Shown here in pieces: positions 1 through 64,000 of a stretch of 64,000 nt of DNA; position 1 is the first letter of the stretch, and every line of letters starts with the position of its first letter. This DNA comes from Myxococcales bacterium. GTDB taxonomy: Bacteria > Myxococcota_A > UBA9160 > UBA4427. Where the stretch lies: contig DUCN01000078.1 of NCBI GenBank assembly GCA_012959805.1, positions 1-64,000 on the forward strand, read 5' to 3'. Position numbers and translations under genes: made by a program. A model generated the notes under the pieces. It ran no database searches, was not told the origin of the DNA, and saw nothing but the letters and a program-made list of their open reading frames with translations.

Positions 1-250
1 CGACGAAAAGGATCTGGGCAAAGTCTGGCGCATGCTGACGGAGGGTTGGGAGCGACTCGGGACGCGCTACGGCGACGACAGGACTTTCTCGGGTTTCTAT
101 GGCAGGCCCTGCATCCGGATGGACACTGTGAATTCTTTCTCGCCGAAGTCGACGGCGAGCCCGTGGGGAGCATGGGTGTATGGCAGTACAACGGTTATGT
201 CTATGAATTCTTCTCTGGACGTGCCCATGCGGCGGATGCAGCCCGATGCG
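1..250 (+). pseudogene. Fragment resembling a GNAT/FemAB-type acyltransferase, probably frameshifted, running into the truncated guaB
   Basis: Frame 2 reads DEKDLGKVWRMLTEGWERLGTRYGDD; frame 1 then reads DFLGFLWQALHPDGHCEFFLAEVDGEPVGSMGVWQYNGYVYEFFSGRA. Homology ends near 250. Confidence 0.35.
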
Positions 251-1177
251 TCAAACGGACCCAGGACCGACACCGACCTTCACTCCCGAGACACCAGACT
301 TGATCAGCGCTTCCGTTCCCTCCGCTGTTGCGACGTTGCCACCCACAAGGGGAATCTCGGGGAAATGGCTCTTGATCTCGCGAATTGACTGAAGAACGTT
401 CGCTGAATGACCATGTGCGGTGTCCACGATGATGAGATCGACACCGGCATCGACGAGCGCCTGCGCGCGCTCGACGCGATCCGCTCCGACTCCGATGGCG
501 GCACCGCATCGCAGTCTTCCGAGGTCATCCTTGCAGGCGTCGGGGTAGAGCTGTGTCTTCTCGATGTCTTTGATCGTAATCAGCCCGCAGAGGAGATCCG
601 CGTCATCCACGACGAGCAGTTTCTCGATTCGATATTCGTGAAGCAGATCCTGCGCCGTCTCCATGGTCGTGCCAGGGGGAACAGTCACGAGGTTGTCGCT
701 CGTCATCACGGTCGAGATCTCGGCGCTTACGTCTTTCACGAAGCGCAGGTCGCGGTTGGTCAGTATTCCGACCGCCTTCCCATCGCGGGTGACCGGCACA
801 CCAGAGATTCGAAAGCGACTCATCACCTCAAGCGCTTCGCGAATCGGCTGCTCGGGTCGCATCGTGATTGGATCGACGATCATGCCCGATTCAGAGCGTT
901 TGACTTTGTCGACCTCGGCCGCCTGCTCGGCGATCGTGAGGTTTTTGTGGACGATTCCGATGCCACCGTTACGCGCCATACAAATGGCGGTTTCGTGTTC
1001 GGTGACCGTATCCATGGCGGCAGCGATCAGCGGCGTGTTGAGTTCGATCTCACTGGTCAGTTGGGTTCGGAGATCAACGTCGCCGGGCAGGACTTCTGAG
1101 GATGCTGGCACAAGGAGAACATCGTCGAACGTGAGTCCTTCGCGAATCTCCGATTGGCCCATACCCTGCCTCCCCAA
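251..1177 (-). CDS. guaB: IMP dehydrogenase, C-terminally truncated (stops at GVGPGSV, before the catalytic Cys)
   Basis: [12 protein letters not shown]-domain region and [30 protein letters not shown] are IMPDH hallmarks. Confidence 0.9.
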
Positions 1178-1325
1178 AACAACCTCTTGTAAAGCATCCG
1201 AAACGGGTCGATCAACCCCTCACGGCCAGCGGATGGGTCGTCTCCCGGCCGTTGGTGGCGGAGCATAATCGGGGCGTGTTACGGGGTCAACCAAACGGCC
1301 CGATCAGCCAGGGACCGCCACGAAC

Positions 1326-1766
1326 TTATTCCAATTCGGCCTCAGAAAGTAGATCTGTGCCCGTTCGAAGGAGCCCGCCGAGCTCGCCGGCGGTCGCCTC
1401 TGCAAGCCGATACGCTGCCCGCGGCGCATCATTGAGCAGCCGAGCCATTCCCGAACGCGGGAGCACCCAGATCGTGCAGGCACCGTCGGCTAGGGCGGTC
1501 ACCTCGCGCTTGCCGAACGCAAAAAGCGAGGCCGCGCCTAGATGTTCCGGCGCCTGGAGCGAACCGATCACGCCCCCCCTACGGCCACTCTTCAGCTTGA
1601 GCCGACCCTTCTCGAGCAGAACCAGACCTTCCGCCTCTGAGCCCTCCCGAAAAGCGCTCTTCCCATTGGGAAGCACGCGCTCTTCGAGCATCTCGGCCAG
1701 CGCCTCACGGTCCTCCTCGCTGAATTCAGCCATCAGCGAGAAATGTTTCAGATCATCTGGATTCAT
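1326..1766 (-). CDS. Cyclic nucleotide-binding-domain protein
   Basis: cNMP-binding fold pattern: F.EGSEAEGLVLLEKGRLKL...LGAASLFAFGKREVTALADG. Confidence 0.65.
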   Translation of the reverse strand: MNPDDLKHFSLMAEFSEEDREALAEMLEERVLPNGKSAFREGSEAEGLVLLEKGRLKLKSGRRGGVIGSLQAPEHLGAASLFAFGKREVTALADGACTIWVLPRSGMARLLNDAPRAAYRLAEATAGELGGLLRTGTDLLSEAELE

Positions 1767-3331
1767 GGGACGATCCTCGCGAACAGACTTCGCAAAAGAG
1801 AGCTCGGATCCTTCCCAGGCTCAAGCGGCAGGAGGAAGAGGCTTGCTTCCTCGATCAGCGAAAGGTTGTCGCGCAGCTCGTCCGGCGAAAGCCGTTCACC
1901 GGGTGCCAGCATCACGACGTGAAAGGTTCTCGCCCCAGCCCTGCGTGAAAGGCTAGAGGTCATCGGCGCAAGATCGGCGGTACTGGCAGTGACCCGCGCG
2001 TCCAACAAGAAGATGGTTCCGAGGGCGCGATGACTCGCGAAGGTCCAAATGGGCTCCACGTTGCTCGCCCGGGGTAAATGGATGAGGTCAATTCCAAAAT
2101 CACCGTCGACGGCGATTCGACCAATCTGCTCAAGGGCCTCGGGGCCGACTCCACCCCGCTCGAATTGGGATGTCAGTTCGACACCCGGCACCTTCAGCAA
2201 CAGGTCACCAAACAGCGCCGCCACTTCGGGACTTGCCGCGGCGACTAGTAACTTGACGCTCGCCGAGCCCGGCTCGCGGCCACCCGGCGGCGCTCCAAAA
2301 CCGCGTAACCGTCGACACTGGGCCTCATTGAAAAGGGCGTGACCCGTGGGTCGGAGCGGAACGACATGGGCGCGACCAAATTCGATGATCTCACGTTCGG
2401 CCAGCGTGTGAAGGGTTCGGAGAACCTGATAGTCGGGCTGGCTGCATTGGTCGACAATGTCACCGACACGATCGGCATCCTCGAGCAGCGCAAGCACTTC
2501 CTGTGTCAGCGGATGGACGTGACTCGGCAACTCGCTTCGATCGACTCGCAGTGTCACGGGCGAAGCGAGAGGCGGCAGGCTGGGAGCCAGTCGATTCCAC
2601 TCCTCGAGTTGTCGGAGCCCTTCGGCGAGAACGCGTCGCGTAGCCGTTCGAATCTCGACCGCCCCCTCGATTCGAGTTTGCTCGAAATGAAACTCGCCGC
2701 AGCGCCAATCGAGTATCCGGAACAGAGCCTTCTCGGCGGAAACAAATCCCGTGGCCGCCGACACAATCTCGCCATCGACGAGCACCACAAATCCGTCGGG
2801 CGAGGCCCCATCGTCGAGCTCGGGCGTGAGCGTTAGTCGCCCGCTCGCATTCCGCTGATGCAACATATGCAAGAGTTCGGCAGGATTAAGCTCGCCGAGA
2901 GATCCTTCGAAGTCGAGCTTGGTATCCGCGCGCGTCTCCAGGCGCTCGATCCGCGCCTGCCGATCCAATAACTCTTCGACCGCCGACTGGATCTCGTCAA
3001 TTCCGGCGTCCGAATCGACATTCGAGTCGCTCACATCGCCAAGACTCTGGATCCGCCCATCCCCGGGATTGGCCTGATCGCCCAAAAAGATAAATCGCAC
3101 CATTCGAGTCCGCGGATTCGCACGTAAAATCTCGGCGAGTTTCCGCGCATCGACGAGCGGCAGTTCAACCTGTGCAACGATGACGCTAGGCTGTTCCGAC
3201 AGCGCGGCCTCGAGACCCGCCGCTCCCTGGGTGACCACGCGACACGCATGACCAGCGACTTCGAGCGCATCGGCGACGCGCCGCCCGCGATTGATGTCTC
3301 CGTCTGCAATCAGGATGCGTTGATTCGACAT
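1763..3331 (-). CDS. Response regulator receiver + DUF4388 (PATAN-like) protein with a C-terminal degenerate GTPase-like domain
   Basis: N-terminal REC-like region; FEGSLGELNPAELLHMLHQRNASGRLTLT is DUF4388-like; C-terminus resembles an MglA-type fold without a P-loop. Confidence 0.7.
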   Translation of the reverse strand: MSNQRILIADGDINRGRRVADALEVAGHACRVVTQGAAGLEAALSEQPSVIVAQVELPLVDARKLAEILRANPRTRMVRFIFLGDQANPGDGRIQSLGDVSDSNVDSDAGIDEIQSAVEELLDRQARIERLETRADTKLDFEGSLGELNPAELLHMLHQRNASGRLTLTPELDDGASPDGFVVLVDGEIVSAATGFVSAEKALFRILDWRCGEFHFEQTRIEGAVEIRTATRRVLAEGLRQLEEWNRLAPSLPPLASPVTLRVDRSELPSHVHPLTQEVLALLEDADRVGDIVDQCSQPDYQVLRTLHTLAEREIIEFGRAHVVPLRPTGHALFNEAQCRRLRGFGAPPGGREPGSASVKLLVAAASPEVAALFGDLLLKVPGVELTSQFERGGVGPEALEQIGRIAVDGDFGIDLIHLPRASNVEPIWTFASHRALGTIFLLDARVTASTADLAPMTSSLSRRAGARTFHVVMLAPGERLSPDELRDNLSLIEEASLFLLPLEPGKDPSSLLRSLFARIVP

Positions 3332-3350
3332 TCTTCTTTCGTCCCCGCGC

Positions 3351-5162
3351 CTAAACCGAGATCAGGATTCCGAGCTCTCGCTGCAGCTCGAAGGCTAGGT
3401 ATTCGACGAGGCTGCGGTCCGTCGTCTGGAAGACCGGCGCAGCTCCCTCGATGCGAATCGCGGATCCGATCATCGCGAATGCCGGTCCCTCGCCGTAGTA
3501 CACGAGAAAGGGCCGCCGACTATCGAGCGATGACTTCGAGATCCAAGTCAGCTGCGGATTATCTTGTCGCGCCGTCCCATCAGCGAGCATGACGATTTCC
3601 GTCTGCGTGTCCCGGCCCCGGGTTTCGTGCAGCGTTTCAAGGACTTCCGCCAACCAAGTTGCGCCTGGAGACATAATCAGAACGCCTCGATCTCCTGGCC
3701 GACGAAAGGCGTCTTCGAGTACGAAGCGCAGAACCTGGCCTTCAATTTCGACGGGCTGGATATTCCCTTGCTCAAGCAAGCGATCAAAGAACGGGTCAAG
3801 GGCGCGGATCTCGAGAAGGTCTGGGCGGGTCGCGAGCAGTCCGATCCGGGACTCTGCGGCGCGCGACTCGATGAGCGTCATCAAGGATTCCACCTGGCCT
3901 CCGTCAGCGGGGTACGAAACGCTGACGGACTGAAGTGTCGTGACGGCTTCCCCTCGTTCCCCCTTCTTAAGCCCGAGCCAGCTCCTGCGAATTCGTTCGG
4001 CCAGGATGCCCGCGCCAAGTGCGTCGGTTTGAGGCAGCAATACGAAGAAGACGCCGGCTTCGTTCAGGGCGAGTAGATCCGTCGTTCGCAGCGCACCGGT
4101 GACGGTCCGCGCCAGCTCGAGAGAATCGGGCGCCGCATGGTTGCTTGTATCGAGTTCAATGCGCAGGATCGAGAATCGGTGGGAAAAACGATTCGCCTTT
4201 TGAATCTCGTTTCGAATCGCATCTTCGAAATAGGCCTGGGTGTAGGCCTGGGTCTCCGGGTCTCGCAGAGCAAGACGTTCGAGTGTTCGAAAGCGCATCG
4301 CGTTATTCAGGGCGATTGCGCCGAGTTCGCCGACCTTCTCTGCCATGGCGAGGTCCGATTCTGCAAAGCGTTCGCCATCGAGCTTGTCCGTCAGCCGTGC
4401 CACGCCGAGTGTGAGGTCCCCGATTCGCAGTGGTACATAGAGCGCCTCTACGGCATTCGCGTCTTCGGGCATCGTCGTGACAACGGACCTGGCTGTCTTG
4501 AGAGCCGGACACCAGACCGAGATGAATTCGTCGAAACCGACGGTCTTGGGCTCTCCATCGATGCGAACCAGGCCACGAGCGCCCACGAGCTGAAGGGTTC
4601 GCCCGCCCGGTTTATCCGTGGCCCACAACACACCGGACTGCGCTCGGGTCTCGAAACACAGCGCTTCCATCAATCGCTCGGCCAGGGGCTCGACCGCGAG
4701 GGTTCCGAAGAATCCGGCCGCGCGCTCGAAGAGCGAGAGCACGCCCATGAACTCGAGATTTTCCTCGACCAGACGCGCATGCTCATCGCGCAGTCGTCGC
4801 TGTTTCAGGATCTTCTCGATCGAATCCACAAGGGCCGCCTGATCGAAGGGCTTCAGGATGTAGTCGACGGCGCCCTGCTTCATGGCATCGACGGCATTTA
4901 TCACGTCGACGACGCCCGTCACCATGACCACGTCCTGGTCGGGACGCCGTTCCTTGATCTTGCCAACCAACTCGGAGCCATCGATGCCCGGCATCACGAG
5001 ATCGGTGAGGATGACGTCGAAGTCCTCTCGCTCGAGGATGTGCAGTGCCTCTTCGCCGCACGACGCAGTCTGGACGTCATATCCAGCATCGCCGAGGAAC
5101 CCCTCGGTGAGTTCGCGGAAATAGAGCTGATCGTCCACTGCGAGAATCCGCGCCTTGCTCAT
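3351..5162 (-). CDS. Response regulator with GAF and degenerate GGDEF-like domains
   Basis: MSKARILAVDDQLYFRELTEGFLGDAGYD REC start; GAF-like middle; LNEAGVFFVLLPQTDALGAGILAERIR at the GGDEF position. Confidence 0.75.
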   Translation of the reverse strand: MSKARILAVDDQLYFRELTEGFLGDAGYDVQTASCGEEALHILEREDFDVILTDLVMPGIDGSELVGKIKERRPDQDVVMVTGVVDVINAVDAMKQGAVDYILKPFDQAALVDSIEKILKQRRLRDEHARLVEENLEFMGVLSLFERAAGFFGTLAVEPLAERLMEALCFETRAQSGVLWATDKPGGRTLQLVGARGLVRIDGEPKTVGFDEFISVWCPALKTARSVVTTMPEDANAVEALYVPLRIGDLTLGVARLTDKLDGERFAESDLAMAEKVGELGAIALNNAMRFRTLERLALRDPETQAYTQAYFEDAIRNEIQKANRFSHRFSILRIELDTSNHAAPDSLELARTVTGALRTTDLLALNEAGVFFVLLPQTDALGAGILAERIRRSWLGLKKGERGEAVTTLQSVSVSYPADGGQVESLMTLIESRAAESRIGLLATRPDLLEIRALDPFFDRLLEQGNIQPVEIEGQVLRFVLEDAFRRPGDRGVLIMSPGATWLAEVLETLHETRGRDTQTEIVMLADGTARQDNPQLTWISKSSLDSRRPFLVYYGEGPAFAMIGSAIRIEGAAPVFQTTDRSLVEYLAFELQRELGILISV

Positions 5163-5341
5163 GACCCCTCGGCTGGCCGAGCGCGCAACGATTCGGCCAG
5201 ACACTCGCAATGAGCGTCCCACCAACCGGCAAATGCGGCCGACACGTCCCGTCTCATCGGCAGCGCGTGAGTTCGACTTCATAAGGGATCAGGCGAAATG
5301 CGGGGCCTTCGCCTCGGACGAGGCGAATTTTCCGACGAAAC

Positions 5342-6715
5342 TCAGCCGGCGGGCAGGAGCGGCGTCCCCAGCAGTGAATGCGGGGTCGCCTCGAGGATTC
5401 GGGCGGCCACAATGGTCCCCGGCTCAAGCCCGAGATCGGCCCCGGCATCCAGATTGACCACCCGATGATGAGGATCTCGGCCGGAAATCTGACCTCCCCC
5501 ATGCCGGCTAGCACCGTCGATGAGCACCAGCGCCTCCTGGCCCACGCGGGACTGGTGGTACGCGAGCGTCTGCTCACGCTGTAAATCCTGCAGCCGCATC
5601 AAACGTTCCTGGGCCAATTCGGCGGGAATCTCTTCGCCCATTTCAGCAGCCGCTGTGCCCGGCCGAGGCGAATACTTGAAGCTGAAGCTATCGATCAAAC
5701 CGGCATCGCGAACCAGGTCTAGGGTCTGTTCAAAATCGGCATCGGTCTCACCCGGGAAGCCCACGATGAGATCTGAGGTCAGGGCGAGATCCGGCCGCGC
5801 CTGCCGCAAACCCTCCACGATCCCGAGATAGTGGTCCCGCGTATAGCGGCGGCGCATGGCTTCCAGGATTCGGTCCGAACCACTCTGCACAGGCAGATGG
5901 ACGTGCGGACAGAGGCCTCCGAGTTCCTGGTGGGCCCGAATCAAATCGTCGTCAAAGAAGAGTGGATGCGGGCTCGTGTAGCGAATCCGCTCGAGGCCCG
6001 GAATGTCGTTCAGCCGCGTGAGAAGCTCGGCGAAGGGCATCGTCCCCGCCGCCACTGCGTTCCCGCGTCGCACATCGTGGCGCCCATAGGCATTCACCGT
6101 CTGCCCGAGGAGCGTGATTTCGAGAATCCCGGAGTCGACCAGCGCATGCACCTCGGCTTCGATCTCGCTCGCCCTCCGGCTGATCTCACGGCCCCGCGTC
6201 GACGGCACGATGCAGAAGCTGCAGAACATATCGCAGCCTTCCATCACGGTGACGAAGGCTTTACGCCGAATTCCAGTCGGCACCTGGGGTCTCCGCATCG
6301 GCAGGTCGAAGCGCGCCTGGCTCTTGTCCTCGGCGACCCAGGCTGCACGGTTCCCTTCCAAGGCGCCGGCGAGCATCGCTGGGACGCGCCGGAGATTGTG
6401 GGTGCCAAACACAAAGTCGAGATGTGAAAACCGGCTCAGGAGTTTGTCACCGACTTGCTGTGCGACGCAGCCTCCGACGCCGACGATGCGGCCAGGCTTT
6501 TCAGCCTTCCATTCCCTCAGTCGCCCCAGATCGCTGTAGAGCTGATGCTCTGCCTTGTCTCGAATCGAACACGTATTAATCACCAGCACATCCGCCTCGG
6601 ACTCGCTCGCAGCGGCAATCAACCCGCTGTCTTCGAGCAGAGTCGACACCTTTTCTGAGTCGTGGACATTCATCTGGCAGCCGTAGGTGCGAATCGCGAA
6701 GTGCTTGCTGTTCAA
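5342..6715 (-). CDS. miaB: tRNA-2-methylthio-N6-dimethylallyladenosine synthase
   Basis: RTYGCQMNVHDSE, radical SAM CDMFCSFCIVPSTRGRE, GFPGETDADF. Confidence 0.93.
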   Translation of the reverse strand: MNSKHFAIRTYGCQMNVHDSEKVSTLLEDSGLIAAASESEADVLVINTCSIRDKAEHQLYSDLGRLREWKAEKPGRIVGVGGCVAQQVGDKLLSRFSHLDFVFGTHNLRRVPAMLAGALEGNRAAWVAEDKSQARFDLPMRRPQVPTGIRRKAFVTVMEGCDMFCSFCIVPSTRGREISRRASEIEAEVHALVDSGILEITLLGQTVNAYGRHDVRRGNAVAAGTMPFAELLTRLNDIPGLERIRYTSPHPLFFDDDLIRAHQELGGLCPHVHLPVQSGSDRILEAMRRRYTRDHYLGIVEGLRQARPDLALTSDLIVGFPGETDADFEQTLDLVRDAGLIDSFSFKYSPRPGTAAAEMGEEIPAELAQERLMRLQDLQREQTLAYHQSRVGQEALVLIDGASRHGGGQISGRDPHHRVVNLDAGADLGLEPGTIVAARILEATPHSLLGTPLLPAG

Positions 6716-6934
6716 GGGAATTCCGTGTCTGAGGATGAATTAAATCGGCCGACCTCCGGGCCGGGCAAAAGTACCCGAGCGACGCTTCCAAGTCGATCAT
6801 CGGGCAGCCGGCCCAGCCAGCCGCACCGACTTCTTCCCACACGTCCCGACATGGAGGCATTTTCTAGGAATCTCACAAAAACCCTTGTTTTTGAACCATT
6901 TCTATAAATCCTTCAGAGCCGCATCGAAACGCGA

Positions 6935-6962
6935 TTGACAACGCTCCGTAGGCCGCCATAAT
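6935..6962 (+). promoter_or_regulatory. Candidate sigma70 promoter
   Basis: TTGACA (6935-6940), 16-nt spacer, CATAAT (6957-6962), with A/T-rich sequence upstream. Confidence 0.6.
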
Positions 6963-6968
6963 GCCAAA

Positions 6969-7106
6969 TAATCGTAGGGTTTCGGAGTGGCGGTGGATTG
7001 GTCATTTCTTAGGAAATGTCCAACCTCTCACCCCCCATTAGATGAGTCCACCGCCCCTCCCCCTGACCAACGCCCCGTCGGCCGCAACCGACGGGGCGTT
7101 TTGCTT
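6969..7106 (+). ncRNA. Candidate structured small RNA
   Basis: Perfect helices GGCGGTGGA/TCCACCGCC (6989-6997/7047-7055), TTGG.CATTTC/GAAATG.CCAA (6998-7008/7013-7023), CTCA/TGAG; C-rich unpaired tracts; flanked by promoter and terminator. Confidence 0.6.
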
Positions 7107-7109
7107 TTT
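7071..7109 (+). terminator. Rho-independent terminator
   Basis: CGCCCCGTCGG-N6-CCGACGGGGCG followed by TTTTGCTTTTT. Confidence 0.85.
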
Positions 7110-7291
7110 ACCGGCAGGGGCGATGCACACAGTCGCATGTCGGGAAGCTGATGGTCGTATGCCGCGTTGGCTGACCGGCAAGGGGGCAGGCGCTCACCCA
7201 TCGGGGTTCTCTGGCCGTCGAAGTTGCCGACGCGCTTTCGGGGATAGACGGTCGATGGATTGCCGAACAGCCGAGGCGCTTCCGGAAATCG

Positions 7292-7972
7292 CTAGAGGAT
7301 GGCGAACGCAGCAAGCGCAGCGGCGATGCCCCAGCGGGTGTATCGGCGGGTGAAGCCCCTGGGAATGGTGAGGAGCGCTTCGGTCGCAGGCATGCCGGCT
7401 CGTGATTTCTGAATGACGGGGAATTCGATAGCGGCCGCGAAGACGGCGAAGCCGAAGGAGCCGGCGACCAGGGCGGTCGTGCCCGCGGTGGTGAGCGGGA
7501 GCGCAAAGAAGAAGAGAAGGACCACGCCGATGTCACCGGCGTTTCCGCCGATGCTCATCCAATCGAAAGCACGGGCGTCGTTCTTCTGATAGTCGAAATC
7601 GAAGACCGGGAAGAAGCCTCCGATCGGCTTGAGGGGCGAGTGACCACCTGCGAGTCTCGCGCCCAGGAAATGGCCCCACTCATGAAGAAGTGCAGCCACG
7701 GCCGCCCCGACGAGCAAACCGTCCACAATCGAGAGTACAGAGGCGAGCGCGAGTCCGGACACCGTCGCCCATGCCTCGGCGGCGGCAAATACTGAGAGCA
7801 GGCCAGCAACGAGAGCGACATGAAGCAGGAGAACCCGCGAGAGATCTGCCTCGTCCTTGTCGGAAACCTTTGGGAAAAGCTTCGCCGCGCGCGTCTGGCC
7901 AGACGTAGGCGGGCTGCCCTCTTCGTCTACATCCGGTCCGGTCGCAGTCTCAAAAGATGATGTCGATGCCAT
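7292..7972 (-). CDS. Membrane M50/site-2-protease-like protein
   Basis: LLHEWGHFLGARLAGG (HExxH) in a multi-TM protein. Confidence 0.6.
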   Translation of the reverse strand: MASTSSFETATGPDVDEEGSPPTSGQTRAAKLFPKVSDKDEADLSRVLLLHVALVAGLLSVFAAAEAWATVSGLALASVLSIVDGLLVGAAVAALLHEWGHFLGARLAGGHSPLKPIGGFFPVFDFDYQKNDARAFDWMSIGGNAGDIGVVLLFFFALPLTTAGTTALVAGSFGFAVFAAAIEFPVIQKSRAGMPATEALLTIPRGFTRRYTRWGIAAALAAFAIL

Positions 7973-8037
7973 TGGATCGCTCCTCTTGCGGCCCCTGCTG
8001 GACGCTTGTCTCGACGATTCTCGAATAATAGAGGTTC

Positions 8038-9456
8038 CTAGAGAACGATCTGATCCACGACCTTCGAGAGCTGCCGGAGGTTTCGGCATTCCTCGACGAC
8101 ATCGCAGTAGGGCATATACCGATCCATTACGGAGTCGCCAAATCCCCAGGCGCTCGGACTCTCAGGATTTAGCCAGACCAGATTCTTGGCCTTGTTTTGG
8201 ATGTCGCGAACGCACCAGGCACGGGCGTCGTTGTAGTTGTTGCGCGCGTCGCCCAGGATGATGACCGTGGTCTTGTTGTCGATCGCGGCCAGATGATTCT
8301 TCCAGAACTCATGGAACGCAAAGCCGAAATTGCTCCGTGTATAGACGTTGATGACATCACCGCCATCCAGCGCCTTTTCGACTGCGCTGCTGACATCTCC
8401 ATCATGGAAAACATCCGTCACTTCTCCGAGTTCAGCCACGAAGACATAACAGCGGATTTTCGTGAAGGCTTCCTGCAGGCTGTACATGAATTGCAGCATG
8501 AATCGTGAAACATTGGCCACAGACGACGAGACATCACACATGATGACGAGCTTCGGACGTTCCTTTCGGCGAGTCTTATAGATCACCTCGAAGGGAATCC
8601 CGCCGCGTGCCATATTCCGACGAAGCGTCTGGTGGAGATCGAGCTTGCCCTTCTTCAGTCGCTTCTTGCGAATCGAAAGAATATTTTTGATGCGCTGGGC
8701 CAGTCGCGTGACGACCTCACGCATGCGGAGAATCTCGTCTTCCGTCAGGTGGTAGAAGCTCTTCTCCGTCAGCATCTCGCGACGGAACTTCTCCATGTAA
8801 TTGTGGTTCTGTTGTTGAAGCTCTCGCTCTGTAAAATTTCGGACCGATCGGCGGACCGTTTCCATCAGTTTACGGATGAGCTCCTGCATCTGGGCAATGG
8901 CCTCATCCCCCATGCCCTGAGCGCGCATGCGATCGGCCAGCGCCTCGAGTTCCTGCGCCGCGCCCTCCATTCCGAGCTGCTCGGTGGTCCGTCGACTGAA
9001 GAAACCGACCTGAAGCATATTTTCGATGCGCTCGGTCCCCGCCTGTTCTGCGGCCTGCCGAATCATGTTCTCGAGTTCGGCAAGATTTTGCGTCAGCATC
9101 GCCTTGGCGAGTTCACCTAGATTGAGATCGCCATCCATGTTTTCCATCATTTCGGCGAGCTGGGCCAGGAGTTGTTCTAGATCGATCCCCATCTCGCCGA
9201 GATCGCCTTCCATGTCGCCGAAGGCACTCTTGAGATTGTCATAGTACCCCGACCAGAAGAGATCGAAGAGTTCGTCGTAGGTGGCGATCTCGTCGCCGCG
9301 CTTCACCATCGCCGATCGCAGGGCGTCACGAAAAACATCGCGATCGTCGAGGGAGAGTTCGTCAAGCGCGTTGAACGCATCGATCCCCTCCGCCACAGAC
9401 ACGCGGATGCCGCTCTTGCGCAGCAAATTCACAAATTCGATGACCTTCTTCTGCAT
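8038..9456 (-). CDS. vWA domain protein (CoxE-like)
   Basis: LVIMCDVSSSVANVSRF MIDAS-like motif; next to a MoxR ATPase. Confidence 0.8.
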   Translation of the reverse strand: MQKKVIEFVNLLRKSGIRVSVAEGIDAFNALDELSLDDRDVFRDALRSAMVKRGDEIATYDELFDLFWSGYYDNLKSAFGDMEGDLGEMGIDLEQLLAQLAEMMENMDGDLNLGELAKAMLTQNLAELENMIRQAAEQAGTERIENMLQVGFFSRRTTEQLGMEGAAQELEALADRMRAQGMGDEAIAQMQELIRKLMETVRRSVRNFTERELQQQNHNYMEKFRREMLTEKSFYHLTEDEILRMREVVTRLAQRIKNILSIRKKRLKKGKLDLHQTLRRNMARGGIPFEVIYKTRRKERPKLVIMCDVSSSVANVSRFMLQFMYSLQEAFTKIRCYVFVAELGEVTDVFHDGDVSSAVEKALDGGDVINVYTRSNFGFAFHEFWKNHLAAIDNKTTVIILGDARNNYNDARAWCVRDIQNKAKNLVWLNPESPSAWGFGDSVMDRYMPYCDVVEECRNLRQLSKVVDQIVL

Positions 9457-9458
9457 GA

Positions 9459-10442
9459 TTAGTGCAGGATTCCCTTCTTTGCGGCAGGTTGCTCGGGCGC
9501 CGCCTGAGGCTTCTCCGCCGCTGCTTCGGCCGTCTTCTTCTGGATGAGTTTAGACAGCTCGTTCTGCGCCTTCTGAACATCGCCCTCGTATTTCAAGATC
9601 ACATTCAGCGTGTCGCCAACGATCTGATCCTCGAGTTCGTCAGCATTCAGTGCAAGAAGCGCACGCGCCCAGTCGATAGTCTCCGAGATCGAAGGCGTCT
9701 TCTTGAGATCGAGCTCCCGAATACGATTCATCAGCTGGACAACTTCTTCAGCGAGCCGCTTGTCGATATTCGGCACCTTGCGATCGAGAATGCGAACTTC
9801 GAGTTCTTCGTTGGGATAGTCGATCCACAGATGCAGACAACGTCGCTTGAGAGCGTCGCTCAACTCCCGCGAATCATTCGATGTGAGGATGACAATCGGT
9901 TGTGTCGTCGCTTTGATCGTTCCGATCTCGGGAATCGTCACCTGGAAATCCGAAAGGATCTCGAGCAGAAAGGCTTCGAACTCCGGATCGGATTTATCCA
10001 CTTCGTCGATCAATAATAGTGTGGGCTTCTCGGAGGAAATCGCCTGCATGAGCGGGCGTGGCACGATGAACTTTTCCGAGAAAAAGACTGAATCTTCAGC
10101 CCCGACACGGTCCGCCGCCTCCGCCAGGTTCTGAGCATCTGCGATCGTCTCCGAAACTTTGTCCTTCAAGATCTGCGTATACAGAAGCTGCTTCGAATAC
10201 TCCCACTCATAGAGTGCCTTCGCTTCGTCGAGCCCCTCGTAGCATTGAAGACGAATCATCTCCCGACCCAGGGCTGCAGCAACGACCTTCGCCAGTTCCG
10301 TCTTCCCCACTCCGGCGGGGCCTTCGACGAGCACGGGCTTATCGAGCTGCTGTGCCAGAAAAACAACCGTCGCGATCTGCTTATCACAGAGATAATCCTG
10401 ATCGCTCAATTGCTGAATGACGTCTTCTACTGACTTGAACAT
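9459..10442 (-). CDS. MoxR-family AAA+ ATPase
   Basis: VLVEGPAGVGKTELAK Walker A; TLLLIDEVDKSDPEFEAFLLEIL Walker B. Confidence 0.88.
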   Translation of the reverse strand: MFKSVEDVIQQLSDQDYLCDKQIATVVFLAQQLDKPVLVEGPAGVGKTELAKVVAAALGREMIRLQCYEGLDEAKALYEWEYSKQLLYTQILKDKVSETIADAQNLAEAADRVGAEDSVFFSEKFIVPRPLMQAISSEKPTLLLIDEVDKSDPEFEAFLLEILSDFQVTIPEIGTIKATTQPIVILTSNDSRELSDALKRRCLHLWIDYPNEELEVRILDRKVPNIDKRLAEEVVQLMNRIRELDLKKTPSISETIDWARALLALNADELEDQIVGDTLNVILKYEGDVQKAQNELSKLIQKKTAEAAAEKPQAAPEQPAAKKGILH

Positions 10443-10577
10443 GTCTTCCTCTCGTTCTGTGTTTCAAGATCCCAAGTCGCCAACGCGCTGGGTCTTACCA
10501 CTCGGACTCGTACTGCTTCATTCAGAGTGTCCCGACTAATGTTCTTCCGCGACCGCCATGCGACCGGAAAACGCTCT

Positions 10578-11891
10578 TCAGGACATCAGTCGCAGGACGT
10601 GACCGAGTTTTTCCTTCTTCGTTCGCAGATAGTCCACGTTATTCGCGTTGGGTTCGATCTCGAGCGGAATCCGCTCGACGATCTCGACACCATACCCGCT
10701 GATGCCCGCGCGCTTTCCGGGATTGTTGGTCAGGATTCGAATCTTCTGCACGCCCAGATCAGCGAGGATCTGCGCGCCGACGCCGTAGTCTCGCAAGTCA
10801 GCGGCGAAACCTAATTTATTGTTGGCCTCCACCGTATCGAGGCCCTCCATGTCCTGAAGTTCATAGGCCTTGATCTTGTTCTTCAGCCCGATGCCTCGGC
10901 CCTCTTGCCTCATGTAGAGCACGATCCCGGAGCCTTCCTTGGCGATCATGTGCATCGCCGCCTCGAGCTGTTCGCCACAATCACAGCGCAGCGAGCCAAA
11001 GGCATCCCCGGTCAGACATTCACTGTGAACGCGAATCAAAATCGGCTCATCTGGATCGATCTCGCCGTAGACCAACGCCATATGGTCGACGTGATCGATA
11101 TCGTTTTCAAAGACGACGGCCTGGAAATCTCCGAAGCGAGTCGGCATTTTTGCGATCGCCGATCGATGCACCAATTGTTCAGTCCGCAGTCTATACGAGA
11201 CGAGGTCCTTGATCGTTACGATCTTGAGATCATGCTCCTCGGCAAAGATCACCAGATCAGGCAGTCGTGCCATCGTGCCATCGTCGTTCATGATCTCGCA
11301 AATAACACCCGCCGGCTTACATCCCGCGAGTCGCGCCAGATCAACAGAACCTTCTGTCTGCCCGACGCGGCGAAGGACCCCGCCCGGCCGCGCGCAGATT
11401 GGAAAGATATGACCGGGTCGAACGATATCCGTTGCCTTCGCATCCTCGGCCACCGCGGCCTGGATCGTGCGTGCGCGATCGGCAGCAGAAATACCGGTGG
11501 TAACGCCTTCACGCGCTTCGATCGAGATCGTAAATGCCGTCCCGAAGGAGGCCGTGTTCTCGTAGTCGGGAACCATCTTGTTCAAGTGCAGTCTATTCAT
11601 ACGGTCTTCGTCGAGCGGCAGGCAGATCAGCCCGCGACCAAACTTGGCCATGAAGTTGATTGCTTCCGGCGTGACCTTGTCAGCGGCCATACAAAGATCG
11701 CCCTCGTTCTCGCGATCTTCATCATCGACGAGAATGATCATTTTGCCTGCGGCAATATCCGCAATCGCTTCCGAGATCTTGGACAGACCGGCGCCCGGCG
11801 CCGGCTCTACGGTCGAGGCACGAGTTCGGGTCAGGTGGCCAAGCGGCATCTTGGCGTGGGGTATATCTTGACTGCCAGGGGTATCAGACAT
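10578..11891 (-). CDS. ribBA: Bifunctional 3,4-dihydroxy-2-butanone-4-phosphate synthase / GTP cyclohydrolase II
   Basis: [46 protein letters not shown]. Confidence 0.93.
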
Positions 11892-12047
11892 GAATTGCAG
11901 TTCACCTTCCGTACGGACCGTGAGCACGGTTCCGGCGGGCGCGCTCCGAGTGAAATACCCGGGGGTGATCGGCAACAACGATATCTATGGTTGACTGGGG
12001 TGTCAATCTCGTGATTTAGCCGCGATGCGACTGCCAGTCCGCTCGAG

Positions 12048-12704
12048 CTAGCCCGGTTGGCGGAAATTCTTCATCACGCCCTTCAGAAAGTCCTCTTCAG
12101 ACACCGCAAATTTGGCAGAGAAATCATGTCGCTCGTCGAGTCCGCGATAGAGCACGCACATCAGCTCACGAAATGTCTCGAGGATGCCCTCTCCGCGAGT
12201 GGCGACCGCCGGGAAGGTTGGCGTGTCGCCCCATTGCTCTTTGATCTCGGTCAGCGACTTAACGTCCGGCATATCACGCTTGTTGAATTGGACGACCTTC
12301 GGAAGATTGTCGAAATCGATCCGATGCGCCTTGAGATTGGCTTCCATATCGCGCCAGGAATAGGCATTCGCGCTTGCAGCCGAACGCTGAGAGTCGGCGA
12401 CGAAAGCAATCGCATCTGCACCCGCTAATACGATTTTGCGCGTCGACTTGTGCATCACCTGACCAGGCACTGTAAAGAGCTTCATCTTGATCGAGAAACC
12501 ACCAACGGTGTCGAACTCAACCGGCAGAAAGTCGAAATAGAGCGTGCGGTCGTCCTTGGTATCGAGGGTCAGCATATGGCTGCGCGTCGCTGGGTCCATC
12601 AATTCATGAAGCCGCTGCAGATTGCTCGTCTTGCCGGAGAGCGCCGGGCCGTAATAGACCACCTTGAGGGTGATCTCCTTGCTACCCATGTTGATCTGCA
12701 CCAT
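12048..12704 (-). CDS. MglA-like Ras-superfamily GTPase
   Basis: KVVYYGPALSGKTSNLQRLHE P-loop; KLFTVPGQV; VVQFNKRDMPD. Confidence 0.85.
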   Translation of the reverse strand: MVQINMGSKEITLKVVYYGPALSGKTSNLQRLHELMDPATRSHMLTLDTKDDRTLYFDFLPVEFDTVGGFSIKMKLFTVPGQVMHKSTRKIVLAGADAIAFVADSQRSAASANAYSWRDMEANLKAHRIDFDNLPKVVQFNKRDMPDVKSLTEIKEQWGDTPTFPAVATRGEGILETFRELMCVLYRGLDERHDFSAKFAVSEEDFLKGVMKNFRQPG

Positions 12705-12797
12705 CGCCCCGCTCCCACAGCGCGTTATCACTGCGCCCTCCCCACATCGGCGGGAACGCGTTCTTTATCAAGGCGCGAATGAGCCCCCCAGGGCCGA

Positions 12798-13871
12798 TCA
12801 GTCTGAGTTTGACCCGGACACTTGCTTGTCGATTGCCTTCTGAAAGGCCGCCAACAACGAGCGGGCGGCGGCGGCGGGCGTCGTTTTCTGGGCGGCGACC
12901 GCTTCCTCCTCGCGAGCGATCGACAGGGTCATGCCGGGCTGTCGACGAAAGACGTGATCGATGCCCTCTTCTAGGAGCTTGTGCAGCCACGCACGGGATT
13001 GATCTTTGCGCCGCTCGTCAAATTCTCCGCTCTCGCGCATCAGTTCGGCATGCCTGAGGATCGTCTGCCAGACTTCCTCGATGCCCTTCGACTCCAGTGA
13101 ACTCGCCAACATGGCCTGTGTTCGCCATGCATCACCGCTCGAACGAATCAGGTCGAGCGCACCCGCATAATCGGCGCGCGTGCGTTCGGCAACGGACTGC
13201 ATTGCGCCATCTGCTTTGTTCACCACCAGAGCATCGGCCAATTCGATCACGCCCTTCTTGATCCCCTGAAGCTGGTCGCCGCCGGCAGGCAGTAAGAGAA
13301 CGAGGAAGAAGTCGACCATGGAGGAAACCGTGATCTCGGACTGCCCGATCCCAACCGTTTCGATCAGAACGACATCGTAGCCAGCGGCCTCACATAACAG
13401 CATGACTTCTCGGGTTCGATTGGCGACGCCGCCTAGCGAGCCGCTCGACGGCGACGGACGAATAAATGCCTCGGGACAAAGTGCGAGTCGTTCCATCCGA
13501 GTCTTATCGCCCAGAATGCTGCCCCCGGAAACGGGGCTGCTCGGATCGACAGCCAGAACCGCCACGCGCTTACCGTTCTCGACGAGGTACAATCCAAGCG
13601 CCTCAATGAACGTACTCTTGCCGACGCCGGGCGGTCCCGTGATTCCGACACGAATCGCATCGCCGCTTTCCGCGATGAGTGCCTCGAGAACAGCTTGGCC
13701 CCGCAAGCGATCTTGGTCGAGCGTGCTCTCGATCCGCGTTATGGCCCGGGCCATCGCTCGACGATCACCCTGACGGATCGATCGTGCGACTTCGCGGGCC
13801 GATGCATCGATCCGACCACTGCCTTCGGAACTCATCTCCTTGGACTCACCGCTATTCGATTCGTCACCCAC
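12798..13871 (-). CDS. meaB: Methylmalonyl-CoA mutase-associated GTPase MeaB/ArgK
   Basis: VGITGPPGVGKSTFIEAL, VLAVDPSSPVSGGSILGDKTRM. Confidence 0.9.
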   Translation of the reverse strand: MGDESNSGESKEMSSEGSGRIDASAREVARSIRQGDRRAMARAITRIESTLDQDRLRGQAVLEALIAESGDAIRVGITGPPGVGKSTFIEALGLYLVENGKRVAVLAVDPSSPVSGGSILGDKTRMERLALCPEAFIRPSPSSGSLGGVANRTREVMLLCEAAGYDVVLIETVGIGQSEITVSSMVDFFLVLLLPAGGDQLQGIKKGVIELADALVVNKADGAMQSVAERTRADYAGALDLIRSSGDAWRTQAMLASSLESKGIEEVWQTILRHAELMRESGEFDERRKDQSRAWLHKLLEEGIDHVFRRQPGMTLSIAREEEAVAAQKTTPAAAARSLLAAFQKAIDKQVSGSNSD

Positions 13872-13957
13872 GGCGTATCTCCGGCTGCTTCAAATCAGGA
13901 AGGCAATTGGACGTCATGTATGGGCGACATCGATCGTGTTTCCTCGACATGCCGCCC

Positions 13958-16138
<2,181 letters not shown>

Positions 16139-16249
16139 CGATCCTCTTCCTCTCGTTCCGTTCTGCGCGCACCTGCTCTCCGTGCAGAGCCAGCGACGGT
16201 CCAACTTTTCGGGCGGCAAGTCTAGCAGTCCCGGAAAACCAATCGCCGT

Positions 16250-19200
16250 CTAAACCGCACGCCGATACCGCCCACCCACTTCAAAGAGCGCCTCACTGAT
16301 CTGCCCAAGACTCGCCACCTTCACGGTCTCGAGCAACACATCGAAGAGGTTTTCTCCGGCGAGCGCCGCCTGCTTCAATTCATCGAGAGCGCCCTCGACA
16401 TCCTGCGTCCAGCGCGCATGAAAATCAGCCAGCGAATCCAGTTGCGCTCGCCTCTCCTCCTCCGAGGATCGAATCAAATTCTGCTCTGCGACGATCGAAG
16501 ACTCATCGGTCTCGGCGAGAAAACTGTTCACTCCAATGATTTCGAGTTCACCCGAATGCTTGAGTTTTTCGTAATCCATGCTCTCGTCCTGAATGCGGCC
16601 GCGCTGATACAGAGTCTCCATCGCACCCAGCACACCACCGCGTTCACTCAATCGTTCGAATTCCTGCATAACGGCTTCTTCGACGAGATCGGTGAGTTCT
16701 TCGATGACGAAAGCGCCCTGAACAGAATTCTCGTTGCGCATGAGTCCGGCTTCTCGATTGATGATCAGCTGGATGGCGAGTGCCCGTCGAACCGAGGCTT
16801 CGGTTGGCGTCGTCACGGCTTCGTCATAGGCGTTCGTATGCAGGCTGTTACAAGAATCTTGCAGTGCAGTCAGTGCCTGAAGCGTTGTCCGGATATCATT
16901 GAAGTCCATTTCCTGCGCGTGCAGAGACCGGCCGGAGGTCTGAATGTGGTATTTCAGCTTCTGGCTTCTCTCGCTCGCTCCGTATCGCTCGGACATCGCG
17001 ACGGCCCAGATGCGCCGAGCCACGCGACCTAAGACCGAGTATTCGGCATCGAGTCCGTTGCTAAAGAAGAATGAAAAATTGGGCGCGAACTCGTCGACGG
17101 TCATCCCTCTTGCGAGAAAATATTCGCAAAAGGTAAATCCGTTGGCGAGCGTAAAGGCCAACTGGGTAATCGGATTCGCCCCGGCTTCGGCCATGTGGTA
17201 GCCGGAGATCGAAATAGAGTAAAAATTCCGAATGCCCTCACGGCAGAAAGTCTGCTGGATATCGCCCTGCATTTTTAGGGAGAATTCCGTCGAGAAGATG
17301 CAGGTATTCTGTGCCTGATCTTCTTTTAGGATGTCGGCCTGGACGGTTCCTCGGACAGTTTGCAGGACCTCCTCACGAATTCGCCGGTACACATCGGCGG
17401 GGACGACCTGATCCCCGGGAATCCCAAGTAGACCCAACCCCAATCCGTCGTGATCGGGCGCGCGCTCGCCCTTGTAAACGGGCAATGACAGGCCGCGGTC
17501 ACGCAATGACGCCTCTGTCTTCGCACGCACTTCGTCGAGTTCTCCGCGTTCGGCAAGATACCGTTCGACTCTCTGGTCGATCGCAGCATTGAGAAAGAAA
17601 GCCAGAACCGTCGGTGCCGGACCGTTGATCGTCAGCGAAACGGAGGTCGTCGCCGCCGCCAGATCGAAACCGGAATAGAGTTTTTTGGCATCGTCGAGTG
17701 TGCAAACTGAAACACCGGAATTTCCGACCTTGCCGAAAATATCGGGGGCCTCGGCGGGGTCGCTGCCATACAGGGTCACACTGTCAAAGGCCGTCGATAG
17801 GCGCGCAGCCGGCTGGCCCGAACTCAAGTAATGGAAGCGGCGATTCGTTCGTTCGGGTCCGCCCTCACCGGCAAACATTCGCGTCGGGTCTTCTCCCTTA
17901 CGCTTGAAAGGGAAGACGCCTGCCGTAAAAGGGAATCGACCCGGGAGATTTTCGAGTCCGAAATAACGGACCAGCTCGCCCCAGTCCCTGTTTCGCGGCA
18001 GAGCGACAACGGGGATTTGCGTTCCCGAAAGCGATGAGACGAAATTCTCGACTTCGACGGAGCGGTCCCGGCTGCCATAGGTCTGGGTTTCCCCCGCATA
18101 GGACTTCTTGGTTTCGGGCCAGGCATGAAGCTGTTTGGCCAGGGCTGGATCGACGGCAGACGCCGCGTTCCGGTACCCCTCACGAAGGCTCACGTCCTCA
18201 GAAGCCCCCCCTTCCTCGAGCGGACCGAGCGGAATCGCCATCCGATCACCGCGCTTGGACAAGATCCGCGCATAGCCGTCCGCGAGAGCCGCCTCTTCGG
18301 CAGAGGCTTCAACACGGGACCGATAGCTTCGCAGCGACTCGACGATCTCCGCCAGGTAGCGCTGTCGGGAAGCCGGAACCAGGGCCGAGGATCCAGCCGC
18401 GCGGCCGAGATTCTCCTTGGCAAACCTCGAATCACTCGGGGACATCTCATCCAGTTCGGGTGCCGCTCCCGGCGAATGGGCTGAGGATCGCACCGCTGTG
18501 ACGCTCAAAAGTGCTTCGGCCAGTCCGAGTTTGACGAGTCGCCGTTCGAGCGCCTCCGCCAAACGGTCCGTCCCTGGATCGTTCCAGTTGCGCGCGATCG
18601 TCGGAAAAACGGGGACGTCTTCGTCCGCGACCGCCATCGCCTTTCGATTGCGTCGCCACTGTTTGCGGATGTCCCGAAGAGAATCGAGAGAGCCGCGACG
18701 ATCAAATTTATTCAGAACGATCATATCCGCAAAATCGATCATGTCGATTTTCTCGAGCTGCGACGGTGCACCGTAATCCGGTGTCATGACGTAGATCGAG
18801 AGATCGACCTGGTCAACGATCTCCGAATCGCTCTGCCCAATGCCGGCGGTCTCGAGAAGCACCAAATCAAAGCCCGCCGATCGCAACACGTGAAGTCCGT
18901 CGCCCACCGCGGCGGCCAGAGAGACATTGGCACGACGCGTCGCCATGGAACGAACGAAGACCTGTTCGCCGCCGATGGCATTCATTCGAATGCGGTCGCC
19001 TAGCAGAGCGCCGCCACTGCGCCGCCGAGTCGGATCGACCAGTAAGAGTGCTATTCGAAGCTTCGGAGCTGCCCGACGTAAACGCATAACGAGTTCGTCG
19101 ACCACGCTCGACTTCCCCGCACCACCAGTTCCCGTAAAGCCAATGACGGGCGCTTCTCGGCTTGAAGAAGCTGAGAGCGCCTTCCGGATGGCAGTGGCTT

Positions 19201-19777
19201 TCTCTTTGTGCGCCTCGGCGTGATTCTCGAAGAAGCTGATCAGACGGGCGATCTCCGCCGGGTGGTCAGGATCCAAGCATTCGACGGCGAGTTCGAGTCC
19301 TGCTAGGGGATCGGCCTCGAATCTGCGCCGGGCTTCCAGGCATTCGTCGACGATGCTGCCGATCATGCCCTCGAGGCCCATCTTTCGACCGTCCTCTGGG
19401 CTAAAGATACGCGAGACACCCGCACGGTGAAGTGCCACGATCTCACCTGGCGTGATGGTTCCACCGCCTCCTCCGTAAACGCGAACATGAGGCAGGCCTT
19501 CTTCAGCAAGACGCCTGACCAAATACTCGAAATACTCGATATGCCCGCCTTGATAGGAAGAAATAGCAACCGCGTCGGCGGCTTCTTCGACGATTGCTTC
19601 GACGACCTCCTCGACACCGCGATCGTGACCGAGATGAATCACCTCCGCGCCACGGGCCTGTAGGAGTCGACGCATGATATTGATCGCGGCATCGTGGCCG
19701 TCGAAAAGCGACGCGGCCGTCACGACTCGAACAGGGGGACGATCTTGTTCCTCGCGATGATTTTCCACCTGGTTCAT
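16250..19777 (-). CDS. icmF: Fused isobutyryl-CoA mutase IcmF (B12 domain, G domain, mutase domain)
   Basis: N-terminal B12 domain SLFDGHDAAINIM, GFTGTGGAGKSS P-loop, RMFAGEGGPERTNRRFHYL, ILKEDQAQNTCIFSTEFSL. Confidence 0.92.
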   Translation of the reverse strand: MNQVENHREEQDRPPVRVVTAASLFDGHDAAINIMRRLLQARGAEVIHLGHDRGVEEVVEAIVEEAADAVAISSYQGGHIEYFEYLVRRLAEEGLPHVRVYGGGGGTITPGEIVALHRAGVSRIFSPEDGRKMGLEGMIGSIVDECLEARRRFEADPLAGLELAVECLDPDHPAEIARLISFFENHAEAHKEKATAIRKALSASSSREAPVIGFTGTGGAGKSSVVDELVMRLRRAAPKLRIALLLVDPTRRRSGGALLGDRIRMNAIGGEQVFVRSMATRRANVSLAAAVGDGLHVLRSAGFDLVLLETAGIGQSDSEIVDQVDLSIYVMTPDYGAPSQLEKIDMIDFADMIVLNKFDRRGSLDSLRDIRKQWRRNRKAMAVADEDVPVFPTIARNWNDPGTDRLAEALERRLVKLGLAEALLSVTAVRSSAHSPGAAPELDEMSPSDSRFAKENLGRAAGSSALVPASRQRYLAEIVESLRSYRSRVEASAEEAALADGYARILSKRGDRMAIPLGPLEEGGASEDVSLREGYRNAASAVDPALAKQLHAWPETKKSYAGETQTYGSRDRSVEVENFVSSLSGTQIPVVALPRNRDWGELVRYFGLENLPGRFPFTAGVFPFKRKGEDPTRMFAGEGGPERTNRRFHYLSSGQPAARLSTAFDSVTLYGSDPAEAPDIFGKVGNSGVSVCTLDDAKKLYSGFDLAAATTSVSLTINGPAPTVLAFFLNAAIDQRVERYLAERGELDEVRAKTEASLRDRGLSLPVYKGERAPDHDGLGLGLLGIPGDQVVPADVYRRIREEVLQTVRGTVQADILKEDQAQNTCIFSTEFSLKMQGDIQQTFCREGIRNFYSISISGYHMAEAGANPITQLAFTLANGFTFCEYFLARGMTVDEFAPNFSFFFSNGLDAEYSVLGRVARRIWAVAMSERYGASERSQKLKYHIQTSGRSLHAQEMDFNDIRTTLQALTALQDSCNSLHTNAYDEAVTTPTEASVRRALAIQLIINREAGLMRNENSVQGAFVIEELTDLVEEAVMQEFERLSERGGVLGAMETLYQRGRIQDESMDYEKLKHSGELEIIGVNSFLAETDESSIVAEQNLIRSSEEERRAQLDSLADFHARWTQDVEGALDELKQAALAGENLFDVLLETVKVASLGQISEALFEVGGRYRRAV

Positions 19778-20259
19778 TGGTTTTCTTTCTCCGTCGAAAG
19801 ACTCGATGTTGTCGGTTCGGCGGGTGTGATCGAGGCGACCGCCAATTGCGCCTCGCGCCTGTCCTGAACCGGCTTGGCATCCGGTCCGAGAGCGCTGCCG
19901 GCTCGATCCTCGACGTGGTCGCGGTAGCGAACCAATTCGTCGCGTAGATCGCTCAGTTCACCCATCCGCCGATCCACATCGTCGAGGTGGGCACCCAGAA
20001 GATCTTGCAGCCTCGAAAGCATGGCCTGGGTCGAGCCACCAATGCCGTAGACGGCGTTCAGATCCCGAATCTCCGCGAGCGAAAGACCAAGGGATTTCAG
20101 TCGATTGATGAAGCCGAGCCGCTCAAGATCATCCCCTCCGTAGACGCGCCGCCCGCTTTCACGACGACGGACACCCGGGAGCAACCCGATCTCCTCGTAG
20201 TACCGGATGGTTCGGGGGCTCAACCCCGTTCGGTGACAGACTTCTGCAATGGCCCACAT
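19774..20259 (-). CDS. MerR-family transcriptional regulator
   Basis: IAEVCHRTGLSPRTIRYYEEIGLLPGVRRRESGRRVY. Confidence 0.88.
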   Translation of the reverse strand: MWAIAEVCHRTGLSPRTIRYYEEIGLLPGVRRRESGRRVYGGDDLERLGFINRLKSLGLSLAEIRDLNAVYGIGGSTQAMLSRLQDLLGAHLDDVDRRMGELSDLRDELVRYRDHVEDRAGSALGPDAKPVQDRREAQLAVASITPAEPTTSSLSTEKENQ

Positions 20260-20415
20260 GGCGGCGAAGATGCCTCCCTTTGCCAGTTCACGTCAACTGC
20301 TTAATCGATTCGGCCTTTCCGGCGCAGTACTTGATTGGGTCCGGTGCCCCCGGAGGGCTCATCCGAGACATTGGCCGCCAAGAGAATTTCGACGCCATCG
20401 CGGCGGACCCTCAGT

Positions 20416-21363
20416 TCACTGGTATCCGAGTTCCTGAATCCGGCGCCCGTTCTTGAGCCAGGTCGGATCGACCTTCACGAAGAGCTCCAGATGCACACGG
20501 CAGCCCACCCAGGCTTCGATGGATTTGCGCGACCGAATGCCAATGTTCTTAACCATACTGCCGCCACGGCCAACCACGATTCGCTTCTGAGAATCGCGTT
20601 CAACGAGTAAGTTGGCACCGATCTTCAACATTTTCGGATTCGATTCGTCATAGCGAAGCACCTCGACCGCCATCGAGTACGGCAATTCTTTGTCGAGCAT
20701 CTCAAAGACGCTCTCGCGAATCATCTCCGCGCACAGCCAACGCATCGGGCGATCGGTGAGCTCGTCCTCTCCGTACAGCGGAGGGGAAGCCGGCAGCGCC
20801 TCGACGATCATCGCTAGCAGAGCCGTGACGCCCTCCCCGGTCAAGGACGAGACCGTACACGCGGGCCACTGCTCCGGTGCGGCTTCGATCGGCCAGTCCT
20901 TTCCCTGGGCTCGCGGAAGATCACATTTCGTTCCAACGATCACGGTCGGACGTCGCATTGCGATCAGGGACCCGGCGAGTTCATCGTGGACGTCGGTCCA
21001 TCCCTCAGTCCGATCGACCAGCAAGCAGGCGACATCACAATCCCGCGCCACTTCTTCGACGACCTTGTTCAGCGCCTCGTTGAGTTTCTTCGGGCTCACG
21101 TGCCGGCCGGGCGTGTCGAGAAAGAGAAGCTGGGCATTTTCGCGCGGAAGGATTCCGAGAATTCGACTTCTCGTTGTCTGGGGCTTCGCGCTAACGATGG
21201 CGAGCCGCTCACCAAGGATCCGATTGAGCAGCGAGGACTTCCCGGCATTCGGCGGACCGAGCAGGCCGACGAAGCCGGCTCGAAAATCTGTAGCGGAAGA
21301 CTCAGTCGACCCTTCGGTCGGTGCCGACGGGGTCGTTCCACTCGCTGGTTCAGACTTCGACAT
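20416..21363 (-). CDS. era: GTPase Era
   Basis: FVGLLGPPNAGKSSLLNRILGERLAIVSAKPQTTRSRILGI; C-terminal KH region. Confidence 0.93.
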   Translation of the reverse strand: MSKSEPASGTTPSAPTEGSTESSATDFRAGFVGLLGPPNAGKSSLLNRILGERLAIVSAKPQTTRSRILGILPRENAQLLFLDTPGRHVSPKKLNEALNKVVEEVARDCDVACLLVDRTEGWTDVHDELAGSLIAMRRPTVIVGTKCDLPRAQGKDWPIEAAPEQWPACTVSSLTGEGVTALLAMIVEALPASPPLYGEDELTDRPMRWLCAEMIRESVFEMLDKELPYSMAVEVLRYDESNPKMLKIGANLLVERDSQKRIVVGRGGSMVKNIGIRSRKSIEAWVGCRVHLELFVKVDPTWLKNGRRIQELGYQ

Positions 21364-22135
21364 GCCCGCCACTCTCTCCCGCCGCCGACTCGGCCGACCA
21401 ATCGGTGAGGGCCTCCTGGGCGGCCAGCCGCTCCGCCGCTCGCTTGGTCCGGCCGATGCCTCGGGCCAGCGCCTCCCCCCGCACTTGGACTTCCGCCGTG
21501 AAGCGCTGATCGTCGCCTTCCACCTGACTGTCTGCAACGACGCGGTAGGTCGGAAATTCTCCGACCGCCGACATGACTCGCTCCTGGAACTCCGTTTTCG
21601 GGTCGCGCTCGACAATCGGCGCATCGGCTTCGAGTGCCTTCCCGAAAGCCAACTCCACGAAATGAACCACCGCCTCCAGGCCACGATCGAGAAAAATTGC
21701 TCCGATCACGGCCTCCATGGCATCGGCCAGGATCGAAGGCTTCTCCAGTCCCCCGGACTGTTCCTCCGTCCGACCCAATCGAATCAGCGGGCCCAGCTCC
21801 AGGCGCTGGGCCAGTCGCGTCAGTGAGCGTCCCTCGACCAGGGAGTGCAGCGCACGACTCAATTCGCCCTCCCGCCAATCGGGATGCGCCCGATACAAAG
21901 CCTGCGCGACCGCGAGCCCCAACACAGCGTCCCCTAGGAATTCCAGGCGTTCGTTATTGGCGAATGAAGTATCACCCCGCTGCCTGTTTTCGTGGGCAAA
22001 AGAAGAATGTCGCAGCGCATCTTCGAGCAGCCCCGTGTTCTTGAACGCAGCGCCGAGCGCAACCTCGAATCGCTCGAGGGCGACAGGACGCTCATCCTCT
22101 TCGCAGCCGCCTTCCCTCACCCAGGATTCGCTCAC
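21350..22135 (-). CDS. rnc: Ribonuclease III
   Basis: NERLEFLGDAVLGL signature; C-terminal dsRBD. Confidence 0.93.
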   Translation of the reverse strand: MSESWVREGGCEEDERPVALERFEVALGAAFKNTGLLEDALRHSSFAHENRQRGDTSFANNERLEFLGDAVLGLAVAQALYRAHPDWREGELSRALHSLVEGRSLTRLAQRLELGPLIRLGRTEEQSGGLEKPSILADAMEAVIGAIFLDRGLEAVVHFVELAFGKALEADAPIVERDPKTEFQERVMSAVGEFPTYRVVADSQVEGDDQRFTAEVQVRGEALARGIGRTKRAAERLAAQEALTDWSAESAAGESGGHVEV

Positions 22136-23208
22136 CGAATTCCCTCAGCAATCCAGCCACCACCGAGGACCTCATCATCGCGATCTGCGTCGTAGAAGAC
22201 CGCTGCCTGTCCGGGGGCCACCGCACGGACGGGTTCATCGAAACGAACGATGGCCTGGTCTCCCGACTTCGCATCGACATCGGCCAATGCAGCCGTATGG
22301 CGATGTCGCACCTGGACTCGCACCCGGATCGTGCTGGCTGGCACCTCCCCCGAAATCCAGCTCATGGCTTCGACTCGCGTGCCCCCGCAGTCGAGGTCCG
22401 TCGCATCCCCGACGAAGACCTTGCGCTCGCGCGGGTCCAACTTTGTCACGTAGAGACGTCGATCCGATGAGATCCCGAGGCCATGGCGCTGCCCGATGGT
22501 GAAATGATGAATCCCAGGATGCTGCCCCAGGACGCGTCCATCCAGATCAACGATGTCGCCCTGCAGCATCGAAGCCTCGGGCCGAAGCATCTCGACAACC
22601 TTTGCGTAGTCACCATCGGGTACGAAACAGATTTCCTGACTCTCGGGCTTGTCCGCCGTCGTGAGTCCCAGAGACCGCGCACGCTCCCGAACATCGCTCT
22701 TGGTCATCCCGCCAATCGGGAATACGGATCTGCGAAGTTGTTCCTGGTCCAATTGGAAAAGAAAATAAGATTGATCCTTCTGCCGATCCACCGCTCGAAA
22801 CAGGCGCGCCTGCCCCGTCTCCTCATCGAGCGTGATGCGCGCATAATGACCCGTCGCCACGCGTTCAGCGCCGAACGCCTTCGCGCGTTCCAACAGGTGA
22901 TCGAACTTGAATTTTTTGTTGCAGTCTACGCAGGGAATCGGAGTGCGTCCCGCCAGATAGCTGTCGGCGAATTCTTCAATGACCTCACGACCGAAGGCCT
23001 CGGCATAATTGGCGACGAAGAATCGAATCCCCAAACGTTCCGCAACGCGTCGCGCATCATCGGCATCTTCGAGAGAGCAACAGCGCGACCCGCCTTCGGA
23101 AAGTCTCATGGTCACGCCGATCGTCTCACAGCCCGATTCCGCAAGCATGGCGGCCGCCACCGACGAATCGACTCCGCCCGACATCGCAACGACGACGCGA
23201 TCAGCCAT
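22132..23208 (-). CDS. mnmA: tRNA-specific 2-thiouridylase MnmA
   Basis: VVVAMSGGVDSSVAAAML, TPIPCVDCNKKFKF, KDQSYFLFQL. Confidence 0.93.
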   Translation of the reverse strand: MADRVVVAMSGGVDSSVAAAMLAESGCETIGVTMRLSEGGSRCCSLEDADDARRVAERLGIRFFVANYAEAFGREVIEEFADSYLAGRTPIPCVDCNKKFKFDHLLERAKAFGAERVATGHYARITLDEETGQARLFRAVDRQKDQSYFLFQLDQEQLRRSVFPIGGMTKSDVRERARSLGLTTADKPESQEICFVPDGDYAKVVEMLRPEASMLQGDIVDLDGRVLGQHPGIHHFTIGQRHGLGISSDRRLYVTKLDPRERKVFVGDATDLDCGGTRVEAMSWISGEVPASTIRVRVQVRHRHTAALADVDAKSGDQAIVRFDEPVRAVAPGQAAVFYDADRDDEVLGGGWIAEGIR

Positions 23209-23259
23209 TCAAGAATTCTTCCGACATGATCATTCGCCACGTGGCAACACTTCGAGTAT

Positions 23260-24396
23260 TCACGGCGCTTCCGCCTGTCGAACTCGCGGAACGAGTTCAC
23301 CCAGCAACTCAATCGCGCGATCGATCTGCTCCTCATCCACGCCCCAACCGATCGAGAAACGTAGGCTTGCTCGCGCTTCGTCTGCAGAACGACCCATCGC
23401 CAGCAGGACGGCTGACGGCTCGATCGACCCCGAATGACAGGCTGCACCCGCCGACGCGGCGACGCCCTCGAGATCCAGCGCCTGGAGCAAGACCTCTCCG
23501 GCCACGCCCTTGAACTCGATGTTCAGCGTGTTGCAGAGCGTCTTCTCCGGCCCACCGTTCCAACGTACGGACTCGACCTGCGCTTGGATGCCGTGCCACA
23601 AACGTTCGCGAAGCTTGCCGCTGTGCTCCATTCGCTCCGGCCCCTCGGCCGCCGACAATTCACAGGCCACGCCATAGCCAACGATGCTCGCGACGTTTTC
23701 CGTTCCCCCTCGCAAACCTTTTTCTTGTCCGCCGCCATGAAGGAAAGCAGGCACGACCGTGTCACCGCAGCTCACCAGAGCGCCCACGCCCTTCGGGCCT
23801 CCAAGCTTATGCGCTGACGAGGAGAGAAAGTCGATCGGCGTCTGGGCGAGATCGACCGAGCTCTTTCCGATCACTTGCGTCGCATCGACATGCATGAGAA
23901 CACCCCGGTCTCGGCAGGCTTCGGCGACGGCCTGGACCGGTTGTATAGATCCGGTTTCGTTATTCGCCCAGATCATGGTGAGTAATTTCGTCTGGTCATT
24001 GATCGCGTCCGCCATCTCCGCGGCATCAACACAACCATCCTGATCCGGCTTGATTCGCGAAACCGAAACGCCCTGCTCCTCCAATACGGCGAGCGGTGCC
24101 ACCACAGAGGGATGCTCGACCTCGGTCGTGACCACATGATCCCCGGATGCAAGGCAGCCGAAGAGCACAGTATTATTCGACTCGGTCGCGCCACCCGTAA
24201 AGCGGATATTCCCGGCTTCGACGCCGACCAGGCTCGCCACCTGCCCTCGCGCGACTTCGATGCGGGCTCGAGCGCTCGCCCCCTCGGCGTACACACTCGA
24301 TGGATTGCCAAACTGATCGCGTAAAGCCCGGCTCATGGCCTCCACCACTTCGGGGCGCAGCGGCGTCGTCGCGTTGTGATCGAGATAGATTCTCAT
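23260..24396 (-). CDS. Cysteine desulfurase (IscS/NifS family)
   Basis: IYLDHNATTPLRPEV, SSAHKLGGPKGVGAL, GAACHSGSIEPSAVL. Confidence 0.92.
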   Translation of the reverse strand: MRIYLDHNATTPLRPEVVEAMSRALRDQFGNPSSVYAEGASARARIEVARGQVASLVGVEAGNIRFTGGATESNNTVLFGCLASGDHVVTTEVEHPSVVAPLAVLEEQGVSVSRIKPDQDGCVDAAEMADAINDQTKLLTMIWANNETGSIQPVQAVAEACRDRGVLMHVDATQVIGKSSVDLAQTPIDFLSSSAHKLGGPKGVGALVSCGDTVVPAFLHGGGQEKGLRGGTENVASIVGYGVACELSAAEGPERMEHSGKLRERLWHGIQAQVESVRWNGGPEKTLCNTLNIEFKGVAGEVLLQALDLEGVAASAGAACHSGSIEPSAVLLAMGRSADEARASLRFSIGWGVDEEQIDRAIELLGELVPRVRQAEAP

Positions 24397-24472
24397 GCGG
24401 TGCTTCTTTCAAGACTTTCGCTCAGCGAATGGCTGGCGGGATGCGCGCACCGTAGCCCGGGGCGGCTCGGAT

Positions 24473-25930
24473 TCAAGCGCTGGCTTCGGGTGGCGTCGCA
24501 ATGCTGCTGCGGGCCAGATCTTCAAGAGAGGTCTGATCCGCCACTTCCCGCCAAGCGGCCTCCATTTGGTCCAAGGCGTCGGCAACCACATCGTCGCGTT
24601 TGTGCGAGCGGCGCTCAGACGAAACCGAATCAAAGGTTACCCCTCGCACCGCCAGAAGAAGTTCGCCCACTGTCAGATCCGCGGGGGGTCTCGCCGGGAC
24701 ATAGCGGACCTCTTCCGCTTCGCTTCCTTCACCCCCCAGGACGCTGCGCACCATTTCGGCGCGTTCTAATTCTGCGGCCAAGCGCCGAACCAGGCGAACC
24801 GGCTCGTCGAGAGTGTCCGCTAGACATTCCGCAGTGGGAGGTGGAAGCTGAGCCTGAAAGGATCTGACGATCGCGACACCAATTTCGACCGCGATCGCCT
24901 CCCGCTCCGCCGGAGTGGCCTCGCCGCTTCGCATCTCGCGCCGAGCGAAACCCAGGTTCTGTGCCGCAAACGCCACCTCTGCACCGAGCAGAACCACGGC
25001 CCAACACACGTAGAGCCAGGCCAGAATGAGGGGCACCGCTGATAAGGCCCCGAACACCGCCTGATAGGTCGCCGCACCGACCTGGAAATCGACGTAGATC
25101 GTGCGCGCCATCGAAAACAGAATCGCCGATACCGCTCCACCCAAAGCGGCTGCGCGAACTCGAACCGTCGTATTGGGGAAGAACCAAAACAGAAAGGTGA
25201 ATCCCAAGAAGAGTACGAATACGGGAACCTGAGAGAGGCCGAGTCCGTAGATCTGGGCGAAGAGCGGATAGCGCAGCAGAGTCTCCACGATGGATCCACT
25301 CTGAAGCGTTGTCGCCAGACTCACGGCGACGCCAATCGAAATCGGCGCGACCACCATCACAACCAGATAATCGGAAAAACGACGCGCCCAACTCCGGCTT
25401 CGAGCCACGCCCCAGATTTTGTTGAGCGTTTGTTCGAGATGACGAAGAGCAAATATTGCCGTCCCTAAAACGACTGCGCCGCCCACCGTTCCAAAACTGG
25501 CAAAATCAAGACGCGACGCATAGCCCAGCACGGTCGCGCGCGCTTCGGGCGCCACCGTCGTCAGTTGTTCGATCGCAAAATTGACGATGGTCTCGTCTCC
25601 TCCGACCACACCGAGAACCGAAATGACGACACCGAGCATCGGAATGATGGAGAGTGCGGTCACATAAGTGAGCGCACTTGCCCGCAACAGGATCTGATCA
25701 TTCTGAAAACCACGCACAGTCAGCGCGATCAACTGCACCGCCGCACGCAGCGCGCGCGTCGGAAGCGATGCATTTGGGTCGTCAATCCAGAGTTCTTTCG
25801 AGAGCCAGGCCCACGACCATTGTAAGCGCTCGATGATTCCGCGCGGAGGCTCCACCGTCACCACGGCTTCTGCGGCATGTGCACTCTTCACAACAAGCGC
25901 GGGCTGCGATCCCTCCGAAGGCCTAGCCAT
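24473..25930 (-). CDS. YihY/BrkB-family membrane protein
   Basis: Multi-TM; ASALTYVTALSIIPMLGVVISVLG; ILAWLYVCWAVVLLGAEV. Confidence 0.8.
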   Translation of the reverse strand: MARPSEGSQPALVVKSAHAAEAVVTVEPPRGIIERLQWSWAWLSKELWIDDPNASLPTRALRAAVQLIALTVRGFQNDQILLRASALTYVTALSIIPMLGVVISVLGVVGGDETIVNFAIEQLTTVAPEARATVLGYASRLDFASFGTVGGAVVLGTAIFALRHLEQTLNKIWGVARSRSWARRFSDYLVVMVVAPISIGVAVSLATTLQSGSIVETLLRYPLFAQIYGLGLSQVPVFVLFLGFTFLFWFFPNTTVRVRAAALGGAVSAILFSMARTIYVDFQVGAATYQAVFGALSAVPLILAWLYVCWAVVLLGAEVAFAAQNLGFARREMRSGEATPAEREAIAVEIGVAIVRSFQAQLPPPTAECLADTLDEPVRLVRRLAAELERAEMVRSVLGGEGSEAEEVRYVPARPPADLTVGELLLAVRGVTFDSVSSERRSHKRDDVVADALDQMEAAWREVADQTSLEDLARSSIATPPEASA

Positions 25931-27047
25931 TGCGTTGGTCCCCCGTTCCAGGATGCTCCTCGGAAATGGAATGCTCAGTCCCAACTCCTCGCCTTGAAGT
26001 CGTTAGGCCGCCTAATGCCGATCGCGTTGAAGCCTCGGCCACCGAAGCCGAAACATAGAGCCAGCGCTCGATTCGCATGAGGGTTTTCGGGCCGATCCCC
26101 CTAATGGATGTCAGATCCTCGACATCGGAGAACCGACCGTGCGGGCGACTCTCTCTGGCGCGGATGATCGCGGTGGCTCGAGCGGCCCCGATCTGGGGAA
26201 GCGTTTCCAGCAGCGACGCCGACGCTTGATTCAAATCGATCCGGTCGCCAGCGAGCAGACGTCCAATCCCAGTCAGGGGCTGTGACGCACTCTGCACATC
26301 ATCCCAACATCCAGCACTCAGCGTTCCCAACACATCTGACGATTGTGTCACGAGCGCTTCGCACGCAGGCCGCGCCGGATGGATATCAAACTGGGATGCG
26401 AAGAGGCCGACCAGGCCAATGAGCAGCATGAGCAGCAGCCCTGCGTCCGTACTCGATCGACGACCTCCGCCGCTGCCGCCCAAGGAACTCGTCCATGATT
26501 CGACGCGCTCGGCCCAGTCCCCGAGAACGGACTCTGCATCCTCACCCTGCGCGGTGACACGGGCTCTTCGACCACGCCACTGGACGCCCTCCCGCGCTGC
26601 ATCCTCTTCTGCCGGAGACGGACCTTCGAACTCGATTCGAAGGAGTCGTTTCCCCAGGATCTCTGGAAATCGATCGGCCCATTCCACAGCCAACACCTGG
26701 CCCCTCCCGAGCATGTCATCGAAAGCCAACGGCTCGAGTTCGCCCGATGATTCCAAACGATAGAGATCCACATGATGAAGAGTTTCGGGACCGCTGGGAA
26801 GCACATACTGCTGGGCGATCACAAAGGTCGGGCTCGACACGAGCCGGGCATCTACGCCCAGCCCCTCGGCGAGGCCCTTCACGAAGACGGTTTTTCCAGC
26901 ACCCAACGGGCCGACCAGTGCAATCACCAACCCCTCAGAGCCAATTGACTGACCGAGCGCCACGGCGCAAGCCGATGTGTATTCAGGATCCGGGGAATCG
27001 AAGAACCAGGTCTGCATCTGGATCCGCCTTTCCGTGGATTGAGCCAT
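25923..27047 (-). CDS. TsaE-like ATPase fused to a TM helix and a ComEA-like helix-hairpin-helix domain
   Basis: VGPLGAGKTVFVKGLAEGLG, HVDLYRL (TsaE); LLLMLLIGLVGLFAS TM; DLNQASASLLETLPQIGAARATAIIRARESRPHGRFSDVEDLTSIRGIGPKTLMRI (ComEA/HhH). Confidence 0.85.
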   Translation of the reverse strand: MAQSTERRIQMQTWFFDSPDPEYTSACAVALGQSIGSEGLVIALVGPLGAGKTVFVKGLAEGLGVDARLVSSPTFVIAQQYVLPSGPETLHHVDLYRLESSGELEPLAFDDMLGRGQVLAVEWADRFPEILGKRLLRIEFEGPSPAEEDAAREGVQWRGRRARVTAQGEDAESVLGDWAERVESWTSSLGGSGGGRRSSTDAGLLLMLLIGLVGLFASQFDIHPARPACEALVTQSSDVLGTLSAGCWDDVQSASQPLTGIGRLLAGDRIDLNQASASLLETLPQIGAARATAIIRARESRPHGRFSDVEDLTSIRGIGPKTLMRIERWLYVSASVAEASTRSALGGLTTSRRGVGTEHSISEEHPGTGDQRNG

Positions 27048-28749
27048 AAAACGAAGCGTCGTTCGAATCCAGTTGCCTAATCATTTCGGTCGCGCAGTCC
27101 GGCAACCCATCTGCGATCTCGCTGGCCAATACACCAAAGCCGGCTCGACCTTGATCGAGCCGATCCGCACTCGAACCATGCCACCAGGCCGCAAGCGCGG
27201 CGGCCTGGAATGCCGGACATCCAGAGCCCAGCAGCGCGGCCACGATTCCCGTCAACACGTCACCGGTTCCCCCCGAAGCGAGTGCTGGACCTCCAGTCGG
27301 AATAATCAAAGCCCGCCCTTCGGGCTCGGCCACCACGGTTCCCGCCCCCTTCAGGATGACCACTGACTGGGAGCGCTCTGCCAAACCGCGCGCGGAAGCC
27401 AAGCGGTCGGCATTGATGTCAATGGCCTCAACGCCCAGAAGTCGTGCCGCTTCACCGGGATGCGGCGTCAGAATCGTCTTGGCTGTACTGCCCATCGCCG
27501 CGCGATCGCGAAGCACTGTCAGGTCATCGCCCATTGGGTACAAGCCGTCTGCGTCAAGGACGATCGGTTGATCAAGTGTGCGGAGCAATCGTACGACCAA
27601 ATCCCCTGTTTCAGGTCCGCGACCCAGCCCCGGCCCGAGAGCCACCACGTCCCGGGTCGCCGCCCATTCCACGAGATCCTTCTCGGCTGCGCGGGCGAAG
27701 CCACCCGCCTCAGTCACCGCAGCTTCGACCGTCATGACTTCGTCCAACAGAGAAGCATTCTCATCGGTTACGCCTACCGGGTGGGCCAGCGTGACGAGTC
27801 CCGACCCGGCCCGCAGACTTGCCCGCGCACAAAGTGCGCCGGCGCCCATCAGTCCCTTCGAACCCGCGATCGCCAAGACGCGCCCGAAGACGCCCTTGTG
27901 TCCATCGCGGCGGCGCTCGGGGAATACCCTCGCGGCGGCTCGAACATTCCACAACTCCGTCCGCGGCAACCGCTCCGGATCGGGATCGTCAATGCCGATT
28001 CGGGTCACTTCAATTTCACCGGCGTGGGACCGGCCCGGCTCGAGCGCCAGACCCAGCTTGGGAAGTGAAATGGTCAGCGTTCGATCCGCCCGGACTGCAA
28101 TTCCCAGAACCCCGCCGGTCGAAGCATCGATGCCCGACGGAATATCCACGGAAAGGATCCGCAGACCGGCCCTCCGCTCCTCACAGAGCGACTCCACGAG
28201 CCGAGCGAAACCACCGCGAATCTCGCGCGTTAGACCGATTCCAAAGAGAGCGTCGACGGCCACGCTGGTGTGCGAAAGAAGCGACGCCCAATCAAAACCA
28301 TCGTCGAGTGGATCGACCACGTGACGACTCGCACCGATCTCATCAAGCCTCGCCCAGTTCAGCGCCGCATCGTGGGGCAAGCTCGCGGCATCTCCGATCA
28401 AGATCGTTTCCGCCCGGATGCCTTCCGAAAATAGCGTGCGCGCCAAGACGAATCCGTCGCCACCGTTATTGCCCGCACCGCAGAAAATTCGAATCATTCC
28501 CTCGCGACGCAGCGAGGACGCATGCAGTTCCAGAACGGGACGCATCAGTGACCGCCCTGCATTTTCCATCAAGAGTTGCCCGGAAATTCCATGTCCATCG
28601 ATTGTCAGACGATCGAGCGCCTGCATCTCGGCCCCGGAAACGAGCGGCCAGACACCGCTTCGATGTTTCGTTAACGAAGCCAGTCCAGACGTGTCCTCGG
28701 CTGCACCCTGATCCATCGCCGCTCCATGATTGCTCGCTCGGGTCGACAA
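26983..28749 (-). CDS. nnr: Bifunctional NAD(P)H-hydrate epimerase / ADP-dependent NAD(P)HX dehydratase
   Basis: CGAGNNGGDGFVLAR, KGVFGRVLAIAGSKGLMGA, TGGPALASGGTGDVLTGI. Confidence 0.92.
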   Translation of the reverse strand: MSTRASNHGAAMDQGAAEDTSGLASLTKHRSGVWPLVSGAEMQALDRLTIDGHGISGQLLMENAGRSLMRPVLELHASSLRREGMIRIFCGAGNNGGDGFVLARTLFSEGIRAETILIGDAASLPHDAALNWARLDEIGASRHVVDPLDDGFDWASLLSHTSVAVDALFGIGLTREIRGGFARLVESLCEERRAGLRILSVDIPSGIDASTGGVLGIAVRADRTLTISLPKLGLALEPGRSHAGEIEVTRIGIDDPDPERLPRTELWNVRAAARVFPERRRDGHKGVFGRVLAIAGSKGLMGAGALCARASLRAGSGLVTLAHPVGVTDENASLLDEVMTVEAAVTEAGGFARAAEKDLVEWAATRDVVALGPGLGRGPETGDLVVRLLRTLDQPIVLDADGLYPMGDDLTVLRDRAAMGSTAKTILTPHPGEAARLLGVEAIDINADRLASARGLAERSQSVVILKGAGTVVAEPEGRALIIPTGGPALASGGTGDVLTGIVAALLGSGCPAFQAAALAAWWHGSSADRLDQGRAGFGVLASEIADGLPDCATEMIRQLDSNDASFYGSIHGKADPDADLVLRFPGS

Positions 28750-28842
28750 CCGACCTCGACGGGTACTGGCGCTCGAAAAGAAGTGTGACGAGACTAGCGG
28801 ACGCGGACCCTACGCGGCGATCCGGAAACCGACCGTACTCGC

Positions 28843-29553
28843 TCAGACATGCATTCGGTCCCGGAAGTCCCGAACAGCGCGGTCCAGCCCCACGAGCAAT
28901 GCACGACGCGCCAGGCTACGACCAAACACGACGCGTTCGACCGACGGTGCGGCCTCGAGTACTTCACCCACGCTTCGTTCGTCCAGCCCGCCCGCCACGG
29001 CGATTCCCAAGCGCAGCTTGCTGGCCAGCCGAGCCGTATCTCCGAGCATGACCAGTGCGCCACGGCGTTCCGCTTCTGGCAGATCCACCAGGTATCCGGT
29101 GAATAACTCGACATCGGAAACACCCTGCGCGTGGACCGCTCGGATCGCATCGACTTCCGGGGCAATCCGAACGCTCACCTCGATGCCGGCTTCTCGAAGC
29201 GATCGCAAAACGACACCGAGTCCGGGGCCTGCGACTCGCGCGTCTACCGGCGACGAAGATCCAAGAGCGTCGCGATGATCACCAACGAGTACGACGCGAT
29301 CAGGTCGTGCTTCGAGCGGTATCTTCAACAGGGTTTGCGAAATGGGCATGCGCAGTTCAAAAAAGCGTGCGGCCCGACGCAACTCATCGACGTCCACCTC
29401 TCGAACCGGGACGAGGTCTTCATTGATCGAAAGACGTAGGCAATCGACGCCCGCAAGCTCAGCCAGCGCAGCCGCGGCACCCATTTCGCTGCGATCGCCC
29501 GCCGCAAAGTCTCGCAAGGCCGCCCAGCTGTCCATCGAAAGAACGATCTGCAT
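28843..29553 (-). CDS. pdxJ: Pyridoxine 5'-phosphate synthase
   Basis: PdxJ pattern (EVDAIRAVHAQGVSDVELFTG) and position between nnr and glmM. Confidence 0.8.
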   Translation of the reverse strand: MQIVLSMDSWAALRDFAAGDRSEMGAAAALAELAGVDCLRLSINEDLVPVREVDVDELRRAARFFELRMPISQTLLKIPLEARPDRVVLVGDHRDALGSSSPVDARVAGPGLGVVLRSLREAGIEVSVRIAPEVDAIRAVHAQGVSDVELFTGYLVDLPEAERRGALVMLGDTARLASKLRLGIAVAGGLDERSVGEVLEAAPSVERVVFGRSLARRALLVGLDRAVRDFRDRMHV

Positions 29554-29556
29554 GGC

Positions 29557-30933
29557 TCAGCCCGCGTCGGCCAGAGCGCGCTTGAGCGTTTCGGCCAACC
29601 CCTCCGCAAGGGACTCCACTCGCGTCGCATCGCGACCTTCAACCATCACGCGGGCCTTTAGCTCCGTTCCCGAATACCGCACGAGAATGCGCCCCTCAGA
29701 GCCGAGTTCCTGCTCGACGTCGCGGACCGCGGCTTGAAAAGTCGGCAGCTCATCGAGAGGATGCTTCGCACCAACGGCAACATTCACCATGACCTGCGGG
29801 AGCCGTTCGAAACCGTGATTGAGATCCGAGAGTTTCTTGCCGCTTCGCGCCATCAACGCCAGCACTTGCAGCGCCGACATGATTCCGTCGCCCGTCGTCG
29901 AGTCATCCAAGAAGAGAATATGCCCCGACTGTTCGCCACCCAGGTTATGTCCGCCCTTGCGCATTTCTTCAACGACATAACGATCGCCGACCGACGTCCT
30001 GATCATCTCGACGTCGATCGACGCGAGAGCGATCTCGAGACCGAGATTGCTCATGACCGTCGCGACAACCGTATTATTCGCGAGCACGCCGCGCGCCTGC
30101 ATATCCCGGGCACACAACCACATCAACATGTCGCCGTCCAGAGTCTTGCCAAGCTCATCGACCACGATCACGCGATCCGCATCGCCATCGAGGGCGATGC
30201 CGATATCTGCGCGAAGTTCGCGAACCATCTCGGCCGCCCGCTCGGGATAAAGCGAACCGCAGCCCTGATTGATATTACGCCCGTTGGGCTCACAACCGAG
30301 TTCAAAAACTTCTGCGCCGAGCTCGCGCAGAACAGTCGGCCCGACCCGGTATCCTGCCCCATTGGCGCAGTCGATCACGATCCGCATCCCGCGCAGGGTC
30401 TGTTCACGTGGAAACGTATTTTTCAAGTACACGATGTAGCGGCCGCGGGCGTCTTCAATTCGTTCGGCCTGACCGATCTCATCCGGTGCCACACTCGTCT
30501 TGGCCACTTCTCCGGACTCGATCAACTGCTCAATGCGAATCTCCTCGGCATCGGGCAGCTTGAATCCGTTCGCCGCGAAGAACTTGATCCCATTGTCTTG
30601 GTAGTCGTTATGACTGGCGGTGATCATCACGCCGGCATTACATCGCATGTCTCGAGTCAGAAAGGCCAATGCGGGTGTCGGCACAGGCCCTACCTGGATG
30701 ACGTTCACCCCCATCGAACAGATTCCAGCAGCCAAAGCGTCTTCAAACATATAGCCGGAAAGCCGCGTGTCCTTGCCGATCAAGATCTGCTTGCGCCCGC
30801 TTTCTTGATCTCGAAAGACGTGTGCAATTGCACGCCCCAAAGCGAGCGCGATCTCCGGCGTCATCGGATGGACGTTCGCGATCCCGCGGACTCCGTCGGT
30901 GCCAAATAGTTTCCTCTGAGCCTCGCCGCTCAT
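29557..30933 (-). CDS. glmM: Phosphoglucosamine mutase
   Basis: LFGTDGVRGIAN, GVMITASHNDYQDNGIKFF, DGDADRVIVVDELGK. Confidence 0.95.
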   Translation of the reverse strand: MSGEAQRKLFGTDGVRGIANVHPMTPEIALALGRAIAHVFRDQESGRKQILIGKDTRLSGYMFEDALAAGICSMGVNVIQVGPVPTPALAFLTRDMRCNAGVMITASHNDYQDNGIKFFAANGFKLPDAEEIRIEQLIESGEVAKTSVAPDEIGQAERIEDARGRYIVYLKNTFPREQTLRGMRIVIDCANGAGYRVGPTVLRELGAEVFELGCEPNGRNINQGCGSLYPERAAEMVRELRADIGIALDGDADRVIVVDELGKTLDGDMLMWLCARDMQARGVLANNTVVATVMSNLGLEIALASIDVEMIRTSVGDRYVVEEMRKGGHNLGGEQSGHILFLDDSTTGDGIMSALQVLALMARSGKKLSDLNHGFERLPQVMVNVAVGAKHPLDELPTFQAAVRDVEQELGSEGRILVRYSGTELKARVMVEGRDATRVESLAEGLAETLKRALADAG

Positions 30934-31634
30934 CCCCGCTCCTCCGCTGATTCCGGATCGTCCAAGTTCAAGACAGGCTCAGGGAGCGGGTCGGCCTCGA
31001 TCAACACTTCAACTTGAAGCGGACTGGTGTCTTCGGCCCAGACCGTGCCGCCACCGAGCACCAGACGAACCTCTTGCTTCGCATTCGCAGCCAGTCCGGC
31101 AATGTCGATGGCTTCAGTCACCACTTCATTGAGCCGCATCACCTGACTCCGAGCCCCTTCGAGCCAAACCCTCTCGGGCTCGATCACGACGCCCGCTACA
31201 TGAAAGCCGGGCGCGGGCACTCCCTCTACTTCTGCGCGAACGCTGACGGCTTTACGACCCCGCTTCTCGAAGCGCACCTGAATTCGCGATGGTGAGTACC
31301 CGGCGAAGGTCGTCCCGGTTGGATGCTCGATGGTCTCGACGTCGATTTCGTAGACCGCCACACCGGGCTTTCCGCCGCTGGCGTCGACGCGATACTTCAT
31401 TTGCTCGCGATCGAGGTTTCGCAGCGAAGCGCGGCTGCCTCGCAGACGAACATTGATCGCGTCGGAATTCTGGTCCGTCACGACGAGCCCTTCTTCGATG
31501 CCGACTAGCTCGACGGGCACATCAAAGGACTCTTGAATACTCGAGGTTCCCTGGGCCACCGCCCAGATAAAAATGCTGATGGCCAATGCAAGCACCAGCA
31601 CGCCCGGACGCAGATTTTCAAAACGCGACGCCAT
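30930..31634 (-). CDS. YbbR-domain protein (CdaR-like)
   Basis: N-terminal TM then YbbR-like repeats; adjacent to cdaA and glmM. Confidence 0.8.
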   Translation of the reverse strand: MASRFENLRPGVLVLALAISIFIWAVAQGTSSIQESFDVPVELVGIEEGLVVTDQNSDAINVRLRGSRASLRNLDREQMKYRVDASGGKPGVAVYEIDVETIEHPTGTTFAGYSPSRIQVRFEKRGRKAVSVRAEVEGVPAPGFHVAGVVIEPERVWLEGARSQVMRLNEVVTEAIDIAGLAANAKQEVRLVLGGGTVWAEDTSPLQVEVLIEADPLPEPVLNLDDPESAEERG

Positions 31635-31673
31635 GGCCGGCTGCTCCCTCTTCTCCGGCCACTCGGCCGATGC

Positions 31674-32564
31674 TCAGCTGGCCGTGGCCTGCTCGCCTTC
31701 TTTGCCTGAAGTGTTATTGGTCTCGGCGATTTCTAGCCCGCGCGTAATCTCCGAAGCATCCGGCAATTCCTTGCGCTCACCGCTCAGGATGTCTCGCAAC
31801 AAGACGCGAAGGCGTGGTGCATCGAGTTCGCGAAGCATTTGCCCGCCGAGAACAACGGAGATCTTTGCTGTTTCCTCGGACACCACCACAACGAGGGCAT
31901 CCGTCTCCTCTGTGATTCCAACAGCCGCACGATGACGCGTACCGAGCCCTTCGGGCAGATCCGTACGAAGGGTCAAAGGCAGGATGCAGCCGGCGGAAGA
32001 AATCCGACCTTCCTGAATCAAGACGGCACCGTCATGCATCGGCGAAGATGGCTGAAAAATACTGGTCAGTAGTTCTTTCGAGATCTGCGCATCGACGGGA
32101 ACACCGGCCTCGATCTGATCACCCAGGTTGCTTTCTCGCTCGAGCACGATCAGTGCACCATGGCGACGCTGGGACAGGTCGCCGGCGGTGCGCACGATCT
32201 CCTCGACGACCTGGGTCTCTTGCTCCGCTGAGAACGACGGGAAGAATCCACGGCCGACCCGCGCCAAGGCGCGTCGAATATCGTTTTGGAAGAGAATGAC
32301 GATGATCAAGACGGCCGAACCGAGGAAGCGTTCGAGGATCATGCCGAGTGCGGCGAGCTGAAAGAGTTCCGACGCAAGAGACAATGCGATCAAGACAATC
32401 AGACCCACCAGGATCTGGATCGCGCGTGTCCCGCGAATCAACAGGAGAAGCCAATAAATTCCCGCTGTCACCAACAATATGTCAACGGTGTCGCGAAAGG
32501 GGTCGAAGCGAGAGTTGAAAAACTCCACTAGATCCGCCCCGAAATTCCACAACACTGTGATCAC
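31674..32564 (-). CDS. cdaA: Diadenylate cyclase CdaA
   Basis: N-terminal TMs; SPMHDGAVLI and GTRHRAAVGITEETDALVVVVSEE. Confidence 0.92.
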   Translation of the reverse strand: MITVLWNFGADLVEFFNSRFDPFRDTVDILLVTAGIYWLLLLIRGTRAIQILVGLIVLIALSLASELFQLAALGMILERFLGSAVLIIVILFQNDIRRALARVGRGFFPSFSAEQETQVVEEIVRTAGDLSQRRHGALIVLERESNLGDQIEAGVPVDAQISKELLTSIFQPSSPMHDGAVLIQEGRISSAGCILPLTLRTDLPEGLGTRHRAAVGITEETDALVVVVSEETAKISVVLGGQMLRELDAPRLRVLLRDILSGERKELPDASEITRGLEIAETNNTSGKEGEQATAS

Positions 32565-32628
32565 TTATGCTCTCTCCCCACGATCGAGCTCCCTCGATTC
32601 CAATTCTTCGAACCGCCGATACTGTCGC

Positions 32629-34581
32629 CTAGCTTGGCATCGGTTCCGGGTCGGGAATTCCCCCGCCCGATTTATTATCGGCTCGATCCGAGTCTTCATC
32701 ACGTTCACCATGATTTCCCCGCGAATTGGATGTCTTCTCCTCTTCCGCGGGCTTCGGGTCGGGGAGTACTTCGCCTCGCAAAAGAGCTGCGAGGTCTGAA
32801 CCTTCCAGGGTCTCCCGTTCGAGAAGCGCGTCCGTCACGCGATTCAGCAAATCCCGATTGTCCAGCAGAAGCTGCCGCGCTTCCTCGTATTTCGCGGTGA
32901 GGATCATCGCGATCTCGTCATCGATCTCCCGCGCTTTCTGCTCGCTGTAGTCCTTGCGGCCGGCAAGATCTCGACCCAGGAATACTTCGGATCCCGAGGT
33001 CGAATACGACACCGGACCGAGCCCCTCGCTCATTCCGTATTCCGTCACCATTCGTCGCGCCCAGTCCGTCGCCTGTTGCAGATCATTGCTGGCACCCGTC
33101 GAGAAATGACCAAACACAATGTCTTCGGCAGCGCGTCCACCCATCGCATACCGAATGACCGCATAGATCTGTTTTTGCGTGTAGTTGAGTCGATCCTCGA
33201 CCGGCAGCGTCTGGGTCAGTCCCAGCGCCATGCCTCGCGGAATGATCGTGACCTTGTGCACCGGATCGGATTCTTCGGGCGTGAGCAGCGCGACCAGCGC
33301 ATGGCCCGCCTCGTGAAACGCCGTCGTCCTCTTGTCCTCATCCGACATGATCATGCTGCGGCGCTCGGACCCCATCAGAACCTTGTCCTTGGCATCCTCG
33401 AAATCCTGATGACTGACGCGAGTCCCATCGCGCCTGGCCGCCAAAAGGGCCGCTTCGTTCACCAGGTTCTGCAGATCCGCGCCAACCATGCCGGGGGTTC
33501 CCCGAGCCTGCACTTCAAGATCGACATCGTCCGCGAGCGGGACCCGACGCGTATGGATTTTGAGAATCTCGAGACGTCCACGCAGATCCGGTCGCGGCAC
33601 GACCACTTGACGATCGAAGCGTCCCGGGCGCAACAGCGCAGGGTCCAGCACATCGGGCCGATTGGTGGCCGCGATCAGGATGACGCCCTCGTTACTCTCG
33701 AATCCATCCATTTCGACCAGCAACTGGTTCAGCGTCTGCTCACGCTCGTCGTGTCCCCCGCCCATGCCGGCGCCGCGATGACGACCGACGGCGTCGATTT
33801 CATCGATAAAGATGATGCAGGGCGCCTGCTTCTTGCCCTGCTGAAAAAGGTCGCGCACGCGGGAGGCGCCCACGCCGACGAACATTTCCACAAAATCACT
33901 GCCCGAGATCGAAAAGAAGGGAACGTCCGCTTCACCAGCGACAGCCCTTGCAAGAAGAGTTTTCCCCGTACCCGGTGGGCCAACGAGCAACACGCCCTTT
34001 GGAATCCGGCCGCCGAGTCGCGTGAATTTCTTGGGTTCTCGGAGGAACTCGACGATTTCTTCGAGTTCGGTTTTGGATTCCTCGATGCCCGCCACGTCCT
34101 TGAACGAAACCGACGTCTGGTTCTCAGTCATCAGGCGGGCTTTCGATTTGCCGAAGCTCATGGCCTTACCGCTGCCGCCCTGCATCTGTCGCATGAAGAA
34201 GATCCAGAGTCCGATAAAGAGAACGAGCGGGAACCACATGATCAAGATCTGACGCCAGAAGCTGCCTTCGTCTCGGGGTTTTAGCTCAGTCTGGATATGG
34301 CGTTCATTGAAGTCCGCGAGAAATTCATTGGTGATCGCGGTGGGAGCCGTGTAGGTCGTGAACTCGCGGCCATCTGTGTACTTGCCCTTGATATGGCCTT
34401 CTTCGATCGTGACCGACTCGACTTCGCCCAGAGCCACACTGTCCATGAACTCGCTGAATGCGACGTTCGGCGGCGCAGCATCGCTCTGTTTGAGCGTCGT
34501 GAAGAGCAGAAGCATCACAACGAGGATGACGACCCAGAGGGCCAGATTTTTGTAGAACTGCTGATTCACACGATGCTCCAT
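32629..34581 (-). CDS. ftsH: ATP-dependent zinc metalloprotease FtsH
   Basis: [58 protein letters not shown]. Confidence 0.96.
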
Positions 34582-34943
34582 TCACCAAATTCGCGGGCGC
34601 GTTTCATTGGCTCCGGTGGTTCCAGATGTCTCTTCGAAAGCTCTGACGCCAGTTTCGAAGAGTGATCTCGCCGGACATCTCGATCCGGAAATTTCTACTA
34701 TGTCGTACTGTGTGCGCGCGCGACCCCAAGTCCAGTCGTGACACTCGTTTTTCTCGCCCCAGCCCGCTGGCGGATCCAAGCCCACCAGTGGCTCGAAGGC
34801 CGCCTGCCGGCCGGCGAGAGTCGACTCTGTCTAACCCTGTCTGACTTCTCTCTGACTCTGCCTCGCCGTAAGAGGTTCTCTCTCCGGCCCTCGAACCGCA
34901 GTCCGATGCCTGCCCCGGACGATCCAAAACACCGAAAATCCGT

Positions 34944-36002
34944 TCAATTTCGCCGATGTACCCTAGCATTTTCATGCCGATCGAACCCCTTTGCCCCTGT
35001 GGTCGCCGCGAGTTCGAAACATTCATCGTGCCGCCGAATCGAAAACCCCCCAGGTAGTTCCAGGCGCTTGTTGCGAGGCGCGCTTCGGCCGCGGCGCAAA
35101 AAGTCGAGTACGCGGAGCAGATGTGTGCGAGTGATGTCGCGTGCCAGACCCACTTCGATGAGAGCGCGGCGGACGAGTCGTCTCGCCAGGGCTTCCGGGA
35201 GACTCTCCCAGCCATCGAGTGCAAAGCGGATCCCGGCATCACCAATCTCGAACCACTCCTTGCTCGCTTCCTCGACAAGTCCCTCGATCCATTCGAGATC
35301 CCGCCCTTGTGCTTCGGCAAAATCACTCAACGCCCTTAGAAGCTGAGGGTTAAATGTTTCTGAAAGCTTCGGAATCCATTCGAGCCGGAGACGATTGCGT
35401 GCAAAACGCGGGTCCTGATTGGAGGCATCCTCGCGCCATTGGACGTCCCGGGTACTCGCCCAATCCTGGATCGCCTCCGGCGGGACTCGTAAGAGAGGTT
35501 TCAGCCAGCGACCATCCCGGCTCTGCGCGGTCATCGCCCGAAGTCCGTCCGGGCTGGTCCCGCGCAACAGACGAAGCAGGACCGTCTCCGCCTGATCGCC
35601 CGCGTGATGCGCTGTCGCGATCCAATCGCAGCCGCCCTCCTCGGCCATCACGGTCAATGCCTCTCGGCGAAGATTACGCGACGCCTCCTCAAGGGTCGGC
35701 CTCTCCCGGCTGGGTCCCGTTCGCCGCACTGCCTCGGGATCGATTCGTCGAGACAGGAGGGGCATCTCAAGCCTCTGCGCGACCTCCCGCGTGTGCGCCT
35801 CGTCCGCATCGGATTCGCGACCGCGGAGGCCATGATTGACGTGGCCGACGACCCCGCGAAGGCCAAGCGCCGGCATGCAGCGATGGAGTAGATCGAGCAA
35901 GACCATAGAGTCTCGACCACCGGAGACTGCGACCAGAATTCGACCGTCCGTAACGCCGAGCTCCTCGAGCCCGCCCTGGAAGTTTCGCTCCAACATACCC
36001 AT
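34944..36002 (-). CDS. tilS: tRNA(Ile)-lysidine synthase
   Basis: ILVAVSGGRDSMVLLDLL PP-loop; IATAHHAGDQAETVLLRLLRG. Confidence 0.9.
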   Translation of the reverse strand: MGMLERNFQGGLEELGVTDGRILVAVSGGRDSMVLLDLLHRCMPALGLRGVVGHVNHGLRGRESDADEAHTREVAQRLEMPLLSRRIDPEAVRRTGPSRERPTLEEASRNLRREALTVMAEEGGCDWIATAHHAGDQAETVLLRLLRGTSPDGLRAMTAQSRDGRWLKPLLRVPPEAIQDWASTRDVQWREDASNQDPRFARNRLRLEWIPKLSETFNPQLLRALSDFAEAQGRDLEWIEGLVEEASKEWFEIGDAGIRFALDGWESLPEALARRLVRRALIEVGLARDITRTHLLRVLDFLRRGRSAPRNKRLELPGGFSIRRHDECFELAATTGAKGFDRHENARVHRRN

Positions 36003-36122
36003 AGGATAACGCGAGACAGGCGTGAAATGGAGTTGGGCACCGAATCGCGCCGAAGCATCCATCGAGACCACCCGCAAATGCTCTGGCGGCGGCAGGCCGC
36101 GCAGGTACTCTCGGCGGCCGTG

Positions 36123-37787
36123 ATGAAAACCACCCCAGCACTCGACGCACCCGCTGCCGATCACAACGCCGGCGGGTGGATTGCACGTTGGGCGGACGAG
36201 CGACCCGGCTCACTGGCCTGGGTCGATGCCGATCGACGCTGTGACTACGCCACTGCGGAAGATCGTATTCGAAGACTCGCCGCTTGGCTCGAAGCGGAGG
36301 GTGTGGGACCGGGCGATCGCGTCGCGCTCTGGCTCGGCAACCGCGGCGTCCTGCTGGAAGCGGTCTTTGCCGCCGCACGACTCGGGGCCATCGTGCTCCC
36401 GATCAATGCCCGGCTCACCGCTGCAGAGGTGGCGTTCCAACTCGACGATGCCACACCGTCCATTCTCATGGTCGAACGCCGTTGGAGGGATGCGGCCAAC
36501 CGGGCGCGCCGCCTCGCGAGCGGGCGCGACCCGATGGTTCTGGAAGTCGGATTCGCAGAGGGCACGCCGGATGCCGGATCGAAAACGGAACCGGATCCAT
36601 ATGAAGTCGCGCTGGCTTCCAGCCCGGGGACATCCAGGATTCATCCCGTTCGGCCCGATGATCCCATGATTCTCATGTACACGTCGGGAACGACGGGCAA
36701 GCCGAAGGGCGCGCTGCTCCCACACCGAAAGGCGCTCTACAACAGTCTTAATGCGGAAGAATATTTCGGGATTAAAGCCAGTGACCGCGTGCTCGTCGTG
36801 GCGCCCCTCTTTCATTCGTTAGGTCTACAGATTCTGGCCCTACCCGCGATCTTCAAGGGGGCGGGTCTGATCATTCAAGAGGGGTTTTCAGCGCAGAGGG
36901 TTTGGAAAGCGATCGAATCGGAAGCCGTGACCTATTACGGCGGCGTGCCCACAATGCATCAGCGCCTACTCGAAGCGCTCGACCAAGGTGATCCGATCAC
37001 GGCGCTTCCAAGCAGTCTTCGCTTTGCCTTCACGGCGGGCGCCTCAGCAGCTTCAGAGCTGATTCGCGCTTTTCGAGACCATGGGCTCGAGCTTCGACAG
37101 GGCTATGGACAAACCGAGACATCGATCCTCACCTGCGTGCGGTCGCATGACGGTCCGAGCGCCGATGGCGATGGCGATGGCGATACAGACATGGCCAACA
37201 AGTATGCGAGCGTCGGACGCCCGGTGCGACATGCCAAGTTGCGCTTGATTGCGGCCGAAACGATCGAAGAAGCAGTCGCGCAATGGCGTGACGTCTCGGT
37301 CGGCGTCGTGGGTGAAATCGTCGTCCACGGACCGATCACCATGCTCGGCTACTGGCGGCGTCCCGAGGCCACCGCTGAAACGCTCCGCGACGGATGGGTC
37401 CGCACAGGAGACCTGGCGACACGAGACGAAGACTTCGAAATCACCCTGGTCGGACGTTCTCACGAGATGTACATCTCGGGGGGCGAGAACGTCTATCCCG
37501 CGGAAGTCGAAGCCGCCCTCGTCGGACATCCCGACGTCGAAGAAGCCGCGGTGGTCCCGATTGCTGATTCGAAATGGGGCGAGATCGGCCGTGCCCATCT
37601 CGTTCTCCGGCCGGATGCAACCACTGAGCCCTCCCATCTCCTAGAATGGTTGGAGACGAAGCTGGCTCGATTCAAACAGCCTCGTGAGATCATCGTGGAA
37701 GCTGAACTCCCACGAACCGCGAGCGGTAAGGTTCAAAAACATCTGCTCGCGAGAGACCTGGACCCAGAAAAGGACGCTCCGGCATGA
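36123..37787 (+). CDS. AMP-dependent acyl-CoA synthetase/ligase
   Basis: LMYTSGTTGKPKGALLPH, GYGQTE, GWVRTGDLATRDEDF, PRTASGKVQK. Confidence 0.92.
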   Translation: MKTTPALDAPAADHNAGGWIARWADERPGSLAWVDADRRCDYATAEDRIRRLAAWLEAEGVGPGDRVALWLGNRGVLLEAVFAAARLGAIVLPINARLTAAEVAFQLDDATPSILMVERRWRDAANRARRLASGRDPMVLEVGFAEGTPDAGSKTEPDPYEVALASSPGTSRIHPVRPDDPMILMYTSGTTGKPKGALLPHRKALYNSLNAEEYFGIKASDRVLVVAPLFHSLGLQILALPAIFKGAGLIIQEGFSAQRVWKAIESEAVTYYGGVPTMHQRLLEALDQGDPITALPSSLRFAFTAGASAASELIRAFRDHGLELRQGYGQTETSILTCVRSHDGPSADGDGDGDTDMANKYASVGRPVRHAKLRLIAAETIEEAVAQWRDVSVGVVGEIVVHGPITMLGYWRRPEATAETLRDGWVRTGDLATRDEDFEITLVGRSHEMYISGGENVYPAEVEAALVGHPDVEEAAVVPIADSKWGEIGRAHLVLRPDATTEPSHLLEWLETKLARFKQPREIIVEAELPRTASGKVQKHLLARDLDPEKDAPA

Positions 37788-38590
37788 CGCCCCCACCGAC
37801 CTCACCCTCACCTTCAACCGCGGACCCCACATCGCTCTTTCGACTCGACGGCAAGGTCGCGCTCGTCACCGGCGGTAGCCGAGGCCTTGGCCGCGAGATG
37901 GTCAAGGCTTTTGCCGCGGTGGGTGCGGACGTCGTCATCGCCAGTCGCAAGAAAGAAGCTTGCCGAGAACTGGCCGACGAAGTCGAGCGTGAAACGGGAC
38001 AACGAGCACTTGCAGTGGGCTGTCATGTTGGGAATTGGGACGAATGCGATGCGCTCGCCAAACGTGCCCTGGATCATTTCGGCCGAGTAGACATTCTGGT
38101 GAACAACGCTGGCATGTCTCCCCTCTACTCCGATATCACCGAGGTCAGCGAAGCGCTCTACGACAAGGTCATGGACGTCAATCTAAAGGGCGCCTTCCGG
38201 CTCACCGCCGTGCTCGGCCGGTCCATGATGAACGCAGAGGGTGGATCGATCATCGGTGTGAGCAGCGTCGCCGCGGCGCAGCCCTCGCCCGCCGAGATCC
38301 CCTATGGCGCTGCGAAGGCGGGACTGCACAATCTCGTCAAGAGCTTCGCCCGAGCCTTCGCACCGAAGGTCCGGGTTAACTGCATCATGCCCGGTGCATT
38401 CATGACGGACATCTCCAAGGCCTGGCCCGAAGCCGCGATCGACCAAATCAACCGAACGACCCCGCTCGGCCGAGGGGGGGCACCGGATGAGATTGTTGGC
38501 GCCGCCCTTTATCTGGCCAGCGACGCATCCCGATACACAACGGGCACAATCTTGAAGGTCGATGGCGGCGCGGTCTACTCAAATGCCTGA
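37784..38590 (+). CDS. Short-chain dehydrogenase/reductase
   Basis: ALVTGGSRGLGREM, NNAG, YGAAKAG (YxxxK). Confidence 0.92.
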   Translation: MTPPPTSPSPSTADPTSLFRLDGKVALVTGGSRGLGREMVKAFAAVGADVVIASRKKEACRELADEVERETGQRALAVGCHVGNWDECDALAKRALDHFGRVDILVNNAGMSPLYSDITEVSEALYDKVMDVNLKGAFRLTAVLGRSMMNAEGGSIIGVSSVAAAQPSPAEIPYGAAKAGLHNLVKSFARAFAPKVRVNCIMPGAFMTDISKAWPEAAIDQINRTTPLGRGGAPDEIVGAALYLASDASRYTTGTILKVDGGAVYSNA

Positions 38591-40535
38591 CAACGAGAGC
38601 GGACGCCTGGCGAATAACATGCCGATCCCGCTATCCGCGACGTCGCAATCGATCTTGCTCGCTCTTGTGCTGACCCTCAGCTTCTCCGGCTGCACCGAAG
38701 AAAAAGACCGGCGTCCGTCACACAGTGAAGCCCTAAATCCGAATCCCGAAAAATCACCCCAGGATCGACAGGTTTTTTTTGGCGATCTCCACATCCATTC
38801 GAGCTGGTCTCTTGATGCGTATGCTGCGGGTGTTCGCGCTGAGCCCGAGGACGCCTATCGATACGCACGCGGCGAGAGCATCCCACACATCAGTGGCAGG
38901 AAGATCCAACTCGACGGACCGCCCCTGGACTTCATGGCGCTCACCGATCATGCCGAATACCTCGGCGTCATCCAGGCCACGTCGGCGCTTCGGCATCCGC
39001 TGCATGCCCTGCCGCTCATGCAGTCCTGGTTTCGGCAGGACGGCACCACCTCAATCCAAGCTTGGAAGACAATCAATTCGTCGTTCGCCGCTCGTCAGGC
39101 CATCCCCGCTTTGGCAACGGACGCCGTCGTTGCCCCCGCCTGGCAAGAACTCGTCGACCTGGCCAATCGCAACAATCGGCCGGGCGAATTCACCGCCTTT
39201 GTCGGCTACGAATACACGTCGAATCCCGTGTACCAAAACCTTCATCGCAACGTACTCTTTCGCGGCTCGGATGTCCCGCTACGTCCCTTCTCTTCCATGG
39301 ATTCACAAAACCCGGAAGACTTATGGAAGTGGATGGATGTCGTTCGCCGAAGCGGCGATGACCTCTTGGCCATCCCGCATAACAGCAACGGCAGTAATGG
39401 GCTGATGTTTGCTCGCACAAAGACAGACGGAAGCCCACTCGACCGGGCCTGGGCCGAACAGCGCGCGCGAAACGAACCGATCGTCGAAGTCCTTCAAATC
39501 AAGGGACAGTCTGAGACACTCCCCGTCCTCTCGCCCGAAGATGAATGGGCCGCTTTCGAGATGGTGCCCTGGCGCACCCTTAAACCGTCACTGTCGAGCA
39601 AGCCCGAAGGAAGTTATGTCCGAGATGCCCTCAAGACCGGTTTGCTTCTACGCGACAAGGCCAAAGTCGGCGTGAACCCCTACCGCCTCGGCATGATTGG
39701 ATCGACCGACGGGCACAACGCGTCGAGCCCCTTCGAAGAATCGAATTACACCGGGAAGATCGGAGACGGCGACCCGACCCCGGCGCGCCGACTCGCCATG
39801 CGGGCTTCCCGGAATGGCGGAGGGGACCGCGAACCAAGGATTTGGCTCTATTGGAGCGCGGCAGGGCTCGCTGGGATCTGGTCGGACGCCAACACCCGCG
39901 GCGATCTCTTTGATGCACTTCGGCGTCGCGAAGCCTTTTCGACTTCGGGTCCCCGAATTCGCGTACGGGTCTTTGCCGGCTGGGATTTTACGCCTGATGA
40001 ATTGGAGTCCGAAATCAGCCGCGTCGGGTATACGCGCGGGGTGCCTATGGGCGGGACACTCCACACGGAAGCCGCTCACTCCGACTCGGACGCGACCGTC
40101 TCGCCGACGTTCCTGGTCACGGCACTCAAAGATCCACTCGGGGCCAATCTAGAACGCGTTCAAGTGATCAAAGGCTGGACGGAAGACGGCGTTGCTCACG
40201 AACGCGTGTTCGATGTTGGTTGCGCCGATGGCAGTACACCGAATGTCACGCCCTATCGGTGTTCGAAAAGTGCACGGGAACCCGACCTCGCGTCCTGCAC
40301 ACCGGATCAATCGGTGGGTGCGCGTGCGCTGCGAGCGTGGTGGCGTGATCCGTCCTTCGATCCCAAGCAGCGCGCGTTTTATTATATCCGGGTTCTGCAG
40401 ATCCCGACTTGTCGATGGAGTACCTGGGATGCCAATCGACTCGGCGTTAAACCAAGCGACCTCGTCCAGGCGGCGATCCAGGAACGCGCGATGACATCGC
40501 CGATCTGGTTCGAACCGACTGCTCTTCGCGACTGA
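38583..40535 (+). CDS. DUF3604-type lipoprotein
   Basis: LTLSFSGC lipobox; FFGDLHIHSSWSLDAYAAGV...PLDFMALTDHAEYLG. Confidence 0.85.
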   Translation: MPDNESGRLANNMPIPLSATSQSILLALVLTLSFSGCTEEKDRRPSHSEALNPNPEKSPQDRQVFFGDLHIHSSWSLDAYAAGVRAEPEDAYRYARGESIPHISGRKIQLDGPPLDFMALTDHAEYLGVIQATSALRHPLHALPLMQSWFRQDGTTSIQAWKTINSSFAARQAIPALATDAVVAPAWQELVDLANRNNRPGEFTAFVGYEYTSNPVYQNLHRNVLFRGSDVPLRPFSSMDSQNPEDLWKWMDVVRRSGDDLLAIPHNSNGSNGLMFARTKTDGSPLDRAWAEQRARNEPIVEVLQIKGQSETLPVLSPEDEWAAFEMVPWRTLKPSLSSKPEGSYVRDALKTGLLLRDKAKVGVNPYRLGMIGSTDGHNASSPFEESNYTGKIGDGDPTPARRLAMRASRNGGGDREPRIWLYWSAAGLAGIWSDANTRGDLFDALRRREAFSTSGPRIRVRVFAGWDFTPDELESEISRVGYTRGVPMGGTLHTEAAHSDSDATVSPTFLVTALKDPLGANLERVQVIKGWTEDGVAHERVFDVGCADGSTPNVTPYRCSKSAREPDLASCTPDQSVGARALRAWWRDPSFDPKQRAFYYIRVLQIPTCRWSTWDANRLGVKPSDLVQAAIQERAMTSPIWFEPTALRD

Positions 40536-40569
40536 GATCTGTTTAGTTTGCGGAAAGCAAATATGTGAA

Positions 40570-40585
40570 TTGGTAGCGGTGAGTG
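40570..40585 (+). repeat. att-like copy of the tRNA-Met 3' end
   Basis: TTGGTAGCGGTGAGTG, identical to 60181-60196. Confidence 0.6.
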
Positions 40586-40833
40586 CTACGCGCTGCGGCC
40601 CTTAAGCAGCTGTTTCATCTAATTTCCATGTATACGATCCAACGTGTCTCCCCCAGACATACCCCGACTCTGCAGCGGCCTAACAGGTCGTTCCGAATCT
40701 CGTCTCCTTTTGCCTTTCAAAAAGGCTAACTCAGAGACTGGACCCAGTATCGCGGGGCCGGCCAGTAGCGTCCTCGATTGAGTCCATTTTTTCGTGCAGG
40801 GTCACATGTTCAGAAACCGCATCGGCCCTTGAC

Positions 40834-41109
40834 TCAGTGGAGAGGGAGCGAAATGAGCGACTCTCCAGTCAAGAGAGCCACACTCCCCGATTCGAGCATA
40901 TGGGCAACGGTCGCCACGACTTCGGCCTCGGTATCGCTTACCGAAGAAACTGCTTCGACGAGCTCGAGCAAACTAGTGATGACGGGTTCGTCCATGTCGA
41001 ACCACCCTTCGCGCTGGATGTCCTCCAAGGCGGCCAGTTCAGCGGGGTCGGGATGGGCACCCCAGGCTAGATCCGGTGATTCAAAATATTCAAGGCTCTC
41101 TTGCTGCAT
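40834..41109 (-). CDS. Small acidic hypothetical protein
   Basis: Shine-Dalgarno AAGGAGA before ATG; MQQESLEYFESPDLAWGAHPDPAELAALEDIQREGWFDMDEPV. Confidence 0.5.
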   Translation of the reverse strand: MQQESLEYFESPDLAWGAHPDPAELAALEDIQREGWFDMDEPVITSLLELVEAVSSVSDTEAEVVATVAHMLESGSVALLTGESLISLPLH

Positions 41110-41266
41110 GGGTAATTCTCCTTTATCACCCACTTAATGCACATCCCATGCCAGCTTCCCGATCACGCGGTAATCGTTTCAGTTGAGTTTCAGCGAGTCA
41201 AGCTGATCCAACCGACGTTTTTCCGACGTTTGGGTACGGAAAAGGCCACGTTGCCCCGGGCGGGGC

Positions 41267-41301
41267 CTAGGAGCCTGACTCAAGACTCGCTCCAAATTCC
41301 G
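41267..41301 (+). repeat. Left copy of a 35-nt inverted repeat pair (mate 46256-46290)
   Basis: CTAGGAGCCTGACTCAAGACTCGCTCCAAATTCCG; 30/35 identical to the reverse complement of the mate, all differences transitions. Confidence 0.6.
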
Positions 41302-41418
41302 ACTCTGAGGTGGCTGGGCTGACTCTGATCGGGTCCGATCGGGTCCGCGATCGGGGTTTTGTGAACGGACGAGCAACGCGGGCGTCTGGACTGGGCGTGG
41401 GTTCTCTGAATCGCCTCT

Positions 41419-41905
41419 TTATGTCATCGCCGCTCTGTAGAGTGTGAGGGCATTCGCCGCAGCACACACCAAGTCCCACTCGCCCCGAATATTGGCTCGC
41501 CCTCGCGTGGCGAAGCGCCTAAAACGCATCGTATGTTTGATCTCGGCGACGGGTCGCTCGCCTTGGGTCTTGCGGGTCCGGTAGATTTTCTTCGCCCAAG
41601 GCAAACGGAGTAGGCGGTGCATGCGTTGCGTCTCGGAACCCCGAGGCCACTTCGTTCGCTCCCTTCCGCGGACCGCCACCAAGCAGCGTTGACGTTTCTT
41701 CCGCATCGACTTCAAATTCTGTTCACTCAGATAACCAGCGTCTGCGACGACTATGTCAGGCTTGCGACCCGTCGTTGTTTTGATCTCCTCGACCATCGGA
41801 ACCAACTCTTGGACATCAATGGGCGAGGTCGTTATGTCGTTGGCCACGATCACACAATCTTCATTGGCCGCCACTTGTCCGTTGTAGCAGTACCGCGGCG
41901 CGCGC
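41419..41905 (-). pseudogene. IS1182-like transposase C-terminal remnant
   Basis: YCYNGQVAANEDCVIVANDIT...IVVADAGYLSEQNLKSM...EIKHTMRFRRFATRGRANIRGEWDLVCAAANALTLYRA. Confidence 0.75.
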
Positions 41906-42322
41906 CTAGCGCAGGTCCTCGCGGAGCTCCGACGTCATGTTCGCGCGAATTTCGTCTGGGATCTTGATCGCACGGCGCTCGCCCAGATGAAGCGCGAGTT
42001 CGACGACCTCGTTCGACAGCAGGAGCTCTCCCGTATCAACATTGAACACCCAGTATCGGCGAAGGTTCGTCTTGCGCCCCAATTCGATCGTCGCTGCAAA
42101 GCTCTGAACACGCATCCCCACCATGGGTTGCACGAGCATGACAGAGCGCGTCTCCATAGAGGCCCAGCCCATCTTCGCTCCGTCGGAGAGTTCGATGAGC
42201 ATGGGTCCGTCGTTCTTCAACGCCGGCGGCAACGGATTTCCTCCTCACATGTAGAAGGGACGCATTTCGGCCGTGAGGCGACCTTCGGCGTCGCAGTCCG
42301 CGGCGTCTACTTGGCGTGACAT
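41906..42322 (-). pseudogene. Hotdog-fold thioesterase-like pseudogene
   Basis: MSRQVDAADCDAEGRLTAEMRPFYM then TGA, resuming in another frame as LPPALKNDGPMLIELSDGAKMGWASMETRSVMLVQPMVGMRVQ. Confidence 0.45.
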
Positions 42323-42363
42323 TCTGAATGCGAGGCCCGTCGCAATCGCATCTTGGAAGGAGG

Positions 42364-42407
42364 GAATAGGAAAAACAAGCAGCGTTTTCCGCACCACCGA
42401 TAGTAGG
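42364..42407 (+). repeat. 44-nt dispersed repeat, copy 1 (copy 2 at 58414-58457)
   Basis: GAATAGGAAAAACAAGCaGCGTTTTCcGCACCACCGATAGTAGG; 42/44 identical to copy 2. Confidence 0.8.
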
Positions 42408-42458
42408 CATTACGACAACTAGGCCCCCGCCGGAGCTACGTGGCCCCTTCCGGGGAAA

Positions 42459-42535
42459 GCGGCTTAGACCGAAACTGGAAGCTGTCTCTTAGCAAGAGCC
42501 GTCCGGTGTCCAGGCTATTTTGCCGACGTACAATT
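42459..42535 (+). mobile_element. IS3-type right-end remnant
   Basis: AAAGCGGCTTAGACCGAAACTGG...CTGTCTCTTAGCAAGAGC; related to 44213-44290 (inverted) and 50165-50235. Confidence 0.6.
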
Positions 42536-42581
42536 TCATTCGAGACCGGTCATTCAAGGAGAGGCACTTGATCCTTACAAC

Positions 42582-44327
42582 TTGGAACCCGATGTGAGAC
42601 ACGGCACAAATGCAAATGAAGGCTGCTCGGAGCTCAATCCAGTGCCTCATTCGCAGAGACAAGGCGCGCGCCTCTGCCTGATCATTCTCCTATTGCTACC
42701 GCTCCAAATGGCTGAGGCTGAAATCATCACGATCGACGCCGCGACCGTAGATGGAATCGTGCCTGCGATACATGGCGTGACCAATGGTCCGATCATCAGC
42801 AGCCAATCGATCCGTGAGCCCCCGTGCCAAAACTTTCAGCCCGCCGATCATTCAGCCACGTTTCAGGAATTATCGATCCCACAGGTCCGAACCCACGGTG
42901 GGGCAGAAACAGATTTAAATCTCATCTGGGAGCACTATCCCAACTACGCGGGGCATAACCCTATTGATGAAAACAACTACCACTGGGAGCGTGCGGATGA
43001 GGCCGTCGCGCAGATCGTCGCCGTGGGTTCTCAGCCTTTCATCCGAATCGGCCAGTCGAAAAATGGCACTCCCAACGCCCCGTGCGATCCTAATCTGAAT
43101 ACCACAATGGTGCCTGACGATTTCCAGGTGTTCGGGGAAGTTGCAAAACGGATCTTGATGCACTTCACCCAAGGCTGGGATAATGGATTCTTCTACGACA
43201 TTGAATATGTCGAAGTCTGGAACGAGTTCTACGAGCCCGATTTCTGGAGCGGCACAGGAACCGAGGCGGCCGAACTCTACGAAGCAACCTACATCGCGGT
43301 AAAGGCCGCTCTTCCCGACATCAAACTGGGGCCGAGCATTAACAGGCCCTTGACTTTAAATCCCTTACCGCACGATTTCTGGAACTACATCGAGACCCAT
43401 GCTGTGCCTGTCGATTTCGTGAGCGCCCACCTCTACGCCGACCAACCAAGAGACATGGAAATCAGCATCCATCAACACCAAACTGACCGCAGCTGGGAAG
43501 ATTTCTTTGCCCTTGTGGACCACCTGCCAGTCGACACGCCCATCGTCAACTCAGAGTGGAATCGCCGGATTGGATGTTCGCTTACCGGAGGCAACGGCAA
43601 CACTGTGCCGGGCGGCGCGTTTGTAGCCGGCGCGCTGATTGCGATGGCTGGCATGCATCCGGCGAATAGTGATCACAACCTGGTGATGTCGCACCTCTAT
43701 TCAGCTCGATCACAGATCTGGAACGCTGCTCTCCAGCCAAAGGCACCCGGCGTGGGACTGGAGGCCTACGCGAAGCTCGTTATGGAGACACCCGAGCGAC
43801 TCGTGGTGAGCGGCGATCATGTTGTTACGGCCGATGTCGACTTCCGGATAATGGCAGGCCGCTCCGGGGACGCGCGGCGGGTGAATCTCCTCGTCAGTTA
43901 CTACGACACGTCTCAGACCACGTGCCCGAATAACAGCCATACCTCGGCCATCATTCCGCTGACTGTGAATGTCACCAATTTGCCATGGGGCGATGCGCTC
44001 TTTACTTGGAAACGCTGGGTCCACACGGCGAACACCGCATTGACCTTGGAGGCCTCAGGCTCAGGCACTGGAGGGACATTTTCCACAACACAGACGATGC
44101 ACGCCAACGTCTTGGAACTCTATGAATTCGAGCAGGTTTATTCTGTGCCCGCAGGAGACCCCTGGCCGGTGTTCGTTGCGTTTCTTTCGATTGGATTATT
44201 CATTGTAGGTCGTCAAAATATTTCGGACAAGGACCGCTCTTCGCTAAGAGACAGTTTTAGGTTTCGGCCTAAGCCGCTTTCTGATCCAGGTACTCTTTCT
44301 TCCTTCGATCCATCGTTCTTCGTTTGA
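42582..44327 (+). CDS. Secreted glycoside hydrolase-like protein (GH39-like) with C-terminal sorting-like tail, 3' end altered by IS
   Basis: Signal peptide; [39 protein letters not shown] tail; residues after that are IS-end sequence. Confidence 0.55.
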
Positions 44328-44416
44328 TCTTCGATCGTTTGCTCAGTACTTCGTACTGCCTGCCGAAGTAGACATCGGCGGGCGTGACGTTTTGGATCGC
44401 TTCGTGATAGCGCTCT
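44213..44416 (-). mobile_element. IS3-type remnant: orfB C-terminus and right end
   Basis: Minus strand reads [31 protein letters not shown]...KEYLDQKAA then the IS end. Confidence 0.7.
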
Positions 44417-44417
44417 G

Positions 44418-44678
44418 GCAAGCCCAAGAAAACGGAATCGAATACAGCATGAGTCGAAGCGGAAACTGTTGGGATAACGCAGTTGCCGAGAGCTTCTTCG
44501 GAATGCTAAAGAACGAGTTGATCTATCGACGCGACGGCCGTGGCTCGATCGTGAGACCGTTCGCGAAGCGATCAGCGAACACATCGAGGTGTTCTACAAT
44601 CGGATCCGAAGGCACTCGACCATCGGGAACATTAGCCCAGCGAATTTCGAGGAAATCAATCAAGCCGAAGCGGCGTAA
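44418..44678 (+). pseudogene. Second, different IS3-family orfB C-terminal fragment (frameshifted)
   Basis: [37 protein letters not shown] / frameshift / [32 protein letters not shown]. Confidence 0.75.
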
Positions 44679-44740
44679 TCAACTTGTCCGCTTTTGCGGA
44701 GCAAGATCACTCTTCATTATCCAGCGAAAAGGAGTCAGTC

Positions 44741-45484
44741 ATGGGTCGTCTTATCCGCTTCATTTTTGGTTTGTTCGCATACGTTTTCTTCTTCTCGAGC
44801 TTTCTCTATTTGATTGGTTTTGTCGCCAACGTCTTCGTGCCACGCAGCATTGATTCCGGGCCAGCTACATCTGCGTCACCTGCCGCGCTCGCCGCAACGA
44901 TCAATCTCGCACTGCTTCTGCTCTTTGGTCTTCAACACAGCGTCATGGCGCGTCCCGGATTCAAGGCCGCCCTCACTCGCCTATGGCCGGCGGCGATCGA
45001 GCGCAGCTTGTATGTGGCGATGACCTCGGTTGCCCTGTCTCTGCTCTATGTGTTCTGGCGTCCATTGCCGGCGGCTGTATGGTCGGTGGACAGCGAGAGC
45101 CTGGGGGTATTGCTGCACGTCGTGTCTGCCCTGGGGTGGGCCATCGTCTTGATATCGACTTTTCTGATTAATCATTTCGAACTCTTTGGGCTTCGCCAGA
45201 TCTGGGCCGACATGCGGCGCGCCGACATTCCCGAAACCAGCTTTCGGAATCCATTGTTTTACAAACTCGTTCGCCACCCGATCTACACCGGATTTCTGCT
45301 GGCATTCTGGGCCACGCCGGACATGAGCCAGGGGCGCCTTCTCTTTGCGATGGGTATGACGGTCTACATTCTCATTGGCATTCGCTACGAAGAGAAGGAT
45401 CTGATTGAAAGCCTCGGTGCTGATTACAGCGAATACCGCCAACGCGTGGGCATGCTCGTGCCGGGCGTCGGCAAGAAGCGATAG
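44741..45484 (+). CDS. mddA: Methanethiol S-methyltransferase-like membrane protein (MddA/NnrU-like family)
   Basis: Strong [72 protein letters not shown]. Confidence 0.75.
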
Positions 45485-46008
45485 GCCAAGAAGTAATAGG
45501 CCAAGCAGCGCCGGGCCTTCAACCGGTCGGCGCGCAGAGCTTCACGATCAGAGATTCGTCGTGATGGATTGCGCCGGGAACATCAACCACGCTTGCTGGG
45601 GCCATTTATGTGTTTGTGATGTGGCAGAGAAGCAAGGAACTCGAGGCCGTTCAAGAAATCTTGGCAAAACTCTTTCCCCTTTTTGACGGGTGAAGCAGAG
45701 CGGGATCCGCGACTCACTGATCGCGAACGCGTCTCGCAGGAGATGAGAGGTCGCAGCTTCATGGTCGAGTCATTACCGGTCGCGCTCGGTCGGCTATTGA
45801 ATTCTCGTCGTCATCGCTGCATACGTAGGAACCTGAGGGCTGGAACGATCGACGCACTGGCCCAGCAGCTCTCGTTGGCCGACTGTTCGATCAAGTGATC
45901 GAGAAGCCATCTCGGTAGACTCATCAGTCTCGCCGGGACGCTTGCGTGCCTTCTGAAAGATGGATCTATGCAGTTGAGCCTTGTACTCTTAACCCTAATG
46001 GATCCGTC

Positions 46009-46220
46009 ATGAAAATCGCCTACGCCATTGACTCTGTGCTTGGTGGTGGCGCCGCCGGACCGGTAGCGGCGGTCACACGCGTACTGCGAGATACTGGCGC
46101 TGACGTAGAGGTGTTCGCACTCGAACGGCGTGACGGGCGGTCCTTGCCATCCATGCTCGCAGATGGATTGCGCGTTCACGTACGGGAAGGCGGAAAATTC
46201 GAAGGCGACGGGAAGCAAGG
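46009..46220 (+). pseudogene. Glycosyltransferase-like N-terminal fragment
   Basis: MKIAYAIDSVLGGGAAGPVAAVTRVLRDTGADVEVFALERR, cut off before IS orfA sequence. Confidence 0.35.
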
Positions 46221-46290
46221 ATGAAGCGCACACGCTTTTCAGAGGAACAGATCACCGGAATTTAAGGCGAATCTTGGGTCAGGCTCCTAG
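46221..46290 (+). mobile_element. IS3-type orfA start remnant, overlapping the right copy of the inverted repeat
   Basis: MKRTRFSEEQITGI then stop. Confidence 0.55.
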
Positions 46291-47477
46291 CTACGAACCC
46301 AGGCTCCTACTCCGACCCCGACAAAAATCAACACCGAGATCAACTGGAAAACCAGGTCGGCGCGGTCGATACGCCGGGCGACCGCGCTCTTGTCTTTGTC
46401 TTCGGCTTGGGCATAGGCGTTCGTTCCCCAAGTGAAGAGTCCGAACAGGCCAAGAGCGATCGCGTAGCCCACAGCGAAAAGTTCATCCAGAAATGTCAGG
46501 TAGGGCAATGGCGGAAGTTCGTCGTGATAGGACTGCTGAAGGAAAATGAGTGTCAGCAACGCCGTGGAGGGAATGGCAAGGCGCACATCGCCTAGGGATC
46601 CAGCCACCGACGGCGAAAGTAAAACAACGGCCATGATGATCAGCAGGGGGAAAACCCAATTGACAAAGGCGCTCCAATAATCCGCCTGATAAACCATCTC
46701 CAATCGCATCTGGCTGAACGTCGGGTGGTACCAGGAGCCAAACCGACTCGAATAGCGATGCAGGTAGGGCTCGAAGGAGGAACTGTTCAGGCGATACCCG
46801 CTCAAGCTTCCCGAACGGCCCATAAAGCCATTGGCGTGATGATGCGGGAGCAGGAGAACTTCCGCGTATTTGTCTGACATAGAGGGCGCCGCCACTTCAA
46901 CGATCACCGGAAGATTGACCTCGCCAAATGGATCCGTGCGGAACTCGATCTCATCATCGTAGAAGCGACTCGAAAATCGATAACGCTGGTAGTATCGGCC
47001 GCCTGAGAGCATCCTGGGCTCTGCCGTCACCGGTTCGAAGAGCGAGTCCCAGATTTCAACCCGATTCGCGAGGCGCACAATATCTCTGGGCTCGATGCCG
47101 TTTTTCTCCATGAGATCGTGTACGGAGGACGGCCATTCGAGCCAGATATACCCATCGGCCGAGAACGTCCTCGAAACCAACGAGAGTTCGTAAACCTTGT
47201 CGACAAGGATGCCCGCATAAACAATCAAGGCGTCCTCGGCGAACTCCTTCGTCGAGGGAAGGGGCACGATGGACTCGCGGTCGCGTTCGAGCAGCAACGC
47301 GGTTTCTTCCCGCAGGTCCGTGTCGAGTTCTCGCTGGAAGCAGGAAAAACCCGCCAGAACCACCGCGAGAAGGAGCACGCAAAGGCGCGCACCGGTGACG
47401 AGACCCCGAACCGGCCGAAATTCATCGGTGCGCTTCATTCGAAAGCGATATCTCTTTTTCTGCAGGTCTTTATCCAT
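46287..47477 (-). CDS. Pentameric ligand-gated ion channel (pro-loop receptor) homologue
   Basis: VYELSLVSRTFSADGYIWLEW; DPFGEVNLPVIVE; M1 YWSAFVNWVFPLLIIMAVVLL; DVRLAIPSTALLTLIFLQQSYHDELPPLPYLTFLDELF; M4 ADLVFQLISVLIFVGVGVGAW. Confidence 0.78.
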   Translation of the reverse strand: MDKDLQKKRYRFRMKRTDEFRPVRGLVTGARLCVLLLAVVLAGFSCFQRELDTDLREETALLLERDRESIVPLPSTKEFAEDALIVYAGILVDKVYELSLVSRTFSADGYIWLEWPSSVHDLMEKNGIEPRDIVRLANRVEIWDSLFEPVTAEPRMLSGGRYYQRYRFSSRFYDDEIEFRTDPFGEVNLPVIVEVAAPSMSDKYAEVLLLPHHHANGFMGRSGSLSGYRLNSSSFEPYLHRYSSRFGSWYHPTFSQMRLEMVYQADYWSAFVNWVFPLLIIMAVVLLSPSVAGSLGDVRLAIPSTALLTLIFLQQSYHDELPPLPYLTFLDELFAVGYAIALGLFGLFTWGTNAYAQAEDKDKSAVARRIDRADLVFQLISVLIFVGVGVGAWVRS

Positions 47478-47488
47478 AGAAAAGCGAT

Positions 47489-48790
47489 CTACTGCTTGAA
47501 CTTTCCGGCGTCCGGGCGATCCAGACTCCAATCGCAGCGGTAGCCGCGGCTCTCCGCCAACAGGGGGCTCCAGGGTAGGGGCTCGATCACCCCCTTGTTC
47601 TCCAAGATCTCGAAGGTTCCATCGCGAAGCACTTGGCCAATCAAAGCCTTTTTCGACAGGTGATGGTTCTCGTGGACCTCAACCGCGCCAGCCGGGCCTT
47701 CGAATGCGACGCCGATCAGCGCATCCCTCACCTGCGAAACTTCGGTGGTCCCGGCCTTCTCCGCCGCCAACGCCCATACATTGACCATCACGTACGCCGA
47801 TTCGGCCGGGTCGCTGATAACGCGATGAACGCCGTGCATCTGCGTGAAGGCTTCGGCGAAGGATCGAGCTGCATCGGTATCCACACTATGAAAGAAGTTC
47901 CAGACTGCATAGGTGCCCTCGAGATACTTGGGCCCGATCGCCACCACTTCTTCCTCGGCGACCGAAAAGCTGAGAATCGTGAAACCGTGCTCCTGATCGA
48001 TTCCCGCTTCCTTCAGCTTCTGGAAGAAGTAAACGTTGCTGTCTCCATTGAGGGTATTGAGCACGATACCGCCTCGCGGAAAGGCCTTTCGAATCGCCTC
48101 CACAACGGGCGCGACATCGTTGCTGCCCAGAGGTAAATAGACTTCGCCAACGATCTTAGCTCCGCTCCCGGCCGCCTTCGCGTTGATGATCGAATTGGCG
48201 GTACGCGGATAGACATAGTCGGAGCCTACCAGGAAGAGCGTCTTGCCCCGGTTCTCGAATAGCCAATCCAGCGCGGGCTCGATCTGCTGATTGGGTGTGG
48301 CCCCCGCGTAGAACACGTTGCGTGAACACTCTTGCCCCTCGTACTGGATGGGGTAGAAGAGAAGGTGATCCTTCTCTTCGAAGACGGGCAGCATCGCCTT
48401 CCGGCTGGCAGAGGTCCAACCGCCAAACACTACGGCCACTTTGTCCTGCTCGATCAACTTTTCTGCCCGCCGGGCAAACGTCGGCCAATCCGAAGCTCCG
48501 TCCTCTTCAATCGCAACGATGGCCAGTCGCTGGCCCTGGATTCTGAGCCCGCCGGCCGCATTGATCTCATGAATCGCAAGCAACTCGGCCTCAGCGACGG
48601 TGTTCTCGGAAATCGCCATAGTGCCGGTCCGAGAGTGAAGAATTCCAACCTTGACGTAGCCGTCGAACCGCTCGACTACGGGCGTTTCGCTCCCGCACGC
48701 CAGGAGCCATAACGCGCTCCCCAGCACAACGGCCAAACCCGGGCGTAGGCGCCTGAATCGCAACGCTCGCTCGACAGTTCTCGATGGCAT
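47489..48790 (-). CDS. UrtA-like amide/urea-type substrate-binding lipoprotein
   Basis: LLACGS lipobox; VKVGILHSRTGTMAISENTVAEAELLAIHEINAAGG; VFGGWTSASRKAMLPVFEEKDHLLFYPIQYEGQECSRNVFYAGA. Confidence 0.85.
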   Translation of the reverse strand: MPSRTVERALRFRRLRPGLAVVLGSALWLLACGSETPVVERFDGYVKVGILHSRTGTMAISENTVAEAELLAIHEINAAGGLRIQGQRLAIVAIEEDGASDWPTFARRAEKLIEQDKVAVVFGGWTSASRKAMLPVFEEKDHLLFYPIQYEGQECSRNVFYAGATPNQQIEPALDWLFENRGKTLFLVGSDYVYPRTANSIINAKAAGSGAKIVGEVYLPLGSNDVAPVVEAIRKAFPRGGIVLNTLNGDSNVYFFQKLKEAGIDQEHGFTILSFSVAEEEVVAIGPKYLEGTYAVWNFFHSVDTDAARSFAEAFTQMHGVHRVISDPAESAYVMVNVWALAAEKAGTTEVSQVRDALIGVAFEGPAGAVEVHENHHLSKKALIGQVLRDGTFEILENKGVIEPLPWSPLLAESRGYRCDWSLDRPDAGKFKQ

Positions 48791-49041
48791 GGGGGGGAGC
48801 CTCGCGACTGAAAAACTCCACCGGGTTTCCGGTTCGCTTTCTCGCCTATTGTTTTGTTGCGGATTCTCGCGCAGGACGTTCGAACGAGCCATGCCCACAG
48901 ACGTATAGTCGATAAAAACGGGCGACGATCAGGCCTTGGGTTCGGCCTCAGAGAGACAATCTTCGTCGCTTGGCGACAAAGCACCACACTGGTTTGTTTC
49001 CCGTCAGCAGAATTCGAACATTCAGAGGTCATAGGCTTGGA

Positions 49042-49078
49042 GACACACCTCGGGGTCCGGAGGACCCCGAGGTGTGTC
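49042..49078. repeat. Perfect 17-bp inverted repeat with 3-nt loop
   Basis: GACACACCTCGGGGTCC-GGA-GGACCCCGAGGTGTGTC. Confidence 0.9.
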
Positions 49079-49139
49079 CCATGTCCCAGTAAAACAAGCA
49101 GTGCACCGAAGCAGTCGTGCGCGACATCCGTCGCCGAAC

Positions 49140-50235
49140 CCGAAGGAAGTTCTCGCCAAAAGAGAAAATCCGGATCGCAAGCTGAAGGAAGTCGTTGCCG
49201 AGATCACGCTCAAGAATCCCGTTCTCAAAAAAAGTCTGATGGGTCATGGCGAGGAGGATGCTTCGTGAGACGCACGGCCTCCGAGAAAAGGGAGATCATC
49301 CGCCTGGTCGAGGGGACGGATCTGCCGGTTCAAGTGAGACTGCGGCAACTGGGCTTGCGTGGAAACATGTTCTACGGCTGGTATCAGCGGCATCTCGACG
49401 ACGGCTTCGACAGGCTCAACGACAAGAAGCCCGTGAGACGATCCCGTTGGAATGCGATCCCGGAGAAAGTCCTAAGACAAGTACTTGACCTAGCACTTGA
49501 GCGAACTGATCTCTCACTACGAGAGCTGGCCTGCCGCTACACCGACGAGAGGCGCTACTGCGTGTCCGAATCGAGCGTTTATCTGATCTGAAGGCAGCGG
49601 ATCTCATCACGAATCCGGCCTACATCTTGATGTCGGCATCCGATGCGTTCAAGGACCCGACGACACGGGTCCACTAGATGTGGCAAACCGACTTCACGTA
49701 CTTCCGGATCATCAACTGGAGTTGGTACTACCCGTCGACCGTTCTGGATGACTTCTCGCGCAATATCATCCCCTGGAAGCTAAGTCCGATAATGGGTGCG
49801 ACCGATGTCACCCAGACACCCGATCAAGCGCTCGCGAGCAGCGGTGTCGATCAGGTCAAGGTGAAGCATCGTCCGCGACTGTTAAGCGACAACGGTTCGG
49901 CGTATCTATCAGGCGAACCCAGGGACTACCTGGGCAAATGGAGGATGGCGCATACCCGTGGCGCCCCGTATCACCGGCAGACGCAGGGGAATATCGAGCG
50001 CTATCACCGGACGATGAAAAACGTCGTTTACGACAACAACGAGCGCTATCACGAAGCGATCGACAACGTGACGCCGGCCGACGTCTACTTCGGGCGGCAG
50101 TACGAAGTGCTGACCGAGCGATCGAAGATCAAAGGAAGAAGGAAGAAGGAGTATCTGACCCAGAAGGCGGCTTAGGCCGAAACCCAAAACTGCCTCTTGG
50201 CGAAGAGCGGTTTCTGTCCGAAATATTTTCACGAC
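49140..50235 (+). mobile_element. Degenerate IS3-family element
   Basis: orfA end LKEVVAEITLKNPVLKKSLMGHGEEDAS; orfB GTG at 49265 RRTASEKREIIRLVEGTD...; frame break, internal TAG before MWQTDFTYFRIINWSWYYPSTVLDDFSRNIIPWKL; shortened DDE region; right end to about 50235. Confidence 0.8.
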
Positions 50236-50498
50236 CGACAGATCCAATGCGATCTGACGGTCGAATATTTTCGAGACTTTTTCGGTGTGACCAGGACATC
50301 CTCGATTTTATTGCCATGAGATGCGCCGATGCGAGTTCTCAGGCCTGCGGTGCTAGCATCGTCCGCGAGGGGACGATTACCGCTTCCTCGAAAAAGCGAG
50401 AGAGCTTTGCCACGATGGCCCACTGCGCGTTTTCTCCGCAAGGCGCTAATGTCTCGGACCGTAGCTTCGACGGATACCCGTCGAAGGGAGAAACAAAG

Positions 50499-50882
50499 AT
50501 GTACAAAAAAAATGTATTGAGGCCAAGAAAAGCGAACCGCCGACTCGTCGCGCTTACGCTGATCCTTATCACGAGTTCTCTCGGCGGGGTCGTCGCGCCG
50601 AGCCCGTCTTCGGCGGCCGAAGAACCGAATGGGAATCGTACGCTCGTCCTCGCGCAAGCCGGCGACTGTCAACCCAATTGTGAAGGTCGACTCGAACCTA
50701 AATATCAGCCGCGCGAACCAGAGGAGAAGAGCTGGTTCAACGGTGCCTATGTCTTTGGATTATCGAGAAGCCTCGCGGCCTCAACGATCGCGTCACCTGC
50801 CAAAGCGCCGTTGTTTCTTTTCACCGTTCCCCTCGACATCGCTCTATTTCCCTTTTCCCTGATTGGAGGCATGTTCGGATGA
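50499..50882 (+). CDS. Small secreted hypothetical protein
   Basis: RBS GGGAG; Sec signal; stop overlaps next start (ATGA). Confidence 0.6.
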   Translation: MYKKNVLRPRKANRRLVALTLILITSSLGGVVAPSPSSAAEEPNGNRTLVLAQAGDCQPNCEGRLEPKYQPREPEEKSWFNGAYVFGLSRSLAASTIASPAKAPLFLFTVPLDIALFPFSLIGGMFG

Positions 50883-51523
50883 AGTCTTTCTCGATATCGG
50901 GCCCTCGCGGAACGACGCGTGTGGCCGTAATTATCCTATTTTCGTTCGTTGCGTTGGGACTTGTCCCGGGCTGCACCCAGCAGGCGCTGCGTGGCGGGGT
51001 GGGGACAGATAACCCTAATCTCGACCGACCTGCACTGAGCGTGCGACTCGACCGCGAGGATATTAACTATCTCGTTGCGGATTATCTGAAAGTCCTCGAA
51101 ACATCGCGATTCTGGCAGGCGACCGTGAAGGGCCTGGGGGATCGTCCGTTGGTCGCAATTTGGCCGATCCAGAACGCGACCTCTCAACACATCGAAGACC
51201 AGCTGCTGACGCTGAACTCCTCGATCGAAACCTCACTCGTCAATGCGGGCGACGTCCGCGTGGTGGATCGAGCACGCCAGGCTGCGTTAGTTCGCGAGAT
51301 CGGAGTCCAACAGGGAGCGACCTACGACCCCGCGACCGCACAGCGGATGGGGCGGCAGCTCGGTGTGAAGTATTTCTTCACGGGCAAGATCACGTCGATC
51401 GACGAGACCTTCAACAAGCAAAAGCGCGTTCAATACAGTCTGTTCCTTCAGGTCGTCGAAGTGGAGACCGGATTGATCGAGTTCCAGAATGAAGTGACGC
51501 GCTCAAAAGCGATCAAGGGCTGA
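50879..51523 (+). CDS. LpoB-like penicillin-binding-protein activator lipoprotein
   Basis: LVPGC lipobox; LSVRLDREDINYLVADYLKVLETSRFW; LVAIWPIQNATSQHIEDQL; GVKYFFTGKI. Confidence 0.8.
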   Translation: MKSFSISGPRGTTRVAVIILFSFVALGLVPGCTQQALRGGVGTDNPNLDRPALSVRLDREDINYLVADYLKVLETSRFWQATVKGLGDRPLVAIWPIQNATSQHIEDQLLTLNSSIETSLVNAGDVRVVDRARQAALVREIGVQQGATYDPATAQRMGRQLGVKYFFTGKITSIDETFNKQKRVQYSLFLQVVEVETGLIEFQNEVTRSKAIKG

Positions 51524-51533
51524 GAGACCTCGA

Positions 51534-52952
51534 GTGTTGGTCGCGCGCGCCCTTCGAGCGTCGTCGTGCGGGACGCGTGTGCGGTTTGCGAGTGAGCGCC
51601 TGCTCATCGATCGCCGGCGTCTCGCGCTAGTAGCCTTATGTTTCGCGGCACTGTGGTTGTTCTCGGGTTGCGCCACCTATTCAGAGCGGCTTAGCGAAGC
51701 GCGTCGGGCCGCCGACCAGGGCGACTACAGCGAGGCGATTGACCAAGTTAACCGGGTCATGGGGGTCGCTACCGTCGAGGACTCCCCAAGCCAGTGGTCC
51801 GGCAACCAAAGTCTTGCCGCGCTCGAGCGGGGCGTGCTGCTCCAAGCCACCGGCGACTACGCGCTCTCGGCCCGCGATCTCTCGGACGCAGACAATAATC
51901 TTGAGATTATCGATCTCTCCACCGACGCAATCGGGCAGATCGGCGAGTACATCTACAGCGGTTCAGCCTCACAGTACAAAGCTTCGCCCATCGAGCGGCT
52001 CTCCATGAATGCCCTCAATATGCTCAACTTTCTCGCCAGCGGAGATCTGACCGGTGCTGCCGTCGAGGCACGACGATTCACCAACGCGCGGGATACGCTC
52101 GCCTCGGTCGGAATCGAGGCGGCGAGCTATTACGGTGCCTACCTAACAGGGTTTATTTTCGAGTGGCTTGGTGAGGGGAATCGCGCGCTTCGCTACTACG
52201 AGGAGGCGCTCGCGGCAGGTGGACTGACTGGTCTGGCTGAGCCGATCGCGCGGCTAGCGAGCCTTAACCCCTATAGGGGGCCGCGTATCCAGTCGCTGCT
52301 GGCGGCTTCCGGTCTGGCCGAGGGCGTGAAGAGTGGGCGGACGTCTGAGATCCTGACAGTCGTGGCCTTGGGTCGCGTACCTTACAAGGTTCCCGAGCGG
52401 ATACCGCTGGGCGCGGCTGTTGGAATTGCGGGGGCCTATATCTCGGGGAATCCGAAGATTCTCGAGCGTTCGGTTTTGAAGGTGCTCGTGTATCCCGAAC
52501 TAACAGCATCACAGTCTCGCGCAAGAAACGCTTCGGTTTATGTCGATGGCGCGGCCGTGCCTCTCGAACTTGTGAGTTCACTCGGCAGAGAGATACGCAG
52601 CGAGTACGAATTGATAAAGCCAAGGATCATCGGCTCGGCCGTGTCGCGCATGATCACTCGGGCGGTGGCCGCCGAGGGGATCCGGGCGGCTGGGAATCAG
52701 GCAGGTGACGGAGGCGCGATCATCGGCCTGCTCGGCGCCCTGTTCGCCGAAGCCTCACTCGTAGCGCTCGACAAACCGGATACTCGAAGCTGGACCTTCT
52801 TACCGGATCGAATTTCGATCTCGCGCTCGCCGGTTCAGCCCGGGGCTCACGAGGTCGAAGTACGCGTCAAAGGCATCGATGACGTGCGCCGTGTTCCCGT
52901 GAACGTCCCGGCGAACGGTTTTGTAGTTGTGGTTGTTACGCTGCCGCAATGA
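51534..52952 (+). CDS. COG3014-like TPR lipoprotein
   Basis: LFSGCATYSERLSEARRAADQGDYSEAI; directly downstream of the LpoB-like gene. Confidence 0.7.
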   Translation: MLVARALRASSCGTRVRFASERLLIDRRRLALVALCFAALWLFSGCATYSERLSEARRAADQGDYSEAIDQVNRVMGVATVEDSPSQWSGNQSLAALERGVLLQATGDYALSARDLSDADNNLEIIDLSTDAIGQIGEYIYSGSASQYKASPIERLSMNALNMLNFLASGDLTGAAVEARRFTNARDTLASVGIEAASYYGAYLTGFIFEWLGEGNRALRYYEEALAAGGLTGLAEPIARLASLNPYRGPRIQSLLAASGLAEGVKSGRTSEILTVVALGRVPYKVPERIPLGAAVGIAGAYISGNPKILERSVLKVLVYPELTASQSRARNASVYVDGAAVPLELVSSLGREIRSEYELIKPRIIGSAVSRMITRAVAAEGIRAAGNQAGDGGAIIGLLGALFAEASLVALDKPDTRSWTFLPDRISISRSPVQPGAHEVEVRVKGIDDVRRVPVNVPANGFVVVVVTLPQ

Positions 52953-53818
52953 GCGCTGAACAAGCCCTCGCTTGGTAGTCACCAGCCGGTTTCGGATGCG
53001 ATGGGGAGTCGAATAACGCTCTACGCAAGCCGATCGGGCTCTACGATTGAATGGACCGCTTCGATCGGGGCGCTCGACTCGAACACGATGCTCTTTACAA
53101 GCGATCGTCAAGCCATTCTAGGAAAGTGAGTGACGCATTGGCTGCACCCACTTGGATCGCTGTGCCCCTAGTTCGCGTGTTAGACCCGTAAATGGTCCGA
53201 CGGTGTGACCCCGAGGAATCTGCCAAGCAAGCGTCAGCGCCGCCGCTTCCAAATCCAGAACCCCATCTCCCAAAAGATCACTCGTTCGCGCCCCATCTAC
53301 GAAGCTTGTTGCGGTCTCGAACTTAAGATTGAGCAGCTTGTTCTACCTATCCACCCATCTGATCGTCCACCGCGATGGGCGCAACAGGAACGTCCTCGTC
53401 TCGCGAGGCGAGGGTCGCCGGCAGGTGTTTGCCATCCGACAACGGTATTTCCTTCAGCCCGATCTGGCCGTTCTACAACTGGTTCGTTCCGAACTAGAAC
53501 GTCTTCCGCGTCGCGGCGCTGCTATCGAATTCTGTGGGGCGCCTGCGCGAGATTCGGCGGGAGAATCTCGTATTGCTCCGCGTGGTGCAGGAGATGCGGG
53601 ACGACGGCACTATTTAGACTTAAGACTCGGTCCGTCGCTCGATAGACACAGCGTCGTACAGTTCGGTCTCAAGACGGGCGAAATCGAGAATCCCTGGTTT
53701 CGGATCCGGAACGTGGTCGAGAGGGGGTGGGGGTTCGCACGAGAGGATAGCCGTTGCCCCGGTGCCTCGCATTGTAAAAGCCGCTGAGCCTGTTCGTCAC
53801 TAGCACTCCCGCTCCCCC

Positions 53819-55780
53819 TTAAAGCAGATCCTGTAATGAATCCATCACGTCGTTCTGAACTTCTTTGACGTGGAGGTTGCCCATGTGCCCGCCTCCCGGA
53901 TAGAAAATGGCGCGCTGCTCTCCGAGCAAGTTCGTCAGCCAGGTCACGTCTTCGGAGGTGATGAGAAAATCGTTCTGGTTGGCGAAGACCCGAATCTTGT
54001 TGGCGTTGGCCCGAAGCAGCGGAGCAATGTCGTGTAGGTCGGCGCGAGCGAATAGATCTTCCACCGACCGGATCTCGGGATCGTTCTCGCTGAAATAGGG
54101 CAACGCGAATGCATAGAGGTACTCGATGAACGAGAACTCGAGAATCTCGCGGGATGCGCCCGAGCGCCGGAACTGGCTGCGCGGCGTCTTCAGCACGCCC
54201 ATGTCGTTTCGCATCTGACTAACCCAGATCATGTCGTGCAGGGTCATGCGGAAGGCAAGACCGATCAGGAACTCGGATTCGAGCTGACTCAACGGAATCG
54301 GAGTCCCGGGATGGAGATCCTGTTCGCCCGAGGACTGGAGCACCTTTTGCAGAATCCCGACGACGCGCTCATCGCGCTCTTCCTCAGGAAACACGAGCGG
54401 CGCATTGTAGAAGGCGTCGAGTTGCTCCATGCCGTGGCGCAGACGCACCGGCGGATACAGCGCTACGTAACGATCGAACTGGACGAGATTCGCCGCAGGC
54501 TGATCTTCGGCTGCCGCAATGAAGAGGGTGTGAAAGGCGCCCATCGAGATGCCCATCAGCGCGCGTGCCGTGATCTTGTCCGGATGACGTCGCGAGAGGT
54601 CTCGGTCGACGGCGTCGAGGGCGACGTGCACGTCCCGCGCGTCGGCGGGTGGAAAGCCTGGGATATCGTTGGTGGCGGCCTGTAGCATGAACTCGAAGTT
54701 GAGTGCGCTGCTGATCACCGCCACCGAGAAGCCGCGCAGGTACGCCAGCTCGGCCAACGCGATCATGCTGGCACTGTCGCGGTGGCCGCCGAGCCCGGGC
54801 AGCAGATAGAGCATCGGCGCCGGCTTCCGCTGCATCCAGACCTGGTACGGGAGCTTGCGGCCGGTGCTCGGAATCTCGACCCGGCGGGTGCGCGCGCGCC
54901 GGGGAAACCAGTCATCGAAGTGTTCGAAGTAGATCGTCTCGAGGGTCTCACTGGCCGAGCTAGGTTCGAGGGACGACTCGTGATCGATGATTGCAGCGCG
55001 GCGGTTGAGCACCCAGATGTAGCGGATGGCGTGATACGCATCGTAGTTTGTGTTCATCAGACGCTTGGCATTTTCGACTTGGTCAGCGCTGGTAATGAAG
55101 CTCTTGACCGGACCGGCGAGAAAGAAGTAGGTGGTGGGATCGAGCGGCAGGTCGCCGATAGTCCCCAGCCCGTCGCGCACGGTGCTCGGACCCCAGAACG
55201 GCAGGGTGAGGAATGTGCTGTTGCGCCAACCCCATCGGGCGAAGGTTTGACCCATGTCCTCCTCGAAGGGTTGGAGCCCCCACCAGCTTTTGGCCGGATC
55301 GAAAAGCCCCGCGAGACCCAGTGTCGTATTGGTCAAGAAACGCGCCGTCTCGACTCCTGCCGGTCGAAGCTTGCCCTGGAGAAGGTTGTTCACGAGGCGC
55401 ACCGGGTATCCGAGGTTCCGGGCGGCCCGCACCAGACTGGCCCGAAACGAATCGGGAGTCATGGCGCGCCAGGTCGTCGCCAGCGGGTCCAGTACATACG
55501 AAAGCAAGAAGCGATTGCCGGCGTCCATGCTTCGGTTGAAGGGCTCCAACGGATCGGTAACGTCCGGAAACTCGAGTTCCTCTTGCTGGAAGTACTCGGA
55601 TCCCGGGCCCTCGTATTGCGACCAGTCGTGAGTCTGGGTCGGGTGCGCACAGCCCAGCATGAAAGAAAGAGCCAGCACTGAGAAGATCACAGCGCGCTGC
55701 GCCGCCGTGAATGGATGGCCTGGAGCGTCATGGAGAGACGAAATTTCACAGGGGTCTACAGCGCTACTGGATTGAGTCAA
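53819..55780 (-). CDS. MlaA(VacJ)-family lipoprotein fused to an alpha/beta hydrolase
   Basis: FMLGC lipobox; DPLEPFNRSMDAGNRFLLSYVLDPLATTWR (MlaA); MLYLLPGLGGHRDSASM...LMGISMGAFHTLF (GxSxG hydrolase). Confidence 0.82.
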   Translation of the reverse strand: MTQSSSAVDPCEISSLHDAPGHPFTAAQRAVIFSVLALSFMLGCAHPTQTHDWSQYEGPGSEYFQQEELEFPDVTDPLEPFNRSMDAGNRFLLSYVLDPLATTWRAMTPDSFRASLVRAARNLGYPVRLVNNLLQGKLRPAGVETARFLTNTTLGLAGLFDPAKSWWGLQPFEEDMGQTFARWGWRNSTFLTLPFWGPSTVRDGLGTIGDLPLDPTTYFFLAGPVKSFITSADQVENAKRLMNTNYDAYHAIRYIWVLNRRAAIIDHESSLEPSSASETLETIYFEHFDDWFPRRARTRRVEIPSTGRKLPYQVWMQRKPAPMLYLLPGLGGHRDSASMIALAELAYLRGFSVAVISSALNFEFMLQAATNDIPGFPPADARDVHVALDAVDRDLSRRHPDKITARALMGISMGAFHTLFIAAAEDQPAANLVQFDRYVALYPPVRLRHGMEQLDAFYNAPLVFPEEERDERVVGILQKVLQSSGEQDLHPGTPIPLSQLESEFLIGLAFRMTLHDMIWVSQMRNDMGVLKTPRSQFRRSGASREILEFSFIEYLYAFALPYFSENDPEIRSVEDLFARADLHDIAPLLRANANKIRVFANQNDFLITSEDVTWLTNLLGEQRAIFYPGGGHMGNLHVKEVQNDVMDSLQDLL

Positions 55781-55990
55781 TTGCTCGTTTCACACGCCCG
55801 ACTGTCGGTGGACTCCGACCGCCTGCAAGAAATTCAGGTAGAATCTGATCGACGCGCGGGACCGGATCGAAATCACGCTTCGCAAGAGGCTACGACGGCA
55901 GAACATTTCGGACAAGAATTATCTACCGCCTGAGCGCAGAAACACTGCCGTTATCATCTCGATACGATTTCAATAAACACGGTGAGGTCC

Positions 55991-56980
55991 ATGGCCATTA
56001 AAGTATCAACCCCCACGAATTTCCTCGACCCCCATACCGCGAAAAACGCCGCAGTACTCGTGGCGGTTGTCGGCCTCCTCGCATTTGGGTTCGCGTCAAT
56101 CCCTGCAACCGGCGAGACCGGCGCTACTGCAGGCGACGACGGCAAGGTTCTCTCCCTCCTCACCTACAACATTCATGGGATTTCCGGCCTGATTGCGAAA
56201 GACGATCCGCGCGACCGTATGCCAACCATCGGCTGGCTCACCCATACCTACGATGTCGTTCTGGTCCAAGAGGATTTCGAGTACCACGGAGAGCTCGCAC
56301 AGCAGTTCGCCAATACTGCCAACCGATACCGCGGCAATGGCATCGGGAGTCGCCCGGATCTCATCTTGGCAAAGATCGTGTCGTTCCCGTTCCTGGTTTT
56401 CATTCCCAGGTTCTCTCCCCCCTACGGCGCGGGGCTCTCGATCTTCGTCGACAAGGAACACAGCGTGCCGGAGAGTTCGATCAGCGAGGCCTACTCCGAC
56501 TGCCATGGCTGGATCAAATACGCCGCGGACTGCTGGAGCGCGAAGGGGTATCAACGAGTGACGGTCCACACCGGCGACGGCACCGAAGTGGACGTCTACA
56601 ACACGCATCTCGAAGCTGGCGCGAGCACCGGTGACTTCGCCGCGCGCCGCTTACAGCTCGGGCAGCTCGCCGACGCCATCGAGCGGTTGTCGGACGGACG
56701 GGCGGTTATTGTCGCCGGGGATTTCAACATTGCGATGATTCGCCCAGCGGATCGCACAATGATACTCGAGTTTCGTGATCGGCTCGGGCTGCGCGATTCA
56801 GGCGCTGCTCCCGAGCTACCGATCTGGCGCGAGCGCGATGTGATCTTGTTCCGGGAAGGCGGAGGCACCGTGATCGAGGTCGAGACGGCAGGCGAGGCGC
56901 TGGAATTCACCGGGCGCGGGACCGCCCTCTCCGACCACGCGGCTCTCTACGCCCGCTTTCGCTTGAGGACTTCGCACTGA
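55991..56980 (+). CDS. Secreted endonuclease/exonuclease/phosphatase-superfamily protein
   Basis: LLTYNIHGISGL, VLVQEDFEYH, YNTHLEAG, VIVAGDFNI, SDHAALYARF. Confidence 0.85.
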   Translation: MAIKVSTPTNFLDPHTAKNAAVLVAVVGLLAFGFASIPATGETGATAGDDGKVLSLLTYNIHGISGLIAKDDPRDRMPTIGWLTHTYDVVLVQEDFEYHGELAQQFANTANRYRGNGIGSRPDLILAKIVSFPFLVFIPRFSPPYGAGLSIFVDKEHSVPESSISEAYSDCHGWIKYAADCWSAKGYQRVTVHTGDGTEVDVYNTHLEAGASTGDFAARRLQLGQLADAIERLSDGRAVIVAGDFNIAMIRPADRTMILEFRDRLGLRDSGAAPELPIWRERDVILFREGGGTVIEVETAGEALEFTGRGTALSDHAALYARFRLRTSH

Positions 56981-57351
56981 TGGTGATTGGAAAGAAAATC
57001 TGGTGGGTCATGTCGATCATGGGTGCCAGCGCGATGCTGACGGGATGCGGCAGCTCTGGTACATCCATGGGCGTCGCGTTCAAGGCGCGGACGCAGTTCG
57101 AAGCGGAGTGGGCCCATTTTCTCGAGTTCGAACCGAACAAGGCGCTTGCAATCGCCGGAGACATCGGTGGCCGCTTTGTGCTCGGCTACTCCTTCGGTTA
57201 TCTGACCGAAGACTCGGCAATTGAAGCCGCGATGGAGGCCTGCGAGTTGCGCCGCGCGGATCGTCGAATCGACGACGACTGCCTTTTGTACGCCGTCGAC
57301 GATCGCCTGATCGCGCCCGCTCACGCAGACCCAGATCTAGACCCGAATTGA
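56980..57351 (+). CDS. Small lipoprotein
   Basis: SAMLTGCGSS lipobox; start overlaps the upstream stop. Confidence 0.6.
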   Translation: MVIGKKIWWVMSIMGASAMLTGCGSSGTSMGVAFKARTQFEAEWAHFLEFEPNKALAIAGDIGGRFVLGYSFGYLTEDSAIEAAMEACELRRADRRIDDDCLLYAVDDRLIAPAHADPDLDPN

Positions 57352-57548
57352 GCTTCCCGTGAAGGATAAAGCAGCCGTTCTGCTGTAAAAGCATTGAAGC
57401 GGCTTTTTCCTATTCGCTCTCCATGACGAGATGGGCACGTCCTATCTCGCACTCGTCGCCGACCAACGCCGTGACCAGCCTTAACAACGACGCTTCATTC
57501 GGGAAAATTCGGCTACTGCTGCAGGCTCGTGAGTGCGCGGGATTAAAC

Positions 57549-57573
57549 TGGTAGCGGTGAGTGGACTTGAACC
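57549..57573 (+). repeat. 25-nt exact copy of the tRNA-Met 3' end (att-like)
   Basis: TGGTAGCGGTGAGTGGACTTGAACC, identical to 60182-60206. Confidence 0.8.
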
Positions 57574-57862
57574 GCACACCATCGGGCGCAAGTCATTGAA
57601 CTAACACAGTAAAGGTATCTAGAAAGGCGCACACCCGGGGCCACAGAGAGCCCATCGAAGAGGTTTCACGTCCTATGCCTGAGCAGCGGGTGTGATGAGA
57701 CCGGTTAGGCTCGATTCCGTAGCCACCTGATTAATCCATTTCCCCGTGTCTACACAGGGAACGACTTCAGCAGGCCCCGTGGAAGCCTTTGCACGACGCC
57801 TGGTAACACGCACGAAACAGGCGATAGTCAGCATTGCTGGCAAAGCCAGGAAAGGGGGACGC

Positions 57863-58209
57863 ATGGCGTTCACGAAGGGCAACACCTACGGCGTGGTAAC
57901 ACGCTTCCAGCCTGGGCGGTCAGGCAATCCAGACGGGCGACCGCATGGCTTCGCGGCGACTGCGCGCAAGCAGCTCGAAGAGCTGCCACCGAAGGAGGCC
58001 AGACGCGAGGCGAGCAGCTCATACGAAAGCTGATTGACATGGCCGCGGGCGGGAACGTCCAGGCAATCCGGCTTGTCCTGGACCGCGAATGGCCCGCACA
58101 GAACCGGCACGAGATCGCGGGAGGCGGGGGCGAAGCGATCAACCTGCGCTGGGAAAACGAGATACAGCAGGCTTCGGAGCAACTGCGCGAGATTCTCGGC
58201 GGACGGTGA
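57863..58209 (+). pseudogene. DUF5681-like phage/mobile-element protein, frameshifted
   Basis: FTKGNTYGVVTRFQPGRSGNPDGRPHGF...LPPKE / frameshift / GQTRGEQLIRKLIDMAAGGNVQAIRLVLDREWPAQNRHEI. Confidence 0.6.
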
Positions 58210-58267
58210 GAACGTCGATCCCGCAGCGGATAGATTGGGTACGGCGTTAGTCGGTGCTAGCAGCCAG

Positions 58268-58411
58268 TCACGAGCGCAGCGATCTGCGTCCCTTCCACGA
58301 AAGGCCGGTTAGGCCGAGGCCGAGGAGGAGCGCGGTGGAGGGTTCGGGGATCACCTGAATCACGCCTGCCGTTTGGAGGCTCGAAGTGTCCCACTCGAGC
58401 CCGGTGCTGAG
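58268..58411 (-). pseudogene. PEP-CTERM protein C-terminal fragment
   Basis: IQVIPEPSTALLLGLGLTGLSWKGRRSLRS; truncated at the dispersed repeat. Confidence 0.7.
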
Positions 58412-58413
58412 GA

Positions 58414-58457
58414 GAATAGGAAAAACAAGCTGCGTTTTCTGCACCACCGATAGTAGG
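58414..58457 (+). repeat. 44-nt dispersed repeat, copy 2
   Basis: 42/44 identical to 42364-42407. Confidence 0.8.
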
Positions 58458-58930
58458 TGTTCTGACAAGTAGCCCTCAGGCGAGATACATCAGCCCCGTC
58501 CCGGGCCGGAAAGTACCGATAAGTTAGTCACGTATCGATCCAGACATACTCCCCCCGTTTTGTTCCAACGCAGCGCAACAACACCGTGCACGGCCTCAGA
58601 TAGCCTTCATGTTGCGGGCGCACTATAGGTTGTCGCGCCTTGGCGCCGGTTTCCCTGGACCCTGCAACGGGGGCAGAACGGGTGCGCACGCCACTTCGGG
58701 CCGGTGTTCGATTCCCCTCGTGCAAGTAGAGCCGCCGGAGGGAGCCCTGCGGCGAAACGCTCGACTGAGGAGGCCTTGCGATGCGAACGATGCAAACAAG
58801 AATGCTGTGCGAGATCCGGCTGGGTCGATGGATGGCCCAAAAATCGAAGCAGAGGCGGAATACGAGACATTGTGCACCACAAGGTACGCATCGAACCTCG
58901 GCCTCTGGGAGATATCGGTACACAGATTCG

Positions 58931-59635
58931 ATGGAGCTGCCTGCGAGGCTCTCCTGTTCGATGCGGTGGGCTGTCGCCGGTGCGCTTGCTGTGCTCGGCG
59001 TCGCAAGCTCAGCCGCCGGCCAGGTCGCGAACTTCATCGACATCAACGACGCGGTCCCTGATAAATGCTACAGCGCACTGGACTCGGTGCCGAACGTCGC
59101 CAATCCGAACCAGCTGCAGATTGGCGTCCAGAACGGAAGCTGCAACGCGGCGTCGGGCACGGTCGCACCCCGCCAAGTCATGGATACCATCAGCTTTTTC
59201 ATTGAGGCGCCACCGGGATGGATGATCTCGACGGTCCACTTTAGTCAGGAGGGGAGTACGAGCTCTTCGGGAACCGGTCAGACCTTCGCAGGTGTGACCT
59301 GGGTCGTCGACGACATCCCCGAGAGCATTCCCATGACGACTTCGGGCTGGTCGGCGACCGTCAATCTCTCCGGGGAGGACCTCGATCTCGTCCCGATCTC
59401 GATCACGACGTTCCTGGGAGCCGCCAGTTCCGGAACGCGTGGGAGCGCGCAGGCTACGGCGACGAACCCTGTCGTCACGGTGACACTCGAGTCGACCGTA
59501 GTAGTTGTGCCCGAGGCGGCCTCGAGCCTCAGCGCCGGGATCGCGCTGCTGACCGTTCTCAGCATCTTTGCGAGCAGGAGGATAGGTGTTATCAGCCGCC
59601 TCTTCGGGAGCACGTCCGATAACGCCGTAGTATGA
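58931..59635 (+). CDS. Secreted protein with PEP-CTERM-type tail
   Basis: Signal peptide; VVVVPEAASSLSAGIALLTVLSIFASRR near the C-terminus. Confidence 0.6.
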   Translation: MELPARLSCSMRWAVAGALAVLGVASSAAGQVANFIDINDAVPDKCYSALDSVPNVANPNQLQIGVQNGSCNAASGTVAPRQVMDTISFFIEAPPGWMISTVHFSQEGSTSSSGTGQTFAGVTWVVDDIPESIPMTTSGWSATVNLSGEDLDLVPISITTFLGAASSGTRGSAQATATNPVVTVTLESTVVVVPEAASSLSAGIALLTVLSIFASRRIGVISRLFGSTSDNAVV

Positions 59636-59931
59636 CAACTCCCTGGAATACGCCTTCCGAGACATGCTCTAAGCGAGGCATGCGGCCCCGCCGCGCGGCT
59701 CCCTCGGGAACTTTGAGCTTGCCCCGGTTTCGTAGGTCTACGATGTAGTTGATCAAGGGGTAACTCTTCCTGTCCAACCTGTGCCGGCCTTAAGGGTGGT
59801 GTCGACTCTTCTTCTGTATATCAGGGTTTATTCAATCCACCGCCCCGAGGCACCCCTACAACATCAGGCGGCACCTCCAGGTTTCACATGAGGCGGCCCT
59901 CAGCCCCCTTCATTTGGACAACCCCTTGCAC

Positions 59932-60096
59932 TTAAAGATTAAGTTTCAGTTCGTCTTTGTCCGGCCATTGGACATGTCCCAGCGTCATGCATTGTTCGAA
60001 AGCTGACGGCGGGGTGGGATGTAGTTTTGTATACGCGGACGCCACGGCTAGCGCGACGATCCCCCAAACCACGGCGGTTTGAATTGTCTTTATCAT
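59932..60096 (-). CDS. Small single-TM protein (54 aa), below the ORF-track size cutoff
   Basis: Purine-rich GGGGGAG upstream; MIKTIQTAVVWGIVALAVASAYTKLHPTPPSAFEQCMTLGHVQWPDKDELKLNL. Confidence 0.5.
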   Translation of the reverse strand: MIKTIQTAVVWGIVALAVASAYTKLHPTPPSAFEQCMTLGHVQWPDKDELKLNL

Positions 60097-60181
60097 TAGG
60101 AAAACTCCCCCGCGTCAACGTCGTCTATGTCACCCACTTCACCCGCAGGGGCCAATCAAGTACCTGGATTTTTTCATGTTT

Positions 60182-60258
60182 TGGTAGCGGTGAGTGGACT
60201 TGAACCACCGACCTACGGCTTATGAAGCCGTCGCTCTAACCGACTGAGCTACACCGCC
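60182..60258 (-). tRNA. tRNA-Met (CAT anticodon)
   Basis: Full cloverleaf GGCGGTG-TA-GCTC-AGTCGGTTA-GAGC-G-ACGGC-TTCATAA-GCCGT-AGGTC-GGTGG-TTCAAGT-CCACT-CACCGCT-A-CCA. Confidence 0.95.
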
Positions 60259-60299
60259 CCATTATCAAATCATTGGCCTCTGCTCGGGAGCCGCGCAGC

Positions 60300-61082
60300 C
60301 TAGCGCAGCTCCTCGCTCGACTCATCGCCTGAGAAGTCGTCCGCAGATTCGAGCAACGCGGCAAGCCCGTCCTCAAGCGCTTCGATCCGCCGAACCAGTT
60401 CCTCGGTGCCGCCGCCCCCGCCCGTAAAACCAGGCGATGCGGGTCCAACCGGATAAACGAGTTCGCCGTTGGCGAAGCGGCTCACCTTGCCGGCGAGTTC
60501 GTCGAGGTCCGGGATGATTTCTCCGATGCTGCCGGAATGGACAAATATTTCGCGAAGCGGCTCGCGCTTCTTGGTTTCATCGGTGGGCGTACACTGGACG
60601 TCGAGGCTGGCGCCCTGGCCGAAGCGCGTGAACGATCCATAGAGAACGAAGTCGGCGCCCGCCTTTCGCCCGAGCACGAGCGCCTTTTCGAGCTGGGTCG
60701 TTCCCCTCTTCGGATCTCCTGGATGCAGCAAGTCGAGGGCACCGATGCGCGAGAATCGTGCGGTCAGCATGTCGGCCAGCCCATTGCGGAGATATTCGGG
60801 GTCTTCGGCGCTGTGCACGACGATCGGCAGGACCAGGAGCTTCGGATTGTCGTCCGCTCGAACCGGCGCCGCCGAGAAGCCGAGCGAGAGCGCGAGAAGA
60901 ACAGACGCGACGACCGGCAAGGGCGCCTGTCCGACGAAACCGGCGGCTCTGCCCTCAAAAATGGCCCGTCGTTTTAGACTGATAAACACGCTCGATCCCC
61001 CGTGGCCAGCGACACGCCAGCCTGGATGCCCGCTTGAGATAGCAGGCGGCGGGATTTTCTGGGATCCGGCCCCCAGCGTCAA
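60300..61082 (-). CDS. Secreted protein resembling FlgO/TolB-like N-terminal fold
   Basis: Signal peptide; LLVLPIVVHSAEDPEYLRNGLADMLTARFSRIGALDLL; GADFVLYGSFTRFGQG. Confidence 0.5.
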   Translation of the reverse strand: MTLGAGSQKIPPPAISSGHPGWRVAGHGGSSVFISLKRRAIFEGRAAGFVGQAPLPVVASVLLALSLGFSAAPVRADDNPKLLVLPIVVHSAEDPEYLRNGLADMLTARFSRIGALDLLHPGDPKRGTTQLEKALVLGRKAGADFVLYGSFTRFGQGASLDVQCTPTDETKKREPLREIFVHSGSIGEIIPDLDELAGKVSRFANGELVYPVGPASPGFTGGGGGTEELVRRIEALEDGLAALLESADDFSGDESSEELR

Positions 61083-62788
61083 GCGTGATTCGTGTCGCTC
61101 TCCGACTCGAGACTCCCAATCCGCAACCGGACATGGAACGTTGCGCCCTCTCCAGGCCGGCTCTCGACTTCGATCGAGCCCCCGTGATCGGCGATGATCT
61201 GATGAGAGATCATGAGTCCCAGACCGGTTCCCTTATCGGGATCCTTGGTCGTAAAAAAAGGATCGAAGATTCGCTCTAGATTCTCTTCGGAAATGCCTTC
61301 GCCCACGTCCTGGAATCGGATTCGAACGCCAGTCGGCTCGTCGAGAGGACCATCGCTCTCGACGCAGATCTCGACCCTGTCGCCGTCCTGACTGGCCTGG
61401 ATCGCGTTGAGGGTGAGATTCAGAACCACTTGGTGGATCTGGTCTCGCACGGCGGCGACGGCCGGAATCGGCCCCGCGATCCGTAGGTCGACTCTGACTC
61501 CGGCGTGTTCGGTTTCGCGATGCAGCAGGCGGACGACCTGGCGCGCAATGTCGCCGAGATCGACAACCTCCTGCTTGAGGACCGGCGATGCTCCGCCGCG
61601 ACCCAGGCGGCTCATCGATTCCACCAGACCTCGAATGCGATCGAGTTCGCCACAGGCGAGCTCGTGGTACTCGCCCCAAAAGCTGGGATCGTCCGTGTCG
61701 CGTTTCTCGGGAGCCAGACTCAGAAAAGTATTCAGCGCAACGAGGGGATTATTGATCTCATGAGCCAGACCAGCCGCAAGGGTGCCGAGCGTGCCGAGTC
61801 GGTCGACGCGCAAGACGGCCGCTCGGGAACGTCGGAGATCATCCACGAGCTGGGCATTTTCGATCGCAATGACGGCCTGTATAGCGAGCCCTTCGACTAA
61901 CATTCGGCCATCGATGCCGAGACGCGATCCACCGCGACGATTGTCGACGGCGAGTGCGCCAATGATGCGTTCCTTACCAACGAGAGGCACGACGAAAATC
62001 TCTTCCGCCGAAACCTCGGTCAGCCATGCGCGAACCGGCTTCTCGAGTTCGCCCGCGTCATCTCCCACCAACATCTGCGAATCACCCTTGTTGAGCTGAT
62101 CGAGAAAGATCGGTGCCGTCGACGGATCGAATTCGATTTTCTTCAAATGCGCAGCCACATCGTCGTTTGGCTCACAGGCCACGAAGCGCAGCGGCCGCGA
62201 ATCGGATTCGGCGAGTAATAGTGAGCATCCATCGAAGTCGAGTTCGTCCCGAAGTGCGCGCAATAACGTGTCGTAGAGACGTTCGCGATCAAGCTCTCGA
62301 TGGATCGTTCGTGAGAGTCGATTGAGAACCATCAACTCTTCGAGCAATGTGGCCCGTTCCGCTTCGAGTGCATAGGACTCGATCGCTCGCTGGATCGTGA
62401 GCCGCATGTCGTCGGGTTCCCAGGGCTTCGCGAGATAGCGATAGATATTTCCGTCGTTGATGGCTTGACCCAGGGTTTTCGCATCAGCGTACGCGGTCAC
62501 GAGAATTCGCAATGCACGGGAATCGAGTTCCCGGACCCTGCGCAAGAACTCGACACCTTCGATGCCGGGCATCTTCTGGCCTGAGAGCACGACGGCGACC
62601 GGATGCTGCGAGAGAAGCTCGAGCCCCTCCTTCGCGCTCTCGGCGGTCAGAATCGTGAAGTCGCGCCGAAAGGTCATCTCGAAGACACGAAGGTTCTCTT
62701 TCTCGTCGTCAACATAGAGCACCGGATACTCACGGTGGTCGAGTAAACGGGTGGGTTTCGGTCGCATCTGAGCCTCATCAAGCATCAA
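61079..62788 (-). CDS. Response regulator-GAF-histidine kinase
   Basis: [35 protein letters not shown]-box; [17 protein letters not shown]2 box. Confidence 0.88.
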
Positions 62789-63048
62789 GTCAGGGATCGC
62801 GCGTTCGCGCCGGATTTAGACGGGTCTGATCGGGTCACCTGCCACGTCCGAAAGATCCGTCGTAGGATCAAATCGGCTGAAGTCGGGGTCGAATTGAGCA
62901 AAACTCGACCCGGTATCGTGGGAAGCATGGATGCGGGCGCATCTCATGGGAAGTTCCCGCGCATGCGTAAACGGCAATCCATCCAGTCAACATGCACGGC
63001 GTGACGTCACGATCGGAAAAGTCCAATCACAGCTGAATTCGAGACGTG

Positions 63049-64000
63049 TTAGTCGACGTCGCTCTTGCGGGTCTTGATCCCGGCTTCCGCCAACAAGTTG
63101 AGCGCAACTTGCCCGAGCGGATATTCACTCTGGTAGACGACTTCGTTCAGCCCCACGTTGATGATCATTTTAGTGCAGAGCAGGCAGGGCGAGAACGTCG
63201 TGTAGATGGTTCCACCCTTCAGCGATACGCCGTGATAGGCGGCCTGGGTGATTGCGTTTTCTTCGCCGTGCGAGCAAAGGCACTCGTCAAGACGCGTTCC
63301 TCCGACGGCCAGATCATTACAGCGTGGACATCCGCCTTCGTTGCAATTGGTCGTGCCCCGCGGCGTTCCGTTGTAGCCGGTCGAAATAATTCGTTTGTCG
63401 AGGGTGACGACCGCCGCCACTTTCCGCTTCACACAGTTGCTGCGCGAGGCGACGACCCGGGCGATCCCCATGAAATACTCGTCCCAACCCGGGCGTGAGA
63501 ATGCGAGATTCTTTCCGACCCAGGTTTGGATCGCCGACTGAAATTCTTCGATGCTCGAATCATTCGCCAGGGTAATACTGGCCAGTTCTTGAACGGCATC
63601 GAGCTGCTGAGCATTCGGATCGTCGCTACCGCGCTCCCTGGCCTCGAGTGTTTCCAGCTCTGCAAGCGTCGTCGGATCTCCGCTGCGGCCGCGACTCTGC
63701 ATCCGGGCAAAACGGGTCTCGATGTTTGCGTCGATCCAGATCAGATGAAAATCCTGACCACAGTTGCGCAGGATCTCGACCTCCACTGGATGTCGAACCG
63801 AATCGATGGCGTAGTTGCGATCCGGCTGAAGTTCCTTTGCGAGCCGCTGCGCCAGCGCGCCGGGGCCGGACTGTCGTCGCATCTCCTGCCCGACTTCGAT
63901 CATGCGTTCGCGTGTCTCGTCCAGACCCCGATCCACCAACTCCCGCCGAATTCCATCCGATAGCGAAAGCACGGAATAGCTTCGCGACCTGAGAAATTCG
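63049..64000 (-). CDS. Two-domain protein: P-loop kinase-like N-terminus + dCMP deaminase (partial, 5' end outside window)
   Basis: Frame stays open to the window edge (EFLRSRSYSVLSLSDGIRREL...); STGYNGTPRGTTNCNEGGCPRCND, CSHGEENAI, FSPCLLCTKMI. Confidence 0.8.
   Translation of the reverse strand, partial: EFLRSRSYSVLSLSDGIRRELVDRGLDETRERMIEVGQEMRRQSGPGALAQRLAKELQPDRNYAIDSVRHPVEVEILRNCGQDFHLIWIDANIETRFARMQSRGRSGDPTTLAELETLEARERGSDDPNAQQLDAVQELASITLANDSSIEEFQSAIQTWVGKNLAFSRPGWDEYFMGIARVVASRSNCVKRKVAAVVTLDKRIISTGYNGTPRGTTNCNEGGCPRCNDLAVGGTRLDECLCSHGEENAITQAAYHGVSLKGGTIYTTFSPCLLCTKMIINVGLNEVVYQSEYPLGQVALNLLAEAGIKTRKSDVD

Follow-up and report, generated by a model that had tools for sequence, protein, structure and literature searches.

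A UrtA-type solute-binding lipoprotein conserved beside a pentameric ligand-gated ion channel in three bacterial phyla

Binding proteins, pentameric channels and the locus under study

Prokaryotic pentameric ligand-gated ion channels (pLGICs) were linked to periplasmic binding proteins (PBPs) well before this study. Tasneem et al. described, in 2005, prokaryotic ART-LGICs that either carry fused PBP domains or lie in predicted operons with separate PBP or Cache genes (PMC549065). The same authors proposed that the PBP and the channel cooperate, with the PBP sensing or concentrating the ligand. The systems that they reported are fusions, as in M. magnetotacticum and B. japonicum, or separate genes assigned to PBP-II. 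Such domains were omitted from the analysis of Jaiteh et al., who called for follow-up work (PMC4795631), and a DeCLIC paper describes the N-terminal domains of pLGICs as little known (PMC12664993). The activation of other classes of transmembrane receptors by solute-binding proteins (SBPs) is an accepted mechanism, in which a ligand-loaded SBP stimulates chemoreceptors, sensor kinases or c-di-GMP enzymes (PMC9602780).

In this study, we analysed a window of 64,000 nucleotides (the whole stretch of DNA considered here) from contig DUCN01000078.1 of a Myxococcales bacterium. Two intact open reading frames (ORFs) lie next to each other on the minus strand of this window. The upstream ORF codes for a UrtA-type solute-binding lipoprotein of 433 aa (47489-48790) and the downstream ORF for a pLGIC, or pro-loop receptor, subunit of 396 aa (46287-47477). 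The stop codon of the SBP gene and the ATG of the channel gene are separated by a gap of 11 nt (47478-47488, minus strand), and in seven of the related loci the two genes overlap by 4 nt when the longest ORF is read. A preliminary description of this DNA, made from the letters of the sequence, had the spacing and the coordinates of both genes right. It had also reported that no ABC permease or ATPase is nearby, and indeed no ABC gene was found among the ten ORFs tested between 38.5 and 57 kb. Likewise, the island between IS remnants in which it had placed the pair is supported by transposase pieces on both flanks (DDE_Tnp_1 at 41422-41874 and an rve integrase at 49678-50172). We considered and rejected the idea that the pair is junk from these remnants, as both ORFs are intact and conserved and their GC content resembles that of the neighbouring genes. 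The same island also codes, between the transposase remnants, for a secreted GH39-like protein with a C-terminal hydrophobic stretch (42582-44324).

Like the systems of Tasneem et al. (PMC549065), this locus combines a pLGIC with a periplasmic small-molecule-binding protein, and the same logic of ligand capture upstream of the channel is proposed for it. Unlike those systems, the binding protein is a separate lipoprotein of the UrtA/Peripla_BP_5 type, and the two genes form a portable unit that is present in three phyla. The unit also resembles the SBP-activated receptors in that a ligand-loaded SBP would stimulate a transmembrane receptor; here, the proposed receptor is an ion channel, a class absent from the list given in the introduction of PMC9602780. 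In the open-access literature, we found no report of UrtA paired with a pLGIC. Hence, the association of PBPs with pLGICs was already predicted in 2005 (PMC549065), and the pairing with a UrtA lipoprotein is new.

The channel subunit and the solute-binding lipoprotein

The channel protein belongs to the pLGIC family, within which it falls in a divergent subfamily. Direct scans of this protein against Pfam and NCBIfam gave no match, so we placed it in its family by phmmer, by a profile widened to more distant relatives and by folding. In the phmmer search, residues 86-357 align to ELIC (E = 2e-5). Profile A3, built from 31 aligned proteins comprising the relatives of the channel widened by 12 more distant pLGICs, matches both ELIC (1e-42) and GLIC (about 1e-35), the matches together spanning 1e-42 to 1e-34. 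Neur_chan_memb is matched by 9 of the 31 aligned relatives and Neur_chan_LBD by 8, and all 31 share P183 in the pro-loop, P277 in M1, L308 in M2 (L9') and P322 in the M2-M3 loop. The AlphaFold model (pLDDT 80.2, pTM 0.66) shows a beta-sandwich extracellular domain followed by four helices, M1 to M4; with close relatives only the pLDDT was 66.8, and it rose to the value given here when the N-terminus was trimmed and the 12 divergent relatives were included. When the model was compared with the PDB using Foldseek, the best 50 matches were all pLGICs (prob 1.0), with ELIC, GLIC and DeCLIC at the top. The TM-scores are modest (0.38-0.52, with an rmsd of about 9-11 A), perhaps because the extracellular and transmembrane domains are packed differently in the monomer model. 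Altogether, the homology and structure searches place the protein where the preliminary description had put it. The four transmembrane segments, the DPFGEVNLP pro-loop and the LPPLPYLTF M2-M3 loop that it had quoted are all present, with a single misquote elsewhere: the sequence reads TFSADGYIWLEW, not SFSADGYIWLEW.

The extracellular beta-sandwich ligand-binding domain, as delimited by the AlphaFold strands and by conservation, spans residues 68-266 (46680-47276; this and the following channel features are on the minus strand). It contains the clade-specific segment HHxxNxFxGxxGxLSGY and the pro-loop DPF (residues 182-184, 46926-46934). The M1 helix, which carries the family-invariant proline, lies at 46605-46679, and the M2 pore helix, numbered by alignment to ELIC, at 46521-46589; M3 (46407-46493) and M4 (46293-46400) were assigned from the AlphaFold model. 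Within M2, D-2', R0', A2', T6', L9', F13' and Q16' are invariant in the 19 linked channels, and position 20' is Asp in the window's channel and D, N or S in its relatives. The acidic ring at -2' predicts cation selectivity. Moreover, 44 positions are invariant in the 19 linked channels and hold a residue never shared by the 12 divergent pLGICs, ten of which come from the window's phylum or nearby searches and two from other phyla. Many of these positions are located in the extracellular domain; H212, H213, F218, G223 and W249 are examples from the whole set. They are candidates for an SBP-docking surface, some of which common ancestry alone would yield.

Compared with ELIC, GLIC, DeCLIC and sTeLIC, to which it is about 15-19% identical, the window's channel retains the fold, the pro-loop, the M1 proline, the M2 L9' residue (Ile in GLIC) and the M2-M3 proline. 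Its clade differs from these channels in having an N-terminal lipobox or anchor with a short linker, a clade-specific extracellular motif, and an SBP neighbour in all assessable loci. In the window, a lipobox-like AGFS/C sequence following a PS00013-type pattern ends at Cys46 (47340-47342). A cysteine of this kind closes the N-terminal segment of the channel in most Myxococcota, and the other clades have an uncleaved-looking N-terminal helix. In most of the Myxococcota clade, the channel subunit itself may therefore be lipidated; a lipid-anchored pLGIC subunit, if real, would be unusual.

The partner protein matches Peripla_BP_5 in Pfam (6e-137) and scores 511.6 bits against TIGR03407 (urea_ABC_UrtA), above the cut-off of 492.75, in line with the UrtA-like binding lipoprotein of the preliminary description. 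Several of the channel-linked SBP homologues score under this cut-off. The closest solved structures are the cyanobacterial urea-binding proteins 8hic, 7s6e and 7s6f (about 1e-146 to 1e-144). Prochlorococcus UrtA recognises urea through W120, S122, Y141, Q144, E146, Y190, N246 and S274 (PMC10392092). Alignment to this P. marinus protein shows the same residues, in the same order, as W125, S127, Y146, Q149, E151, Y192, N248 and S276 of the window's SBP (47963-48418, minus strand), and none of the eight differs in any of the 21 channel-linked SBPs. They are also kept in two UrtA-like proteins under the UrtA cut-off (L095 and L096), so the residues alone leave urea specificity unproven. From the sequence of the pocket, urea is the leading, though not the sole possible, ligand. 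The ligand had earlier been given as an amide, urea or an amino-acid-type compound; the full conservation of the urea site makes urea, or a compound close to it, a better candidate than an amino acid.

The SBP has the lipobox LWLLA/C (LLAC, Cys32; 48695-48706, minus strand), which is invariant in the linked proteins: the cysteine is present in 20 of the 20 linked SBPs having an N-terminus and in no canonical UrtA of the set. Several linked SBPs of Gammaproteobacteria and Verrucomicrobiota have Cys-Asp, which is an inner-membrane retention signal in E. coli. In phylogenetic trees, the linked SBPs form a single clade separate from the transporter-type UrtAs (support 95/92; 96% of bootstrap trees place them on one side of a branch); of the canonical sequences, cyanobacterial 8HIC comes closest to them and has a long branch. 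The clade also has residues of its own, such as R54, E67, H142 and F299. The linked SBPs share with the UrtA of UrtABCDE systems (8hic, 7s6e, 7s6f) the fold family and the urea-site residues, and differ in having a lipobox instead of the signal peptide of soluble SBPs and a channel as neighbour instead of UrtBCDE. In other Myxococcota, we also noticed UrtA-like Peripla_BP regions inside open frames of 900-1100 aa (L098, L099 and L107), which are possibly SBP-domain sensor fusions.

Pairing and distribution across genomes

Across 85,462 species genomes, we found 21 loci with close relatives of the channel, hosted by Myxococcota, by Halieaceae/Luminiphilus and other Gammaproteobacteria, and by Verrucomicrobiota MAGs. 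In all 19 loci whose contig extends upstream, a homologue of the window's SBP (56-91% identical) is located directly upstream on the same strand, and a further genome of the Halieaceae family (L127) is paired as well. Loci that recur between the phylum search and the genome scan, being from the same genomes, were counted once. The neighbourhood survey suggested in the preliminary description thus reveals a stand-alone PBP gene of the kind reported by Tasneem et al. beside the pLGIC in each of the 20 additional loci that could be assessed, from three phyla and with constant gene order. This pairing is far beyond chance. It is also exclusive, as no third conserved gene was found around the loci; two families of ORFs turn up in the vicinity of four or five loci, at variable positions. 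In Halioglobus-type loci (L127:6611-6988 and L015:6980-7429), a small gene for a Cys-rich, zf-TFIIB-like protein overlaps the channel gene at its 3' end; a homologue lies near the urease operon of the window's genome (L028:2046-2351). We set it aside as a part of the unit because it is confined to one branch.

The two proteins are co-inherited, their distance matrices being correlated with r = 0.86 (0 of 2000 permutations as high). Adjacency and co-inheritance are marks of functional linkage, not of contact. Close orthologues of the channel are present in 9 of 379 sampled genomes of the window's phylum, all from one family, and in 6 of 141 genomes of the Halieaceae-type family. This patchy spread, together with 55-60% identity between phyla, suggests that the pair is transferred as a cassette. 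No relatives of the pair were found in the plasmid collection or in viral contigs. One Myxococcota MAG (G379) contains two different UrtA-pLGIC pairs (L002:659-3180 and L008:4472-6987), whose channels share about 87% and 66% identity with that of the window, so the system can be duplicated.

As a negative control, the search of the window's phylum also identified 12 genomes with divergent pLGICs, and no UrtA was found beside these channels in the fetched flanks. A separate group of divergent channels (L130-L135 and L137) is scattered over the Myxococcota families f17, f29 and f53 and has no UrtA neighbours; within this group, the channel of G334 (L130) is the nearest to the SBP-linked clade.

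Proposed mechanism and competing explanations

On balance, we lean towards reading the two genes as a chemically gated channel made of two components, in which a tethered UrtA-type SBP gates a cation-selective pLGIC upon binding urea or a similar amide. The preliminary description had likewise suggested that the binding protein captures its ligand and presents it to the channel, and our results support this in part. According to our model, the UrtA-derived lipoprotein would be tethered to the membrane and would capture urea, or a small amide much like it, in the conserved UrtA pocket. Once closed around its ligand, the SBP would act on the extracellular part of the pLGIC, a homopentamer, which would then open a cation-selective pore and convert outside urea into cation influx or depolarisation. 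In this scheme, we infer the tethering in vivo, the docking, the direction of gating (the loaded SBP opening the channel), the cation selectivity, the assembly of the pentamer and the physiological read-out. A more specific version, which we put forward tentatively and as somewhat short of probable, is that the lipid-anchored UrtA-derived sensor docks on the pLGIC to make a dedicated urea-gated cation channel, and that the cassette has been exchanged among marine Myxococcota, Gammaproteobacteria and Verrucomicrobiota.

NCBIfam names the SBP a urea ABC SBP, and the window's genome does contain, on other contigs, a canonical urtA/urtB/urtC-D cluster with ureD (contig C12; L027, G000:C12:1-7366) and a ureC/F/G urease operon (contig C94; L028, G000:C94:5000-13972). 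The SBP could then serve an ABC urea transporter encoded elsewhere, with the channel gene as a mere neighbour. We regard this as very improbable. The C12 cluster has a UrtA of its own, which is 44% identical to the channel-linked SBP, and with these genes lying apart the term "orphan" used for the latter in the preliminary description is apt. Moreover, UrtB is above the cut-off in 7 of the 22 carriers and not above it in the other 15, a count blurred by MAG incompleteness, which makes service to an ABC transporter unlikely; in addition, the linked SBPs make up a lipoprotein clade of their own, for which the channel is the constant and only companion. Given this count and the lack of ABC genes among the ten neighbouring ORFs tested, the window's SBP is UrtA-like and not a component of UrtABCDE. 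The metabolism of the carriers bears on the identity of the ligand. A true urease alpha subunit was detected in about 6 of 21 carriers and urea carboxylase above the cut-off in none, the latter giving only sub-cut-off, partial matches of the biotin-carboxylase type, and MAG incompleteness blurs these counts too. Matches to PF00449 in many carriers (E of about 1e-6 to 1e-3) were rejected as urease, as they cover the model partially and resemble other amidohydrolase-type proteins. Since most carriers are without urease and urea carboxylase, the same mechanism may answer to another amide or urea-like compound (formamide, acetamide or a guanidine-type molecule) or to a marine osmolyte. The linked SBPs under the TIGR03407 cut-off point in the same direction, and other amides are the probable cargo of UrtA-like five-gene transporters encoded close to amidases (PMC3098086). 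However, the complete urea pocket of every linked SBP speaks against a different ligand, and homologues picked at random, including some close to the lowest match, were strong binders of urea (PMC10392092); we find this alternative somewhat unlikely.

The two proteins might also be co-regulated without touching each other, the channel having a ligand of its own (protons, amines or urea) and the SBP concentrating or buffering urea or releasing it into the orthosteric site. In GLIC and ELIC, small ligands act on the channel itself to gate it, which agrees with such an arrangement. So does the proposal of Tasneem et al. that the PBP preconcentrates ligand for the ligand-binding domain of the channel (PMC549065). 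Across phyla, the extracellular domain is nevertheless conserved with unusual strictness; this, the residues specific to the clade and the lipobox shared by the linked SBPs fit a fixed protein partner better, and we hold an arrangement without contact to be unlikely. As for the sign of the coupling, our data agree with either direction, and the apo-SBP might clamp the channel shut (or open) and the ligand relieve the clamp. The N-terminal accessory domain of DeCLIC does modulate gating (PMC12664993), but documented SBP-receptor systems are described as answering to the ligand-loaded SBP (PMC9602780), and a reversed sign appears improbable to us.

The natural stimulus is known for few bacterial pLGICs. 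Here, the conserved and structurally characterised site of the SBP provides a testable prediction of an agonist, namely urea, for a bacterial relative of the Cys-loop neurotransmitter receptors. Our results also indicate that the label "urea ABC transporter substrate-binding protein" on a gene of a marine genome does not necessarily stand for urea uptake. If gating by the SBP is true, the list of receptor classes under the control of solute-binding proteins would extend to ion channels, and the pair would represent a minimal, modular, two-protein converter of urea to current.
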